Position numbers and translations under genes: made by a program. From Myxococcus fulvus (GTDB lineage Bacteria > Myxococcota > Myxococcia > Myxococcales > Myxococcaceae), in assembly GCF_900111765.1 (NCBI RefSeq), contig NZ_FOIB01000001.1:1736001-1800000 (forward strand): DNA of 64,000 bases, in the 5' to 3' direction. Below, in pieces: positions 1-64,000 of the stretch. The notes below the pieces were generated by a model that was not told the origin of the DNA, did not search any database, and was given only the letters and a program-made list of their open reading frames with translations. Within the stretch, counting starts at the first letter, position 1. Each line of letters begins with the position of its first letter.

Positions 1-1
1 G

Positions 2-1294
2 CCGGTCCGTCTCACCCTGGTGGACCGGCACAACCACCACCTCTTCCAGCCGCTGCTGTACCAGGTGGCCACGGCGACGCTGAGCCCCAGCGAGATTGCC
101 GCGCCGCTGCGGGCCCTGCTCGGACCCCAGGGCGTCGCGGTGGTGCTGGCGGACGTGACGGGCGTCGACACCGCGGGGAAGCGGGTGCTGCTCTCGGATG
201 GAGAGCTGAAGTACGACTACCTCGTCATCGCGACGGGGGCGACACACTCGTACTTCGGCAATGACCAGTGGGCGCGCCATGCCCCGGGTCTGAAGTCCAT
301 CGAGGACGCGGTGGAGATTCGACGTCGGGTCCTGCTGGCGTACGAGCTGGCCGAGCGTGAGACGGACCCTCGCATGCGCAAGGCCCTGCTCAACTTCGTC
401 ATCATCGGCGCGGGACCCACGGGCGTGGAGATGGCGGGCTCGCTGGCGGAAATCAGCCGCAAGTCCCTGTCGGGTGACTTCAAGAACATCGACCCGCGGG
501 ATGCGCGCATCATCCTCATCGAGGGCCTGGGCAAGGTCCTGCCCGTCTATCCGGACGACCTGACGGACAAGGCGCGGCGCACGCTGGAGAAGCTCGGCGT
601 GGAGGTCCGCACGGGTGCCCGGGTGACGAACATCGACGAGACGGGCGTCTACATCGGCACGGAGTTCATCGCGGCCCGCACCGTGATTTGGGCCGCCGGT
701 GTCGCCGCCTCGCCGGTGGCACGCTCGCTCGGCGTTCCGCTGGACCGCGCGGGGCGGGTACACGTGACGCCCCAGTTGACCGTCCCTGGTCTCGAGGACG
801 TCTTCGTCGTGGGCGATCTGGCCTCGATCAACCAGGAGGACGGCACGCCCGTGCCGGGGCTCGCGCCCGCCGCGATGCAGGAGGGCAAGCACGCTGCGTC
901 CAACATCCTTCGCCGCCTGCGCGGGGAGCCCATGGTGCCCTTCAAGTACTGGGACAGGGGCTCCTACGCGGTGATTGGCCGAGGCCACGCGGTGGGCATC
1001 GCCTTCCGGCGCTTCAAACAGACAGGGTTTCCCGCGTGGGGCGCCTGGCTGTTCATCCACCTGATGTTCCTCATCGGCTTCAGGAGCAAGCTGGCGGTGA
1101 TGCTCAACTGGGCCTACTCCTATCTGACCTTCGGCAAGTCGGCCCGAATCATCACCGGCCCCGCGCCCAGGTTGGATCAGCTCACGCTCGTGGCCTCGTC
1201 GCCGGACGGGAAGGGGGCTCCCACGGATGACACGGAGGGCGCGTCGCGCCTCGTCTCTTCCTCGAATGAGCTGGCTCCGCCGTCCCCCCACTGA
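2..1294 (+). CDS. ndh: Type II NADH dehydrogenase (NDH-2), 5' end outside window
   Basis: Single-subunit FAD enzyme that passes electrons from NADH to quinone at the inner face of the plasma membrane without pumping protons. The frame is open from the first bases and the NDH-2 signature NHHLFQPLLYQ appears almost at once, so only a short N-terminus is missing; the GTG at 20 is internal. Counting from that GTG, the NAD-binding IIGAGPTGVEMAG lies near residues 128-140 and the second FAD motif VFVVGDLA near 265-275. A hydrophobic C-terminal segment (about 340-375) is the usual membrane anchor. Its last 118 bases overlap the antisense end of the ComM-type gene. Family assignment is firm. Confidence 0.93.
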   Translation, partial: PVRLTLVDRHNHHLFQPLLYQVATATLSPSEIAAPLRALLGPQGVAVVLADVTGVDTAGKRVLLSDGELKYDYLVIATGATHSYFGNDQWARHAPGLKSIEDAVEIRRRVLLAYELAERETDPRMRKALLNFVIIGAGPTGVEMAGSLAEISRKSLSGDFKNIDPRDARIILIEGLGKVLPVYPDDLTDKARRTLEKLGVEVRTGARVTNIDETGVYIGTEFIAARTVIWAAGVAASPVARSLGVPLDRAGRVHVTPQLTVPGLEDVFVVGDLASINQEDGTPVPGLAPAAMQEGKHAASNILRRLRGEPMVPFKYWDRGSYAVIGRGHAVGIAFRRFKQTGFPAWGAWLFIHLMFLIGFRSKLAVMLNWAYSYLTFGKSARIITGPAPRLDQLTLVASSPDGKGAPTDDTEGASRLVSSSNELAPPSPH

Positions 1295-2934
1295 GGCGTG
1301 ACGCCTCGGCCACCGGGAAGAGGTCCGTCAGCGGGCGGTCTCCACCGCCCGCCCGTGCCTGAACGATGGGGAAGGGTGCCTCCCTGCGTGTTCGAGTGCA
1401 ACCAGCCTCGTCGGTCCAGCGCCCTGCAGTCGATGGCGAGCCGCATGTCCACGTCCTCGATGCGTCCGTGGTCCTCCAGGTCCGCGCGAGTCAGGGCGAG
1501 CTTCAGGAGCCGGTCATGGGCTCGCGCTGACAGCCCATGGCGTCGCACCGCCAGCTCCAGCATCCGCTCGGCGCCGGCGCTCAGGACGCAGTGGCGCCGC
1601 AGGAGGTGGGACGGGAGCTGCGCGTTGCAGTGCACGCTCGGCTCGTCCCGGTACCGCTCACGCTGACGTTGTCTCGCGGCCTCCACGCGCTCCCGATGGT
1701 GGCGACTGGAGGGCTCCTTCGTCTCCGCGCGCGCCAGGTGGTGGTACTCCACCGGCCGGGTCTGCAAGGTGATGTCGACGCGGTCCAACAGCGGGCCACT
1801 GACGCGGGCGTGGTAGTCGAACACGCGATGCTCCGGACACGTGCAGGTGTGTCCCGGCACGTTGAAGTAGCCGCAAGGGCAGGGGTTCATCGCCGCCACC
1901 AGCATCACCTGACACGGATAGCTGATGTTCTGGTTGGCGCGCGCCAGGTGGATGATTCCTTCCTCCAGTGGCTGTCGCAGCACTTCCAGCACGTTGCGGC
2001 GGAACTCCGGGAGCTCGTCGAGGAACAGGACGCCGTGGTGCGCCAGCGACAGCTCTCCAGGCCGGGCCATGGGGCCACCTCCCACGAGCCCCGCGTCGGA
2101 GAGCGTGTGGTGGGGCGCGCGGAACGGACGCTCGCGCACCAGGGCGTGGCCTTCGTTGAGCAGCCCCAACACCGAGTAGACCTTCGTCACCTCGAGCGAC
2201 TCGGCGAAGGTCATCGCCGGAAGGATGCCCGGCAGCCTCCGCGCCAGCATCGTCTTGCCTGAGCCTGGGGGGCCGCACATCAACACGTTGTGTCCACCCG
2301 CCGCGGCCAGCTCCAACGCCAGCTTGAGGTCGGGTTGTCCTCGCACGTCCGCCATGTCCGGCTCCGCGCGCCCACGACCCACCGGATGCGAGACACCCTG
2401 GCGTGAGAAGGGAGGGATGACGCGCGTCCCGGTGAGGTGGTCCACGGCCTCTCGCAGGCTCGTCACGGGCAACACGCTCAATCCCTCGACGAGCGCGGCC
2501 TCGGCCGCGTTGGCCGCGGGCACCATGACACCCTCGAAGCCCTTGTCCCGCGCCGCCACCGCGAGCGGCAGCACGCCCTTGATGGGCTTGAGCGTGCCGT
2601 CGAGCGACAACTCACCCCCGAAGAGACAACGCCCCAGGGGCGCCTCCTCAAGCAGCTTCGCCGCCGCGAGGACTCCCAACGCGATGGGCAGCTCGAAGGC
2701 CACGCCGTCCTTGCGCAAGTCCGCCGGAGCCAGATTCACCGTGACGCGCTTCTGCGGCAGCTCGAAACCCGTGTTCTTCAGCGCGGAGACCACTCGCACC
2801 TTCGACTCACGCACCGCGCCTTCCGGTAGCCCCACCACGTTGAAGTAGGGGAGGCCGAGTGCCATGTCGACCTCGCACTCCACCACCACCGCGTCGATGC
2901 CCATCAACGCCCCCGACCGCACCCTCGCCAGCAT
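1177..2934 (-). CDS. comM: ComM/YifB-family Mg-chelatase-like AAA+ ATPase
   Basis: AAA+ ATPase of the YifB/ComM family; ComM is a hexameric branch-migration helicase acting in natural transformation. I place the start at the ATG 2934 (MLARVRSGALMGIDA), where family members begin; the frame is open a further 28 codons upstream. The N-terminal Lon-protease-like fold is followed by Walker A GPPGSGKTM and Walker B VLFLDELPEF, then the Mg-chelatase C-terminal domain ending near CRALDRRGWL. About 75 Gly/Pro-rich residues follow where the family (about 510 aa) normally stops. That tail is encoded opposite the end of ndh, so it may come from a lost stop codon. Function in this organism is inferred. 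Confidence 0.9.
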   Translation of the reverse strand: MLARVRSGALMGIDAVVVECEVDMALGLPYFNVVGLPEGAVRESKVRVVSALKNTGFELPQKRVTVNLAPADLRKDGVAFELPIALGVLAAAKLLEEAPLGRCLFGGELSLDGTLKPIKGVLPLAVAARDKGFEGVMVPAANAAEAALVEGLSVLPVTSLREAVDHLTGTRVIPPFSRQGVSHPVGRGRAEPDMADVRGQPDLKLALELAAAGGHNVLMCGPPGSGKTMLARRLPGILPAMTFAESLEVTKVYSVLGLLNEGHALVRERPFRAPHHTLSDAGLVGGGPMARPGELSLAHHGVLFLDELPEFRRNVLEVLRQPLEEGIIHLARANQNISYPCQVMLVAAMNPCPCGYFNVPGHTCTCPEHRVFDYHARVSGPLLDRVDITLQTRPVEYHHLARAETKEPSSRHHRERVEAARQRQRERYRDEPSVHCNAQLPSHLLRRHCVLSAGAERMLELAVRRHGLSARAHDRLLKLALTRADLEDHGRIEDVDMRLAIDCRALDRRGWLHSNTQGGTLPHRSGTGGRWRPPADGPLPGGRGVTPQWGDGGASSFEEETRRDAPSVSSVGAPFPSGDEATSVS

Positions 2935-3150
2935 CCATCCCCCTCCCGCATCGCCCGTCTCCGCGAGGAGCAACCCGCGTACCGGCGGCTCTCCGAGGAG
3001 AAGCCCCTGGAGAGCCAATCCCCTGGGGCGGATGCCTGTCCCATCCCCAGGAACGTCAGGGTTCCATGCTCACTGGATAAGTGAAGGGGCCTCTAGCCAG
3101 GGCGGGTGCGCCTTGGGTAGCTTGGCGGGGAGTTGGGGAACGCAGGGGGA

Positions 3151-3804
3151 ATGACGCAAATGGGGTCGCAGGAGATTCAGCGGCGTCGTCCGGTCCGTAT
3201 CCGCCGGGCAGACATGAAGCGGGGTCAGCGGATGAAGGTCGCCTTCGCGATGTTCCGCTTCTGCCTCTACGGCATGGTGGGCATCAGCTCGGAGATCTTC
3301 TTCTACAACCTGGTGCGCGTATCCCGGGACGTGCCCGTCCTCGGCTCGCTCTTCCAGTTCCAGTGGCGAGTGGATGACCGCCTGGGGCTCAACGCCATCT
3401 GGGACACGCCCGCCGTCACCGCCTACGGGCAATGCTCGCTGTGGATGTTCTTCATCTACGCCATCGCCTGCTTCTTCTTCGTGGAGCCCGTCTTCCGCTG
3501 GATGCTCTACCAGCACGCCAGCCTCCGGGCCGCCGTCTACGGCGTGGGCATCCTGCTGTTCGAGGGCTTCAGCGGCCTGGTCCTGGAGCGACTCACCGGC
3601 TACCGCATCTGGTACTACGGCGACGCGGGCGCCATCATGGGGCAGATGACGTCGCTCTACATCCTGCCCATCTGGATGGTGACCGGCCTCATCGCCGAGT
3701 TCATCTACAGGGAGCTGATGGACCCGGACCTCATGGCAGCCTTGGAGTCGCCGCTACCGGCCACGCCCGAGGAGACCGAGGCCTCCTTCCAGCTGATGCG
3801 GTAG
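3151..3804 (+). CDS. Conserved integral membrane protein
   Basis: About 215 residues with at least four hydrophobic segments: around CLYGMVGISSEIFFYNL, the aromatic run SLWMFFIYAIACFFF, AAVYGVGILLFEGFSG, and SLYILPIWMVTGLIAEF. The segment order and the conserved E/F/Y-rich helices recall putative ABC-transporter type IV-like membrane proteins, but I cannot assign a function. ATG at 3151 or 3160 are both possible; 3160 has the better-spaced AGGGGG. A TTG at 3133 is less likely. It converges on the DUF2378 gene with a 100-base antisense overlap, which is unusual unless one 3' end is poorly conserved. Confidence 0.75.
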   Translation: MTQMGSQEIQRRRPVRIRRADMKRGQRMKVAFAMFRFCLYGMVGISSEIFFYNLVRVSRDVPVLGSLFQFQWRVDDRLGLNAIWDTPAVTAYGQCSLWMFFIYAIACFFFVEPVFRWMLYQHASLRAAVYGVGILLFEGFSGLVLERLTGYRIWYYGDAGAIMGQMTSLYILPIWMVTGLIAEFIYRELMDPDLMAALESPLPATPEETEASFQLMR

Positions 3805-4328
3805 GTGCAGGCGTGGCCGTCATAACCTGACGGCTCCACGCGCACTTCCTGGGCGCCGGCCACCCGCAGGCCGGCGTGGATGATGCCCGCCGTGAAGTCC
3901 GGGTAGTCGCCCACCTCGTTCATCCACAGCTCGAACTGGGTGGGAGTGAGCTCCACCAGCTTCGACTCGGTGTAGTTGTTGCCCGCCCGGAAGTTCTGCG
4001 TGGCCCGCATGAGCGTCCGGCGAGGTCCCAGCACCCGCAGGAGCGACAGCACCGCGCGGCCGAGCATCGTCTCGCGGAAGCCCTCGATGTAGGCCTCACC
4101 GAGCTTCCAGGTCCCCTGGGCGACGGCCTCCTGGGGGAACAGCTCCTCCGCGGCGATGCGCAGGAACGCCATCCAGGAGGTGAAGGAGTAGGCGGGACGC
4201 AGCTTCTGGTCCACGTCGAGCCCCGCCTGCTTCAGCCGCTGCTTGCAGGCAGGCGTCAGCCGCCCGTGCAACGCGCGCAGGAAGAGGGCTTCGATGGTCT
4301 GTTCAAAGACGAGAAGCTCGTCGGCCAT
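3705..4328 (-). CDS. DUF2378 family protein (TIGR02265)
   Basis: 207 residues matching the Myxococcales paralogous family DUF2378/TIGR02265: the N-terminal MADELLVFEQTIEALFLRAL, a central GEAYIEGFRETMLGRA, and RATQNFRAGNNYTES before a beta-rich C-terminus. The family is greatly expanded in myxobacteria and has no known activity; it is a good lineage marker. The last 20 residues (Ser/Gly-rich) lie antisense to the membrane protein gene. It stands alone, 79 bases upstream of the exbD gene stop, with no obvious partner. Confidence 0.88.
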   Translation of the reverse strand: MADELLVFEQTIEALFLRALHGRLTPACKQRLKQAGLDVDQKLRPAYSFTSWMAFLRIAAEELFPQEAVAQGTWKLGEAYIEGFRETMLGRAVLSLLRVLGPRRTLMRATQNFRAGNNYTESKLVELTPTQFELWMNEVGDYPDFTAGIIHAGLRVAGAQEVRVEPSGYDGHACTYRISWKEASVSSGVAGSGDSKAAMRSGSISSL

Positions 4329-4407
4329 GAGGAGTGGACTCTAGCCGACGAGCTTCTGATTGTGAACCGCGACTCCAACCCGGAGCGTAGGCTCCGGGAG
4401 GGAGATG

Positions 4408-4908
4408 TCAGGGCGTGGGGGCGGGCGCCGGAGTGCCGGTGTCCACCTGCGTGCCCTGGATGATGGCGTTCGACGGCAGCTCCGTCGCCATGCCGAGCAC
4501 CTTCGCGCCGGCCGCCTTCGCGCCGTCCAGGGCCGCGATGAGCCGCCCGTAGTTGGTCGCGTCGTCCGCCATGAAGAAGACGACCTTCTCGTCCGCCTTC
4601 TTCGCCGCCAGCATGCGCTTGAGGCGGTTGATGTAGTCCGAGGCCGGGACCTTCTCCGTGTTGATGGAGTAGCTGCCATCCTTGTCCAGCAGGACCACCA
4701 GCTGCTGGTTGTCTGGATTCTCAGGAGGAGGCTCGTTCTCCACCTCCGTGTCCGGCACGCGCACCAGGATGTCCTTCTCCAGGAGGGGCGTGACGACCAT
4801 GAAGATGATGAGGAGCACCAGCACCACGTCCACCAGCGGCGTGACGTTGATCTCCGAGTTGGGCGCCGACTGCGGCTTCACCCACTGGCGCTGCTTGTGG
4901 CCGGCCAT
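4408..4908 (-). CDS. exbD: ExbD/TolR-family biopolymer transport protein (second copy)
   Basis: 166-residue inner-membrane protein with one N-terminal helix (EINVTPLVDVVLVLLIIFMV) containing the family Asp that takes part in the proton pathway, followed by a periplasmic domain. The C-terminus is Ala/Pro-rich (TGTPAPAPTP). Its ATG shares one base with the TAA of the upstream exbD (TAATG), so the two are translationally coupled. Last gene of the leftward tonB-exbB-exbD-exbD operon. Two ExbD paralogues in one operon occur in several proteobacterial TonB systems; why both are needed cannot be read here. Confidence 0.9.
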   Translation of the reverse strand: MAGHKQRQWVKPQSAPNSEINVTPLVDVVLVLLIIFMVVTPLLEKDILVRVPDTEVENEPPPENPDNQQLVVLLDKDGSYSINTEKVPASDYINRLKRMLAAKKADEKVVFFMADDATNYGRLIAALDGAKAAGAKVLGMATELPSNAIIQGTQVDTGTPAPAPTP

Positions 4909-5321
4909 TACTTCTTCTCCTCGACGCCGAGCGCGATCTGCTTCGCCTTGGCCTTGCGGGCCACGTCTAGCACCCTGCGCACGTCGCCCACGTTCACCGT
5001 GTTGTCACCCTTGAGCAGGATCTTCTTGCCCGGGTCCTTCACCAGCTCCTCCGCGATGCGGTCCTGGAGGGCCTGCTCGTCCACCTGGTCATTCTCCACG
5101 AACACCTTCTTGTCCGGGGTGATGGAGACGTAGAGAGGGTCCGAGTCCTTGCCCTTCTCTTTTTCGATCTCGGTGGCCTTGGGCAGCTCCACGGACTTGC
5201 CGCGCTGGAGCATGGGGGTGACGACCATGAAGATGATGAGGAGCACCAGCACCACGTCCACCAGCGGCGTGACGTTGATCTCGCTCTTGATGCCCCCCTT
5301 GGGGCCAGCTGACATTCCCAT
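4908..5321 (-). CDS. exbD: ExbD/TolR-family biopolymer transport protein (first copy)
   Basis: 137 residues with the same transmembrane block as its neighbour (SEINVTPLVDVVLVLLIIFM) and a periplasmic part rich in Lys/Glu. With ExbB it forms the proton-motive-force-driven stator that energises TonB. It starts 128 bases after the exbB stop. The DNA of the two exbD transmembrane segments is almost identical over about 60 bases (near 4802-4855 and 5222-5280), which suggests a recent duplication or gene conversion. Confidence 0.92.
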   Translation of the reverse strand: MGMSAGPKGGIKSEINVTPLVDVVLVLLIIFMVVTPMLQRGKSVELPKATEIEKEKGKDSDPLYVSITPDKKVFVENDQVDEQALQDRIAEELVKDPGKKILLKGDNTVNVGDVRRVLDVARKAKAKQIALGVEEKK

Positions 5322-5449
5322 GCGTGTAACCTGCTTCCTGGTGGTGGAAGCCCGCCGTCCCGGGTGGCGTCGCGGGCTCCGGATGTCCTGGAGCCGCGTT
5401 CACGCCGGGAGGCGGGCCTCGGGTCGTCCCCGGGCTCGCCGGTGACTGC

Positions 5450-6133
5450 TCAGGCCGCGTGCGAGGAGTGCGCGCCGCCGCCCAGGTGCCGGGCGACCAC
5501 GTCGAGGAACTCGTTGGAGGACTCGCTGATGTCCACCGCGCGAGCATCCACCCAGCCCTGCAGGAAGTTGTAGGCCATCACGGCGGGGATCGCCACGAGC
5601 AGACCGAAGGCCGTGGTGATGAGCGCCTCGGCGATACCGGCCGAGATGGTGCCCAGACCGCCGGAGCCGGCCGCCGCCATGAGCTGGAAGGCGTTGACGA
5701 TACCCATCGTCGTGCCGAGCAGACCGACGAAGGGGGCCGTCGAACCGACCGTGGCCAGCAGGCCCAGGCCGCGCTTCATGCTCTGCACCTCACGCTGCGC
5801 CTGACGCTCGAGCGCGCGGGCCACGGACTCCACCGCCACGTCCTTGTTGTTGGGGCTGATGCGGTAGGCGGTCAGGCCGGAGTTGATCACCCGACCCAGG
5901 TGGCCCACGTCCTTGCCCAGGTTCGTGTTGGCCGCGGTGGTCAGGTCGCCCTTCGCCAGGATGGCACCCATCTTGGCGGCGAAGTTGCGGCTGTCGGACC
6001 GGGTCTTGCGGAAGACGATCATCCGCTCCGCCATCACGACCAGCGACGCCACCGACATGATGGCCAGGGTGAAGATGATCATACGGGCGAAGGTGCCCGT
6101 GTGGTGCCAGATATCGATGAGAGTGAATTGCAT
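5450..6133 (-). CDS. exbB: ExbB/TolQ/MotA-family proton channel
   Basis: 227 residues with the ExbB layout: first membrane helix near residues 17-37 (MIIFTLAIMSVASLVVMAE), a cytoplasmic loop, then two close helices around GLLATVGSTAPFVGLLGT and AEALITTAFGLLVAIPAVMAYN. These helices line the proton path of the ExbB5D2 motor. It starts 68 bases downstream of tonB and belongs to the same transcription unit. The neighbouring TonB gene makes ExbB more likely than the cell-division protein TolQ or the gliding-motor proteins AglR/AglQ. Confidence 0.92.
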   Translation of the reverse strand: MQFTLIDIWHHTGTFARMIIFTLAIMSVASLVVMAERMIVFRKTRSDSRNFAAKMGAILAKGDLTTAANTNLGKDVGHLGRVINSGLTAYRISPNNKDVAVESVARALERQAQREVQSMKRGLGLLATVGSTAPFVGLLGTTMGIVNAFQLMAAAGSGGLGTISAGIAEALITTAFGLLVAIPAVMAYNFLQGWVDARAVDISESSNEFLDVVARHLGGGAHSSHAA

Positions 6134-6201
6134 GGCTTGGTTGAGCGCTCCTCCTCACGAGCGCGGGGTGGTCGGCGGTGCTTCTCTACGGCGCGCCCGG
6201 A

Positions 6202-6954
6202 TCAGCGCGGCAGCTTCAGATTCAGGGTGAAGGTGTAATCCACCTGGACCGGACGGCCCTGGAACGTGACGGGCTTGTAACGTGACGACGTCAGGGCGTC
6301 CATGACGGCCTGTTCCATGTGGGGCAGGGGCTTGATGATTCGGCAGCGCTCCACACGGCCTTCCACGGTGATGACGCACTTGACGATCATCGTGCCCTGC
6401 ACGCGAGACTCGAGCGCCTCGCGGGTGTACTCGGGCTGCGGGCCCGAGACCTTCTCCGGACGGGTCATGCCCGCACCGAACGGCAGCACTTCCGTCCCCG
6501 TCCCACCCAGCTGCCCACCGACCACGCCGCCGATCACACCACCGACGACGCCGCCCACGACACCACCGGCGACACCACCCTCGACGCCGCCCTCGACCGC
6601 CTCTTCAGAGGGCTCCTCGGCGGCCTCTTCGGGCTGCTCGGTCGGCTCGACCTCCTTGGGGACCTCTTTCGGGATCTCCTTGGGCTGGACGATGGTGTCG
6701 GGCTTCTTGGGCTTCTTCGGGGTCGTCTTCGGCTTGGAGGTCGCCGCCGGGGGAGGGGGCGGCGGCGGAGGAGGCGGCGGGGCCATGGTGGCCTTCAGCG
6801 TCACCTCGATCTCCTTCTCCTCCTCGACCGGCGGCCTCGTCGAAAGAACGTAGGCCACCACGAACAGTGCCACGTGCAGGATCACCGAGATGGTGGTTCC
6901 CACACCGAACCGCGCTTTGGGCGCCTGACCGCGGTCAAGGACTGAATCAAACAT
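6202..6954 (-). CDS. tonB: TonB-family energy transducer
   Basis: 250 residues. A single N-terminal membrane helix (SVILHVALFVVAYVLST) precedes a proline run, a Lys/Pro and Glu/Pro spacer that would span the periplasm, then a block of GGV-type Gly/Val repeats (encoded about 6500-6595). The C-terminal TonB domain follows (about residues 165-250: QPEYTREALESRVQGTMIV...YKPVTFQGRPV). It couples the ExbB/ExbD motor to outer-membrane receptors. It is divergent from an Oar-like receptor, its probable client. A TTGAAC-16-TATGGT promoter lies about 60 bases upstream. Confidence 0.92.
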   Translation of the reverse strand: MFDSVLDRGQAPKARFGVGTTISVILHVALFVVAYVLSTRPPVEEEKEIEVTLKATMAPPPPPPPPPPPAATSKPKTTPKKPKKPDTIVQPKEIPKEVPKEVEPTEQPEEAAEEPSEEAVEGGVEGGVAGGVVGGVVGGVIGGVVGGQLGGTGTEVLPFGAGMTRPEKVSGPQPEYTREALESRVQGTMIVKCVITVEGRVERCRIIKPLPHMEQAVMDALTSSRYKPVTFQGRPVQVDYTFTLNLKLPR

Positions 6955-7016
6955 GTACTAGACTCCTCTTCACCAGTGGACACCCACCACGCCACCCCCG
7001 GCTGAAAGGGCGCGCC

Positions 7017-7044
7017 ACCATACAGAAACGCGTTCCGGGTTCAA
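7017..7044 (-). promoter_or_regulatory. Putative sigma-70-type promoter for the tonB operon
   Basis: On the minus strand, TTGAAC (7044-7039) and TATGGT (7022-7017) are separated by 16 bases. The -10 box lies 62 bases before the tonB ATG. The match is moderate, and its position back-to-back with the receptor promoter supports it. Confidence 0.5.
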
Positions 7045-7114
7045 GTGAGCAAGGTCAAGGGTAACTGACGTGATCGCGCAATTGCCCCACTGGTTACCAA
7101 AAAGCAACGGTCTA

Positions 7115-7142
7115 TTGACAACTGCTCGACCTCGGATATTTT
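7115..7142 (+). promoter_or_regulatory. Putative sigma-70 promoter for the Oar-like receptor
   Basis: A perfect TTGACA (7115-7120), a 16-base spacer and TATTTT (7137-7142) lie about 44 bases before the ATG at 7186, in the most AT-rich part of this intergenic region. This is one of the clearest promoters in the window and suggests strong vegetative expression. Confidence 0.7.
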
Positions 7143-7185
7143 CCCCAGTCATTTTCGGTTGCAGCCCACCTTGGAGGGGTCTGGT

Positions 7186-10100
7186 ATGCACTTGAACCGA
7201 GTGCTCCGGGAAACCGGAGTTGTCCTGGCCGCAGGTCTGCTTTATGGATCGGCGGCTTTCGCGCAGTCGAGCACGATGATCGGAACGATCATCGACGCTC
7301 AGAGTCGGCAGCCTGTTCCTGACGTGGTGGTAACCGCGACCTCGCCCAACCTTCAGGGTGAGCAGACCGTGGTTTCCGACGCACAGGGCAACTACCGTAT
7401 TCCCCAGCTTCCGCCTGGTGTTTACACCCTGCGGTTCGAGAAGGAGCAGTTCAAGCCCTACGCCCGGTCGGACGTGCAGCTGCGTCTGAACCGCACCATC
7501 CGCGTCAACGTCGAGCTGCTCCCCGAGTCCCTCGGTGAGGTGGTGGAGATCGTCGGCGCGCCGCCGACCATCGACGTGGGCTCCACGACCACGGGCGTCA
7601 ACGTGGATCAGGAGTTCATCAAGCGCATCGCGGTCGCCCGTCCGGGTGGCAAGAGCGGCGCGGCTCGCTCGTTCGAGTCCCTGGCCGAGCTGGCGCCTGG
7701 CGCCCAGAACGACCAGTACGGTGTCTCCATCAACGGCGCGACCTCGCCTGAGAACGGCTACGTGGTGGACGGTCTGTCCACGAACGACCCGGCCTACGGC
7801 GTGAACGCGAGCCCGATGAGCATCGAGTTCGTGCAGGACGTGAACATCATCACCGGCGGTTACCTGCCGGAGTTCGGTCGCTCCACGGGCGGTGTCATCA
7901 ACGCGGTGACGCGGTCGGGCTCCAACGAGTTCCACGGTTCCGTGTTCGCCAACTGGACGCCCGGCACGTTCGAGGGTACCCGCAAGACGATCCGGTCTGA
8001 AGGCTCGGTCATCAGCGGCCTCAACGAGCTGAAGAACATGGGCGACTTCGGCGCCACCCTCGGTGGTCCGATCCTCAAGGACAAGCTGTGGTTCTTCGCC
8101 GGTTTCGCGCCGTCCTTCACGCGCTACCAGCACACCCGCACGCTCAACGCCATCCGCCTGGACGCCTCTGGCAACACGGTCACGGATGACACGGGCTTCA
8201 CGGTCGTCGACCCCATCGCGGGCTCGGATCGTCAGTACTACGCTGACTCCCGGACCGTGCAGTACATGGGTAAGTTGACCTACCTCGTCAACCAGGACCA
8301 CACGGTCTCGCTCGCCCTCAACGGCACGCCGACGACCACGGGTGGCATGGGCAAGCTGTCCATCAACCCGCAGTCCGGTGGTCTGCCGGGCGCGATCTTC
8401 TCCCGTCCGGGCGACTTCGCCTTCACGGAGACGAACGCGAACGCCACGTCCGTCGCCCTGAAGTACGGCGGCGCGTTCATGGACAAGAAGATCCTCGTCG
8501 ATGCGACCGCTGGCTGGTTCCACCAGACGGCGTCCACCCTGCCGGCGGATGGCAGCAAGCTGGGCTCCTCCGAGGGCCTCGCGGGCTACTCCCGCTTCCA
8601 GTACATCAGCGAGCGGTCCCTGGCGGACCTCGAGGCCCTGCCCGCCGGGCAGGAGGGCGCCTGCGCCCCGTTCGAGACGGTCGATGAGGACGGCAACCCC
8701 GTCTCCATCAACCGCTGCCCCGTCATCGGCTACACGGTCGGTGGCCCGGGCTACATGAACGACTCGAAGCTGGATCGCTACCAGTTCAACGCGAAGGCCA
8801 CGTACCTGCTCAACGCGCTCGGCACCCACGTGCTGAAGGCCGGCGCGGACGCGGAGTTCCTGTCCTACGACCAGCTCAAGGCGTACGGCGGTGGCGTGTA
8901 CTTCCGTGAGGCGGCCCCGTACGCGGGCGCGCTGCTCAACGGCCAGCCCTACTCCGGCGGCGCGGTGCAGGACTACCGTCGCTACGGCTACCAGGCCTCG
9001 CCCGACAGCCCCATCACCCAGCTGACCCAGCAGTCGAAGACCACCAGCACCACGGTCGGTGGCTTCCTGCAGGACTCCTGGTCCATCGCCAACCGCGTCA
9101 CGCTGAACCTCGGCGTGCGCTACGACGTGCAGGCGATGTACGGCGGTGACGGCGAGCTGGCGCTCATCATGGGCAACCAGTGGTCGCCCCGCCTCGGCGC
9201 CATCGTCGACCCGTTCGCCAACGGCCGCACCAAGTTCTTCGTGAACTTCGCTCGCTACTACGAGCAGGTTCCGCTGAACATGCTCGACCGCGCGTTCCCG
9301 GGTGAGCGCCGCTACGAGGCCCGCCGCGCGCTGGCGTCGGAGACCCAGGCCGGCTGCGATCCCACGGATCGCACGAGCCAGCAGACGGAGTGCCGTGACC
9401 CGGCCTACGTCCTCGCCCAGCCCGAGAGCGTTCGCAACCCGAACCGCCTCTACACGGGTGGCAAGGTCGAGAACGAGCCGATCGACCCGGACATCAAGCC
9501 CCAGTCGTCCAACGAGCTGGTGGTCGGCGCCGAGTACGAGCTCATCGCCAACACCCGCGTGGGCGCCAGCTACACGCACCGCAACATGAGCATGGTCATC
9601 GAGGACATGAGCCGCGATGACGGTGCGTCGTACTTCCTCGGCAACCCGGGCAGCGGCTTCGCCAAGGAGTTCCCGAAGCCGGAGCGTAACTACGACAACG
9701 TCACGGTCTACCTGAACCGTACGTTCTCGGATGGTTGGCTCGCCGCGGCGAACTACACCTGGTCCCGCCTGAACGGTAACTACCCCGGTCTGTTCCGTCC
9801 GGAGACCGCTCAGCTCGACCCGAACATCCTGTCGGACTTCGACCTCGTCAGCCTCCTGGCCAACCGCACGGGTCCGCTGCCGTTCGACCGTACGCACCAG
9901 ATCAAGGTGTTCGGCGCGAAGGAGTTCAACTTCACGAACGAGCTGTCCGCCAGCCTGGGTCTGTCCTACCGCGGCAACTCCGGCTCGCCGATCAACTACT
10001 TCGGCGCGCACGCGCTCTACGGCGCGGACGAGTCCTTCGTCCTCCCCCGTGGCGCGGGTGGTCGTACGCCCTGGCTGAACGTCATTGACTCCAACATCGG

Positions 10101-10392
10101 CGTCAACTACCGCGTCAGCAAGGACAGCGTCATCTCCGTGACCCTGGACGTGTTCAACCTGTTCAACTTCCAGGGCGTCAGCACGGTCGACCAGACGTAC
10201 ACCCTGCTCTCCGTGCAGCCCATCCCGGGCGGCAAGCCGTCCGACCTCCCTGGCAACGTCCAGTGGCAGGCTGGCGAGGAGCGCGACGAGCCGTTCGGCA
10301 CGGTCGACAACGACGTCAACCCCAACTTCAAGAACCCGACCAGCTACCAGCCGCCGCGCCAGATGCGCCTTGGTGTCCGGTACACGTTCTAG
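7186..10392 (+). CDS. Oar-like TonB-dependent outer-membrane receptor
   Basis: About 1068 residues. The ATG at 7186 follows GGAGGGG (7173-7179); the frame is open slightly upstream. A signal peptide ends around GSAAFAQ. A CarboxypepD_reg-like beta domain (about residues 25-110: GTIIDAQSRQPVPDVVVTA) precedes a plug with GLSTNDPAYG and GRSTGGVINAVTRSGSNEF. The 22-strand barrel ends in the aromatic signature RLGVRYTF. The layout matches myxobacterial Oar, a receptor needed in Myxococcus xanthus for development and reported to be required for PopC protease secretion. Orthology is inferred from architecture and context. It is divergent from tonB and followed after 36 bases by a lipoprotein. Confidence 0.9.
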   Translation: MHLNRVLRETGVVLAAGLLYGSAAFAQSSTMIGTIIDAQSRQPVPDVVVTATSPNLQGEQTVVSDAQGNYRIPQLPPGVYTLRFEKEQFKPYARSDVQLRLNRTIRVNVELLPESLGEVVEIVGAPPTIDVGSTTTGVNVDQEFIKRIAVARPGGKSGAARSFESLAELAPGAQNDQYGVSINGATSPENGYVVDGLSTNDPAYGVNASPMSIEFVQDVNIITGGYLPEFGRSTGGVINAVTRSGSNEFHGSVFANWTPGTFEGTRKTIRSEGSVISGLNELKNMGDFGATLGGPILKDKLWFFAGFAPSFTRYQHTRTLNAIRLDASGNTVTDDTGFTVVDPIAGSDRQYYADSRTVQYMGKLTYLVNQDHTVSLALNGTPTTTGGMGKLSINPQSGGLPGAIFSRPGDFAFTETNANATSVALKYGGAFMDKKILVDATAGWFHQTASTLPADGSKLGSSEGLAGYSRFQYISERSLADLEALPAGQEGACAPFETVDEDGNPVSINRCPVIGYTVGGPGYMNDSKLDRYQFNAKATYLLNALGTHVLKAGADAEFLSYDQLKAYGGGVYFREAAPYAGALLNGQPYSGGAVQDYRRYGYQASPDSPITQLTQQSKTTSTTVGGFLQDSWSIANRVTLNLGVRYDVQAMYGGDGELALIMGNQWSPRLGAIVDPFANGRTKFFVNFARYYEQVPLNMLDRAFPGERRYEARRALASETQAGCDPTDRTSQQTECRDPAYVLAQPESVRNPNRLYTGGKVENEPIDPDIKPQSSNELVVGAEYELIANTRVGASYTHRNMSMVIEDMSRDDGASYFLGNPGSGFAKEFPKPERNYDNVTVYLNRTFSDGWLAAANYTWSRLNGNYPGLFRPETAQLDPNILSDFDLVSLLANRTGPLPFDRTHQIKVFGAKEFNFTNELSASLGLSYRGNSGSPINYFGAHALYGADESFVLPRGAGGRTPWLNVIDSNIGVNYRVSKDSVISVTLDVFNLFNFQGVSTVDQTYTLLSVQPIPGGKPSDLPGNVQWQAGEERDEPFGTVDNDVNPNFKNPTSYQPPRQMRLGVRYTF

Positions 10393-10428
10393 TCACTGGC
10401 CATTCACGGAACCAGGATTTCAAGTCAC

Positions 10429-11142
10429 ATGACCAAGAACATCTTCAATGCGGCAATGGTCCTTGTTGGCACGGCGGGTCTGCTGACGGGTTGCAACTTC
10501 GACCAGCCCGAGGCTCCCTGCTTCGTGCAGGACAGCGCGAGCTGGGCGACCCGGTATGACCCCATCGACGACCCCGTCGATGCCAACGGCGCTGGGTGCG
10601 AGCTCAGGGCTCCGATCGCTGAGCTGGTGGGTGTCTACAAGTTCTCCGACCCGGATGACTTGAGCAACTCGCTGCTCACCCTGCGTCCTCAGGGCGTGGC
10701 GTCCATCGCGAACCGCGACCCGGGTCCGACGACGGATCAGACGGCGCTCGGCCGGTTCGACATCGAGCCGGACGCGGATGAGTTCTGCACGGCGGAGACG
10801 CTCTCGGTGGCCTCGGTCAACGCCGCGGCGACCCAGACGGCTCCGGCGACGACCATCAGCTACGAGTTCAGCAACATCCAGGTGTACGCGGCGCCGTCGA
10901 CGCCGGGTACGCAGCTGCGCGGGCAGGTGAAGTACACCCGCAACGGCTGCACCTCGAACTACGCCATCCGTTCGATGTGGCCGGCCGTTGCTTGCAACCC
11001 GACCAACCCGAACTCGTGCGCGGAGAACCCGAACGTGAACCCGGACTTCGCCACCGAGTGCCTCACGGTGAGCACGAACCCGACCACGGGCGCCGTCACG
11101 GCGTACTGCGTGCCGTCGAAGCCGGTCCCGTCGTTCAAGTAG
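10429..11142 (+). CDS. Lipoprotein paired with the TonB-dependent receptor
   Basis: 237 residues starting with a Sec/SPII signal and lipobox LLTGC (Cys near residue 22). The mature protein has about ten cysteines and is otherwise acidic and Thr/Asn-rich. I recognise no domain. It begins 36 bases after the receptor stop and ends before a 9-bp hairpin, so receptor and lipoprotein form a two-gene operon. By analogy with SusD- or TonB-associated surface lipoproteins it may bind the receptor's cargo; that is inference. Confidence 0.85.
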   Translation: MTKNIFNAAMVLVGTAGLLTGCNFDQPEAPCFVQDSASWATRYDPIDDPVDANGAGCELRAPIAELVGVYKFSDPDDLSNSLLTLRPQGVASIANRDPGPTTDQTALGRFDIEPDADEFCTAETLSVASVNAAATQTAPATTISYEFSNIQVYAAPSTPGTQLRGQVKYTRNGCTSNYAIRSMWPAVACNPTNPNSCAENPNVNPDFATECLTVSTNPTTGAVTAYCVPSKPVPSFK

Positions 11143-11159
11143 TCATCCATCGCTGAACA

Positions 11160-11181
11160 GCGCCACCCACCCGGGTGGCGC
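11160..11181 (+). terminator. Hairpin terminator after the receptor-lipoprotein operon
   Basis: A perfect 9-bp stem (GCGCCACCC / GGGTGGCGC) with a 4-base loop begins 17 bases after the lipoprotein stop. There is no T-run, as is common in myxobacteria. Confidence 0.7.
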
Positions 11182-11259
11182 CTCGCGGCCCCGGCAGCCC
11201 TCCTCAGGGAGTGGATTGTCGGGGCCGCGGTGTTTGGAGGCAGTACCCACTGGAGGCAC

Positions 11260-12804
11260 ATGGAGGGCCGTTACTCACTCATCCACCACGTCCGCTCGCT
11301 GTTGGACGACGAAGAGGGCACCCTCTACAAGGAGGCGCCCTTCCGCGTGGCGCTCTGCTACCCGAGCCCCTACCACGTGGGCATGAGCTCGCTGGGCTTC
11401 CAGGCCATCTACCGGGAAGTCCACCAGCACCCCGGTGCCACCGCCGAGCGCGTCTTCCTCCCGGATGACGTGGAGGCGTTCAAGAAGACGCGCACGCCGC
11501 TGTTCACCTGGGAGTCCCAGGCCCCGGTCTCCAGCTTCCAGATGCTGGCGTTCTCCGTCGCGTACGAGCTGGAGCTGACGGGGTTCTTCTCGCTGCTGGA
11601 GCTGGCTGGGATGCCCGTGCTGGCGGAGGAGCGCCGCGATGGCCGTCATCCGCTGGTGGTGGCGGGGGGGCCCCTGACGTTCTCCAACCCGGATCCGCTG
11701 GAGCCCTTCGTCGACGTGCTCGTCCAGGGCGAGTCCGAGGAGCTGATCCACGTGCTGGTGGAGGCCGCGGCCTCCATGGAGCGCGAGGCGCTGTTGGATC
11801 ATCTCGCGCGCATCCCAGGTTTCCGGGTGCCGGGCAGGGGAGGGGCGCGCTACCACGTGGCCCGGGCGACGGACTCGCGGCTGCCCGCCCGCTCGCAGAT
11901 CATCACGCCGCACACGGAGCTGCGCTCGATGTTCCTCATCGAGCCGGAGCGGGGCTGCTCGCGGGGGTGCCATTACTGCGTCATGCGGCGCACCACCAAC
12001 GGGGGCATGCGGACGGTGCCGCCCGAGCGGGTGCTGTCGCTCATCCCGGAGCACGCGAAGCGGGTGGGGCTGGTGGGCGCGGCGGTGACGGACCACCCGC
12101 GCATCGTCGAGCTGCTGCGCACCCTCGTGGACTCGGGGCGCGAGGTGGGCGTGTCGTCGCTCCGGGCGGACCGGCTGACGCAGGAACTGGTGGATCAACT
12201 CCGCCGGGGCGGGGCGACGAACCTGACGGTGGCGGCGGACGGGGCCTCGCAGCGGATGCGAGACATGGTGGACCGCAAGCACTCCGAGGAACAGATTGTG
12301 CGCGCGGCCGGGTATGCCCGGACCGCCGGCATGAAGCAGCTCAAGGTGTACAACGTCGTGGGGCTTCCGTTCGAGGACGAGACGGACATCGACGAGTTGA
12401 TCCGCTTCACGGCGGAGCTGTCGCGCATCCTTCCCGTGGCGCTGGGCGTGGCGCCCTTCGTGGCCAAGCGGAACACGCCGCTGGACGGCGCGCCCTTCGC
12501 GGGCATCCGTGAGGTGGAGAACCGGCTGGAGCGGCTGCGCAAGGGCCTGCGGGGGCGCGCGGAGGTGCGTCCCACGTCCGCGCGCTGGGCCTGGGTGGAG
12601 TACATGCTGGCCCAGTGTGGTCCCGAGGGTGGCCTGGCGGCGATGGATGCCTGGCGGGCGGGCGGCGGCTTCTCCGCGTGGAAGAAGGCCTTCGAGGCGA
12701 GGGGCTGTGAGCCCTATCTCGCGCGTCGGGTGGAGGATGGGCGGCGCAATCCCACCCTCTGGCCCACGGTTCCGAAGGTGGCACCCTCGCCGTCGGCCGC
12801 GTGA
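11260..12804 (+). CDS. B12-binding-type radical SAM protein
   Basis: About 514 residues. The N-terminal half resembles the cobalamin-binding-like region of large radical SAM proteins (RVALCYPSPYHVGMSSLGFQ, VVAGGPLTFSNP). The radical SAM core begins with ERGCSRGCHYC (CxxxCxxC, about residues 231-240) for a 4Fe-4S cluster that cleaves SAM. The barrel motifs VGLVGAAVTDHP and KVYNVVGLPFEDETD follow. The substrate cannot be assigned. ATG 11260 follows GGAGG closely; a GTG at 11230 in frame is the alternative. It stands alone between the receptor operon and a hypothetical gene. Confidence 0.85.
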   Translation: MEGRYSLIHHVRSLLDDEEGTLYKEAPFRVALCYPSPYHVGMSSLGFQAIYREVHQHPGATAERVFLPDDVEAFKKTRTPLFTWESQAPVSSFQMLAFSVAYELELTGFFSLLELAGMPVLAEERRDGRHPLVVAGGPLTFSNPDPLEPFVDVLVQGESEELIHVLVEAAASMEREALLDHLARIPGFRVPGRGGARYHVARATDSRLPARSQIITPHTELRSMFLIEPERGCSRGCHYCVMRRTTNGGMRTVPPERVLSLIPEHAKRVGLVGAAVTDHPRIVELLRTLVDSGREVGVSSLRADRLTQELVDQLRRGGATNLTVAADGASQRMRDMVDRKHSEEQIVRAAGYARTAGMKQLKVYNVVGLPFEDETDIDELIRFTAELSRILPVALGVAPFVAKRNTPLDGAPFAGIREVENRLERLRKGLRGRAEVRPTSARWAWVEYMLAQCGPEGGLAAMDAWRAGGGFSAWKKAFEARGCEPYLARRVEDGRRNPTLWPTVPKVAPSPSAA

Positions 12805-12898
12805 CGGCGGGCGTACGAGGGCCATGCATTGTGGGCCCGGGTTCCGCTAGAAGACCGCATGCGCCGATGGCCGGCGCCCAGGGGCAGCGGAGAACCAG

Positions 12899-13813
12899 GT
12901 GAGCACGCAGCGCGTGGACAAGGCTTGGCAGCAGAAGGGTCTCAAGGAGTTCTCGACGGAGGCCCTGCTCGGGACGCTCGGCCACTACGGCATCCCGGTG
13001 ACGGAGGAGGACTTCCGGAAGCTGTCGGAGTCGACCTTCCCGTTGGGCATCGCCCAGCAGTGGAAGTCGAAGTGGAAGGGCACCGGGCCCTTCAAGGATT
13101 TCGTCGTCGCGGCTCCCGTGGAGCTGTGGCGTCGCTGGCTGCCGGACCGCGTGGCGCCGCATGAGATGACGGACACGTTGGCGTCGCTCATGAAGTCGCT
13201 GCTGGAGCTGCTCAACGGCAAGACGGATGCGCCCGTGAGCGCGGCCTTCGAGCGGATGACCAGCCTGCGCGCGCGGCTGCCCGTCGATGACAAGGGCCTG
13301 CCCCAGGAGCGCTTCATGCAGGAGGCGCTGGCGCCATTCTCCGAGAAGGACGCGGAGCTGTTCGACCGCCTCGCGGAGCTGCTCGCGCGCTCGGGCCACG
13401 TGAATCACGCGGAGTCCTTCGCGGAGATGGAGGAGTTCTTCCTCCCGGACCGCAAGGGCATCTCGCGCGCGATGGTGCGCGCCGCCAAGGGCGAGAAGGA
13501 CGAGGCGGCGACGGACCTGGTCAAGCTGTCCGAGGACACGAGCCGCTCCGCGATTGCCCGCATCCTGGCCGTCGACGGTCTCATCCACCTCCAGACGCAC
13601 GGCGTGGCCGCCACGGCCGCCCGGACGCTGCTGGCGTGGGCGGAGGAGAACAAGGACCTGCACCTCGCGCTGGACCTCATGCCGCGCCTGGAGCACATCT
13701 ACAAGGCGCAGAACGACCGCGTGAACCTGCTGGACCTGATGCGCATCTCCGAGCGGCTCAACGAGGAGCATGACCGCATCCACCCCGGCCACAACCGTCA
13801 CCGCCACGGGTAG
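12899..13813 (+). CDS. Helical hypothetical protein
   Basis: 304 residues with a GTG start (STQRVDKAWQQKGLKEF). No signal peptide or membrane segment. Predicted almost entirely alpha-helical, with a repeating pattern that could be HEAT/TPR-like (RLAELLARSGHVNHAESFAEM, AAKGEKDEAATDLVKL). It ends in a short His/Arg tail. I do not recognise the family; codon usage matches its neighbours, so it is a genuine gene. No operon partner: the next stretch is a non-coding spacer. Confidence 0.8.
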   Translation: MSTQRVDKAWQQKGLKEFSTEALLGTLGHYGIPVTEEDFRKLSESTFPLGIAQQWKSKWKGTGPFKDFVVAAPVELWRRWLPDRVAPHEMTDTLASLMKSLLELLNGKTDAPVSAAFERMTSLRARLPVDDKGLPQERFMQEALAPFSEKDAELFDRLAELLARSGHVNHAESFAEMEEFFLPDRKGISRAMVRAAKGEKDEAATDLVKLSEDTSRSAIARILAVDGLIHLQTHGVAATAARTLLAWAEENKDLHLALDLMPRLEHIYKAQNDRVNLLDLMRISERLNEEHDRIHPGHNRHRHG

Positions 13814-13865
13814 TGAGCGTGGCTTCCGGCACGGCGCGCGGGCCATGGTTCGCGACGCCGTGCCC

Positions 13866-14222
13866 GAGTCGCTGGCTCGCGGCGGAGTCCGACCGGCTCC
13901 CTCTGCTCAGCGCTGTCATCACCAAGGGCAGCGGGCTCGAAACGCGGGCTGCGCTCGTGTGGATGTCTCGACGCGGAGCATGACCGGCACCACGGGGTCA
14001 CCGCCGTTGCGGGGAGTGGGCTCGCCAGTCGCAGTGCCCGTGTTGATGTCTCGACGCGGAGCATGACTGGCTCCACGGGGGCCCCGCCGATACAGGGAGT
14101 GGGCTCGCGAGGCGTCCTGCCCGAGCCGAGGGTTCGAGGAGGAGCATGCCCAACTCCATCGGCTCCCCGCTGTTGCCGCCAGGGCTGAGGCTCGCGAGGC
14201 GGCCGCGAACCTGCGGCGGAGC
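13866..14222. repeat. Degenerate tandem repeats of about 83 bp in a non-coding spacer
   Basis: The 521-base gap 13814-14334 holds no convincing gene. The block TGTCTCGACGCGGAGCATGA starts at 13964 and again at 14047, 83 bases apart, each followed by GGGGAGTGGGCTCGC or CAGGGAGTGGGCTCGC about 45 bases later. A more diverged unit follows (GGTTCGAGGAGGAGCATGCC...) and another precedes (from about 13870, GCTCGCGGCGGAGT). Minus-strand frames run through the repeats, but 83 is not a multiple of three, so the frame shifts between units. Confidence 0.65.
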
Positions 14223-14334
14223 AGGGCCGTGAACATCCTGGTCGGCGTCGTTGCCGCCGCACGTCGTGAGCTTCGCTGTTTGCGCGGCTCGAAGGCGGCG
14301 ACGTTCTCTCAGCGAGAGACTCGCGAGCGCGCTC

Positions 14335-15036
14335 TCACTCGGACGTACCCGTTCCGCTGCTCGCGGAGGCCTCCGTGGACTTGCGGCGCCGCGCCCGCTT
14401 CTTCGTCGCGGGCTTCGCGTCCGCCGTCTTCACCGTGACCATGTCCCCGAGCTCGGCCTGCTTCGTGGGCATGGCCGTCGCTCCCTGGGGCTCGGGCGCC
14501 GCGGACTCCTCCTGGGCTCGCAGCGGCGTCGAGCGCCTCAGGGGAATCTTGAGCACGTTGGGCACGCCCTCGACGACGTCTCGCGTGGAGACCACCGCGC
14601 CCACCGTCGTGTAGCGGATGGCGCCCGTCTGGGTGAAGGCGTGCTTGAGCGGGTACTCCTTCGCGCGCGGGAGGAACCAGTCGCGCGCCGCGCGCAGCGG
14701 CAACACGTGCATCTCCCCCTGCGAGAGGAACACGTACACCAGCAGGTCCGCGCCGCTGTAGAGGAAGCAGCCGGGAGTGTCCTTCTCCAGGTTGGACACC
14801 AGCTCGAAGAAGTACCGCTTCCGGGTGGCGTTGCGGTCCCCCTTCACCTCGATGCCGCGCACCTCACCCGAGGGCAGCTCCCACAGCAGGTCCACGCCCC
14901 GATGCTGGAAGCGCGGGTCCGACTGCACGTCGTGCACGCGCGAACCCGGCTCCGTTTCCAGCAACCACGCCCTCGCGTGCTGGACGGCGCGGTCCGCGGC
15001 GCCCTGCACGCCCTTCATGCTGAAGCTGCGCGCCAT
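14335..15036 (-). CDS. PD-(D/E)XK nuclease-like protein with basic tail
   Basis: 233 residues. Residues 47-66 read GVDLLWELPSGEVRGIEVKG: Asp49, 13 residues, then Glu63-Val-Lys65, the D-X(n)-ExK arrangement of the restriction-endonuclease fold, with a preceding helix (ADRAVQHARAWLLET). The C-terminus is Lys/Arg/Ala-rich (KPATKKRARRRKST), which could contact nucleic acid. It starts three bases after the DUF4920 stop, so the two are cotranscribed. A nuclease activity is inferred from a short motif only; it may instead be a catalytically idle DUF3883-like domain. Confidence 0.72.
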   Translation of the reverse strand: MARSFSMKGVQGAADRAVQHARAWLLETEPGSRVHDVQSDPRFQHRGVDLLWELPSGEVRGIEVKGDRNATRKRYFFELVSNLEKDTPGCFLYSGADLLVYVFLSQGEMHVLPLRAARDWFLPRAKEYPLKHAFTQTGAIRYTTVGAVVSTRDVVEGVPNVLKIPLRRSTPLRAQEESAAPEPQGATAMPTKQAELGDMVTVKTADAKPATKKRARRRKSTEASASSGTGTSE

Positions 15037-15039
15037 GTG

Positions 15040-15612
15040 CTACCGGCGCAGCTCGACGCCCGTCGCCACCAGCTGCACCTCGCGCGGCTTGCCGTCCGCG
15101 CCGCGCGGGACGATGGCGCCCTCGGCCTCGTAGTGCGCCGCGTGGCCCTCGCTCAGCTCGGCCACCTTCACCACGCCCTCCACGCGTGCCTGCGAGCCCG
15201 CCGAGTCCAGCGGCACGAAGAAGCCGTAGTCCTTGAACGTCACGCGCACGCCCGGGCCCTTGGCCTGCCCCTCGGGGGCGAGCTCCATCCAGCAGCCCTT
15301 CTTCTCACACGCCTTGCGCACCGTGCCCTCGAGCCGCACCGTCTTCCCGTCGTGGGCCTGGGGCTTGGAGAGCAGCTCTGCGAGCTTCACCTCGGAGGCG
15401 CCCTTGAGGGCCTCGCCGCGGGTGAGCTTCCAGCTGTCGTCCTTCGCGGCCTCCGGCTTGGGCGCGGTCGCGGCCTTGTCGGCCGGGTGGTGACAGTCGG
15501 CGGCGGCCGCGGCCTTGTCAGCCGTCTTTCCCTTGGCGGGCGTCTTGTCGCCAGCGAAGGCCACCAGGGGAACAGCGACCAGCAGCATCAGGGACGTGCG
15601 GAGCGAGTTCAT
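15040..15612 (-). CDS. Secreted DUF4920 (OB-fold) protein
   Basis: 190 residues with a signal peptide (SLMLLVAVPLVAFAGD), a 55-residue Lys/Ala-rich linker, then a DUF4920 domain (about residues 75-185: SEVKLAELLSKPQAHDGKTV, ACEKKGCWMELAPEG, KDYGFFVPLDSAG). DUF4920 is an OB-fold domain of unknown ligand found in periplasmic proteins. The cysteine pair KACEKKGC is characteristic. It is the first gene of a two-gene leftward unit with the nuclease-like protein. Confidence 0.85.
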   Translation of the reverse strand: MNSLRTSLMLLVAVPLVAFAGDKTPAKGKTADKAAAAADCHHPADKAATAPKPEAAKDDSWKLTRGEALKGASEVKLAELLSKPQAHDGKTVRLEGTVRKACEKKGCWMELAPEGQAKGPGVRVTFKDYGFFVPLDSAGSQARVEGVVKVAELSEGHAAHYEAEGAIVPRGADGKPREVQLVATGVELRR

Positions 15613-15701
15613 GACCTGCCCGCTTAGTCAAAACTCGTTGCCCCGGCAAGGCGGCGCCCGTACTAGAGTGGGACTCCCGCACACCCTGGGGCGCGCAGCC
15701 C

Positions 15702-16133
15702 ATGAAGGTCTTCCTCCCTCCTCGCAACCGCCGGCTCGGCACGGTGGACTACCTGGGCCTCATCGGTCTGGCGGGGCTGCTCGTCGCCCGCTTCATCCCG
15801 ATAGCGAAGCTCATCCCGTTCTGGGGCTGCGTGCTGCGCGAGCGGACGGGCTGGCCCTGCCTCGGCTGCGGCCTCACCCGCGTGGCGGACCGCGTGGCCC
15901 ACTTCAACTTCGTGGGCGCGTGGGAGGCCAACCCCCTGGGCACCGTGGCCGCCGTGCTGTTCGCGCTCGCGGCCGTGGCCATGGTGGTGCACCTGGTGTT
16001 CGCGGTCCCCATTCCTGAAATCCAGCTCTCGCTCCGGGAGTGGAAGGCGTTCCAGGTGGTGATGCCCGTCATCGTCCTGGTGAATTACGCCTACGTGGTG
16101 GTGAAGACGCGCTTCCCCCACCTGCTGCTATAG
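15702..16133 (+). CDS. DUF2752 membrane protein
   Basis: 143 residues with three hydrophobic helices. Between the first two lies the DUF2752 signature WPCLGCGLTR (residues 51-60), a C-x2-C-G-x-T-R motif near the membrane surface. Function unknown. It ends 9 bases before the plsY GTG and is probably cotranscribed with it. It is divergent from the DUF4920 gene, with about 90 bases between. Confidence 0.85.
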   Translation: MKVFLPPRNRRLGTVDYLGLIGLAGLLVARFIPIAKLIPFWGCVLRERTGWPCLGCGLTRVADRVAHFNFVGAWEANPLGTVAAVLFALAAVAMVVHLVFAVPIPEIQLSLREWKAFQVVMPVIVLVNYAYVVVKTRFPHLLL

Positions 16134-16142
16134 CGTGGGGTC

Positions 16143-16721
<579 letters not shown>

Positions 16722-17927
16722 GTCCTCTCCGCCACCGCCCGAGGGCCGGTAGCCGAGCAGCGTGCAGTCGATGGGGCCGTTCATCAGGTCGCGCCGCGCC
16801 GACGGACGCGCGTGGAAGGCGCTCTCGAAGGCGGGGTTGCCGCTGAGCACCCAGACGCGCCAGCCGGGCACGCGCAAGGACTCGCCCAGCTTGTAATAGA
16901 AGCTCTTCATGCCCTTCTGTCCGCCCGTGCCGATGCGGTCTCCATAGGGCGGATTGGTGAGGATGAGGCCACTGGACGCAGGGAGCGGCGGCAGCTTCGT
17001 CGCGTCGCCCTCGACCAGGGTGATCTCCTCGGACAGCCGGGCCGCGCGCACGTTGCGCTGGGCGGCATCGAGGGCCTCCGGGTCCTTGTCGAAGCCCCAG
17101 AGCGGGACCTCCACCTTGCGCTCGTCGCGCCGAGCATCCGCGCGCATGTCCGCGAGCAGCTCCTTCGCCCGCGTCCCCAGCTCCGGCCAGCGCTCCACGG
17201 CGAAGTCGCGGTTGAGGCCGGGCGCGCGCCGACGGGCCATCATGCCCGCTTCAATCAGCAGCGTGCCCGAGCCGCACATCGGGTCCACCAGCGCCTCGTC
17301 GCCCGTGTAGCGCGCGGCGCGCAGGATGGCGGCGGCCAGCGTCTCCTTGAGGGGCGCCACGGTGGGGCGCACGCGGTAGCCCCGGCGGTGCAGCGGCTCG
17401 CCGCACAGGTCCAACGAGAGCGACAGCGTGTCCCGCGACAGGTGCGCCACCACGCTCACGTCCGGGTTCTTCGTGTCCACGTCCGGCCGCGTGCCCACCA
17501 CGTCACGCATGCGGTCGACGATGGCGTCCTTCACCTTCAGGGCGACGAAGCCCGAGTGGCTGTGCTCGCTGTCCTTCAGCGTCGCGTCCACGGCGAACGT
17601 CGTGGTGGGCCTCAGGTGCTCCTCCCACGGGACGCCGCGGGCGGCGTCGTACAGGCCCTGCGCGCCGCGGGCCTCGAAGGTGCCCAGCGGGTAGAGTACG
17701 CGCATGGAGATGCGGGACCAGAGACAGACCTTCAGCGCCTCGTCGAGCGAGGCCATGAAGCGCACACCGCCACGGTCCTGGCGGATGCGGCGCGCGCCGA
17801 GCTCCTTGAGCTCGTCGGCGAGCAGGTCCTCGGTGCCTCGGGTCGTGGTGGCGAATAGGGCGATGCGTTCAGCCATGGGACACCGCCCATAGACGACCTG
17901 CGCCTGCTTGGGAACCCCATAGACGCC

Positions 17928-18212
17928 TCACGTGCCCACCACCTCGTAGATGGCGAAGGTGGCCCCCTCCTGCTCGGCGCTGGCCTCCTTCGCCTTCCGG
18001 AAGTCCTCCGACTGGAAATAGCTCCGCATCGCCTCCTTGTCCCGCCAGCGCGTCACCAGCAGCAGCTCCGGCGAGCGCTCGAACGAGCGCAGCACTTCCA
18101 GCCCCAGGAACCCCTCGTGCGCGTCCACCCTGCGCGCGCGCTCCTGGAAGCGGGCGACCAGGCGCTCGGCGTCCTCGGGCGCGGCGCGGAAGCGGGAGAT
18201 GGCGACAATCAT
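17928..18212 (-). CDS. Antibiotic biosynthesis monooxygenase (ABM) fold protein
   Basis: 94-residue dimeric alpha+beta barrel type protein (MIVAISRFRAAPEDAERLVA, ...FLGLEVLRSFERSPELLLVTRW, ...EDFRKAKEA). The ABM fold includes heme-degrading IsdG-type enzymes and quinol monooxygenases; nothing here selects among them. The ATG at 18212 is preceded by AGGTGAG; a GTG two codons upstream is possible. It lies between ftsK and the methyltransferase on the same strand, but a hairpin separates it from ftsK. Confidence 0.82.
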   Translation of the reverse strand: MIVAISRFRAAPEDAERLVARFQERARRVDAHEGFLGLEVLRSFERSPELLLVTRWRDKEAMRSYFQSEDFRKAKEASAEQEGATFAIYEVVGT

Positions 18213-18274
18213 GGGCACTCACCTGGAACACGTCGGGGCGGGCTGGGGACTCCCGCGCGTGGAGGAGAAACGGA

Positions 18275-18309
18275 CAGGGGGCGCCCGGACCGAAGCCGGA
18301 CACCCCCTG
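18275..18309 (-). terminator. Possible terminator downstream of ftsK
   Basis: An inverted repeat CAGGGGG / CCCCCTG with an inner CCGG pair lies 28 bases beyond the ftsK stop, between ftsK and the ABM gene. Loop and inner stem are imperfect. Confidence 0.45.
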
Positions 18310-18336
18310 GGAGAACCACGGTGAGCCGCGAGGGGA

Positions 18337-21300
18337 CTACATCGCGCCCGCGCCCGGCATGTCGCCCACCCCTCGGATGAGCACCTCGCGGGGCTTGGCG
18401 CCATCGGCGGCGCCGACGACTCCGTCACGCTCCATGCGCTCAATCATGCGCGCGGCGCGGTTGTAGCCGATGCGCATCTTGCGCTGGAGCATGGAGATGG
18501 AGACGGCGCGCATCTCGCTGACCGTGGCGAGGGCCTGGTCGTACAGCTCGTCGGACAGCTCGTCCTCCTCGCCGCCGGACTCCACGTCCTCGTCGCGGGG
18601 CTTGAGGATGGACTCGTCGAAGACGGGCTTGCCCTGGGCCTTGAGGTGGTCGACCGCCTTCTTGATTTCCTGCTCCGACACGAAGGCGCCGTGCACACGC
18701 TGCAGGTGCGCGCTCGTGGGCGGCATGATGAGCATGTCGCCCATGCCCAGCAGCGCCTCGGCGCCCACCGTGCCCAGAATCGTCATGGAGTCCGGCTTGG
18801 AGCGGAGCATGAAGCTGATGCGCGTGGGGAAGTTCGCCTTGATGATGCCGGTGACGACGTCCGTGGAGGGACGCTGCGTCGCGACCATCAGGTGGATGCC
18901 GGCCGCGCGAGCCATCTGCGCCAGGCGCGCCACGTACGTCTCCACCTCGCGGCTGGCGACCATCATGAGGTCGGCCAGCTCGTCGATGATGACCACGATG
19001 TAGGGCAGCTTCTTGAGCTCCTTCTTCTCCGGCTTGGACGCGGCGGCGTCCAGCGGCGCGCCCGCGTCGTCGTCCTCGGGCTCGGCCTCCACCTCGGGCA
19101 CTTCCGGGGCGGCCTCGTCCTCGGAGGACACCAGCGCCTCGCGCAGGTCCTCCAGGTCCTCGCGCGGCGCGGCCACGCCCAGCCCGTCGGACGCCTGGGC
19201 CGCGGGCTTGGGCTCGCCGCCCTCCAGGTCCACCACCAGCACCTTCTTGGGCTTGGACTTCTTGGGCGCGGGCTCGGCGGCGGCGAGCACCTCCTTCACC
19301 TCGGAGGCGGAGCTCTCCACCAGCTTGTTGTAGCCGGCGATGTTGCGCACGCCCGCCTCGGACAGCATCTGATAGCGGCGCTCCATCTCCTCCACGGCCC
19401 AGCGCAGCGCGAGCGCCGCCTTCTTCGGGTCCGTCACCACGGGCAGGAGCAGGTGCGGGATGCCCTCGTACACGGAGAGCTCCAGCATCTTCGGGTCCAC
19501 CATGATGAAGCGGACCTCCTCCGGCGTGGACTTCAGGAGGATGCTCATGATCATCGAGTTGACGGCCACCGACTTGCCGGAGCCGGTGGTGCCGGCGATG
19601 AGCAGGTGCGGCGCCTTGGCCAGGTCGAAGACGTACGGCATGCCCTCGATGTCCTTGCCCACGCACATGGTCAGCTTGCTGGGGCCCTTGAGGAACGCGT
19701 CCTGCTCGGCGATCTCCTTGAGGTAGACCGTTTCGCGGTCCTTGTTCGGCACCTCGATGCCCACCACGCCCTTGCCGGGGATGGGGGCGACGATGCGCAC
19801 GCGCATCGCCTCCATGGCCATGGCCAGGTCGTCGGCGAGCGCTGCAATCTTGCTCACCTTGATGCCGGGGCCCGGCAGGAACTCGTACATGGTGACGACG
19901 GGGCCGGGGCGGATCTCCACCACCTCGCCGACGATGCCGAAGTCGGCCAGCTTCGCGCGCAGCTTCTCCGCCGTGGACAGGAACGCGTCCTTGTCCAGCT
20001 CCGAGCGCTCCTTCTTGTCGTACTCGAGCACGTCGAGCGGCGGCAGCGAGAAGCTCTTGCGGTCACCCACGAACTCGAACTGGTCCTGGGTCTTCTTGAC
20101 GGTGGGCTTGGGCGGCGCCTTGGGCTCCACGATGAGCGGCATGCGCGCCAACGCGGACGCGGCCGGCGCGGGCTGGGGTGCCGCGGCCTGCGGAGGCTGG
20201 GGCAGGGAGATGACGGGCGCGGGCGCCGGGGCCACGGGCTCGGTGGACTCGGGCAGCGCGGCGATGGGCGCGGCGGGGCCGGTGACGATGTTCGGCGTCT
20301 TGCGGCGGCCGCGCGGGGGCTCGACGCCCTCGGGGACGATGGGGGGCGCGGAGTGGGGCTGGGGCGCCAGGAAGGACGCGGCCCAGGCCGGGTCCGCGCC
20401 GGGGGCGGGGCGCTTCTCCGCGATGCGCGGCAGCATCCGCTCAGCGGGCACGGGCGGCGAGGACGTGGGCGGCAGCGAGTCCGTGTCCTCGGGCAGGGGC
20501 AGGGCCTTGCGCGTCTGCTTGTCCAGCTTCTCCTTCTCGCGGGCCTCCTTGAGGGCCACCTTCGCGGCGGCGGCCTGCTCCTTCTCGTTCTGACGGGCCA
20601 GACGCACGGCCTCCTCGGCCATGGCCTCCGCTTCGGCGGCCTCGGCCTCCTCGGCGGCGCGCTCGGCCTCGGCGAGCTCCTCCTCGTCGGCTTCAATCTG
20701 CGCGAGGAAGGCGGCCTCCTCGAGCTTCTCCTCGGCGGCGCGCTCCTGGCGGGCCTTGTAGGCCACCTTCTGCTGCTCCCAGAAGGCCTCGGCGGACTCG
20801 GAGACGCGGCGGCCCAGCACGCACAGTCCGGCCCACACCAGCGAGCACAGCTTGAAGAACGTGTACTGGGTGCCGACGATGAGCGCCGCGGCGCTGATGG
20901 CGGTGACGAGGATGACGGTGCCGACGGTGGAGAACAGCCCCTCCATGACGCCGCCCAGGCTTGCGCCCAGCGCGCCACCGGGTGGGTGTGCCCAGCCCTT
21001 GTCGCCGGCGAAGATGAGCTGCGCCAGCACGGCCACGCTCGCCGTCAGCAGCACGAGGCTGACGATTTGCGGCCCGCGCTTGCGCTCGCGGCTGCCCACG
21101 AAGAGCACCATCGCGGCGTAGACGCCTCCGATGGGCGCCAGGTAGGCGCACACGCCGAGCATCCCCCGCAGGGTCTCCGCGATGAGGTGGCCCATGGGGC
21201 CCACCGCGTTGCGGAAGCCTGGTCCGACCCGGTCATGGGCGTCGAACGTGGCCACCGACAACAATGACAGCAGGGACGCCGCCAGCAGGAAGACACCGGT

Positions 21301-21435
21301 GATGGCTCGGGCCGTCGTGCCGTCGCCGCCGTCGACCCCCGCCTTGCGCCGTTTGTCCGCGAGCGCCTTGCGACGCGTCGCGATCTCCTGCCGGGACAGC
21401 ACTGCCTTCTCCGCCCGACCCTTCTTCGCCGTCAT
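18337..21435 (-). CDS. ftsK: FtsK/SpoIIIE DNA translocase with enlarged linkers
   Basis: 1032-residue septal DNA pump that clears chromosome arms and activates XerCD recombination at dif. Four N-terminal membrane segments lie within residues about 45-210. Then come a charged coiled region (about 225-320, AE-rich) and a Pro/Ala linker. The motor carries Walker A AGTTGSGKSVAVN and Walker B IVVIIDELADLMM. The C-terminal winged-helix gamma domain (about 960-1032: SISMLQRKMRIGYNRAARMIE) reads KOPS sites. Between Walker A and Walker B sits an acidic low-complexity insertion of about 100 residues (encoded 19005-19325) not found at that length in E. coli FtsK. Transcribed alone, leftward. Confidence 0.95.
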   Translation of the reverse strand: MTAKKGRAEKAVLSRQEIATRRKALADKRRKAGVDGGDGTTARAITGVFLLAASLLSLLSVATFDAHDRVGPGFRNAVGPMGHLIAETLRGMLGVCAYLAPIGGVYAAMVLFVGSRERKRGPQIVSLVLLTASVAVLAQLIFAGDKGWAHPPGGALGASLGGVMEGLFSTVGTVILVTAISAAALIVGTQYTFFKLCSLVWAGLCVLGRRVSESAEAFWEQQKVAYKARQERAAEEKLEEAAFLAQIEADEEELAEAERAAEEAEAAEAEAMAEEAVRLARQNEKEQAAAAKVALKEAREKEKLDKQTRKALPLPEDTDSLPPTSSPPVPAERMLPRIAEKRPAPGADPAWAASFLAPQPHSAPPIVPEGVEPPRGRRKTPNIVTGPAAPIAALPESTEPVAPAPAPVISLPQPPQAAAPQPAPAASALARMPLIVEPKAPPKPTVKKTQDQFEFVGDRKSFSLPPLDVLEYDKKERSELDKDAFLSTAEKLRAKLADFGIVGEVVEIRPGPVVTMYEFLPGPGIKVSKIAALADDLAMAMEAMRVRIVAPIPGKGVVGIEVPNKDRETVYLKEIAEQDAFLKGPSKLTMCVGKDIEGMPYVFDLAKAPHLLIAGTTGSGKSVAVNSMIMSILLKSTPEEVRFIMVDPKMLELSVYEGIPHLLLPVVTDPKKAALALRWAVEEMERRYQMLSEAGVRNIAGYNKLVESSASEVKEVLAAAEPAPKKSKPKKVLVVDLEGGEPKPAAQASDGLGVAAPREDLEDLREALVSSEDEAAPEVPEVEAEPEDDDAGAPLDAAASKPEKKELKKLPYIVVIIDELADLMMVASREVETYVARLAQMARAAGIHLMVATQRPSTDVVTGIIKANFPTRISFMLRSKPDSMTILGTVGAEALLGMGDMLIMPPTSAHLQRVHGAFVSEQEIKKAVDHLKAQGKPVFDESILKPRDEDVESGGEEDELSDELYDQALATVSEMRAVSISMLQRKMRIGYNRAARMIERMERDGVVGAADGAKPREVLIRGVGDMPGAGAM

Positions 21436-21614
21436 GACCTTCTTCCCTCTGCGCGTCTCAGCCGCGTAGCGGGCTGTAGCAATGCCCGCGACGAGTGTAG
21501 GGAGGGAGGGGGTCCGGTCAATTTTCCGGCTGCCGGACAGGAGGCCTACATTTCGGCTGCGCGTTGCACCAGAGGGGGTATGGTGCCGCCACGATTTCCT
21601 GGAGGTACATCGCC

Positions 21615-21944
21615 ATGGCAGACAACGACAAGCCGTCCTCGAGCGAGGAGGAGTACTTCGCCCGCGAGGAGATTGAGAAGAAGCGCAAGCTGGCGCTCCA
21701 GCAGGCCGCCGACACGGCCCAGGCCCAGCGCGACGAGCTCAAGAAGCTCCACTGGATGAAGTGCCCCAAGTGCGGCATGGACCTGCAGACGCTCAAGCAG
21801 GGCAAGGTCGAACTGGAGACGTGCTTCAACTGCGGCGGTGTCTTCCTGGACGCCGGCGAGATGGACCAGATGTTGGTGCAGCACGGGCACGAGGGTGGCG
21901 GCAAGGTGATGGGCGCCATCCTGAACCTCTTCAAGAAGAAGTAG
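21615..21944 (+). CDS. TFIIB-type zinc-ribbon protein
   Basis: 109 residues. A charged helical N-terminus (EEEYFAREEIEKKRKLALQQ) is followed by a zf-TFIIB domain: Cys50-Pro-Lys-Cys53 and Cys70-Phe-Asn-Cys73-Gly-Gly with the family tail FLDAGEMDQML. It presumably binds one zinc ion; nucleic-acid binding is not established for this family. The ATG 21615 has GGAGGT (21601-21606) upstream. It precedes gatC by 28 bases and could be read into the gatCAB operon. Confidence 0.88.
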   Translation: MADNDKPSSSEEEYFAREEIEKKRKLALQQAADTAQAQRDELKKLHWMKCPKCGMDLQTLKQGKVELETCFNCGGVFLDAGEMDQMLVQHGHEGGGKVMGAILNLFKKK

Positions 21945-21972
21945 ACCCGAGGTCCCGGGGAGGTCTGTGGGC

Positions 21973-22260
21973 ATGGCCCTCACGCTCGAGCAGGTGCGAC
22001 ACGTGGCCACGCTGGCGCGGCTGGCGCTGACTCCTGAAGAGGAGCAGCGCATGGCCACGCAGCTGTCGGCGGTGTTGGACGCGGTGGCGCAATTGCAGAC
22101 CCTGGATGTGGGGGACGTGGAGCCCACCTCGCACGCCACGCTCACGGCCTCGCTGCTTCGCGAGGACGTGACGCGGCCCTCCCTGCCGCCGGAGAAGGTG
22201 CTGGCCAACGCCCCGGCGAAGTCGGGGACCTCCTTCGCGGTGCCGAAAATCATCGAATAG
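21973..22260 (+). CDS. gatC: Asp/Glu-tRNA amidotransferase subunit C
   Basis: Small stabilising subunit of the GatCAB complex that converts Asp-tRNA(Asn) and/or Glu-tRNA(Gln) to the amidated forms. About 95 residues: ALTLEQVRHVATLARLALTP with the conserved helix, and the C-terminal FAVPKIIE. ATG 21973 is spaced properly from GGAGGT (about 21958-21963); the in-frame GTG at 21967 is too close. First gene of gatC-gatA-gatB. Confidence 0.95.
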   Translation: MALTLEQVRHVATLARLALTPEEEQRMATQLSAVLDAVAQLQTLDVGDVEPTSHATLTASLLREDVTRPSLPPEKVLANAPAKSGTSFAVPKIIE

Positions 22261-22278
22261 CCGGAGGGGTTCCACGTC

Positions 22279-23745
22279 ATGCAGCTGACGGACCTGACGA
22301 TGCTGGAGCTCGCGCGGAAGCTGGACGCGGGCGAGGTGTCCTCCGTGGAGGCCACCCGTGCGTGCCTGGCGCGCATCCAACAGGTGGACCCGCGGATTCG
22401 CGCCTTCCTGCGCGTGGATGAGCAGGGCGCGCTGGCGGCCGCGGAGGCGAGTGACGCCCGCAGGCGCGCGGGCACCCCGGCGAGCCCGCTGGACGGCGTG
22501 CCGGTGGGGCTCAAGGACCTGTTCCTCACCGAGGGCGTCGAGACGACCGCCGGCTCGCGTGTGCTGGAGGGCTTCGTGCCGCCGCTGGACGCGACGGTGG
22601 TGCGGCTCCTGAAGGAGGCGGGGCTGCCGCTGGTCGGCAAGCTGAACCTGGATGAGTTCGCGATGGGCTCCTCGAACGAGTCCAGCGCGTACCACCCCAC
22701 GCACAACCCCTGGGACGTGACGCGCACGCCGGGAGGCTCCTCGGGAGGCTCGGCGGCGGCGGTGGCGGCGCGCGAGGTGTTCGGCGCGCTGGGCACGGAC
22801 ACGGGCGGGTCCATCCGTCAGCCCGCGGCCTTCACCAACACGGTGGGGCTCAAGCCCACGTACGGGCGGGTGTCCCGCTACGGCGTCATCGCGTATGCGT
22901 CGTCGCTGGACCAGCCGGGGCCCATGACGCGCACGGTGTCGGACGCGGCGGCGCTGCTGCAGGTCATCGCGCGGCACGACCCGCTGGACGCGACGAGCGC
23001 GCCGGCGAAGACGCCGGACTATTCGGCGGAGCTGGAGAGCGGGGTGCGCGGGCTGAAGCTGGGCGTGCCGCGCGAGTACTTCGCGGAAGGGATGGACCCG
23101 GAGGTGGAGGCCTCCGTCCGCGCCGCGCTGGCCGAGTACGAGCGGCTGGGCGCGACGCTGGTGGACGTGTCGCTGCCGCATACGCAGTACGCGCTGGCGA
23201 CGTACTACCTCATCGCGCCCGCCGAGGCGTCCAGCAACCTGGCGCGCTACGACGGCATCCGCTACGGCCTGCGCGCGAAGGACGCGCGGGGGCTCAAGGA
23301 ACTGTACGCGCAGACGCGCGAGCGGGGCTTCGGGCCGGAGGTGAAGCGCCGCATCATGCTGGGCACGTACGCGCTGTCCGCCGGCTACTACGACGCCTAC
23401 TACCTGCGCGCGCAGAAGGTCCGCACGCTCATCCGCGAGGACTTCACGCGCGCCTTCAAGGACGTGGACGCGCTGGTGGCCCCCATCTCTCCCGTGGCGC
23501 CGTTCAAGCTGGGGGAGAAGGTGGACGACCCGCTGTCCATGTACCTGATGGATGTCTACACGCTGCCCTGCAACCTGGCGGGCATCCCTGGCCTGTCGGT
23601 GCCCTGCGGCTTCACGAAGGCGGGGCTGCCGGTGGGGTTGCAGGTGCTGGGGCGGGCCTTCGACGAGGCCCTGCTGTTGCGCATCGCTCGGGCCTTCGAG
23701 CGTGAGCACGACTTCTTCCGCCGCCTCGCGCCTGTCGAGGCGTAG
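22279..23745 (+). CDS. gatA: Asp/Glu-tRNA amidotransferase subunit A
   Basis: 488-residue amidase-signature subunit that releases ammonia from glutamine for the GatB site. The Ser-cisSer-Lys triad is visible: Lys79 in [10 protein letters not shown], the glycine/serine-rich [11 protein letters not shown] near residues 152-163, and [12 protein letters not shown] near 173-184. It starts 18 bases after gatC behind GGAGGGG. Full length for the family. Confidence 0.97.
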
Positions 23746-23765
23746 GGCCGCTTGGTGACACCGCC

Positions 23766-25205
<1,440 letters not shown>

Positions 25206-26234
25206 TTACGCGGGGCACGCGGGGACGAGCGCGTGAAGGACTTCATCGGCGCGTGAAGGCTCCGCTCGTGCGAGGACGCGTGTCGCGCCTTCGCTCGTGC
25301 GCTCGACGATGAGCGAGGGTGCCTCGAAGCGCTGGTCGAACAGCTCCCCCGAGAGCTGCGCCGTCACGGTGTAGCGGACGTGACGCAGGGCCGGCAGTTG
25401 CCCGAGGAGTCCCTCGTCGAGTGAGCGCTCATCCCATGCTCCTGGATGCGCGGAGGGATGCGCAACCACCTGTGCGCGCCAGGCGTCCAGGTACTGCGCG
25501 CAGGGCACGAACCAGGGCTCCTTCGACGTTCGCGGCCGGGCGGCGCCGTCGTAGCCGAGCAGTGTCCCCAGTCTGCCGAAGGGGGTGGCGACGAGCGTCA
25601 GGTCCTCGGGGCGACCGGGGCTCAGGCGCAGGGTGTCCTCGCTCGAAGGCAGGAGGTTCACCTTGCGCGCCGTGGCCACGCGGACACCCTCGGGTGAGAA
25701 GGTGTGGCTGGTGTTGAAGATGCGCGCGCCCCGGGGCTCGAACTCCGGACCCTGGGTGAGCAATCGATTGTCCGGGAGGAACGCGCTGCCCGCGACGACC
25801 CACAGGCCGAAGTCCCGGGCGATGGCGGAGAAGGTCTCGTGCATCACGCGGTGCACTCGGGACGCGAGCGTGGCGTGCAGGCACTCCACCATCGTCGGCG
25901 GGTGGAACTCCTTCCACGTGCGCCACACGTCCCACCACTCAGCGCGCGCCACCCGTCGCAGCGCGCCTCTCACCGTCGTGTGGCGATGCACCCGCTGCAC
26001 GTGGCCCAGCAGCTCCAGCGGCGCGCCCACCCACTCGGGCCATACAGCGAGGGCGGGATGGCGCGGACGACCTGCCTCATCGCGGGTCCGCAGGCGGTCC
26101 ACCTGCTCGGCGAGCGCGCGGTGTCTCGCGGTGAAGGCGGAGGCGGAGGCGTAGTCCTCCAGCGAGATTCGCGGCTGGAGGGCGAACAGTTCCACATGCG
26201 TGGGCAGGCGTGCTTCGTCCACGAGTGCATCCAA
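25206..26234 (-). CDS. Carbon-nitrogen hydrolase-fold protein lacking the catalytic Cys
   Basis: 342 residues with the nitrilase-superfamily pattern: Glu67 in AVWPEWVG, an aromatic/Gly strand LWVVAGSAFLPDN, Lys191 in ATARKVNLLP, and GRLGTLLGYDG. In active nitrilases the last motif is C-Y-D with the nucleophile; here the Cys is Gly227. A long helical insertion (about 75-135) separates Glu and Lys. It is therefore probably a pseudoenzyme or uses different chemistry. The start is uncertain (TTG 26234 or GTG 26222). It lies 42 bases downstream of the 2OG oxygenase on the same strand and is probably cotranscribed. Confidence 0.75.
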   Translation of the reverse strand: MDALVDEARLPTHVELFALQPRISLEDYASASAFTARHRALAEQVDRLRTRDEAGRPRHPALAVWPEWVGAPLELLGHVQRVHRHTTVRGALRRVARAEWWDVWRTWKEFHPPTMVECLHATLASRVHRVMHETFSAIARDFGLWVVAGSAFLPDNRLLTQGPEFEPRGARIFNTSHTFSPEGVRVATARKVNLLPSSEDTLRLSPGRPEDLTLVATPFGRLGTLLGYDGAARPRTSKEPWFVPCAQYLDAWRAQVVAHPSAHPGAWDERSLDEGLLGQLPALRHVRYTVTAQLSGELFDQRFEAPSLIVERTSEGATRVLARAEPSRADEVLHALVPACPA

Positions 26235-26276
26235 TGCCCGGTGGGACGCGCGCGTCGGACACCGGGCGGTGAGGGA

Positions 26277-27239
26277 CTACTTGATGAGCCCGTTCTCGCG
26301 CAGGCGCTGCTGCAGGAAGGCGCCGGCGGTGATGGGCCCGTGGCGGGCGGGGTTCTCCGGCGTCTGGGTGCAGGGCAGGGGCTCCAGCACGCAGTCGGAG
26401 TAGGGGTGCACGAAGAAGGGCAGCGAGTAGCGGACGGTGTCCTCGTCCGCGCTCTTGGGGTTCACCACCCGGTGCGTGGTGGCGGGGATGACCTCGTTCG
26501 TCACGCGGCTGAGCATGTCGCCCGAGTCCACGACGATCTGCCCTCGCAGCGTATCCACCGGCAGCCACTCGCCATCGCGCGTGAGCAGCTCCAGCCCGGA
26601 CGCGGTGCCCTCGCACAGCAGGGTGATGAGGTTGATGTCCTCGTGCTCGGCGGCGCGCACGCCTCCGGGGATGAAGCGCTCCTTCAGCGGAGGGTAGTGG
26701 ATGAGGCGCAGCACGGAGTTCCCATCCGTGGCCATGCTGCTGAACGTGTCGCGTGCCACCCCGAAGAACTCGGCCAGGGCGTGGAGCATCACGCTCGCGG
26801 CGCCGTCCAGCTCGCGGAAGAGGGCGAGCGTGTGCTCGCGGAACGAGGGGACCTCGCCGGGCCATACGTTGGCGCCGTAGTGATTCAGGTACGGGTGGCC
26901 TTCGGGCAGCTCGCGGCCCACGTGCCAGAACTCCTTCAGGTCCCCCACCTTGCGGTCCTTCGCGTGCTCCTTGCCGAAGCCCGTGTAGCCGCGCTGGCCG
27001 GCGAGCTCCGGCACCGCGTAGCGCGTCTTCACGTCCTCGGGGAGCTGGAAGAGCTTCTCGATGTCCGAGTAGGTGCGGCGGATGAGGCCATCGTCGATGC
27101 CATGTCCCACCACGGAGACGAAGCCGAACTCACGCAGACCCTCGCCGAAGACTTGGACGAAGCGGGCTCGCTCGGTGGGAGTGCCGGTGCGGTAGTGGGA
27201 CAGGTCGATGAGGGGGATGCGGCGTGAGGTTCCGGACAT
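26277..27239 (-). CDS. Isopenicillin-N-synthase-like 2OG-Fe(II) oxygenase
   Basis: 320 residues. The N-terminal DIOX_N part (IPLIDLSHY...GFVSVVGHGI) is followed by the double-stranded beta-helix core with iron ligands in AAEHEDINLITLL (His-x-Asp) and the distal His in PATTHRVV. The oxoglutarate-binding Arg is in RYSLPFF. Such enzymes hydroxylate, desaturate or cyclise small molecules; the substrate is not predictable. First gene of a two-gene unit with the nitrilase-fold protein. Confidence 0.9.
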   Translation of the reverse strand: MSGTSRRIPLIDLSHYRTGTPTERARFVQVFGEGLREFGFVSVVGHGIDDGLIRRTYSDIEKLFQLPEDVKTRYAVPELAGQRGYTGFGKEHAKDRKVGDLKEFWHVGRELPEGHPYLNHYGANVWPGEVPSFREHTLALFRELDGAASVMLHALAEFFGVARDTFSSMATDGNSVLRLIHYPPLKERFIPGGVRAAEHEDINLITLLCEGTASGLELLTRDGEWLPVDTLRGQIVVDSGDMLSRVTNEVIPATTHRVVNPKSADEDTVRYSLPFFVHPYSDCVLEPLPCTQTPENPARHGPITAGAFLQQRLRENGLIK

Positions 27240-27417
27240 GGGCGCCGCACTCTAATCGAGCGTGATGGATTGTCGGCACCTTCAGCGTCCGCCGGAGGAC
27301 CGTCTCCTGGCACCGCGGCGCGAGAGCCCACTTCGCCAGCCGACATCACCGGAGGCCGGCAGTGGCCCCGCCTGGACGTGAATGTCCAGATTAGCTGGGC
27401 AGGCCCGGGGGAGTGGC

Positions 27418-30675
<3,258 letters not shown>

Positions 30676-30713
30676 GGGAAACCGGGCCCGGTGCCGCCAG
30701 CTCGGGAGGGGAG

Positions 30714-31076
30714 CTACCCGCCGGCCGCCGCGACGCAGGCGGCGCTCAGCCCCGCGGTCCGCTGGAAGCAGGCGCTGAACTGGTCCACCCACTCCATCTC
30801 GCTGCCCGCCCGACAATCGGGCAGGCCCTGGATGCAGTCCGCCAGCGCGCTCAGCTGATCCTTGTCGCTGTCCGAACAGGCCTCGAGCGCGTCCTCGCAC
30901 CGGTCCTGATCGAAGTCGTTGCCCTCCATGCCCGTGTCCGTCCCACAGGCCTCCACCTTGTCGCTCAGCGCCCGGTTCGCGTCCGCCAGGGCATCGCAGG
31001 CGTTGTCGTCCCCTCCACAGCCGACGCCGAACAAAAGGGTGCCGGCGGCCATCAGGCCGTACATGAGTTTCTTCAT
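30714..31076 (-). CDS. Small cysteine-rich lipoprotein
   Basis: 120 residues: signal peptide and lipobox LLFGVGC, then an acidic mature part with eight further cysteines in spaced pairs (DACDAL, KVEACGTD, DRCEDALEACSD, LADCIQGLPDCR, FSACFQR, SAACVAA). This pattern suggests a disulfide-bonded helical bundle. Small Cys-rich lipoproteins of this type are frequent in myxobacteria; no function is known to me. Monocistronic, divergent from rplU with 250 bases between. Confidence 0.85.
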   Translation of the reverse strand: MKKLMYGLMAAGTLLFGVGCGGDDNACDALADANRALSDKVEACGTDTGMEGNDFDQDRCEDALEACSDSDKDQLSALADCIQGLPDCRAGSEMEWVDQFSACFQRTAGLSAACVAAAGG

Positions 31077-31289
31077 TGTGGAATTCCCCCCGGGGGTTGA
31101 TGGTAGGACGGTGTGAGGCCGGGCTTTTTCGGCCGGACCATCAGGTAGGGGCGCCTGGGAGCGGGGGCAATCTGCACCGCCGGACGAGATGATCCAGCAT
31201 CCGTCTTGACTCCCCAGGACATCTCCCGTAAATCCGGCCGTCCTTTGCGCTAGGGCGGCCCGTCCGTCCGAAATGCGCGGCCGATTCCA

Positions 31290-31306
31290 CGGGTTGACCC
31301 AACCCG
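31290..31306 (+). promoter_or_regulatory. Small hairpin in the rplU leader
   Basis: CGGGTT-GACCC-AACCCG forms a 6-bp stem ending 20 bases before the rplU ATG, just upstream of AGGGGT. It could be part of an autoregulatory L21 leader, but similarity to known leaders was not tested. Confidence 0.3.
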
Positions 31307-31326
31307 AAGCTGACAGGGGTTAGACG

Positions 31327-31635
31327 ATGTACGCAGTGATTCGCACGGGCGGAAAGCAGTATCGCGTCGCCGAGGGCGATGTCCTCCGGATCGAGAAGAT
31401 CGCCGGCGACATCGGAGCCGAGGTGTCCTTCTCCGAGATTCTCCTGCTGGGCGGTACGGACAGCCCGAAGGTGGGCCGGCCGACGGTCTCCGGCGCTCGC
31501 GTCGTGGGCAAGGTCCTGGCCCAGGACAAGCACCGCCGCGTCCTCCACTTCCGCAAGGAGAAGGAGGGTTGGACCCGTCGCCGTGGCCACCGTCAGCCGT
31601 ACACCGAGGTGAAGGTCACCTCCATCTCCGGCTAG
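31327..31635 (+). CDS. rplU: 50S ribosomal protein L21
   Basis: 102 residues, full length: [18 protein letters not shown] at the start and the C-terminal [20 protein letters not shown]. It binds domain I of 23S rRNA. ATG preceded by AGGGGT. It opens the conserved rplU-rpmA-obgE order. Confidence 0.98.
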
Positions 31636-31673
31636 TCCGGACGGTTTCACCTCAACTTCAGGAGCAAGGTGTC

Positions 31674-31946
31674 ATGGCCCATAAAAAAGGTCAGGGTTCT
31701 TCGCGCAACGGTCGCGATTCCAATCCGCAGTACCGCGGCGTGAAGGTGTACGGAGGCCAGGAGGTCTCGGCCGGCAGCATCCTGGTTCGCCAGGTCGGCA
31801 CCGTCATCCACGCTGGCGCGAACGTGAAGCTCGGTCGCGACTACACCCTCTACTCGGTGGTGGACGGCGTGGTGAAGTACGAGCGCCTGGGCCGCGACCG
31901 CAAGAAGGTCTCGGTCTACCCGGCCGCTGAGCAGCCCAGCGCCTGA
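31674..31946 (+). CDS. rpmA: 50S ribosomal protein L27
   Basis: 90 residues starting [16 protein letters not shown], with the central [16 protein letters not shown]. The N-terminus reaches the peptidyl-transferase centre. The Met is followed directly by the mature start, without the cleaved extension found in Firmicutes. ATG 31674 follows AGGAG (31660-31664). Confidence 0.98.
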
Positions 31947-31966
31947 CGGTTTCCCGGTCCCATTGA

Positions 31967-33490
<1,524 letters not shown>

Positions 33491-33494
33491 TCCG

Positions 33495-34175
33495 ATGTCC
33501 GGTGGTGGCCCTCGCTACGAGCGCTTCGAGAAGGACAAGCTGGAGCCCGAGCAGTTCCTCCTCGACGTGCGCAAGGAGAAGATCGACCGCGTCGTCAGTC
33601 AGCGCACGCGCAACTTCACGGTGGTCCTGGACCGGCTGGAGGACAGCTTCAACATGGCCGCGGTGCTGCGCACCTGCGAGTCCATGGGCGTCCAGGAGGT
33701 GCACGTCGTCATCAACCCCGAAGCCCCCTTCCTGCCGAACTCGAGGGTGGCCCAGGGCTGTGACAAGTGGCTGGACGTGAAGCTGTACAAGTCCTTCGCC
33801 GAGTGTCGCGAGCACCTGAAGTCGCGGGGCTTCCAACTGTACGCCTCGGCCATCCGCGAGGGCGCCACCAGCCTCTACTCGCTGCGCTTCGACCAGAAGG
33901 TGGCCATCGTCCTCGGCAACGAGCGCTACGGTGTCAGTGACGACGTGCTCAACGCCGTGGACGGCACCTTCTGGGTTCCGATGAAGGGCTTCAGTCAGAG
34001 CCTCAACATCTCCGCGGCCGCCTCGGCGTGTGTCAGCCGGGCGATTGCCTGGCGGGACGAGCACCTGGAAGGCGGCTCGGGGGACCTGCCGCCCGAGGAG
34101 GCGCAGGCCCTGCGCGAGCGCTTCTACGTGCTGGCCATCAAACAGAGGAAGCGGCTCTTCAAGAAGCAGCCATGA
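33495..34175 (+). CDS. trmH: SpoU/TrmH-family RNA 2'-O-methyltransferase
   Basis: 226 residues with the SPOUT knot motifs: NMAAVLRTCESMGVQEVHVV (motif 1), IVLGNERYGVSDDVL (motif 2) and PMKGFSQSLNISAAASAC (motif 3). The C-terminal Lys/Arg-rich helix is typical of TrmH, which makes Gm18 in the tRNA D-loop. It starts 4 bases after obgE. Specificity for tRNA G18 is inferred from similarity. It is a relevant point here, since several tRNAs in the array at 55627-57882 appear to lack an ordinary G18G19 loop. Confidence 0.9.
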   Translation: MSGGGPRYERFEKDKLEPEQFLLDVRKEKIDRVVSQRTRNFTVVLDRLEDSFNMAAVLRTCESMGVQEVHVVINPEAPFLPNSRVAQGCDKWLDVKLYKSFAECREHLKSRGFQLYASAIREGATSLYSLRFDQKVAIVLGNERYGVSDDVLNAVDGTFWVPMKGFSQSLNISAAASACVSRAIAWRDEHLEGGSGDLPPEEAQALRERFYVLAIKQRKRLFKKQP

Positions 34176-34252
34176 ATGCCGGCCCCCCGGGGCGCGTCGG
34201 TATGGGGTAGATGGACGCCGGGGGCCTACCTGCCCTCCTGGAGACGCACGCC

Positions 34253-35101
34253 ATGTTCCTGGAAACCCTGCTCGCCACGCTCCTGTCCGCGCAAGCCGTG
34301 CCGCAGTCCTCCGCTCCCGCCCCGGCCGCCACGGTGGCCCAGGGAGCCCCGGCGGGCGCTGGAAAGCCCCTGGTGACCCCGTCCGAGGCGGCGAAGACTC
34401 CGGCGCCCTCCGGCGTGAATCCGGCCGCTCCCGCGCAGGCGCCGGGCAAGCCGGCCACGACGCCCGCGCCGGCCGCCGAGACGAAGCCCGCGGCCAAGCC
34501 GATGACGCCCGAGGTGAAGACGCTCGTCGACCGGATGCAGGCGTTCTACGAGAAGACGGGCGACTTCCGGGCGAGCTTCAAGCAGGACTACAAGTACAAG
34601 ACCTTCCGCCGGACGCAGTCGTCCGAGGGCGTGGTCACGTACAAGAAGCCGGGGCTGATGCGGTGGGAGTACCAGACGCCCTCCGCGCGCACCTTCGTGC
34701 TGGCTGGCAACAAGGTCTACGCGTACGACCCCGCGGCCCAGTCGCTCACGGTGGCCAGCGTGGACACCAGCCAACTGTCCGCGTCGGTGACATTCCTCTT
34801 CGGCCAGGGGCGGCTCGCGGACGAGTTCGCCATCACCAAGGGGGCCTGCAAGGACTGCAAGGGCACGCTCTTGGTGTTGAACCCGCTGAAGGAGGAGCCG
34901 CGCTTCAAGCAGGTCCGGCTGGAGGTGGACCCGGCGTCGGCCCAGGTGCTGAAGAGCACGGTGGTGGACCCGGATGGCAGCGAGAACACCATCTCCTTCG
35001 TGAACCTGAAGACGAACGTGGGCCTGGCCGCGGACAGCTTCAAGCTGGATGTCCCGGACGACACGCGCGTGGATGACTTCACCAAGCAGAAGAAGCAGTA
35101 A
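34253..35101 (+). CDS. lolA: Outer-membrane lipoprotein carrier protein LolA
   Basis: Periplasmic chaperone that ferries lipoproteins from LolCDE to the outer membrane. The LolA domain covers about residues 90-275: AFYEKTGDFRASFKQDY, GVVTYKKPGLMRWEY, VYAYDPAAQSLTV, NTISFVNLKTNVGL. A short signal-like N-terminus (LETLLATLLSAQAV) is followed by about 70 Pro/Ala residues not found in E. coli LolA. ATG 34253 follows GGAG at a good distance; 34211 is an in-frame alternative. Confidence 0.9.
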   Translation: MFLETLLATLLSAQAVPQSSAPAPAATVAQGAPAGAGKPLVTPSEAAKTPAPSGVNPAAPAQAPGKPATTPAPAAETKPAAKPMTPEVKTLVDRMQAFYEKTGDFRASFKQDYKYKTFRRTQSSEGVVTYKKPGLMRWEYQTPSARTFVLAGNKVYAYDPAAQSLTVASVDTSQLSASVTFLFGQGRLADEFAITKGACKDCKGTLLVLNPLKEEPRFKQVRLEVDPASAQVLKSTVVDPDGSENTISFVNLKTNVGLAADSFKLDVPDDTRVDDFTKQKKQ

Positions 35102-35111
35102 CCTGCGCGGC

Positions 35112-37103
35112 GTGCGCGGCGCGTTCCTGCTCTGGCTGTGTCTGGGTGTGGTGGGCTCGGGATGTCACCGGGAGGTGGCATCCGGCCCGTCTTCGCGGAC
35201 CGAGGGGCTGGTGGGCCGCACGTTGCCGCTGTTGGCCTCGCCCGCGCTGAGGCTCACGGTGGCGGGGAAGCTGGGGACGCGGACGGTGCCCGTCGTCCTG
35301 GACGTGGCGCGGCCCCTGTCGATGGTCTCCCAGGAGTGCTTCGAGGGCGGAATCCCTCCGCCCGAGGGCACGGTGCGCGCACCCGAAATCGCTGGGGGCT
35401 TTCGTGCCTGGCCGGTGGTGCCGTTGCCCGCGCTCACGGTGAGCGGCGCCCTGGTGCCGCTGCGCACGGCGGGCGTGTCCGGGGAGAAGCCCTGCTCGGT
35501 GACGCTGGGCTCGGACGTGCTGGAGCCCTACGCGCTCACGGTGGACCCCTTGCGTCGCGAGGTGACCTTCACGGCCTCGCGCTCGCGGGAGATGTATGTG
35601 GCGGAGACCTCCGCGTCGGATGCTGCGCGGGAGGTCCACCGCGTGGAGTTGAGCCGCGAGCCCGTGGGGGACTGGCCGCTCCTGGCCGCTCGGGTGGCGC
35701 AGGGTGAGTCGGAGCTCACGGGGCCGTTCGTGTTGTCGACGCGGGAGCCCTTCTCGCGCATCGCGCTGGGGCCCGCGGAGGCGCAGGGGCTGCAGCCCCT
35801 GGAGACGGCGGCGAACCTGCCGCCACGGACCTTCGCGGTGGACTCGGTGGACGTGGCGGAGGGCGTGGGCGTGCGGCCCCTCGTCGTCGAGGCGGCGGGG
35901 CGATGGGATTCGCCGAGCAGCCTCGGTCGACTGGGCCCGGATGTCTGGGGGCGCTTCACCGCGACGCTGGACGCGAAGGGTGGGGTGCTGGTGCTGCGCA
36001 GGCCCCGGGTGCTCGCGGCCGAGGCTTCAGAGCCGAGGGGCGTCGAGGCACTTGGTCCGGGTGATGCGGAGAGCGTGGGGCGGACGCGGGGCGCCTCTCC
36101 CGAGTCGGGCATCACGTCGGCAGGTGGCACTCGCGTGGAGACGTCCGGAACGACGGTGGCGGGAGGGAGCGCTTCGTCGAAGGGTGCTCGGCCCGACGGC
36201 CTCTCCACGCCGACGGCAGGGCCCGCAGCCGCGTTGGAGGGCACGCGTAACGCCGCCCCTGCTGTCACGAAGCCTGGGCCGGCGGCCACATCGGCGGAGG
36301 CTTCTCGGGCGGCCTCCACGCCGAAGCAAGGGGGCGTGTCGGATGGCTCTCGCACCACGCCTCTGCCGGCGTCGACGCCTGGGGTGGGGATGTCATCGGT
36401 AAATGGCTCTCGGGCGGCCTCGGCCTCCACCTCGACGGACGGCTCTCGCTCCACACCTCTGCCAGCGTCGACGCCTGGGGCAGGGGCTTCCGCATCAGAT
36501 GCCTCGCGGAGCCTCTCGCCCCCGGCGCCAGGTCCTGCTGCTGGGACCTCGGGGCAAGGCGCCGCGCCCGGAGCACCGTCTGCACAGCTGTCACCGCGCC
36601 AGCGTTGCTCGGATGCACACGGTGTCTTCAGCGAGGAGGCCTGTTACGGGCTCCACGTGCGCCGCGAGCCGGACGGGACGGTCTCCGTGGTCGGCGCGGT
36701 GTTCCGAGACCTCCCCGAGGGAGGCCGGGTGCACCTGGAGCCCGTGGGCGCGGAGGGACAGCGGCTGGAGTCAGGCTGTGCGGTGGGCCTGAGCTTCCCG
36801 GCCACCAGCCGAGGTCTCACGACGCAGCACCGTCTTCCCTGGCCGTCCCTGGCGCAGTCGTTGCCCGCGTGCCACGCGGCGCTCACGCAGGCGAAGGACT
36901 TCCGGCTGTCCCTGTACGAGGAGGCACGTCAGCCCGAGTGCCCCACGGCGTGCGCCTTCGTCACCGAGACGGCCTCGCGCCGCACGGTGTGCGAGTGTCA
37001 GCCCACGCCGCTCGGAGAAGGCGTCGCGGCCCCGTCCCGCAAGAAGACCTCGCGCGAGCCACCGCCCGAAGAGCGTGAGCTGGAGCCCGAGGACCCTCGG
37101 TAG
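35112..37103 (+). CDS. Lipoprotein with degenerate retropepsin-like domain and Cys-rich C-terminus
   Basis: About 663 residues. The GTG at 35112, 8 bases after the lolA stop, gives a lipoprotein signal ending VVGSGC. Residues about 40-290 resemble a retropepsin-like aspartyl protease fold: VPVVLDVARPLSMVS sits where DTGA occurs, and LGSDVLEPYALTVDPLRREV resembles the second hallmark. The catalytic DTG is replaced by DVA, so activity is unlikely. A Ser/Thr/Pro/Gly linker (about 300-490) with repeated SRSTPLPASTPG units leads to a C-terminal domain with eight or more cysteines (CSDAHGVFSEEACYG...CECQP). Last gene of the rplU-to-lolA run. Confidence 0.78.
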   Translation: MRGAFLLWLCLGVVGSGCHREVASGPSSRTEGLVGRTLPLLASPALRLTVAGKLGTRTVPVVLDVARPLSMVSQECFEGGIPPPEGTVRAPEIAGGFRAWPVVPLPALTVSGALVPLRTAGVSGEKPCSVTLGSDVLEPYALTVDPLRREVTFTASRSREMYVAETSASDAAREVHRVELSREPVGDWPLLAARVAQGESELTGPFVLSTREPFSRIALGPAEAQGLQPLETAANLPPRTFAVDSVDVAEGVGVRPLVVEAAGRWDSPSSLGRLGPDVWGRFTATLDAKGGVLVLRRPRVLAAEASEPRGVEALGPGDAESVGRTRGASPESGITSAGGTRVETSGTTVAGGSASSKGARPDGLSTPTAGPAAALEGTRNAAPAVTKPGPAATSAEASRAASTPKQGGVSDGSRTTPLPASTPGVGMSSVNGSRAASASTSTDGSRSTPLPASTPGAGASASDASRSLSPPAPGPAAGTSGQGAAPGAPSAQLSPRQRCSDAHGVFSEEACYGLHVRREPDGTVSVVGAVFRDLPEGGRVHLEPVGAEGQRLESGCAVGLSFPATSRGLTTQHRLPWPSLAQSLPACHAALTQAKDFRLSLYEEARQPECPTACAFVTETASRRTVCECQPTPLGEGVAAPSRKKTSREPPPEERELEPEDPR

Positions 37104-37235
37104 CGCTCGCCTGACACGGAGTCGATGCACCCCGTGCCCCTGCTCGTGCGAGCAGAAGTGGTCCGTCGAAGGTGCAGGTCGCGGGGGGCCGAGGAGCCAC
37201 GCTCCTTCCAGGCACTCACCCCAGACAGCCAGACT

Positions 37236-37269
37236 CCCGGGCCACGTCGCGAAAGGCGCGCGGCCCGGG
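37236..37269. terminator. Bidirectional hairpin between convergent genes
   Basis: CCCGGGCC and GGCCCGGG form an 8-bp stem with an 18-base loop, placed between the lipoprotein stop (37103) and the rimO stop (37281). The rest of this 177-base gap shows nothing. Confidence 0.55.
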
Positions 37270-37280
37270 ATTCTTCACGT

Positions 37281-38705
37281 CTACTCCAGCCGCGTCACCG
37301 GCCGGGGCGCGGGCACCACCGGCACGGGGGCCGGGTGCGCGTCACGCGCCACGTGCTGACGCTGCTTCGGGTCCGGCCGCTCCACCACGCGCGCCACCAG
37401 GTCGTAGTCGTGCGCCTCCGTCACCTCCACGGTGACGAGCTCACCCGGATACGCCAGGCCGTCGTTGATGTAGACCAGACCGTCGATCTCCGGCGCCTGC
37501 CCCTGGTGACGACCCACCAGCAGGTGCTCCGTCTCCGGCGCCGGGCCCTCCACCAGGACCTCCAGCCGCTTGCCCACGAGCTTCTTGTTCTGCTCGCGGT
37601 TGATGCGCTTCTGGATGGCCATCACCTCGCGCCACCGGCGCTCGATGATCTTCTGCGGCACCTTGTCCGGCAGGTCGAACGCCGCCGTGCCCTCCTCGTC
37701 GGAGTACTGGAAGACGCCCAGGCGCTCGAAGCGCTGCGTCTTCACGAACTCCTTCAACATCTCGAAGTCCTCCTCCGTCTCGCCCGGCAGGCCCACGATG
37801 AGCGACGTGCGCATCACCAGCCCCGGCACGCGCTCACGCAGCTTGGTGAGCAGCCCCTTGAGGAACTCCGAGTTGCGGCCACGCTTCATCGACAGGAGCA
37901 GCTTGTCGCTGACGTGCTGCACCGGCATGTCCAGGTAGCGGGCAATCTTCGGCTCCGCCGCCATCACCTCGATGAGCTCGTCCGGGAACACGCGCGGGTA
38001 GGCGTAGTGCAGGCGGATCCACCGCACGTCCACCTTCACCAGCGCCTTGAGCAGGTCATGCAGCTTCGGGCGGCCAGGCAAATCATGCCCGAACGCGGTC
38101 AGGTCCTGCGCGACCAGGTTCAGCTCCTGCACGCCGCTGTCCGCCAGCCGCTGCGCCTCGATGACGATGTCCTCGATGGTCCGCGAGCGCTGCCCGCCGC
38201 GCAGCGTGGGGATGATGCAGAACGCGCAGGCGTTGTCACAGCCCTCGGACACCTTGAGGTACGCCGTGTACTTCGGCATCGAGTTGATGCGCGGCGTGTC
38301 GGCGTCGTGGATGTAGTCGGGGTCCGGAATCACCTGACGCGGTGACGCCTCGGCCGCCAGCAGGTCGCCAATCTGGGCGTACGCGCTGGTGCCCAGGAAG
38401 TGGTCCACCTCCGGCATCTCCTTCGCCAGCTCCTCGCCGTAGCGCTGGGACAGACAGCCCGTCACCACCAGCGTGCTGCAGCTCCCCGACTTCTTCAGCT
38501 CGGCCATCTCCAGGATGGAGTCCACCGACTCCTGCTTGGCCGGACCGATGAAGGCGCACGTGTTGACGACGATGACCTGCGCCTCGGAGGCCTCCTGCAC
38601 CAGCGTGTAGCCGCGGTGCTTCAGCGTGCCGAGCATCACCTCGGAGTCCACCCGGTTCTTCGGGCAGCCGAGGGTCATCATGTACAGGCTCTTGGTGGTT
38701 TCCAC
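37281..38705 (-). CDS. rimO: Ribosomal protein S12 methylthiotransferase RimO
   Basis: 474-residue radical SAM enzyme that adds a methylthio group to Asp89 of S12. The N-terminal UPF0004 domain has the three cysteines of the auxiliary cluster ([23 protein letters not shown]). The radical SAM core has [11 protein letters not shown]. The C-terminal TRAM domain spans about 370-440 ([14 protein letters not shown]). An extra 35-residue Pro/Arg tail ends the protein. Last gene of a leftward unit with the CBM9-like gene, 6 bases upstream. Confidence 0.96.
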
Positions 38706-38711
38706 TGCGGT

Positions 38712-39827
38712 CTACCTGCTTCCCAGTTCGGTTCGCGTGAAGTGGTCCCCACTCCAAACGAAGTTCATCATCGCGCCGTTCGAGTAACGGATGGTCAGCC
38801 CGTCCTCTTCGTCCAGCTCCACCGAGGACGCGCGCCCCAGCGCGCAGGTGGCGGCCGGCCACTCGAGCACCCGCCGCGCCGTCTTCCCCGTCACGAGGTA
38901 GAGCCCCAACCGCAGCTCCGTCTCGGCGTCGCATTGACCCGCGACGGCATATGGATTCTTCCCAGAGAGCACCGTCACGAAGGACAGCTCGCCTGTCAGG
39001 CTGAGGGACTCGGGGACGTTCACGTTCACCGACTTGGCGTCCACGGGCTTGCCTACCACCAGTTCGCGCAGCGACTCAGGAGACAGCTCCTCGTCCCCCT
39101 GCGCCCAGGCCGGGTAGCTGAGCAGGTCCCACCCCAGCCAGCCGGTGGCCGCGGGCTCCAGCGCCGTCACGGCCTCGGGCGGCTTGAGCTTGAGCGCCTT
39201 GCGAGGCTCGTCCGGCAGCCGCAGCGCCTCGCCCACCATGGTGCCGCTCTGGCAGTTGGAGACGGGCACGCCCTTGCCCTCGCCGTCCTGGTCCTCGTAG
39301 GTGATGCACACGTCCATCACCATCGGGTCGATGGAGGGGAAGCGCGGCAGCGCGCGCACCGGCACCGCCGCCACCAGCGACAGCGTGGTGCCCCGGCGCT
39401 CCACCGCTCCGTTCACCTTCTGCTGGGCGAACTCCGGCGTCCCGCTGCTGGCGCCCGAGTCCCGCTTGCCGTCGAACCCGAAGCGCCACGTGTAGCCCGT
39501 CGTCAGCGGGCCCGTGTCCGGGAAGTAGATGGACAGCGTGACGGTGTCGCCCGCGAGCAGCTGGTCGTCCTTGGCGTCCACGCCCACGTAGAGCGTGTCC
39601 TTGCGGAAGCCCACCTTGGCGGTGAACGACGCGCTGGCGCCGGACACGTCCGTGGACTTGAGCGTCAGCGGCGAGGCGAAGCCCTTCAGGCCGCCCTGCA
39701 GCTTCGGCGGCTTGGCCATGTTGGGCACCAGCTTGGACGGCCGGGGCGGGGGGAGGGCTTCGTCCTGCGCGGAGGCAATGGCCGGGACACAGAGCAGACA
39801 GCAGAGGGACAGGGCAGCGACTCGCAT
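38712..39827 (-). CDS. Secreted protein with CBM9/DOMON-like beta domain
   Basis: About 371 residues; ATG 39827 starts a signal peptide (VAALSLCCLLCVPAIASAQ). Residues about 60-190 have a CBM9-like pattern (ASFTAKVGFRKDTLYVGVDAKDD, VTLSIYFPDTG), normally a sugar-binding or heme-binding beta-sandwich. The rest has no family I recognise. It lies between yajQ (8 bases upstream) and rimO (6 bases downstream), so it is an odd secreted passenger in an RNA-metabolism operon. Confidence 0.8.
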   Translation of the reverse strand: MRVAALSLCCLLCVPAIASAQDEALPPPRPSKLVPNMAKPPKLQGGLKGFASPLTLKSTDVSGASASFTAKVGFRKDTLYVGVDAKDDQLLAGDTVTLSIYFPDTGPLTTGYTWRFGFDGKRDSGASSGTPEFAQQKVNGAVERRGTTLSLVAAVPVRALPRFPSIDPMVMDVCITYEDQDGEGKGVPVSNCQSGTMVGEALRLPDEPRKALKLKPPEAVTALEPAATGWLGWDLLSYPAWAQGDEELSPESLRELVVGKPVDAKSVNVNVPESLSLTGELSFVTVLSGKNPYAVAGQCDAETELRLGLYLVTGKTARRVLEWPAATCALGRASSVELDEEDGLTIRYSNGAMMNFVWSGDHFTRTELGSR

Positions 39828-39835
39828 GGCTTCTA

Positions 39836-40333
39836 TCAATCGCGGAAGTTGGTGAACTGCATGTCCAGCTTCAGTCGGTCCTGCTCCTTGCGGAACAGGG
39901 CGATGGCGGCCTGGAGGTCGTCCCGGTTCTTCCCGGTGACTCGCAGCTGGTCGGCCTGGATGGAGCCCTGCACCTTCATCTTCGAATCCTTGAGGAGCTT
40001 CACCAGCTCCTTGGACTTCTCCACCGGGATGCCCTGCTGGAGCTTGATGACCTGCTTCACGTTGTGCAGGCCCGTCTTCTCGATGTCGCCGTAGTCGAGC
40101 GCGTTCAAGCTGATGTTGCGCTTGGCCAGCTTCGCCAGCAGGACGACCTTGGCGGCCTTGACGTGGTCCTCGCTGTTGGCCTTCACCGTGATGGCCGTGT
40201 TGTCCGGGGCGATGACTACGTCCGCCTGCGCACCCTGGAAGTCATAGCGGGTGCTGAGCTCCTTCTTGGTCTGGTTGACCGCGTTGTCGAGCTCGGCGAT
40301 GTCGATTTTCGAGACGACGTCGAACGAGGGCAT
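39836..40333 (-). CDS. yajQ: YajQ-family nucleotide-binding protein
   Basis: 165 residues, MPSFDVVSKIDIAELDNAVN at the start and the C-terminal LDMQFTNFRD, both diagnostic. Two ferredoxin-like domains. Family members bind RNA or tRNA, and some (Xanthomonas XC_3703) bind cyclic di-GMP. ATG 40333 is used in preference to a TTG two codons earlier. It follows rnj by 24 bases. Confidence 0.95.
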   Translation of the reverse strand: MPSFDVVSKIDIAELDNAVNQTKKELSTRYDFQGAQADVVIAPDNTAITVKANSEDHVKAAKVVLLAKLAKRNISLNALDYGDIEKTGLHNVKQVIKLQQGIPVEKSKELVKLLKDSKMKVQGSIQADQLRVTGKNRDDLQAAIALFRKEQDRLKLDMQFTNFRD

Positions 40334-40357
40334 GGGCAACAGCGGCGCTTAACACAC

Positions 40358-41998
40358 CTACACCCTGACGACCATGGGCACCACCAGGGGGCGCTTGGAG
40401 CTGTACAGCCGGAACGCACGGCGCACCACCCGGGTGAGCTCTTCTCGCACCAGGGCGTCGTCGCCCCGCAGCTGGACGGACAGCTCCTCGAAGAGCGCCC
40501 GGGCCTCCTGGGCCACCCGGGGCAGCAGCACCTGTTCATCCAGTGACAACCCCTGGCCGGACAGCTGGGGGCCGCCCACCAGATGCTGGGTGCCCCGCTG
40601 GAGGACGACGACCGCGGCCACCAGCCCCGTCTCCGACAGGCGGACCCGCTCGTGGAGTGTGTCCGACGTCACCATGCCGCCTCCGAAGCGGTCCTTGAAG
40701 ATGCGGCCGGAGGGCACGCTCCCGGTGAACCGGCCCCGGCCCTCCTCGAAGCCCACGACGTCGCCGTCCTGGGCCAGGAGGCACTGCGCGGGCTCCAGGC
40801 CGGCCTCGCGGGCGGTGGCCAGATGTCGGTGCAGGTGGCGGCCCTCGCCGTGGACGGGGATGAAGTGGCTGGGGCGCACCAGCTCCAGCACGCGCTGCTG
40901 CTGGGGACGGCTGGCGTGGCCGGACACGTGGACGCCGGGCTCCACCTGGGCGTACACGACCTTCGCGCCCCGCCAGTGCAGCTGGTCGATCAACGCCCCC
41001 ACGCCGCGCTCGTTGCCCGGGATGGGGCGGGAGCTGAGGACCACCAGGTCTCCGGGGCCCACCTTCAGCGGACCGTCACCGGAGGCGAGCTGCGACAGGC
41101 CCGCGCGCGGCTCTCCCTGCGCGCCGGTGGTGAGCACGAGCACGCGCTGCGCGGGGAGCAGCGGCACCGTGTCCAGGTGGACGAAGAGCGAGTCGGGCAC
41201 GTCCAGGTAGCCCAGCTGCCGCGCCATCTCCACGTTGCGCTGCATGCTGCGGCCCTGCAGGGCCACCTTGCGTCCCAGCTTCTCGGCGAGCGCCAGGAGG
41301 TGCCGCACGCGGTGCAGGTTGGAGGAGAACAGGGCCACGACGATGCGGCCGGTGGCGCCCTGGAACAGGCGCTCGAAGGTCTGCTCCACCACGCGCTCGC
41401 TGCCGGTCTCCTCCGTGAGCTCGGAGTTGGTGGAGTCCGACAAGAGGCACAGCACGCCCTCCTCGCCGGCCTCGCCCCAGCGCTCCAAATCCGTGCGCAG
41501 CCCGTCGATGGGGTCCGGGTCCAGCTTGAAGTCGCCGGTGTGGATGAAGGTGCCTTCGGGCGTGCGGATGATGAAGCCCACCGCGTCCGGCACGGTGTGC
41601 GTGACGCGGCTGGCCTCCACCTTGAACATGGTGCCGACGTTGAACGGCTCGCGCGGCTCGATTTCGCGCAGGTCCGCCTCCACGCCCAGCTCGTTCAGCC
41701 GGTGGCGCGCCATGGCCAGCGTGAAGCGCGTGCCGTACACGGGCACGTTCACCTCGCCCAGCAGGTAGGGCAGCGCGCCCAGGTGGTCCTCGTGGCCGTG
41801 CGTGAGCACCACGCCCTTGAGGCAGGCGGCGTTCTGCTTCAGGTGGGTGAAGTCCGGGATGATGATGTCGACGCCGGGCATCCCCTCGGAGGGGAACATC
41901 AGGCCCGCGTCGATGAGCAGCATCTCCCCGTTGCAGGCGATGACCAGGGAGTTGAGGCCGATTTCGCCCAGGCCGCCCAGGGGAATGACTTGAAGCAT
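40358..41998 (-). CDS. rnj: Ribonuclease J
   Basis: 546-residue metallo-beta-lactamase/beta-CASP RNase with 5'-exo and endonuclease activity in mRNA decay and rRNA maturation. Zinc motif THGHEDHLGALP, then ASRVTHTVPDA and THTGDFKLDPDP; beta-CASP motif SGHASRPQQQ and the C-terminal zinc His in HFIPVHGEGRHL. GLGEIGLNSLV near the N-terminus is typical. First of a probable rnj-yajQ-CBM9-rimO unit. Confidence 0.96.
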   Translation of the reverse strand: MLQVIPLGGLGEIGLNSLVIACNGEMLLIDAGLMFPSEGMPGVDIIIPDFTHLKQNAACLKGVVLTHGHEDHLGALPYLLGEVNVPVYGTRFTLAMARHRLNELGVEADLREIEPREPFNVGTMFKVEASRVTHTVPDAVGFIIRTPEGTFIHTGDFKLDPDPIDGLRTDLERWGEAGEEGVLCLLSDSTNSELTEETGSERVVEQTFERLFQGATGRIVVALFSSNLHRVRHLLALAEKLGRKVALQGRSMQRNVEMARQLGYLDVPDSLFVHLDTVPLLPAQRVLVLTTGAQGEPRAGLSQLASGDGPLKVGPGDLVVLSSRPIPGNERGVGALIDQLHWRGAKVVYAQVEPGVHVSGHASRPQQQRVLELVRPSHFIPVHGEGRHLHRHLATAREAGLEPAQCLLAQDGDVVGFEEGRGRFTGSVPSGRIFKDRFGGGMVTSDTLHERVRLSETGLVAAVVVLQRGTQHLVGGPQLSGQGLSLDEQVLLPRVAQEARALFEELSVQLRGDDALVREELTRVVRRAFRLYSSKRPLVVPMVVRV

Positions 41999-42104
41999 TG
42001 GGAGGAGTCTAAGGACTCATCCCGCCTCGCGCGGTGGAAAGTTGCGCCGTGACGTCCTGGGAGGCGTCCGCGGACCCCCGCGGCGAACCTGGACGGCGGG
42101 CGGC

Positions 42105-42467
42105 CTAGGAGAGGCGGATGGGCAGGCCGCAGCCGCAGGGCGACGCGGGACGGGCGGTGGCGCTGGTGCCGAAGATGTTCGGGAGGCGCAGCCAGGGCTT
42201 CTGGGGGACGCCGCTCCAGGGCTCCAGCTTCGAGTGAGGCGTCCAGGGCCTGAGCGGCAGCCTCGGGAACGGGCGAGGGGGCTGCCCGGAGAGCCGGATG
42301 GGGAGCCCCGCGCCCTCCAGCCTGTACCCATCGAACCTGTCCCGGCGAGTGGTCGAGGGAGCCTCCGTCTTCGGTGACGCGGGCCGGGGCGCCGGGGGGG
42401 TGGACTTCGAGGCGGCCGGGCGTGGACCTGGCCTGGCGGCGGACTTCGACGGCTTGTCGATGCTCAT
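42105..42467 (-). CDS. Small proline-rich hypothetical protein
   Basis: About 120 residues starting MSIDKPSKSAARPGPRP, with GGGGGATT-like purine run seven bases before the ATG. Pro/Ser/Arg-rich and unstructured. The octamer GLPIRLSG/GLPIRLS occurs twice, near residue 55 and at the very C-terminus, which suggests a short linear motif. No family recognised. It lies 106 bases upstream of rnj on the same strand and could be its leader gene. Moderate confidence that it is coding. Confidence 0.5.
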   Translation of the reverse strand: MSIDKPSKSAARPGPRPAASKSTPPAPRPASPKTEAPSTTRRDRFDGYRLEGAGLPIRLSGQPPRPFPRLPLRPWTPHSKLEPWSGVPQKPWLRLPNIFGTSATARPASPCGCGLPIRLS

Positions 42468-42575
42468 GACGCAATCCCCCATCGCGTGCGGTGCCTTCGT
42501 GAAAAGGCTTGCATGGGGAGTATCGGTCGAGGCCGGCGTGAAGGTGCTTGGGGTGGGTTTTCGAGGGCTGGCTTT

Positions 42576-45500
42576 TCAGGGACGTGACACAGGGCCGGTG
42601 CTCATCCAGTCCCGGACGCGGCGGGCCTCGGCGGTCCAGAGGTCCGGCGTGGCCTCGTAGAAGCCCAGGGCCTGCTGGGCGAGCGAGCGCGCGCGGGAGG
42701 ACTCGGCGGCGCCGAGGGCGCGGGCGAGAGCGAAGCGGGTGGCGGCCAGGTCCTCTCCGAGGCCCGGCATGGTGGCCCGCAGGGAGAGGGCTCGCTCCAG
42801 CGTGGCGCGGGCCTCGCGGGTGCGTCCCAGCGCGAGCTGCGCCAGGCCGAGCGTGGTCAGCGGCGCGGCCTGGTCGGGGTGGTTCTTCTGGAAGGCCTCG
42901 TAGGCGTTCACGCTGCTGCGGGCCAGCTCCACCGCGTCGCGCGTGCGTCCCTCGCTCAACGCGAGCTGGGCCAGGAGCGCCCAGTCGGCCGCGGTCTCCG
43001 GATGCGTGGCGCCGTGGGTCTTCAGGTCCAGCGCGAGGGCGCGCTCCCGCAGCGGACGTGCCTCCGCGAAGCGCCCGAGTGATTCCAATGCGGTGGCGAG
43101 ATTGTTGAGGGGATAGCTGAGCGTCGCGCTGTCGGGACCCATGGCGCGCTCTTCCAGCGTGATGGCCTGGCGCAGGTAGGGCAGGGCCTCGTCGAAGCGG
43201 CGGCGGAGCGTCAGGTGATAGCCGACGGCGTTGGCGGCCAGGGCCGTCTGGGGATGGTCGGGCCCCATCACCACCTTCGTGAGGTCGAGCACGCGGTGGA
43301 GCAGCTTCGAGGTGCGCTCCGTCTCGTCGGTGCGGGAGAGGGCGGAGGCTTGATTGCGCAGGGACTCGAGCGTGAGCAGGTGCTCGGGGCCGTGCGCTTG
43401 TTCGCGCAGGGCCGCCGAGCGTCCGAAGGCCTCCGCGGCCTCGGCGTACTGGCCGCGGAAGAACGCGTTGCGCGCGAGGCTCGTGTGGAGCAGGGCCTCC
43501 AGCTCCGGGGCGCTTCCCGCGCGCTCGATGCTGGCGCGGGCCTGCGCGACGCCCCACTCCTCGAGCTCGGGAGAGCGTGAGAGGGTGGTGACCCAGCGGG
43601 CGGCGGCGCGCGCGGCGACCTCGTCATGGCGCGTGGCCTGCGCGAGGAGCAGGGCCTCTCGCAGCGCCTTCTGCGCGCGCGCTTCGTCTCCGAGCACCAG
43701 GCCCAGGCGTCCTTCCAGCTCCAGGGCCTCCGCGAGCACGGGGCGGTAGCCGAGCGAGCGGGACTGGACGAGCAGCGCCTGGAGCTCCGTGTTGGCCTGC
43801 TCGTAGCGGCCCGCGTCCACCAGGGCGGTGGTGCGGTCCAGTCCGGCGCGGAGGCGCTCCACGCGCTGGCGTTGCTCGCTCGACTCGGGGAGGCCCAGGC
43901 GCAGGGCGTCCACGTTCGCGCAGTCGTCGATGGAGGGCAGCCGCTGGGCGGCGTCGAGCGCGGTGGCGAAGGAGGCTTCGTCCGTCTGCGCGAGCACGCC
44001 CACCACGGCGTCGAGCGTCGAGCGGCGCCGCTCCAGGCAGGCCATGCGCAGCGACAGCACCGCGTCGGATTGATGGCCGTGCACGCGGGTGGCCTCGCAG
44101 GCCTCCAGGTGCATGCGCGTCCAATCGCGGGCGAAGGCATCCAGGCTCTGCGTCACGCGGGACAACAGCTCGGGGGCCTGGGGCTTGTGGGTGGCGGAGA
44201 AGGCCTTGTTCAGCGCGTCCCTGCGCGAGGCGTCCCAGATGCCCGTCAATCGCGCCCCGGCCTCCAGACAAGGTGCGTGACGGCGATTGCCCACCCACCA
44301 CGCGACGCCGATGGCGCCGTAGAGCACGAGCACGCCGGCGGCCATGATGCCCCGGCGTCGCCAGATGACGGACGGGTCCTTGCTCAGCTCCGCGAGCAGG
44401 GCCTCCATGGAGGGGTAGCGGGCGTCGGGGGTGGGCGCGAGTCCCCGGCTGATGGCGCGCAGCAACCACGCGGGGACGCGGCTGCCTCGCGGAGGTGGGC
44501 GCACGTTGCCGGCGAGTGACTCGCGCAGGTAGACGCTGGCGGCCTTGCCCTCGAAGGGGAGCTGCCCGTAGAGGGCCTCGTAGAGCGAGGCGCAGAAGCT
44601 GAACTGGTCTCCGCGCGCGTCGGTGCGTCCGTCCTCGTGCTGCTCGGGCGGCATGTACGCGGGCGTGCCCATGACCAGGCCCGCCTCGGTGAGCGGGGAC
44701 TCCAGGAGGTCTTCGCGTCGAAGGGCGAGCTGGGAGGGCGCGGTGGGGCGCCCTTCCTCGGCGGCCTCCTGGTCCGCGCTGTTGCGAGCCAGTCCGAAGT
44801 CCGTCACCTGGGCGCGGCCATCGCGGCTGACGAGCACGTTGGCGGGCTTGAAGTCACGGTGGACGAGGCCCGCGGCGTGCGCGGCGGCGAGCCCCTTGCC
44901 GGCTTGTCGGAAGAGGTCGAGGACGTCGCGCCAGGAGTGGTCGGTGGCGCGCAGCCAGTGGCGCAGGGACACGCCGTCGACCAGCTCCATGGCGATGAAG
45001 ACGCGACCGGCGAAGGTGCCCGCGTCGTAGACGGAGACGACGTTGGGGTGGGAGAGGCGGGCCATGGCCTGGGCCTCTCGCAGCAGGCGCGTCGCGCCGT
45101 CGGCGCGGACCACGGTGTTGGCGCTCGGGTGGAGCAGCTTGATGGCGACCCGGCGGTGCAGGTCCGGGTCATAGGCGTTGTAGACGACGCCCATGCCGCC
45201 CGAGCCCAGCTTGTCGAGGATGTGATAGCGGCCGACGAGCGTCCGCGAGGGCGCCTCGATGGACGGCGGCTCCGTCGATGGGCGAGGCACCCGCTGACTG
45301 TTGCCAGGGGGCGGCGCGACCTGGGTGCCCGCGCCGAATGGAGGGCGGGGCGGAGGAGCGACCTGGGTGCCCTCGACGACGGGAGTGCGTGGCGGAGGCG
45401 CGACCTGCGTGCCCACGCCGTAGGGCGATAGTGGGGCGCCCTCGCTGGATGGGACCAAGGGCGCCGCGCCTGTCTCCAATGCAGGGGGCGTTGGAGGAAC

Positions 45501-46541
45501 AGAGGTGCTCGCACCGGCCATCGGCCGCGAGGGTGGTGGCCCGGAGGTATTCGCACCGGCAAGCGGGCGCGAGGGAGGCGGGGGGACGGAGGTGCTTGCA
45601 CCGCCCAGTGCCCGAGAGGAAGGCGGAGGAGCAGAGGCGCTCGTGCCCAGCGGTGGCCGCGATGACGGCGGAGGCACGGGGCTGCTTGCTCCGACCAGTG
45701 GTCGAGAGGGCGGCGCGGAAGGGTCTTCACCGACCGGTGGCCGCGATGGATTCGCGGGTGGCTGCCCCGGTGGCGCAGCGGAGGCTGGGAGCGCAGGGGT
45801 GGGGGCGTTCGCCCCGAGGGGACCTGCTGGCGGCGTGGGTGAACGTCCCGCATTCGCGGATGACGCTGGGGCCGATGTGGCTGCCACGTTCGTCCCGAGG
45901 GGACCCGCTGGTGCCGTAGGTGAACGTCCAGCCGTCATGGATGACGTTGGAGCCGATGTGGCCGCCACGTTCGTCCCGAGGGGACCCGGTGGAGCCGCGG
46001 CCGAACGCCCCTCATTCGCGGATGAGGCTGGAGACGAGGTGACGGGACTGCTCGCGCCGACCGGAGGGCGCGACGGTGGCGCGGACGGATGTCCCGTGTT
46101 CACGGGCACCTTCGGCGCCGGCGAAATCTGGGTCCCCGCCTCCGCGACTGCGGGGAGCTCCAGCAACGTCTTCGGCCCTTCCAGGCGCCGGGGCACCGGC
46201 GCAATCAGCGTCCCCGCGTCCGGCGCGGCCTCCTCGGGATGAGAGCTCGAACTGTCCACCTCCGAGCCCAGGCCCCCCTTCCGAGCGGCGCGCAGTGGCT
46301 CCGTGGGCGGGTCGAAATCCCCCACCCTCGCCATCAACGCGGCGCGCGGCAGGGCCAGCTCCGTGGCGTCCTCCTGCTGCGGCGTGACGCGATGTGCCGC
46401 GCTGCCGGGCGGTGTCAGCCTGGTCAGGATCGTCGCGCACGCACGGCATCCCTCCGCATGACGCCGCAGGCGCTGTGCCTCCGCGACGGAGAGCACACCG
46501 CTGACCAGTGCTTGCGCGGTCTTCTCGTCGAAGCAGGACAC
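42576..46541 (-). CDS. Zinc-finger / Ser-Thr kinase / TPR protein
   Basis: About 1320 residues; start uncertain (GTG 46541, or GTG 46562), frame open to 46673. The N-terminus has an anti-sigma-factor-like zinc finger (RRHAEGCRACATIL; H-x3-C-x2-C). About 400 residues of Pro/Ser/Ala repeats follow (GPLGTNVAATSAP, SRPLAGANTS). A complete kinase (about 435-730) has GSGGMGVVY, VAIKLL, HRDFKPANV, DFGLARN and GTPAYMPPEQ. One membrane helix (GIMAAGVLVLYGAIGVAWWVG) separates it from about 500 residues of TPR repeats (ATALESLGRFAEARPLRERA). This kinase-TM-TPR plan is common in myxobacteria; HRDFKP replaces HRDLKP. Isolated, leftward. Confidence 0.92.
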   Translation of the reverse strand: MSCFDEKTAQALVSGVLSVAEAQRLRRHAEGCRACATILTRLTPPGSAAHRVTPQQEDATELALPRAALMARVGDFDPPTEPLRAARKGGLGSEVDSSSSHPEEAAPDAGTLIAPVPRRLEGPKTLLELPAVAEAGTQISPAPKVPVNTGHPSAPPSRPPVGASSPVTSSPASSANEGRSAAAPPGPLGTNVAATSAPTSSMTAGRSPTAPAGPLGTNVAATSAPASSANAGRSPTPPAGPLGANAPTPALPASAAPPGQPPANPSRPPVGEDPSAPPSRPLVGASSPVPPPSSRPPLGTSASAPPPSSRALGGASTSVPPPPSRPLAGANTSGPPPSRPMAGASTSVPPTPPALETGAAPLVPSSEGAPLSPYGVGTQVAPPPRTPVVEGTQVAPPPRPPFGAGTQVAPPPGNSQRVPRPSTEPPSIEAPSRTLVGRYHILDKLGSGGMGVVYNAYDPDLHRRVAIKLLHPSANTVVRADGATRLLREAQAMARLSHPNVVSVYDAGTFAGRVFIAMELVDGVSLRHWLRATDHSWRDVLDLFRQAGKGLAAAHAAGLVHRDFKPANVLVSRDGRAQVTDFGLARNSADQEAAEEGRPTAPSQLALRREDLLESPLTEAGLVMGTPAYMPPEQHEDGRTDARGDQFSFCASLYEALYGQLPFEGKAASVYLRESLAGNVRPPPRGSRVPAWLLRAISRGLAPTPDARYPSMEALLAELSKDPSVIWRRRGIMAAGVLVLYGAIGVAWWVGNRRHAPCLEAGARLTGIWDASRRDALNKAFSATHKPQAPELLSRVTQSLDAFARDWTRMHLEACEATRVHGHQSDAVLSLRMACLERRRSTLDAVVGVLAQTDEASFATALDAAQRLPSIDDCANVDALRLGLPESSEQRQRVERLRAGLDRTTALVDAGRYEQANTELQALLVQSRSLGYRPVLAEALELEGRLGLVLGDEARAQKALREALLLAQATRHDEVAARAAARWVTTLSRSPELEEWGVAQARASIERAGSAPELEALLHTSLARNAFFRGQYAEAAEAFGRSAALREQAHGPEHLLTLESLRNQASALSRTDETERTSKLLHRVLDLTKVVMGPDHPQTALAANAVGYHLTLRRRFDEALPYLRQAITLEERAMGPDSATLSYPLNNLATALESLGRFAEARPLRERALALDLKTHGATHPETAADWALLAQLALSEGRTRDAVELARSSVNAYEAFQKNHPDQAAPLTTLGLAQLALGRTREARATLERALSLRATMPGLGEDLAATRFALARALGAAESSRARSLAQQALGFYEATPDLWTAEARRVRDWMSTGPVSRP

Positions 46542-46684
46542 CCCTCGGATGTAACCCCACACGGCGGGTACATGAGAAGGGGGCCCGGGCTCGTGACTCC
46601 CAATGGGCCACACAAGGTCCGGACACAGCGCGTTCTCACCTGATGGGAAGCCTGTCTGTCCTTTCGACCCCACCCCCGGATGCC

Positions 46685-46712
46685 GCGGCGCGGCGAGCCG
46701 ACCCCGCGCCGC
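46685..46712 (-). terminator. Hairpin terminator after the deacetylase
   Basis: GCGGCGCGG and CCGCGCCGC form a perfect 9-bp stem with a 10-base loop, 9 bases beyond the deacetylase stop and upstream of the kinase gene start. Confidence 0.6.
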
Positions 46713-46721
46713 CCGGGAGGC

Positions 46722-47933
46722 TCATCGGGGGATGAGAGCGATTGAGTCCAGGTACACCGCCGCCTGGTCTCCTCCCGAGTCATCCTGGATGTAGAGGTCC
46801 TGCATCACGCCCGACGAGGCCCCCAGCGCATCGAGCGAGAGCGTGACCTTGCGCCACTCGCCCGCGACCAGTGGCCCGCCCAGCGCCTCGTCCAACCGCT
46901 GACTCCCGAGCACGTTGACGCCGTCATGCAGCACGACGCGCACCCCCTGACCGCCCGTGGTTCCACCATGGACCCACAACTCCAGGGCCTGGTACCCAGA
47001 CAGGTCCACGCCCGAGTGGTGGAGCATCAACCCCGCCCACGTGTCGGGCTCGAAGCGGATGGACGCCGAGCCGGAGTGGACCGTGGTCGTCTCATCCAGC
47101 GAGTGCTCCGCCCAGCTCCAATCCGCGAAGCCGCCCTCCAGGGCATCGGAGTAGATGCTCATGCCCGCGGTCGGCTCCGGCTCCGTGCGGCCGTCCATCA
47201 GCGCGAGCCCCTGCGACAGCGTCACCGTGAGCGCGCTCCGCGTGCGGAGGTAGTCCAGGATGCTCGCGAAGTGGGATGTCTTGTATTGCGTGTCGCGGGT
47301 CGGCGTTCCGTCCACGAACTCGTGGAAGACGAGGATGAGCCAGCTCTTCTCAGCGAGGGCCTGGTCAATCCAGCCGCGCACCGTGGCGACGGAGACGCCG
47401 CGCGCCACGTCATTGCCACGCAGCTCGTACACGATGGTGTCGCGGAAGTTGCGGCCCGCGTTCACCGTGCGACTGCTGGCGTAGTACTGCCGGATGGAGG
47501 CGAGCACGGTGGCGTCGTAGGCCCCATAGGGGATGATGAAGTCCGGCACCGCGCTCTGGCCCAGCGTCCCCACCAGCCAGTCACGGGAGTCCCTCAGCTC
47601 GGCGACGAGCTCGGTGGGTGACAGCGTGGTGAGGTCCGGGTGCGTGAGGGTATGGCTGGCGATGCCATTGCCCTCGGCGATGAGCGTCTGGACTTGGGCG
47701 GTGCTCATGTAACCACCCCAGCCCTGGGCGAGCGCCTGGGTGATGATTCCATACGTCGCGGGAATCCCTCGCGCATTCAGCGCGGGCCGCGCCTTGGTGT
47801 ACTGGGTGGCCCAGCCGTCATCCAGGGTGATGGTGACCATTCCCTGCGCGAAGGGCTCGGCCGCGAACGCGGACGTCGTCAACAGCACCAGCAGCGCGGC
47901 AAACCCTCGCATCGTCTCGAAACCCTTCGCCAT
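46722..47933 (-). CDS. Secreted polysaccharide deacetylase with C-terminal carbohydrate-binding-like domain
   Basis: About 403 residues. ATG 47933 follows GGGGGG and starts a signal peptide (GFAALLVLLTTSAFAAE). The NodB/CE4 domain (about 30-250) shows VTITLDDGW, GNGIASHTLTHPDL with the metal-binding His residues, and VPDFIIPYGAYD. About 145 C-terminal residues form a beta-sandwich (GSASIRFEPDTWAGLMLHHS, LELWVHGGTTG) like a carbohydrate-binding module. It likely removes acetyl groups from an extracellular polysaccharide or chitin-like substrate; which one is not decidable. Confidence 0.88.
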   Translation of the reverse strand: MAKGFETMRGFAALLVLLTTSAFAAEPFAQGMVTITLDDGWATQYTKARPALNARGIPATYGIITQALAQGWGGYMSTAQVQTLIAEGNGIASHTLTHPDLTTLSPTELVAELRDSRDWLVGTLGQSAVPDFIIPYGAYDATVLASIRQYYASSRTVNAGRNFRDTIVYELRGNDVARGVSVATVRGWIDQALAEKSWLILVFHEFVDGTPTRDTQYKTSHFASILDYLRTRSALTVTLSQGLALMDGRTEPEPTAGMSIYSDALEGGFADWSWAEHSLDETTTVHSGSASIRFEPDTWAGLMLHHSGVDLSGYQALELWVHGGTTGGQGVRVVLHDGVNVLGSQRLDEALGGPLVAGEWRKVTLSLDALGASSGVMQDLYIQDDSGGDQAAVYLDSIALIPR

Positions 47934-48247
47934 GGACAGCCCCCCGGGGCAGTTCGCCGCATGCGGCGCGAGGCGCGCGATAGCAGAGGACTTCCACACA
48001 GGGCAACCCGAGGCCCTCGACACGTTCACCGGTGGATGCGCATCGCGCTCGCGGGGCGATGAGGACTCGCTCCGTCACACGTATCGAGAAGTGAGGTTTT
48101 GGCGTCGAGGGAGTCCTTTCCGACTTCATGAGACGGTCATGTTTCATCGGGGCTTTCATTCGAGCGACCACACCCTTAGTGCGCGTGCCTGGAGCCAGGG
48201 TCGAGGTTCATCGACGTGCTCCGCATGTGACTTCAACGGGAGACTTC
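47934..48247. other. Divergent intergenic region, no clear element
   Basis: 314 bases between the deacetylase and CARDB genes. It is lower in GC around 48080-48180 and must hold both promoters, but I see no convincing -35/-10 pair, operator or hairpin. AGACTT before the CARDB ATG gives only a weak ribosome-binding site. Confidence 0.5.
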
Positions 48248-51200
48248 ATGAAGAGGCCGGAGTGGAGCGTGACCGCCACGAGTTGGCTGGTCATGGGTTT
48301 GTTCATCGGTGTGGGCACGGGCTGTTCGGGAGGCGAAGGGGCCTCGCGGGAGCCCGGGGTCGAAGCGGCATCCAGTCCGCTCCAGACGGGGCCGGACCTC
48401 GTCATCCGCGAGCTGCGGGTCCCCGCGAGCGTGCGTCGGGGTCAGGACTTCAACGCCACGGTGACGGTGTGCAACCAGGGCAGCGTGCCGGTCAGCGGCG
48501 TGCGGACCCGGCTCTTCATGTCCGTGGATGACGTGCTGACTCCCAGCGGCCCCCAGGCTCCACCGCCGGACCAGCTGCCCGTGGGGGACTTCTCCCTGTC
48601 GCAGACGCTCACGCCAGGCGCCTGTGTGTCGCGCGAGGTCTCGCTGTCCTCCTCGCTGCCTCCGTTGGCCCAGCAGGACGGCGCCTACTACGTGGGTGCC
48701 ATCGTGGACGACCCGTCCTCCATCCAGGAGCTGCGGGAGGACAACAACAGCGCGGTCCAGCGCATCGGCGTGGGCAATCTCCCGGACCTGGTCATCACGG
48801 AGCTTCGCGCGCCCGTCAGCGTGATGGCGCAGCAGATGTTCGAGGTCCAGGCCCGCGTGTGCAACCAGGGCACGACGGCCTCCGCCAGCACGCGGGTGAG
48901 CTTCCTCCTCTCCGTGGACGATGTGCTGACGCCTTCGGGGCCCGGCGCGCCTCCGCAGGACCAGGTCGTGGTGGGCTCGCTGCAGCTCCCCTGGTTGGAG
49001 CCGGGGCAGTGCCTTGCTCGCTTCTCGCAGGTCGGCTCGTGGCTGCCGCCGTCGGGAAATGGCCAGGGGCGGTATGTCCTGGGCGCCATCGTGGACGACC
49101 CGGCCTCCGTGCAGGAGCTGCGTGAGGACAACAACACCCACGCGAGCACCGTCATCGGCGTGGGCAGTCGCGCGGACCTGGTGGTCCGTGAGCTGTCGTC
49201 TCCCGCGAGCTTCACGCCCGGGCAGTCCACTCCCGTCCGCGTGACGGTGTGCAACCAGGGCACGCAGTCCAGTGGCTGGGCGCGGTTCGGGTTGTACCTG
49301 TCGCTCGATGACGTGCTGACGCCGATGACGCCTCCCGGGCCTGCGCCGGTGGAGCAGGTGCAGGTGGGCATGGGCTCGTTCCCGTCGCTCGCGCCCGGTC
49401 AGTGCCTCACGCGCGAGGAGAATGTCTGGCCCACGTTCCCGCCCGCGCCCACGGAGGCCACCGCGCTCTACCTGGGCGCCATCGTGGATGACGCGAGCGA
49501 GGTGCTGGAGCTGCGCGAGGACAACAACGCCTTCGTGAAGGGCCTGGTCGGTCTGGGGCATCGTCCGGACCTCGTCGTCACGGACGTGCAGGTGCCGCCC
49601 TCGCTGTCCCAGAGCCAGTCCTTCCAGGCGACGGTGACGGTGTGCAACCAGGGCACGCAGTCCAGCAACCCGGTGCGCGCGCAGCTCTACCTCTCCACGA
49701 CGCCGACGCTGTCGCCCATGCCGTCGGGCCCCGCGCCCCTGCCGCCGAACCAGTCGCCGGTGGGCGAGGTCCAGGTGTCCTCGCTGGTGCCAGGACAGTG
49801 CGCGACGCGCTCTCTGACGGGCTGGCCCATGGTGCCGCCGGGTGCGACGGGCCCGGGCCCCTTCTACGTGGGCGCCGCGGTGGATGACGTGAACCAGGTG
49901 CTGGAGCTGCGCGAGGACAACAACACCTTCGTGAAGGGGCTGGTCGGCGTGGGCAACGGGCCGGACCTGGTCATCACCGCGATGACCGCGCCGCCGAGCC
50001 TCGCCTCGGGTCAGCCGTTCCAGGCGACGGTGACGGTGTGCAACCAGGGCACCCAGCCGAGCAACCCCGCTCGCGCGCAGGTCTACCTGTCGATGGACAC
50101 GACCCTGACGCGGATGACGCCGTGGCCCGGCCCGTCGATGCCGCTGGACCAGACGCCGCAGGGTGAAATCTCCGTGCCCTCGCTGAGCCCGGGCGCGTGC
50201 CTGGTGCGCGAAGGGGCGATGCCGGGCGCCGTCATCCCGCCGGATGGAACGGGTGATGGGGCGTACTACCTGGGCGCCATCGTGGACGACCCTGCCTCCG
50301 TGCAGGAGCTGCGCGAGGACAACAACGCCTTCATCCTGGGACGGGTGGGCGTGGGCCTCATGCCGGACCTGGTCGTCACGGCGCTGGGCTCGCCCGAGAG
50401 CCTGCCGACCTCGGGGCCCACCACCGTGACGGTGACGATGTGCAACCAGGGCACCCGCCCCAGCAACTCGACGCAGGCGCAGCTCTTCGTGTCCTCGGAC
50501 GCGGTGCTCTCGCCCATGTCGTCGAGCCCTGGCCCCGCGCCCATGGACCAGGTCCCGGTGGGCTCCGTCTCCGTGCCTTCGCTCGGCGCGGGCCAGTGCA
50601 CCACGCGCTCCATCCAGGTGTGGGCCTCCATTCCTCCGGACTCGCAAGGGGATGGCGTGTTCTTCCTGGGCGCCATCGTGGATGAGCCGGCGTCCGTGCA
50701 GGAGCTGCGCGAGGACAACAACAGCTTCGTGAAGCGCGTGGGCGTCGGTCAGCGCCCGGACCTGGTCATCACCGCGATGACCGCGCCCCGGAGCGTGGGG
50801 GTGAGCCTGCCGCTCGCCTTGTCCGTGAATGTCTGCAACCGGGGCACCCTGTCGAGCCCGCCGTCCACTGCGCGCGTCTATCTGTCGACGGATGCCGTGC
50901 TGACGACCACCCTGCCGTCCGCGCCTCCCGCCCTGGACCAGGTGATGCTCGGGAGCGTGGATGTCCCGGCGCTCGCCATCGGGCAGTGCCTCTCCCGCTC
51001 GCTCACGCCGAACGCCTGGCTGCCGCCGGAAGCGCAGGGCGACGGTGCCTACTACCTGGGCGCCATCGTCGACGAGACGAACTCCGTGCAGGAGCTGCGT
51101 GAGGACAACAACGTCTTCATCCACGGACTCCTCGGCGTGGGCAGCCGCTCCGACCTGGTCGTCACCGCGATGACCGCGCCGGCCAGCGCGCAGAATGGCC

Positions 51201-51934
51201 AGTCCCTGTCTGTCACCGTGACGGTCTGCAACCACGGGACGATGCCCAGCCCCACGTCGAGCGTCCGCCTCCTGCTGTCGGTCGATGACCAGCTCTCCGC
51301 GTCGCCGCTGCCCTCGGAGGAGCAGCAGCCGCTCGGCAACGTGGACGTGCCCGCCCTGGCGGTGAACCAGTGCCTGCAGCGCAGCGCCACCGTGTCGGCG
51401 ACCGTGCCGCCGGGCCTGCAGGGCTGGGTCTTCCACCTGGGGGCCATCGTCGACGCCGCGTCGCAGGTGCAGGAGCTGCGCGAGGACAACAACACCTTCG
51501 TCCACGGGCTCATCGGTATCGGCGCCAGGCCGGACCTCGTCGTGTCCTCGCTGACGGGGCCGGTGTCGGCCATCTCCGGCAGCCGCATCTCCGCGACGGT
51601 GCGGGTGTGCAACCAGGGGACGACGGCGAGCGCCTCGAGCACGGTGACGTTCGTGGTCTCGTTGGACACGAGCCTCGCCCCGGAGGCGCCCGTGCTCCCG
51701 GGGGGCGCGCCGCCGCTGGACCAGGTGCCCATGGGAGGCGCGAACATCCCCAGCCTGGCCCCGGGAGCCTGCATCACGCAGTCGGTGCCCAACCTGCAGG
51801 TGAGCCTGCCCCCGGATGCGCAGGGCGCGCCCGGTGCCCGGTTCCTCGGCGCCTACGTGGACTCGTTCCTGGCGCAGCAGGAGCTGCGCGAGGACAACAA
51901 CACGCGCACCACCCCGCTGACGGTGACGAACTAG
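48248..51934 (+). CDS. Giant CARDB-repeat lipoprotein (nine repeats)
   Basis: 1228 residues with a signal and lipobox GVGTGC, then nine tandem CARDB/APHP-type Ig-like domains of about 130 residues each. Every unit begins PDLVI/SDLVV, carries TVTVCNQGT in the middle and ends GAIVDD...QELREDNN. The CARDB fold is an extracellular adhesion-like module. Cys residues at fixed places in each unit (VCNQG and the later QC) suggest one disulfide per domain. The long rod anchored by lipid points to a surface adhesin or scaffold; partner unknown. Monocistronic, ended by an 11-bp hairpin. Confidence 0.92.
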   Translation: MKRPEWSVTATSWLVMGLFIGVGTGCSGGEGASREPGVEAASSPLQTGPDLVIRELRVPASVRRGQDFNATVTVCNQGSVPVSGVRTRLFMSVDDVLTPSGPQAPPPDQLPVGDFSLSQTLTPGACVSREVSLSSSLPPLAQQDGAYYVGAIVDDPSSIQELREDNNSAVQRIGVGNLPDLVITELRAPVSVMAQQMFEVQARVCNQGTTASASTRVSFLLSVDDVLTPSGPGAPPQDQVVVGSLQLPWLEPGQCLARFSQVGSWLPPSGNGQGRYVLGAIVDDPASVQELREDNNTHASTVIGVGSRADLVVRELSSPASFTPGQSTPVRVTVCNQGTQSSGWARFGLYLSLDDVLTPMTPPGPAPVEQVQVGMGSFPSLAPGQCLTREENVWPTFPPAPTEATALYLGAIVDDASEVLELREDNNAFVKGLVGLGHRPDLVVTDVQVPPSLSQSQSFQATVTVCNQGTQSSNPVRAQLYLSTTPTLSPMPSGPAPLPPNQSPVGEVQVSSLVPGQCATRSLTGWPMVPPGATGPGPFYVGAAVDDVNQVLELREDNNTFVKGLVGVGNGPDLVITAMTAPPSLASGQPFQATVTVCNQGTQPSNPARAQVYLSMDTTLTRMTPWPGPSMPLDQTPQGEISVPSLSPGACLVREGAMPGAVIPPDGTGDGAYYLGAIVDDPASVQELREDNNAFILGRVGVGLMPDLVVTALGSPESLPTSGPTTVTVTMCNQGTRPSNSTQAQLFVSSDAVLSPMSSSPGPAPMDQVPVGSVSVPSLGAGQCTTRSIQVWASIPPDSQGDGVFFLGAIVDEPASVQELREDNNSFVKRVGVGQRPDLVITAMTAPRSVGVSLPLALSVNVCNRGTLSSPPSTARVYLSTDAVLTTTLPSAPPALDQVMLGSVDVPALAIGQCLSRSLTPNAWLPPEAQGDGAYYLGAIVDETNSVQELREDNNVFIHGLLGVGSRSDLVVTAMTAPASAQNGQSLSVTVTVCNHGTMPSPTSSVRLLLSVDDQLSASPLPSEEQQPLGNVDVPALAVNQCLQRSATVSATVPPGLQGWVFHLGAIVDAASQVQELREDNNTFVHGLIGIGARPDLVVSSLTGPVSAISGSRISATVRVCNQGTTASASSTVTFVVSLDTSLAPEAPVLPGGAPPLDQVPMGGANIPSLAPGACITQSVPNLQVSLPPDAQGAPGARFLGAYVDSFLAQQELREDNNTRTTPLTVTN

Positions 51935-51944
51935 CGTGAGGGCG

Positions 51945-51975
51945 GAGGGGACGGGGCCGTCGAGCCCGTCCCCTC
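51945..51975. terminator. Strong bidirectional hairpin
   Basis: GAGGGGACGGG and CCCGTCCCCTC form a perfect 11-bp stem with a 9-base loop, exactly between the convergent stops of the CARDB gene (51934) and the AAA+/RF fusion (51983). Confidence 0.8.
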
Positions 51976-51982
51976 GCTGCCT

Positions 51983-54802
51983 TCAGCTCCCCAGCGGAGG
52001 CTCGGTGGGCGCGCGTGAAATCCACGCGGCGATGAACACGTCCAGCTCGCCTCGCAGCACGTCCTTCACGCGCGGCGTGCCGGCGCCGGTGCGAGGGTCC
52101 TCCACCCGGGCGCTGCGTCCCAGGTAGTAGCGGCGCGCCTCATCCGTGCTGCCGCCCTGGCCCGCCACCACGCGCGCGGCGATGTCCTTGAGCTCCTCCA
52201 GCTCGCCCGCGCCGGTGAGCGTGAGCACGCGCCCGGTGGACTCGTCCTTCACCGTCACCTCGGTGCGCACGCGCTGGAGGTAGGCGCCCTCGTGGCTCTT
52301 CACCGGGCGGCCCAGCACCTCCAGGAGCTCCAGCTCCTCCTCGGAGAGCGCACCGCCCCGGTGCACGCGGACGTACGCGCGCTGGCGCTTCTCGTCCTCC
52401 AGGCGTCGGTGCATGCCCGCCTCTCCCGCGAGGAACCCGTACGCACCCGGGCCGGCGATGCGCACCACGACGCGCGAGGGCTCGTCCGCCTCGGCCACCG
52501 CCACCGCCTCGTAGCCCCGGCGCTGCGCCCACCCCAGGTACATGGTGGCCAGCTCCTGCACCCACACGGCCTGCGTCTCCGCCGAGTCGCTCGCGCAGAT
52601 GTCCACCAGCGCCTCGGTGTCCTGCTGCGAGGCGCCCGAGGCATGGAGCGCTTCGGCCATCTGCATCTCGCGCGCGACCTCTTCCACCTGCCGCGCCGCG
52701 GAGCCCAGCTGCACCTCGTTCTTCGCCTCGCGCACCAGCCGGCGGGCGAACAGGCACGCCGCCTCCAGCCGCTCCATCTCGTTGAGGTGGGCCTCCACCA
52801 GGCGGAAGGCGCGGATGACGTCCGCCGCGTGCGTGGGGTCGTCCCAGAGGTTGGGGGCCTGCGTCTCCGTGAGCAGGGCCGTCCTGCGCTCCTCCAGCTC
52901 CGGCCGTCCGGAGGACGCCGCCAGCGCGCGCGCCTTGCCCACCAGCCGGTCCATCTCCACCAGCAGCGACTTGCGGTCCAAGCGCCGCTTCACCGGGGCC
53001 GCGCGCGCGGAGGGCAGGAGCAGCTGCGCGGTGGGCGACGGCGGCGGAGCGGCGGGCTCGGCCACGGCCACCACCCGGTCCCCCGCGCGTGCCTCCACGC
53101 GCACCGGCGTGCCCGGAGGCAGCGGCTTGCGAGCAATCTCCACCGCGAGGGCCGCGGTGAGCGTCTTCTCGATTTCACGCTGCAGGTAGCGCGCGCCGAA
53201 CTGCGGCGAGTACCCGCGCTCGACGAGGATGTCGACCACCTCGGGCGTCACCTCCACGTCCAGCGAGCGCGCGCGGATGCCCTCGCGCTCCAGCACGCGG
53301 CCTACCTCGCGCTGGGCAATCTTGCGGATGTCCACCTTGGACAGCGGCTGGAAGTGACAGATGGCGTCGAAGCGGTTGAGGAACTCCGGGCGGAAGGACT
53401 CGCCGATGCGCCGGTCCACCTCCGTCACCATCTCCTCCGCGCGCCGCGTGCCCGCGAAGCCCATGGCGGGCTCCCGGTACACCTCCGCGCCCACGTTGGA
53501 CGTGGCGACGATGAGCGTGTTGTTGCACGACACCACCTCGCCCGCGCCGTTGACGAACGTGCCCTCGTCGAAGAGCTGGAGGTAGCGGTCATGCACGCTG
53601 CGCGCGGCCTTCTCGAACTCGTCCAGCAGCAGCACGGAGAACACCTTGCCGTCGAGCAGCGCCGTCAGCTCGCCGCGCCGGGTCTCCAGCGCCGGCGCCC
53701 AGGACGCGCCGAAGGGCACGCTCTCGTCGCCGTCGTTCGGGTAGTCCGCCATGTTCAGGCGCACCAGTCTGTCCGCCGAGCCGAAGAGGTACTCGGCCAG
53801 GAGCTTCGCGAGCTGCGTCTTGCCCACGCCCGTGGGGCCCGCGAACAGGAACACGCCCAGCGGCCGGCGGGGGTCGTTCAACCCCGCCTTGAGCAGCGCC
53901 ACCGAGCGCAGCACCGCCGCCACCGCGTCCGTCTGTCCCAGGAGCCGCTCGCCGAAGAAGCGCTCGGTTTCCTCCAGGTCCAGTGGCATCGCGTCGTCCA
54001 CCACGAAGCGCGGCAGGCGCGTGGCGGCGCAGAATCGGGTGAGCACGTCCTCGGGACCCACGTGGTCCTTGGCCGCGCCCGCGGCCTCCGCCGCCGTCTC
54101 CTTGAGCAGCTCGATGGCCTTGCGCGGCATGCGCTGCGCGAGCAGGAACTTGGACGACAGCCGCAGCGCGAGGTCACACGCCGCCGGGTCGATGGGCAGC
54201 CGCAGCTCACGCTCGAGCTCCTCCGCCACCCGTCCCAACACCCAGCGCGCCTTCTCCAGCGGAGGCTCGTGCAGGGGCAGCAGGTGGAGCCGCTCGGCGA
54301 GCGCCTCGTCGGAGCGCAGGAGCTCCTGGACGCGCTTGGGCTCGGTCTCGAAGATGAACCGCATGCCGCTGGTGCGCAGCGCCCGCACGGCGACGGGCGC
54401 CAGGGGGCCTCCCAGCGCCACGGGCAGGTCACGGATGTAGACGATGGGACAGGCCTGCCGGGCGAGGCGGGCCAGCAGCTCCTCGAAGCTCTCCGCCGCC
54501 TGTCGCTGGGTGGAGCGCGCGAGGATGTTGGCGATGGACACCTCCACCAGCCGGGCCTGCGCCAGCTCCGCGTCCACGCGGCCCTCGGCGATGCGCCGGG
54601 CCACCTCCTGCACGAGCGCGCTCTTGCCCACGCCGGGGTCGCCGGCCAGCAGGGGGTGCTTGCCACCGCGCGTCAGCAACCCGAGGACCTCCGTCACCGC
54701 GGCGTCCACGCCATGGGCGGCCGGCAGCCGGCCCTCGCGGGCCAACGCGGTCAGGTCCCGGTCGATGAGTCGCTCCTGGTCCTCGCTCTTCCTCGTCGCC
54801 AT
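51983..54802 (-). CDS. ClpA-type double AAA+ ATPase fused to a degenerate release-factor-2 module
   Basis: 939 residues in three parts. (1) Residues 20-260: an AAA+ ring domain with Walker A GDPGVGKSA (54-62) whose Walker B is degenerate (CPIVYIRDLPV, 118-128, no D-E pair). (2) Residues 280-575: a complete Clp/Hsp100 second domain with GPTGVGKT (322-329), LLLDEFEKA (391-399), sensor-1 ATSN, Arg finger FRPEFLNRFD and sensor-2 FGARYLQ. (3) Residues 605-930: an RF2-like module with NLWDDPTHA (651-659), MYLGWAQRRG, GPGAYGFLAGEAGMHR (784-799) and the RF2 C-terminal RTGAGTPRVKDVLRGELD (904-921). GGQ and SPF are absent. No ClpP-loop I can recognise. Monocistronic. A ribosome-linked unfoldase is inference. 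Confidence 0.9.
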   Translation of the reverse strand: MATRKSEDQERLIDRDLTALAREGRLPAAHGVDAAVTEVLGLLTRGGKHPLLAGDPGVGKSALVQEVARRIAEGRVDAELAQARLVEVSIANILARSTQRQAAESFEELLARLARQACPIVYIRDLPVALGGPLAPVAVRALRTSGMRFIFETEPKRVQELLRSDEALAERLHLLPLHEPPLEKARWVLGRVAEELERELRLPIDPAACDLALRLSSKFLLAQRMPRKAIELLKETAAEAAGAAKDHVGPEDVLTRFCAATRLPRFVVDDAMPLDLEETERFFGERLLGQTDAVAAVLRSVALLKAGLNDPRRPLGVFLFAGPTGVGKTQLAKLLAEYLFGSADRLVRLNMADYPNDGDESVPFGASWAPALETRRGELTALLDGKVFSVLLLDEFEKAARSVHDRYLQLFDEGTFVNGAGEVVSCNNTLIVATSNVGAEVYREPAMGFAGTRRAEEMVTEVDRRIGESFRPEFLNRFDAICHFQPLSKVDIRKIAQREVGRVLEREGIRARSLDVEVTPEVVDILVERGYSPQFGARYLQREIEKTLTAALAVEIARKPLPPGTPVRVEARAGDRVVAVAEPAAPPPSPTAQLLLPSARAAPVKRRLDRKSLLVEMDRLVGKARALAASSGRPELEERRTALLTETQAPNLWDDPTHAADVIRAFRLVEAHLNEMERLEAACLFARRLVREAKNEVQLGSAARQVEEVAREMQMAEALHASGASQQDTEALVDICASDSAETQAVWVQELATMYLGWAQRRGYEAVAVAEADEPSRVVVRIAGPGAYGFLAGEAGMHRRLEDEKRQRAYVRVHRGGALSEEELELLEVLGRPVKSHEGAYLQRVRTEVTVKDESTGRVLTLTGAGELEELKDIAARVVAGQGGSTDEARRYYLGRSARVEDPRTGAGTPRVKDVLRGELDVFIAAWISRAPTEPPLGS

Positions 54803-54931
54803 GTCTCGTCAACCGCCCCCTCGCCGGAGCACGCACTCTAACCGCTGAACCGTCGAGGTGAGCGCGCAATCCCGGCGAGCGGCCGGAAGAAGCCCCGGTG
54901 AGCGCGGGGCTGGGCGGACGCGACGTGCGCG

Positions 54932-55531
54932 TCAGGGATACGGAGAGGGCGCCGGCATGCCACCGGGCTGTGCGGCGGGGATGGCTCGGAGGTACTCGTA
55001 GATGGCCCTCAGGTCCGCGTCCCGCATCTTCGCGAAGATGGGCCAGGGCATCACCTGGAGCAGCGCGCCGTCCGGCGTCCGGCCCGTGCGCATGACCGTC
55101 AAGAAGGCCTCGTAGGTGAGGCCCGCGGGCAGGCCCTGGGCATCCGGGGTGATGTTGCGTGAGACGATGGTCGGGCCGAACGCCCGCCCTCCCGCCAGGA
55201 AGTTCGCTGTGTTGACCTGCTCGGGTTGTCCCTGGAACGGGTCTCCCCCGGCCGCGAAGGGTGGGTTGGTGTGGCAGTCATTGCAGCCCCCCTGGGCGTT
55301 GACGATGTAGCTGCCCAGGCCCACGAGGTTGCGGTCCAGGCCCGCGAGGTTGAGGGCCACCGGGGAGATGACCAGGCCCTTCTCGATGCGCTCCTGGTCC
55401 TCCAGCCCCACCGTTGTCTGGTTCTGTTGGTTCTGCGGGTCCGACGAGGAGCCGCAGCCCCCCCACAACCCTCCCATGAGCGCGAGGGCGACCCAGCCTG
55501 CGCCCCACCGTCCCATCCCGGAATCCTTCAT
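54932..55531 (-). CDS. Monoheme c-type cytochrome lipoprotein
   Basis: About 199 residues; ATG 55531 is preceded by GGAAGT. Signal and lipobox LWGGCG, then an NQQNQ-rich spacer. The heme motif is CNDCH in YIVNAQGGCNDCHTNPP, and a C-terminal methionine region (LLQVMPWPIFAKMRDADLRAIYEYL) offers the axial ligand and the cytochrome c helix. It resembles the c-type subunits that accept electrons from periplasmic dehydrogenases, but no dehydrogenase is adjacent. The last gene before the tRNA island. Confidence 0.87.
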   Translation of the reverse strand: MKDSGMGRWGAGWVALALMGGLWGGCGSSSDPQNQQNQTTVGLEDQERIEKGLVISPVALNLAGLDRNLVGLGSYIVNAQGGCNDCHTNPPFAAGGDPFQGQPEQVNTANFLAGGRAFGPTIVSRNITPDAQGLPAGLTYEAFLTVMRTGRTPDGALLQVMPWPIFAKMRDADLRAIYEYLRAIPAAQPGGMPAPSPYP

Positions 55532-55626
55532 GTGTGTACTTCCTTTCCTCGCGCCGACGGTGCCGGCTGGGAAGGAGGCTAAGGATGAGGGGGCTCGGGG
55601 CGGGACTGTCCTGGAGGATGGCGCAG

Positions 55627-55714
55627 CGGAAGTCGGAGGACTCGAACCCCAAGCCGGAAGGCCGGCTCGCACCCGGTAGCAGCGGGGCCTGGCGCCATCG
55701 CCAGTCCAACTTCC
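55627..55714 (-). tRNA. tRNA-Ser(GCT)
   Basis: Acceptor GGAAGTT/GACTTCC, anticodon loop CTGCTAC, 7-bp variable arm and T-loop TTCGAGT; discriminator G73 as expected for Ser. No encoded CCA. Position 8 is G, not T, and the D arm is a tight hairpin (TGGCG-ATGG-CGCCA) instead of an 8-11-base loop. Confidence 0.85.
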
Positions 55715-55726
55715 AAGGAGACAGAT

Positions 55727-55811
55727 CGGAGCAGGGTGGAGTCGAACCACGAGCCCCGAAGGGCCCTCCCGATTTCCAGCCGGGCGGCCGGCCACCCGGC
55801 CTGCATGCTCC
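55727..55811 (-). tRNA. tRNA-Ser(GGA)
   Basis: Acceptor GGAGCAT/CTGCTCC (last pair mismatched), anticodon loop CTGGAAA, long variable arm closed by TTCG, T-loop TTCGACT, G73. The D arm reduces to GGCC-GGGT-GGCC. No CCA. Confidence 0.82.
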
Positions 55812-55820
55812 AAGACACAG

Positions 55821-55906
55821 CGGAAGACAGGGGACTCGAACCCCGAGCGCGTCATGCACCCGCACCGTTTTCGAAACGGGCCGCCAGCCTCTGGCGTCGG
55901 TCTTCC
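55821..55906 (-). tRNA. tRNA-Ser(CGA)
   Basis: Perfect acceptor GGAAGAC/GTCTTCC, anticodon loop TTCGAAA, class II variable arm, T-loop TTCGAGT, G73. The D arm is GCCAG-AGG-CTGGC: a 5-bp stem with only three loop bases and no G18G19 pair. No CCA. Confidence 0.83.
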
Positions 55907-55968
55907 AGGAAGATGTGCCGGCAGCGGTGCTCCCGCCTGCCGGCGCGCGGGGAGCATTCCTCCGGGCG

Positions 55969-55993
55969 GGAGGTCCACCTCTGGCGGACCTCC
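55969..55993 (-). terminator. Hairpin, distal copy
   Basis: GGAGGTCC and GGACCTCC, 8-bp stem with 9-base loop. It shares the 16-base block CCTCTGGCGGACCTCC with the hairpin at 56030. Both lie between the HNH gene and the tRNA-Ser trio. Confidence 0.6.
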
Positions 55994-56029
55994 TCATCCC
56001 CCGTCACCCGTGTGGGCGGGGACGAAGGG

Positions 56030-56060
56030 GAAGGAGGCCCGCCTCTGGCGGACCTCCTTC
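56030..56060 (-). terminator. Terminator of the HNH gene
   Basis: A 14-bp stem with one G-T pair and a 3-base loop (plus-strand GAAGGAGGCCCGCC / GGCGGACCTCCTTC), 12 bases beyond the HNH stop, followed on the minus strand by CCCCTTCG. Together with the second hairpin it probably uncouples the Ser tRNAs from the HNH transcript. Confidence 0.7.
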
Positions 56061-56072
56061 ACTCGGGGGAGC

Positions 56073-56615
56073 TCAGGACTCCAGCTCGCCATGCCAGTAC
56101 GCCACGTCCCTGAGGAACTTGGCCCACGACATGGGCATGCCCTTGTCGAAGACGAACGACAGGTGCAGGGTGTCCGGCAGCTTCTTGGGCTTCACCGGGG
56201 CGCAGCGCAGCGCCATCTTCGCGTGCTCCGGCGTCCGGTTGCCCTTCTTCTGGTTGCAGGGCACGCATGCGATGACGACGTTGTCCCAGGTGGTGCGGCC
56301 ACCCTGCGCCCGGGGCACCACGTGGTCATACGTGGCCTCCGCGCGAGACACCTTCAGGCCGCAGTACTGGCAGCGGCAGTGGTCTCGCACGTAGACGTTC
56401 TCCCGGCTGAACTTCACGCCCTTGGGGCCCTTGCGCAGGCCGCGGAAGAACCGGATGACGGACGGCATGCGAATCTCCACCGTCACCGAGCGCACGAAGC
56501 GGTCCTCGTACTCCTCGACCACCTCGACCTTGCCCTGGAAGATGAGCATGACGGCGCGCTGCCAGGGAATCCGCGCGACGGGCTCGAAGGACTGACTGAG
56601 AACCAGCGTCTCCAT
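56073..56615 (-). CDS. HNH endonuclease embedded in the tRNA array
   Basis: 180 residues. The N-terminal beta part (LVLSQSFEPVARIPWQRAVM) is typical of small bacterial HNH proteins. The zinc/catalytic core has two CxxC pairs, CRCQYCG and CVPCNQKKGNRTP, flanking the HNH block ATYDHVVPRAQGGRTTWDNVV. Nearly identical architecture is widespread in myxobacteria and phages. It lies 20 bases downstream of tRNA-Leu-like(CAA) and 166 bases upstream of the Ser trio on the same strand, so it is probably transcribed with tRNAs. It could be a homing-type or restriction nuclease; target unknown. Confidence 0.88.
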   Translation of the reverse strand: METLVLSQSFEPVARIPWQRAVMLIFQGKVEVVEEYEDRFVRSVTVEIRMPSVIRFFRGLRKGPKGVKFSRENVYVRDHCRCQYCGLKVSRAEATYDHVVPRAQGGRTTWDNVVIACVPCNQKKGNRTPEHAKMALRCAPVKPKKLPDTLHLSFVFDKGMPMSWAKFLRDVAYWHGELES

Positions 56616-56635
56616 GACGCAACGCCTTTCGTTTG

Positions 56636-56709
56636 TATCCGCGGCGAGAGTCGAACTCGCACTGGGCCGGGTTTGAGCCGGCGGCCTCTCCCGTTTGGGC
56701 TACGCGGAC
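56636..56709 (-). tRNA. tRNA with anticodon CAA (Leu) but class I body
   Basis: Acceptor GTCCGCG/CGCGGAT, anticodon arm GCCGG-CTCAAAC-CCGGC, T arm GCGAG-TTCGACT-CTCGC, A73. Anticodon CAA reads the Leu codon TTG, yet the variable loop is only five bases (CCAGT), whereas bacterial tRNA-Leu is class II. Charging identity is uncertain. No CCA. Confidence 0.78.
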
Positions 56710-56757
56710 GGACTTCGGGAGCTCCTGCTGACCTGCGACTGCACACGACGACGACAG

Positions 56758-56831
56758 TGCCGGCGGCGGGAGTCGAACCCGCAACCTCCAGGTTCTCGAC
56801 CTGGCACCTCTACCTATTGGGCTACACCGGC
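56758..56831 (-). tRNA. tRNA with anticodon GAG (Leu) but class I body and C33
   Basis: Acceptor GCCGGTG/CGCCGGC, anticodon arm CCAGG-TCGAGAA-CCTGG, T arm GCGGG-TTCGACT-CCCGC, A73. The 5-bp stem puts C at position 33, normally an invariant T, and gives anticodon GAG. Variable loop AGGTT is short, unlike real tRNA-Leu. No CCA. Confidence 0.72.
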
Positions 56832-56849
56832 AAGACTTCGAGGACACAG

Positions 56850-56922
56850 TGCACGCCCCGGGAATCGAACCCGGCGGGAACGGTGTGTGGGACCGTCGCC
56901 GTCTCCAGCTGGCTCGGCGTGC
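56850..56922 (-). tRNA. tRNA-Val-like (CAC) with C33
   Basis: Perfect acceptor GCACGCC/GGCGTGC, anticodon arm ACGGT-CCCACAC-ACCGT, T arm CCGGG-TTCGATT-CCCGG, A73. Position 33 is C again. The anticodon in the normal frame is CAC. No CCA. Confidence 0.75.
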
Positions 56923-56932
56923 GTAAGACGAG

Positions 56933-57003
56933 TTGCGGAGCAGGGAGTCGAACCCTGGAGGCCGGGCTTATGAGGCCCAGTGGGGCACCGACCCCACACC
57001 GCA
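56933..57003 (-). tRNA. tRNA with anticodon CAT (Met or Ile2)
   Basis: 71 bases. Acceptor TGCGGTG/CTCCGCA with one T-T mismatch, anticodon loop CTCATAA, T arm CAGGG-TTCGACT-CCCTG, A73. The D arm is GGGG-TCGGTG-CCCC with a six-base loop. Elongator Met or lysidine-Ile cannot be separated by eye. The three G-C pairs of initiator tRNA are not present in the anticodon stem. Confidence 0.75.
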
Positions 57004-57025
57004 GAAAGAGGTGAAAACCACGTGA

Positions 57026-57100
57026 AGCCCCCGGCAGGATTCGAACCTGCGACCTTGCGCTTAGGACGCGCGTGCTCTGGTTCCGCTGAGCTACGGGAGC
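57026..57100 (-). tRNA. tRNA-Arg(CCT)
   Basis: Canonical body: acceptor GCTCCCG/CGGGGGC, TAGCTC D arm, anticodon loop GTCCTAA, T arm GCAGG-TTCGAAT-CCTGC. The discriminator position is T, which is unusual. No CCA. Confidence 0.88.
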
Positions 57101-57114
57101 GAGAGGAGAGACAG

Positions 57115-57188
57115 TGCCCCTGGCAGGGATTGAACCTGCGGCCTCACGGTTCGGAACCGTGCGCTCTCATCCACTGAGCTACAAGGGC
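57115..57188 (-). tRNA. tRNA-Arg(CCG)
   Basis: Acceptor GCCCTTG/CAGGGGC, TAGCTC D arm, anticodon arm CACGG-TTCCGAA-CCGTG, T-loop TTCAATC, A73. Standard fold. No CCA. Confidence 0.9.
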
Positions 57189-57194
57189 AAGAAG

Positions 57195-57265
57195 TGGAAC
57201 CGCCGGGACTCGAACCCGGACCGCTCGGGTGCAAACCGAGTGCTCTCCCATTGAGCTACGGACCC
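57195..57265 (-). tRNA. tRNA-Ala(TGC)
   Basis: Anticodon arm CTCGG-TTTGCAC-CCGAG, TAGCTC D arm, T-loop TTCGAGT, A73. Acceptor GGGTCCG/CGGTTCC has a T-T mismatch and lacks the G3-T70 pair in the standard alanine context only partly (a G3-T70 is present). The only T34 anticodon of the array. No CCA. Confidence 0.82.
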
Positions 57266-57285
57266 ATGCTGACTGCATGAAACAG

Positions 57286-57359
57286 TGCCCCCGGTCGGGT
57301 TCGAACCGACAACCGCCGGTTTACGAAACCGGTGCTGCTACCAGTTGAGCTACAGGGGC
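57286..57359 (-). tRNA. tRNA-Thr(CGT)
   Basis: Acceptor GCCCCTG/CGGGGGC, TAGCTC D arm, anticodon arm CCGGT-TTCGTAA-ACCGG, T-loop TTCGAAC, A73. Standard fold. No CCA. Confidence 0.9.
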
Positions 57360-57368
57360 GAAACGAAA

Positions 57369-57436
57369 CAGGCCGCCGAGGAGTTGAACCCCGCCCGCTC
57401 GGATTTGGAGTCCAAGCTGCTCCCGGAGCGCGGCCT
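57369..57436 (-). tRNA. tRNA-Trp(CCA) with minimal D arm
   Basis: 68 bases. Perfect acceptor AGGCCGC/GCGGCCT and G73 as in Trp tRNAs; anticodon loop CTCCAAA; T-loop TTCAACT. The D arm is GCTC-CGG-GAGC, four pairs with a three-base loop, so the normal D-loop/T-loop contacts cannot form. No CCA. Confidence 0.8.
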
Positions 57437-57460
57437 ATGAAGGTGAAGCAGTGCTGCGAG

Positions 57461-57533
57461 TGCCGACCCTCGGAATCGAACCGAGTCCTCCCGCTCTTCA
57501 GACGGGCGCGCGGACCACCTACGCCAGGTCGGC
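57461..57533 (-). tRNA. tRNA-Phe(GAA)
   Basis: Perfect acceptor GCCGACC/GGTCGGC, anticodon arm CCCGT-CTGAAGA-GCGGG, T arm with TTCGATT, A73, near-normal D arm (GCG-TAGGTGGTC-CGC). No CCA. Confidence 0.85.
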
Positions 57534-57733
57534 AGATGTGAAGCTCCCCGAATGAAGCTCTGTGCGAACTCGTTCTCTGTTTTTCTCGAGAGAACTCGAA
57601 CTCTCTGAGCGGTAGAAAGGCGAGTGATATTCAGGGGTTTGAGACTGGGGCTTGCGGTTGTCCTTCAATCGGGGCCCGATGGGGGCCGCGAACTTCGGCA
57701 GGGAGCTGGCCCTCAGAAGAGGGGCATGGAGAG

Positions 57734-57806
57734 AACCGGAGGCAGGCTTTGCACCTGCACCTGCGGAGTCAGAGTCCGCCATCCTTGCTGGTTAGACGAC
57801 CCCGGT
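57734..57806 (-). tRNA. tRNA-Gln(CTG)
   Basis: Acceptor ACCGGGG/CTCCGGT, D region TCGTCTAACC as in Gln tRNAs, anticodon arm GCGGA-CTCTGAC-TCCGC. The T-loop reads TGCAAAG, so T54-T55-C56 has become T-G-C. 201 bases separate it from tRNA-Phe; that gap holds only a GTTCTC/GAGAAC inverted repeat near 57573. No CCA. Confidence 0.75.
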
Positions 57807-57811
57807 ATGAG

Positions 57812-57882
57812 TACCTCCGGAGGGATTCGAACCCTCGCCGTCCGCTTAAGAGGCGGATGCTCTTCCAATGAGCTACGGAGGC
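57812..57882 (-). tRNA. tRNA-Lys(CTT), left copy
   Basis: Acceptor GCCTCCG/CGGAGGT, TAGCTC D arm, anticodon arm TCCGC-CTCTTAA-GCGGA, T-loop TTCGAAT, A73. Differs by about one base from the inverted copy at 59540-59610. No CCA. Confidence 0.92.
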
Positions 57883-57969
57883 AGATTGCTTGCCGCCCCG
57901 GATGCTGGCGGGCGGCATGACATTCACCACGACGATTCAGTTGTCAGAGAGCTTGATGCTGTCGGGTGC

Positions 57970-58062
57970 GGGGCTCGAGCCTGGACTTCTCACGTGCGAC
58001 CGCGTGCCCTGTCGGGCTCGGGCGCTACAGGCCCGCGCGTTTTCCCGGGCGCTCGATGTTTC
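57970..58062 (-). pseudogene. Decayed tRNA-Tyr(GTA)
   Basis: The anticodon arm and variable arm of tRNA-Tyr remain (58009-58039; minus strand CGCGCGGGCCTGTAGC followed by GCCCGAGCCCGACAGGG). The acceptor strand and the T arm no longer match those of the intact copy at 59168-59253. No acceptor stem can be formed. Confidence 0.7.
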
Positions 58063-58089
58063 GGAAGGAGAGGGGGCCAGAAAGCCGAG

Positions 58090-58124
58090 AGGCCGGGTCC
58101 CCTGGATGGGAGCCCGGCCTCTGC
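58090..58124 (-). terminator. Hairpin after the left small ORF
   Basis: AGAGGCCGGG and CCCGGCCTCT form 10 bp, with an inner TCCC/GGGA, 34 bases beyond the peptide stop. The same hairpin follows the right peptide gene. Confidence 0.7.
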
Positions 58125-58157
58125 GTGGCTTGGCGCGCCAGTGAAGGAGCGCGAGCG

Positions 58158-58316
58158 TCAGCAGGGGACGGGCGGATGGGCGCCAAGCCGGTCGAATCCC
58201 ACGAGGGACTTCGAGGCGACGCTCACAAGGGAGCCGGAGGCGGCGTTGAACTGGGTCCAGAGGCTGTTGCGAGTGCTGCGCTTCATCGGGTTCGTCCGCA
58301 TCGTCAACGTCATCAT
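58158..58316 (-). CDS. 52-residue peptide ending HPPVPC (left copy)
   Basis: Starts with two ATGs behind AAAGGAG. The product (MMTLTMRTNPMKRSTRNSLW...GAHPPVPC) aligns without gaps to the right-arm peptide: 30 of 52 residues identical, including LWTQ, AAS, the GF pair and HPPVPC. A basic N-terminal half is followed by a Ser/Ala-rich half and a terminal Cys. No family recognised. The equal length and shared ribosome-binding site argue for a real small gene. No modifying enzyme or transporter is adjacent. Confidence 0.6.
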   Translation of the reverse strand: MMTLTMRTNPMKRSTRNSLWTQFNAASGSLVSVASKSLVGFDRLGAHPPVPC

Positions 58317-58639
58317 GGTCGCCGCTCCTTTCAGGGAGACTCTACGGCGGGTGATTTTCGTTCCTGACACGGCCCGATTATTTTGAGCTTCACGGCCGTG
58401 GCTCATGTGCCAGTGGTGGGCGGTGGCCCCTGTGCAAAGGATGCCGCCCCATGGTGGGTCGGACTCACCGAGCACCCCAGCTCGCGGCTGACCATGACGG
58501 CCAGCTCCGCGAGGGTTGCGTCCGGCTGTGCATCCACGACGAAGATTGCCTTGGAGGAAGCCTCCCTCCACCCGCGGATGTCTCCCGAGTGCTCGGCGAC
58601 GAGGTGGCCCTTGCCCAGCTCTCCGACGGAGGGGGCGTC

Positions 58640-58852
58640 ACGACCGACGATGACCAGCCGATTCTGCACCGCCTCGGCGACTTCGAGGAGGCCTGCCTGC
58701 GCAGCATGGACGAGGCGGGCATCGCCCATGCATTCCTGCCCCTGACTGCGCCGGGCATCCAGCGCATCGTCGACCCGAGAAAGGCCGCCACGCAGGCCCG
58801 GCTCGAGAACGACTTCCTGGCGGAGCGGATCGCGGCGCATCCCGAAAAGAAA
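58640..58852 (+). pseudogene. Amidohydrolase (ACMSD/decarboxylase type) N-terminal fragment
   Basis: In one frame the product reads DFEEACLRSMDEAGIAHAFL then LTAPGIQRIVDP and LENDFLAERIAAHPEK. This is the pattern of the second strand-helix unit of amidohydrolase-2 decarboxylases, where MDxAGI..., LTAPGVQ... and ANDxLAEAVxxHPDR occur. It breaks off at HPEK, where the right arm of the inverted repeat begins, and the metal-binding HxH start and the remaining 200 residues are absent. It occupies the centre (58387-58855) between the arms. Confidence 0.6.
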
Positions 58853-58914
58853 CCGCCGTCGTGTCAGGGACGAGGAGCTCCCGCCGTAGATTCCCCCTGA
58901 AAGGAGCGGTGACC

Positions 58915-59073
58915 ATGACGACGGTGATGAAGCGGACGAGCCCGACGAAGTTCAGCTATCGCAGCCACCTCTGGACACAGCTCGACGCCGCCTCCCTTTC
59001 GCATGTGAGCGCCGCCTCGATTTCCAATATCGGTTTCGGCCTCCTCCACGGCCATCCGCCCGTACCCTGCTGA
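58915..59073 (+). CDS. 52-residue peptide ending HPPVPC (right copy)
   Basis: ATG preceded by GAAAGGAG with 8-base spacing. Product MTTVMKRTSPTKFSYRSHLW...LLHGHPPVPC, 52 residues. It shares length, reading frame and C-terminus with the left copy, while the DNA differs at about three bases in ten. Substitutions fall in all codon positions, but HPPVPC and WTQxxAAS stay fixed. Followed after 35 bases by a strong hairpin. Unknown function; a secreted or modified peptide is only a guess. Confidence 0.6.
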   Translation: MTTVMKRTSPTKFSYRSHLWTQLDAASLSHVSAASISNIGFGLLHGHPPVPC

Positions 59074-59108
59074 CGCTCGCGCTCCGGATTCCAAGCGCCA
59101 AGCCATGC

Positions 59109-59143
59109 AGAGGCCGGGCTCCCATCCAGGGGACCCGGCCTCT
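59109..59143 (+). terminator. Hairpin after the right small ORF
   Basis: AGAGGCCGGG / CCCGGCCTCT, 10-bp stem, followed by CGGCTTTC. It is upstream of tRNA-Tyr, so the tRNAs need their own promoter or read-through. Confidence 0.7.
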
Positions 59144-59167
59144 CGGCTTTCAGGGCCCCCCTCTCCC

Positions 59168-59253
59168 GGGGACGTAGAGCGTTAGGGGAGACGCGCGGGC
59201 CTGTAGAGCCCGAGCCCGACAGGGCCCGCTGGGTTCAACTCCCAGCGTCCCCA
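59168..59253 (+). tRNA. tRNA-Tyr(GTA)
   Basis: Perfect acceptor GGGGACG/CGTCCCC, anticodon arm CGGGC-CTGTAGA-GCCCG, class II variable arm, T-loop TTCAACT, A73. No CCA. Intact partner of the decayed copy at 57970-58062. Confidence 0.9.
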
Positions 59254-59307
59254 TGCAACACCCGCGTGGCCGCTGGCCGCGCACCGCAATCCCAGACGTC
59301 TGCTTCA

Positions 59308-59378
59308 CGGGGTATGGCTCTAAGGAAGAGTGCTCGTCTGATAAGCGAGCGGTCCCGGTTCGATTCCGGGTACCCCGA
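59308..59378 (+). tRNA. tRNA-Ile(GAT)
   Basis: Acceptor CGGGGTA/TACCCCG, anticodon arm CTCGT-CTGATAA-GCGAG, T arm CCCGG-TTCGATT-CCGGG, A73. Small D-loop (TAAGGAA). No CCA. The genome's main tRNA-Ile(GAT) would normally lie in rRNA operons, so this is an additional gene. Confidence 0.85.
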
Positions 59379-59384
59379 CATCAT

Positions 59385-59456
59385 GTTGGCCGAAGGCGAA
59401 TGGTGAGCCACCGGGATGTGACCCCGGCGAAGAGGGTTCGATTCCCTCCGGTCAAC
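59385..59456 (+). tRNA. tRNA-His(GTG) with encoded G-1
   Basis: G-1 then TTGGCCG/CGGTCAA and C73: the extra G-1:C73 pair needed by HisRS is present. Anticodon arm CCGGG-ATGTGAC-CCCGG, T arm GAGGG-TTCGATT-CCCTC. No CCA. Confidence 0.88.
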
Positions 59457-59539
59457 CTGGAGAGTCCGCAGGTCTCCGACAACTGAATCATCGGCGTGAA
59501 TGACAGCCGCCCGCCAGCATGCGGGGCGGCAAGCCATCT

Positions 59540-59610
59540 GCCTCCGTAGCTCATTGGAAGAGCATCCGCCTCTTAAGCGGACGGCGAGGATTCGAATCCC
59601 TCCGGAGGTA
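59540..59610 (+). tRNA. tRNA-Lys(CTT), right copy
   Basis: Same gene as the left copy in opposite orientation: acceptor GCCTCCG/CGGAGGT, anticodon loop CTCTTAA, A73. No CCA. Confidence 0.92.
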
Positions 59611-59633
59611 CTCGCAAGGTAAACGCAGCACAT

Positions 59634-59705
59634 TTCCCGGTAGCTCAATGGCGGAGCAGGCGGCTGTTAACCGCAAGGATGAGGGTTCGAGTCCCTCCTG
59701 GGAAG
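59634..59705 (+). tRNA. tRNA-Asn(GTT)
   Basis: Acceptor TTCCCGG/CTGGGAA, TAGCTC D arm, anticodon loop CTGTTAA, T-loop TTCGAGT, G73 as in Asn. No CCA. Its anticodon arm contains CTGTTAACCG, which recurs at 59954-59963. Confidence 0.9.
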
Positions 59706-59741
59706 CTGATTGAAAGCGCCTGCAAACCGGCAGTGCCCTTT

Positions 59742-59980
59742 CGGTTAACACGAGCCTCGCGATGAATATCGCGGGGCCTTCGTGCTTAAGCCCCTGAATT
59801 ACAAGGGTTTTCACCCCACGACGATTCAGAGGACACTCTCTACGCGCTGCGACTGAGAACGCGATTGCCCATCCATTCGGCCGCGGATTGGGCTTTCTGG
59901 GGCTCTCTCTCGTCCAATTTGGGGAGAGAACAACCGAGAGCGGTTAACAGGTGCTGTTAACCGTTGGGGCGCCGGTTAAC
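59742..59980. repeat. CGGTTAAC/CTGTTAACCG repeats, possible attachment-site remnants
   Basis: CGGTTAAC occurs at 59742, 59941 and 59973, and CTGTTAACCG at 59954. Positions 59941-59963 form a perfect palindrome (10-bp arms around GTG). The decamer equals part of the tRNA-Asn anticodon arm (59664-59673), a common integration site for tyrosine recombinases. The rest of 59777-60317 shows no gene except a doubtful minus-strand frame ending at 60056. Confidence 0.4.
59755..59776 (+). terminator. Terminator of the plus-strand tRNA run
   Basis: CCTCGCGAT-GAAT-ATCGCGGGG: 9-bp stem (one G-T pair), 4-base loop, followed by CCTTCGTGCTT, 50 bases after tRNA-Asn. Confidence 0.75.
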
Positions 59981-60055
59981 ACAATTTCCTGCAAGTCTCA
60001 CTTCTCCGCTCTAGGGTTTCCAGGGCGGCCGCTCTCTGCTTTCTGTTTTCGACCC

Positions 60056-60226
60056 TTACATGCTTTGCAGGCTTCCAAGGAGGAGTCGCAAGGCGGTTAC
60101 GGGGTCCCGGCTGGAGACGACCTTCAAGAAACGCGGGTCTTCGAGCCACTTGAGCGCGGAGGGCACAGGATTGCAGGGCCGCGCAGCAACGCTTGAGGCA
60201 CCAGAAACTAGCAGCAGATAAGCCTT
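60056..60226 (-). other. Possible C-terminal fragment of an unknown protein
   Basis: A minus-strand frame reads SALKWLEDPRFLKVVSSRDP then VTALRLLLGSLQSM and stop, with clean high-GC codon usage and a helical pattern, but no good start. It may be the remains of a gene interrupted by the IS256 element. Not recognised. Confidence 0.25.
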
Positions 60227-60317
60227 GAGCCACACTGGGCGGCAGAAGTGGGTTGGCTGGCAAGCGTCGCGCTCTCGTGATCGCTATGCCGGCCGTCTCT
60301 CTTCCGGCGATCCTGGC

Positions 60318-60941
60318 TCACGCGATCCAAACGCCGCGCCTTTTCAAGATCGTCTCCACCAACAGGTGCCGGTGCCCATCCTCGCCCACTCCGTAGGCCA
60401 CCAGGGCCGAGACGTTCTGCACCGTGCGCGCCCACCTCGCGCCCAGGAAGGTGGCATCCAGGTACACGTAGGGGAAGGCCTGGGTGAGAGGCTGGGTTCG
60501 CAAGCCCTCCACCTTCTCTTCGAGGGACTTCGTCACCCGGCTCACCGTCGAGCGCGAAACCTCCTCGCCCATGAGAGCCCGTGTGACTCTGCCCATCTTC
60601 CTCGTGGAGACACCCTGCACGTACGCGCTGGTTATCGCCTCGTCGAGTTCCTCGCTGCGCCGCTTGTAGCGTCCCAGCACGGCCTCCGCGGAGCCGCTCG
60701 CCCTCGTCCGGGGCACCGCCACCTCCAGGTGCCCCATGGACGTCAGCAAGCCTCGCAGGTAGCTGCCGTTGCGCTGGTCCTTGCGCCCCGCCACCTGCTG
60801 CCAGCGCCCGGCTCCCACAAGGCCTCGAATCTCCTCCTCCAGCAGCATCTCCAGCGTCATCCGGATGGCTCCCAGGAACAGGGCTCGCACGTCTGTGCGC
60901 ACCTCCTCGTGCGAGGGCGCAACAAAGCCTGTATCTTCCAC
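60318..60941 (-). pseudogene. Truncated IS256-family (Mutator) transposase
   Basis: 207 residues of a normally about 400-residue DDE transposase: MLLEEEIRGLVGAGRWQQV and GSYLRGLLTSMGHLEVAVPR, SRSTVSRVTKSLEEKVEG and the catalytic-Asp region YVYLDATFLGARWA. It stops soon after VGEDGHRHLLV, losing the second Asp and Glu. Not active. Confidence 0.85.
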
Positions 60942-61211
60942 GGCGGGGAACTCCTCGGCTCCCCTGCCAGGGGGAGACCGTCTCGGTTGGTTTCTCCGAG
61001 GAGCTTCCCTCTTTCCCGCTCAGCCCTGTTCGCCGACTACACACTTATAGGGACACGACCCACCAGGTGTACCTACGCGCCCGGCGCCGCCATCCCGAGC
61101 GCTGGAGTCGCGGCACTCGTGACTGGACGCCGGTAGGCTCCGTACGTCTCAACCCCACTCCCAACCTCACCCCACTTCCGCAGGAGGTGCGGTCCGTCGG
61201 CTGAACCCTCT

Positions 61212-61437
61212 CACACGACAATTACCTTGACGCTCACCGCGAGGAGGTCATGCGCCGACTGGCACTGAAGCTGGAGGCGGACCTACCGGACATCGAGGCG
61301 TTGGTCCTGGATGGCACGGGCTTCCCCAAGAAGGGCAAGCATTCGGTGGGCGTGGCCCGGCAGTACTCGGGCACTCTGGGCCGGACAACTGCCAGGTGGC
61401 GGTCAGCCTTCATCTGGCGGCCGAGCTCGAGTCCGCG
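61212..61437 (+). pseudogene. IS701-family transposase fragment with frameshift
   Basis: Reads YLDAHREEVMRRLALKLEAD, then VLDGTGFPKKGKHSVGVARQ and YSGTLG. After GTLG the frame must shift to continue NCQVAVSLHLAAELESATNA. It ends at about 61443, joined to an IS5-type fragment. It is in inverse orientation to the IS701 copy at 62934-64000, which carries the same VGVARQY block. Confidence 0.75.
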
Positions 61438-61443
61438 ACGAAC

Positions 61444-61526
61444 GCAGGGACGATGTCCACTTCGGCGTTCTCGTCCTCGGTTGCTGCATCATGATCCTGC
61501 GTCGCCTCTGCCCTGACATTTGTTAG
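61444..61526 (+). pseudogene. IS5-type transposase C-terminal fragment
   Basis: Encodes DVHFGVLVLGCCIMILRRLC and a stop two codons after. The same tail occurs inverted at 62539-62614. Confidence 0.6.
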
Positions 61527-61534
61527 AGGCTGTA
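61451..61534 (+). repeat. 84-bp inverted repeat, left copy
   Basis: Matches 62531-62614 in reverse complement with about ten differences (GTCCACTTCGGCGTTCTCGT and CTGCGTCGCCTCT are shared). Together they bracket the HEPN-like gene. Confidence 0.8.
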
Positions 61535-61621
61535 AATCTTCGCCCCTGCCTCAAGAGCCATGCTCGTGTCCGCTGCACCGCTTTGAAAACGTTCTTGCGC
61601 TTTGCGGTCACCCAACTGGCT

Positions 61622-62440
61622 TCAAGGATAGAACTTCGCCTCGATCTCGCTTTTTCTGGCTTTCGAGAACTTCGGAAATCCAAGCCGATGCAAATCCCTC
61701 CAAAGATCTTTCTTCAAGGGGAGGACACTAGAAGATTTCCACTCCTCGATGAGCCACACAGCCTCAATGAGATGCACACCAGAAAGCAATGATATCGCCT
61801 TGTCTGCCTCTTCCGCTATCGCATCTGCAGACTCCAGATACCCCATCAACTCCTTCCACGACAGCGTGATACTCTGATTGCGCGGCACCTTTACCGTCGG
61901 GATGTCTCGAAGCACCCGGGCCGTCGCAATCCCTCCATTGTGTGCCGCAGCGTTCCGCAGTTTATAGGCAACCTTCCAGCGATCAAGGTGCTTCGAGACA
62001 TTGATTTTCAAAAGCTCCTGAAGATAGGAAACCATGTCAGGAACTGTGGAGGAGCGCACAATAGGCCGAGCTAGCGCGGCGCCGACCGGAGTCAACTGTC
62101 CTCCTCCAGCATCATGCCCCAATGCAGCCACGTATAGTCTCGTTGCATCCTGTAAATACGCTTCCAGATTGGCAGTTCCAATAACGAGGAGATGCAACCG
62201 CTCAACCCCCGCCCTCTCCTCCAATGCGGACTGAACCTGCTGCACTGTCTCCGAGAACTGACTTCTTGGGAAATACGGATTGAGTTCATCGACAACATAC
62301 TTGTTCATGTCTCGACCGCTGAGAGCTCTTTCAAGGCTGTCCCTTGCAAGCTCTGAGGTCCAGTAAATCTTGCTGAGAGCGGTGTGCTTTTGGCGAAACC
62401 GTCTAAAACTGAGAGTGGAGTGATGGTAACTCGTAGCCAT
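61622..62440 (-). CDS. HEPN-like protein, cargo of the IS-bounded segment
   Basis: 272 residues; ATG 62440 behind AAAGGTAAG. Predicted helical. The central helix pair (RLHLLVIGTANLEAYLQDAT and KVAYKLRNAAAHNGG) has R-x4-H (RNAAAH), the catalytic signature of HEPN RNases and RiboL-PSP/Swt1-like HEPN proteins. GC is about 50%, well below the surroundings, so it was acquired recently. It lies between inverted IS5 ends and has no adjacent MNT antitoxin, so if it is a toxin its control is not visible. HEPN is an inference from the motif and fold pattern. Confidence 0.65.
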   Translation of the reverse strand: MATSYHHSTLSFRRFRQKHTALSKIYWTSELARDSLERALSGRDMNKYVVDELNPYFPRSQFSETVQQVQSALEERAGVERLHLLVIGTANLEAYLQDATRLYVAALGHDAGGGQLTPVGAALARPIVRSSTVPDMVSYLQELLKINVSKHLDRWKVAYKLRNAAAHNGGIATARVLRDIPTVKVPRNQSITLSWKELMGYLESADAIAEEADKAISLLSGVHLIEAVWLIEEWKSSSVLPLKKDLWRDLHRLGFPKFSKARKSEIEAKFYP

Positions 62441-62530
62441 GTTCTTACCTTTCAGCCGAACCGTGAAGCGGCATTTGAAGGTCGCGCAAAGTGCTGACAA
62501 CCCTATTGCACCGGCAACAATATCCGAGCC

Positions 62531-62614
62531 TAACAGGCTCTAGCAAATGTCAGGGTAGAGGCGACGCAGAATCATGTTGCAGCAATCGAGGACGAGAACG
62601 CCGAAGTGGACGTC
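62531..62614 (-). repeat. 84-bp inverted repeat, right copy
   Basis: Reverse complement of 61451-61534. It is the 3' end of the IS5 remnant that continues to 62865. Confidence 0.8.
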
Positions 62615-62865
62615 GCCTGGAGGTGCCCCATACGCCAGCACGGGTCCACTCCGCCAACCGCCGCTAGGCCGTCATGCCCGACAGGTCGAACTACCTGCGG
62701 GGCAGAACCTCTCAGGAGATGCTGCTTCGGAGCACAAAGACGATGACCTCCAGAACTGCCCTATCCATCCACCCATGGTCGACCCAGCTTTAGCTTGGGG
62801 CGCAGCGGCGGCAGCAAGGAGACCACCCGCGGCCAGACGGCATCAGTAACGAGTTCGCGAACCAT
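62539..62865 (-). pseudogene. IS5-type transposase remnant with internal deletion
   Basis: An N-terminal fragment (62865-62761: MVRELVTDAVWPRVVSLLPP and LKLGRPWVDG) and a C-terminal fragment (HFGVLVLDCCNMILRRLYPD, stop at 62539) remain of a 250-300-residue protein. The DDE core is lost. Confidence 0.7.
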
Positions 62866-62933
62866 TCCCCTCAACCAAGTACGACCCGGACTGGAGCCCA
62901 ACTCAGCCTTGACTTTCGTTAGAATGACTAGTC

Positions 62934-64000
62934 CTACAGCTGTAGTTTGAGCCGTGCCCCTCGTGCGCGATAGTGGCATTGCATGGCGACGGCCTGGTGG
63001 TGGCGTCGCCAGCGACTCCAGGCCAAGACGTGCGCAAGTGGAGCCACGGTCCGCCGCAGGAGTGAAAGCAGGAGTCCGCGTACTTCCTGGATGGAGTAGC
63101 GGACGAGGGTCGTCAGTGAAGGCCGCGCCGAGCGAGAAATGCGTGCATGGGATTTCTTCGCCTCGGCAGGCCGAGGGCTTTTGGGGGCAGACCCTCCTGG
63201 GGTTGCAGATTGGCCATGGCATGCGCGGCGGCAAGGAAGACGTGGGCCACCAGGCAGAGCGTCATGTGACGGTGCCAAGCCGTCCAGGTGCGCACCTCAT
63301 AGTCGGCCAAGCCTACTTCACCCTTGGCGGACTCGAAGTCCTCCTCCACTGCCCAACGGCTGCCCGCCGCCTGTACCAACGTCGCCAGCGAGACATTGCG
63401 TCGGGCGTGGGCGATGTAGAAGGCCACCTTCCCGTCTGCGAGGCTGCGGCGAAACAGCAGCCAGCGTGACAAGCCGAGGTGCCGGTTGAGCCGCATGCGC
63501 GCCCAGTCGTAGAGACGGGGGCCCTTGGTGCCCGCGCCCGCGGAGAGACGTACCCAGGCCTCCGGAGGCACTTGCTCCACCATGATGCCCGGCTTCACCT
63601 GGTAGAAGCCTCGCCAGACGTGCGTATTGGAGGCCACCGCCAGCACGTAGGGCTGGTGCAAGTCTTCGAGGAAGCGGCGCAGCGTGGTGTCGCGTCCATA
63701 AACTTCGTCCCCCACCACCCACGCGGGCTTCAGTCCCGCGCCCAGGGCCCGTTGCAGCATGCCTTGCGCGAGGGCCGGTTTGGATTCGAAGCCCACCTCG
63801 TCCGGAATGCCTCCTGCCTTGCGACGGGCACGGTCCTCCGTCCATGGCTCCGGCAGGTACAGCTCCCGGTCCACCAGCGCGTGCCCCAGAGGTGTCACGT
63901 ACGAGAGGAAGACGCCCGCCTGCGCGTTCTCCACCTTGCCCGCTGTGCCCGTGTACTGGCGCGCCACGCCCACGGACTTCTCTCCCTTCTTCAGGAAGCC
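62934..64000 (-). pseudogene. IS701-family transposase, frameshifted and cut by the window edge
   Basis: The frame is open to the window end (GFLKKGEKSVGVARQYTGT), then SYVTPLGHALVDRELYLPE, AWVVGDEVYG with a catalytic Asp, and SRWAVEEDFESAKGEVGL with the catalytic Glu region. It stops at 63113. The conserved C-terminus (LVRYSIQEVRGLLLSLLRR...LAWSRWRRHHQ) continues in another frame down to 62934, so there is a frameshift near 63130. A 12-bp palindrome CTACAGCTGTAG sits at the element boundary. Confidence 0.85.

Follow-up and report, generated by a model that had tools for sequence, protein, structure and literature searches.

A ClpC/ClpA-like ATPase joined in one polypeptide to a catalytically stripped release factor 2 in myxobacteria

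In eukaryotic ribosome quality control, the release-factor relative Vms1 acts with the AAA+ ATPase Cdc48, and catalytically inactive Dom34 splits stalled ribosomes (PMC6514570). For bacteria, section 2.4 of the same 2019 survey covers RF1, RF2, ArfB and prfH; the catalytic glutamine is retained in ArfB and prfH, no bacterial RF2 paralogue without it is among the factors in the available text of that section, and the term "Clp" does not occur in the available main text. PrfB3, a chloroplast paralogue of RF2 without SPF and GGQ, is kept for another function: it binds the petB 3' UTR and protects petB mRNA (PMC5897788). ClpI of Actinomycetota has branched off from the ClpC/ClpB proteins and shows features specific to its lineage; the term "release factor" does not occur in the paper on it (PMC10149685). 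Eight clpA/B/C copies are reported for Myxococcus xanthus (PMC11423568), among which the gene described here may be counted. No description of a Clp-RF2 fusion was found among the best matches in the titles and abstracts of the open-licence PMC literature.

The stretch of DNA analysed (the window) comprises 64,000 nucleotides of Myxococcus fulvus. On its minus strand, where all features described below lie, an uninterrupted frame at 51983..54802 (ATG at 54802, stop at 51983-51985) encodes a protein of 939 amino acids, and relatives conserve it as one frame. In this one polypeptide a double-AAA+ ClpC/ClpA-like ATPase precedes an RF2 that is whole but stripped of its catalytic elements. Pfam places AAA across the first ring domain, D1 (residues 51-125), AAA_2 at 313-481 (8.9e-34), ClpB_D2-small at 487-569 and PCRF at 637-799 (7.2e-15; 55.7 bits, cut-off 24), so that two AAA+ domains with ClpB_D2-small are present as in ClpA/ClpC. 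A sequence-only reading of the window had proposed that one frame joins two AAA+ domains to an RF2-like module, and these matches bear it out. The module is attached at the C-terminus of the second ring domain, D2, by way of a linker that is variable and rich in Pro and Ala (residues 573-604 by alignment; 52991..53086). In known Clp hexamers the C-terminal end of D2 faces ClpP and lies opposite to the end at which substrates enter. A full-length AlphaFold model was unusable (pLDDT 47.7).

The ancestry of the module was assessed with profiles and structure models. NCBIfam prfB matched at 2.1e-22 with 79.7 bits, far below the full-member cut-off of 370, and phmmer against PDB returned RF2 chains from 3.5e-14, together with a further C-terminal match that corresponds to the RTG region. 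Alignment of the module with Myxococcota RF2 by hhalign gave Prob 99.5 (E 4e-23, 305 columns) versus 8.9 with RF1, and an origin from RF1 was rejected. In a Foldseek search with the module model, which is of moderate quality (mean pLDDT 61.7, below 50 across most of residues 225-340), the first 46 rows were release factors or termination complexes, the best RF2 being 1gqe (2.4e-9). The absence of a release-factor fold in the C-terminal part was one of two outcomes named beforehand as refuting the proposal, and the fold search did not refute it. The RF2 landmarks quoted earlier are all present and in RF2 order. The predicted fold of helical domain 1, with NLWDD (residues ~605-722; 52637..52990), can be superposed on RF2 domain 1 (114 residues, 2.2 A, Z 13.5, where Z of about 13 is reachable by unrelated helical bundles). 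It is followed by the domain 2 core, supported by the PCRF match, with MYLGWAQRRG and GPGAYGFLAGEAGMHR (residues 730-800; 52403..52615), and by a C-terminal segment, EARRYYLGRSARVEDPRTG...FIAAWISR (residues 888-930; 52013..52141), which was identified by phmmer to E. coli RF2 and its invariant columns and ranks with the most conserved regions of the module. The segment that precedes the C-terminal RTG region is much shorter than in RF2.

The elements on which termination depends are lost from this RF2 body. By profile alignment, the site of the SPF stop-codon loop is shortened and now reads LEDEKRQRAYVRV (residues 801-813; 52364..52402), with LEDEKRQRAYV (801-811) aligned against the SPF loop of RF2. 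EGAYLQRV (residues 838-845; 52268..52291), in a shortened domain 3, is aligned against the GGQ hairpin. Neither SPF nor GGQ is present in the module of the window protein, as the sequence-only reading had stated. SPF was found in none of the 56 distinct family sequences, and the string GGQ in one (L067), where alignment places it in the linker, before the module; PF00472 was unmatched at 1e-3 in all six further family members scanned. A loss noted here for the first time is that of the alpha5 GGT[DE] tip, the genome's own RF2 having AGAGGTDSMDW versus ASDSAETQAVW in the module. This tip helps RF2 to read the first base of the stop codon. The module is therefore RF2-derived and without the elements for stop-codon reading and peptidyl-tRNA attack. 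The description of a conserved, catalytically dead RF2 derivative on a Hsp100/Clp-type ATPase agrees with phmmer, hhalign, Foldseek and the genome survey given below.

The ATPase part ranks ClpC and ClpB as its best relatives in PDB, with ClpC as the top match; its NCBIfam scores are below the cut-offs for ClpA (274.8 bits, cut-off 993) and ClpB (285.8 bits, cut-off 1232), the two models compared, as the match table contains no ClpC model. The protein begins at D1, its residue 13 aligning with ClpC residue 166, and a Clp N-domain before D1 is absent. D1 (residues ~13-265, from Pfam AAA and alignment with ClpC D1; 54008..54766) retains an intact Walker A, GDPGVGKS (residues 54-61; 54620..54643), with Lys in all 56 sequences, whereas the acid pair of Walker B is gone: in VYIRD (residues 121-125; 54428..54442) and its counterparts, RD, or in one case PD, stands where the DE pair would be (R in 55/56, P in 1/56, the following D in 56/56). 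In D2 (residues ~266-572, from Pfam AAA_2 and ClpB_D2-small; 53087..54007), the only ring with both Walker motifs intact, alignment and conservation identified Walker A GPTGVGKT (residues 322-329; 53816..53839), Walker B VLLLDE (residues 390-395; 53618..53635) and the arginine finger R477 in FRPEFLNRFD (53372..53374). The Walker A Lys, the Walker B D and E, the sensor-1 Asn, the arginine finger and the sensor-2 Arg of D2 are each invariant among the 56 sequences.

The pore is altered. By alignment, neither ring has the aromatic residue that is canonical for its pore-1 loop (K[YF]RG in D1, GYVG in D2); one of four reference Clps, L006, is also without the D1 aromatic (QLRG). The pore-1 loop of D2 reads FGASWAP (residues 364-370; 53693..53713), in which the tyrosine of GYVG is lost and Trp368, two residues away from the canonical position, is present in 56/56. 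Given that the canonical tyrosine is missing from both rings, a threading pull is uncertain. The earlier assignment to the Hsp100 proteins that thread their substrates thus stands as to the Clp-type ATPase, and needs revision as to threading, with the Walker B and pore motif of D1 and the D2 tyrosine lost. A second feature newly noted here is an invariant [MILV]GF loop of the ClpP-docking type (residues 447-449; 53456..53464), with G and F in 56/56; the first residue is M in 24, L in 19, I in 12 and V in 1, Met being a departure from the usual LIV. A GF loop distinguishes ClpC from ClpB (PMC10149685), and the genome's own ClpB (L008, above the NCBIfam ClpB cut-off) does not have one. The genome contains two strong ClpP matches; ClpP2 of M. 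xanthus was without peptidase activity in vitro (PMC11423568).

The fusion gene was found in 83 of the 96 genomes of the window's family and in one genome outside it; 12 of the 96 are without it, and it is therefore not essential to the group. Across Myxococcota, where the earlier proposal had suggested that the same fusion be sought, the junction between ATPase and module lies within one frame in 82 of the 195 genomes searched, and whole copies extend down to 59% identity, with a M. xanthus strain at 92% (L015). Eight comparisons gave NG86 dN/dS of 0.10-0.58 for the module, which is thus under purifying selection, and in each of them it changed more quickly than either ring. A contig scan with exact short peptides of one sequence, which could therefore detect only near relatives, gave 26 loci with myxobacterial names except for one labelled Comamonas, which we take as a mislabel. 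No relative was found in viral contigs, and a mobile-element origin was rejected: the listed plasmid and phage matches (the best 20 of each, from 31 and 26 records) were 20-30% identical, in most cases across just the PCRF part, and where an annotation lay under the match, as in four of them, it was release factor 2. A candidate standalone module gene in genome G098, a 397-aa open frame (45% identity) between xerC-like and hslV-hslU-like genes named by eye, was likewise rejected. Both AAA+ domains are missing, and a three-frame reading by eye placed an N-terminus-like remnant (MARKRS..ERDLTELARAG), the linker and the module in different frames; we therefore treat this locus as an internally deleted, frameshifted remnant of the fusion.

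All eight carriers sampled have two PCRF genes besides the fusion, which we take to be RF1 and RF2, and an RF2 with SPF and GGQ was seen in three of these carriers (G000, G050 and G056), so that the fusion adds a function. No conserved neighbour pointing to translation was found around the fusion loci compared. With a crude gene finder, which missed the fusion itself at one locus (L068), an HNH-like gene recurred at 16 of the 36 loci compared and at none of those with ~60% identity. The tRNA cluster near the window gene is absent at 14 of the 25 loci scanned, including all seven ~60%-identity loci scanned, and we therefore take it as incidental.

The same genome contains a second, far-diverged Clp-RF2 fusion in a three-ATPase cluster. 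In this family neither of the two members scanned gave a Pfam PCRF match at 1e-3, and the module was detected solely through profile comparison. The related cluster proteins A, B and C have a deletion of 5-6 residues at the same D2 pore loop, and gene C ends shortly after D2 with D2 motifs retained. Gene B of the C6 cluster was considered as a third RF2 fusion and rejected, hhalign with a profile of five of the six B sequences giving 0.0 to RF2 and 5.0 to the window module.

Our preferred, tentative explanation, to which we give somewhat less than an even chance, is that the module is a targeting domain that takes the Clp motor to ribosomes in a particular state, probably damaged or stalled, where D2 acts on a client. 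A ClpC/ClpA-derived ATPase, presumably a hexamer, would have acquired the RF2-derived module, with an N-terminal substrate domain absent. D2 would burn ATP, and D1 would serve as a nucleotide-binding, hydrolysis-poor scaffold. The module has retained the RF2 body (helical domain 1, the domain 2/4 core and a remnant of domain 3), and we infer that it may dock in the manner of RF2, via the GTPase-associated centre and the A site. D2 might then pull on the bound client or take it apart, and the client would possibly be passed to ClpP via the [MILV]GF loop. Against this explanation, the decoding-side elements (alpha5 GGT[DE] tip and SPF loop) are lost and the stretch ahead of the RTG segment is shortened; the altered pore, the C-terminal position of the module, its faster evolution, the family genomes without the gene and the lack of a conserved translational neighbour also count against it. 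A more far-reaching version, which we consider rather improbable as a whole, is that the protein is a one-polypeptide bacterial counterpart of Vms1-Cdc48: the dead RF2 would occupy the vacant A site or GTPase centre of a stalled ribosome, the ClpC-like ring with ClpP on its other face would extract and destroy the stuck chain or ribosomal proteins, and the fusion would belong, as a single branch, to a larger group of myxobacterial Clp-RF2 machines with altered pores, the three-ATPase cluster among them.

The step to ClpP is the one most readily disputed. That the degenerate pore makes the protein a ClpP-independent remodeller, which alters or dismantles complexes without threading, is quite plausible while still short of probable. 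The loss of the pore-1 tyrosine from both rings and the deletions at the same D2 loop in A, B and C are consistent with it, whereas the invariant [MILV]GF loop argues against it and Trp368 could replace the tyrosine. As this alternative concerns only the ClpP step, it is otherwise compatible with the preferred explanation.

It is also possible, and only slightly less likely than the preferred explanation, that the module has left the ribosome and now binds RNA or protein as an adaptor, choosing some other Clp client, by the route taken by PrfB3, which is likewise without SPF and GGQ (PMC5897788). All three elements for stop-codon reading and hydrolysis are lost, the module has diverged more quickly than the ATPase, and that of the second fusion family is recognisable by profile comparison only. 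However, much of the RF2 body persists, helical domain 1 and the core of domain 2 included, which plain RNA binding would not obviously need, and a partner for such a role is not known.

That the module belongs to the ATPase itself as a structural or regulatory element, serving ring assembly or D2 gating with nothing translational bound, seems unlikely. D1 is degenerate; the Clp N-domain is missing, so that assembly or regulation may come from elsewhere in the protein. Nevertheless, the relatives detected for the module are all release factors, an odd origin for a structural part, and the variable linker looks flexible; moreover, gene C stops soon after D2 with its D2 motifs kept, and such a ring therefore seems able to work without a module. 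Finally, an assembly or sequencing artefact, which the overlapping frames of G181 (a single shift in the linker near residue ~601), a frameshift at residue ~46 in G090 and a frame broken between residues 92 and 133 in G172 might recall, is ruled out for practical purposes by conservation across genomes, since one-frame junctions and whole copies down to 59% identity are widespread, far beyond chance, and G181 alone has ATPase and module in separate frames. The second outcome named beforehand as refuting the proposal, a fusion created by sequencing error with two separate genes in relatives, was thus not borne out either.

Overall, the interpretation offered by the sequence-only reading is partly supported, and a dead RF2 may direct a Clp motor to ribosomes for some novel purpose. 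If the module docks, the fusion would provide a genetically tractable ribosome-tethered motor in a model bacterium, M. xanthus, and would show how bacteria can link the recognition of ribosomes with the unfolding of proteins when no tmRNA tag is used. Otherwise, the fusion would clearly exemplify the conversion of a translation factor into a Clp-machine adaptor.

Compared with RF2 (prfB), the module has in common the order of landmarks, a profile match over the whole length and the predicted folds of domains 1 and 2; it differs in the loss of GGQ, SPF and the alpha5 GGT[DE] tip, in a shortened domain 3, and in being tethered behind a Clp ATPase in genomes where two other PCRF genes coexist. 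With ClpC/ClpA (Hsp100) the fusion protein shares the D1-D2 order, intact ATPase motifs in D2, the [MILV]GF loop and the best PDB match, ClpC, whereas it has no N-domain, has lost the D1 Walker B and pore motif and the D2 pore tyrosine, and carries an RF2-derived C-terminal module. The disaggregase ClpB has a long M-domain and is without the GF loop that the fusion protein has in 56/56. ClpI, likewise a family offshoot, differs in having an M-domain and unfoldase-associated features in the text available (PMC10149685). PrfB3 is also a repurposed RF2 paralogue, and, unlike the fusion, is presented without mention of an ATPase in the available text (PMC5897788). Vms1, a member of the unrelated archaeo-eukaryotic release-factor superfamily, contacts Cdc48 through a motif (PMC6514570), whereas the myxobacterial protein has a bacterial RF2 covalently linked to a Clp ATPase.

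The fusion gene runs on the minus strand of the window from an ATG at 54802 to a stop codon at 51983–51985 and comprises 939 codons. In the encoded protein, Pfam and NCBIfam placed two ClpA/ClpB/ClpC-type AAA+ domains ahead of a PCRF domain; the protein scored far under the NCBIfam cut-offs for ClpA, ClpB, and prfB proper. The nearest solved structures were ClpC chains for the ATPase half (5.2e-74) and RF2 chains for the C-terminal 340 residues (3.5e-14). Alignment with solved Clp relatives revealed no Clp N-domain, the N-terminus opening straight into the first AAA+ ring (D1), and the second ring (D2) is joined to the RF2-like module by a variable linker of ~30 residues.

Comparison of a profile of 56 family modules with one of 17 RF2s from Myxococcota (an eighteenth was dropped for length) gave Prob 99.5 and E 4e-23 over 305 columns, from domain 1 to the C-terminus, versus Prob 8.9 for the RF1 profile. 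By this measure, the C-terminal module is RF2. An AlphaFold model of the module, built from 24 closely related sequences, was of moderate quality (mean pLDDT 61.7), with pLDDT of 77–91 in the ten blocks of residues 11–110 and mostly <50 in the last third. In a Foldseek search of the PDB with this model, rows 1–46 were, by title, release factors or termination/release-factor complexes, with 1gqe as the best RF2 (2.4e-9), and rank 47 was an unrelated oxygenase; global TM-scores of those 46 rows were low (0.18–0.37 by query length), which we attribute to uncertain domain arrangement in the model. A second structural alignment superposed domain 1 on RF2 over 114 residues (2.2 Å, Z 13.5) and domain 2 on RF1 over 83 (2.8 Å, Z 9.6), the latter match being weak by itself because the domain 2 model also aligns with unrelated ferredoxin-like folds at Z 7.5–8.4.

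In the merged alignment, the module has LEDEKR... at the position of the SPF stop-codon loop, EGAYLQRV at that of the GGQ hydrolysis loop, with domain 3 shortened, and SAET at the alpha5 tip, where the genome's own RF2 has GGTD. Retained are MY, G..G.L..E.G.HR, the D.RTG segment, and V..G.L..FI. PCRF scored above cut-off in all six further family members scanned, and PF00472 gave no match at 1e-3 in any of them. Judged by these motifs, the module can no longer act as a release factor. A third PCRF match was found in 8 genomes of a 58-genome Myxococcota sample and was the fusion in every case; the remaining two PCRF genes of these carriers were taken as RF1 and RF2. RF2 with both SPF and GGQ was found in carriers G000, G050, and G056. 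Fusion carriers thus keep other release factors.

Motor motifs were counted in 56 distinct family sequences. All 56 have the Walker A Lys, Walker B DE, sensor-1 Asn, Arg finger, and sensor-2 Arg in D2; D1 keeps the Walker A Lys, with Walker B DE replaced by RD in 55 sequences and by PD in one. The family has lost two pore features: the GYVG tyrosine of D2, which the genome's four reference Clps all keep, and the K[YF]RG motif of D1, which three of the four keep. In D2, Trp368, two residues ahead of the place of the lost tyrosine, is invariant. Among these references, L005 scored above the ClpA cut-off and L008 above that for ClpB, with L006 and L007 below every NCBIfam cut-off shown. A ClpP-type loop, [MILV]GF, is present in all 56 sequences; an LGF loop is described as distinguishing ClpC from ClpB (PMC10149685). 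ClpP has three matches in the genome, two of them strong and one weak. M. xanthus is described as having two ClpPs, of which ClpP2 showed no activity in peptidase assays in vitro, alongside eight clpA/B/C copies that are less conserved (PMC11423568). The motor is, on its motifs, an altered Clp ATPase.

A family profile was searched against 195 Myxococcota genomes. Of the 96 genomes in the family to which the window belongs, 83 carry the fusion (seven as incomplete copies), G098 has a remnant, and 12 lack it; beyond this family, the fusion was found in one of 99 genomes (G105). Identity was 59–99% for the whole copies measured, 56 and 57% for two partial copies, and 49% for a short piece in G140. 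The ATPase-module junction lies in a single frame in 82 genomes. Frameshifts were found at residue ~601, exactly in the linker, in G181 (L185) and at residue ~46 in G090 (L186), and residues 1–92 and 133–937 occupy separate frames in G172 (L193), with the break between 92 and 133; these copies are otherwise open, and the breaks are either sequencing errors or recent lesions. The G089 and G140 copies are split over two contigs, the G089 break falling in the linker, and those in G131, G166, and G177 start at contig ends. The profile search listed one internal stop each in G067, G109, G177, G190, and G191, and direct alignment of these copies found no stop through residue ~932–934. Pairwise NG86 dN/dS was 0.10–0.58 for the module, 0.06–0.42 for D1, and 0.04–0.31 for D2, the module exceeding both in each of the eight printed comparisons, of which the distant ones are rough because of synonymous saturation.

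The G098 remnant (L075:9691–10884, contig C77), flanked by a xerC-like gene and hslV-hslU-like genes, has lost both AAA+ domains, and its N-terminus, linker, and module are spread over three frames. A scan sensitive to near relatives only also returned the fusion at 92% identity in L016 (BNCN01000002.1), titled Comamonas sp. KCTC 72670, which is probably a mislabelled Myxococcus-type genome.

The top ATPase relatives within the genome are three consecutive minus-strand genes, A, B, and C, adjoining a Ser/Thr kinase-like gene at G000:C6 ~590700–599900 (L085:3727–12862), with open frames of 829, 1133, and 1140 aa. The 1140-aa frame, A, is transcribed first, and its last ~300 residues are far-diverged RF2-like: their profile gave Prob 96.8 against RF2, 22.3 against RF1, and 96.4 against the window module, versus 0.0 against RF2 and 5.0 against the window module for the gene B C-terminus as control. 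The likeness rests on profile comparison, since phmmer of a single A sequence against the PDB found no match and Pfam found no PCRF match in two A members. The A C-terminus thus appears to be a second, far-diverged RF2-like module; at E up to 1e-3, a search of 146 Myxococcota genomes found it in 34, with the weakest match (4e-5) in a 245-aa frame. In the aligned A, B, and C proteins, the D2 pore loop is shortened and the GF loop present. In a D1-D2 tree, the A, B, and C proteins and the window family stand together, apart from the four reference Clps (local support 1.000), which suggests that Clp-RF2 joining arose once, within the limits of a tree with four references and long branches. The cluster is possibly a multi-ATPase system.

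Around the fusion gene, 19 tRNA genes are clustered at window 55626–59706: 14 minus-strand ones upstream of the fusion gene and five plus-strand ones. The cluster also contains an HNH-endonuclease-like gene (56073–56615, read by eye). Of 25 related loci scanned, 14 have no such cluster next to the fusion gene. The plus-strand frame at window 48128–51934, which converges on the fusion gene, encodes a 1268-aa lipoprotein-like protein with recurring PDLVIT...ELREDNN segments (read by eye).

These data support a D2-driven ATPase carrying an RF2-shaped appendage stripped of its chemistry. Threading is not to be assumed because the pore residues are unusual. In the ring geometry of known Clp hexamers, attachment behind D2 would not put the module at the entry side, though the variable ~30-residue linker might give it enough reach to get round the ring. 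Because RF2 is a ribosome-docking factor, the RF2-like module may target the motor to ribosomes, a leading but tentative reading. Two points weigh against it: the decoding-side contacts of RF2 are lost in the module, and PrfB3, another dead RF2, is described as having turned to mRNA binding (PMC5897788). Ribosome targeting leads because of the docking of RF2 and two parallels described in one source (PMC6514570): Dom34, a release-factor relative which, like the fusion module, lacks catalysis and which still acts on ribosomes, and Vms1, which is partnered with Cdc48, so that a release-factor relative is combined with an AAA+ motor, as in the fusion.
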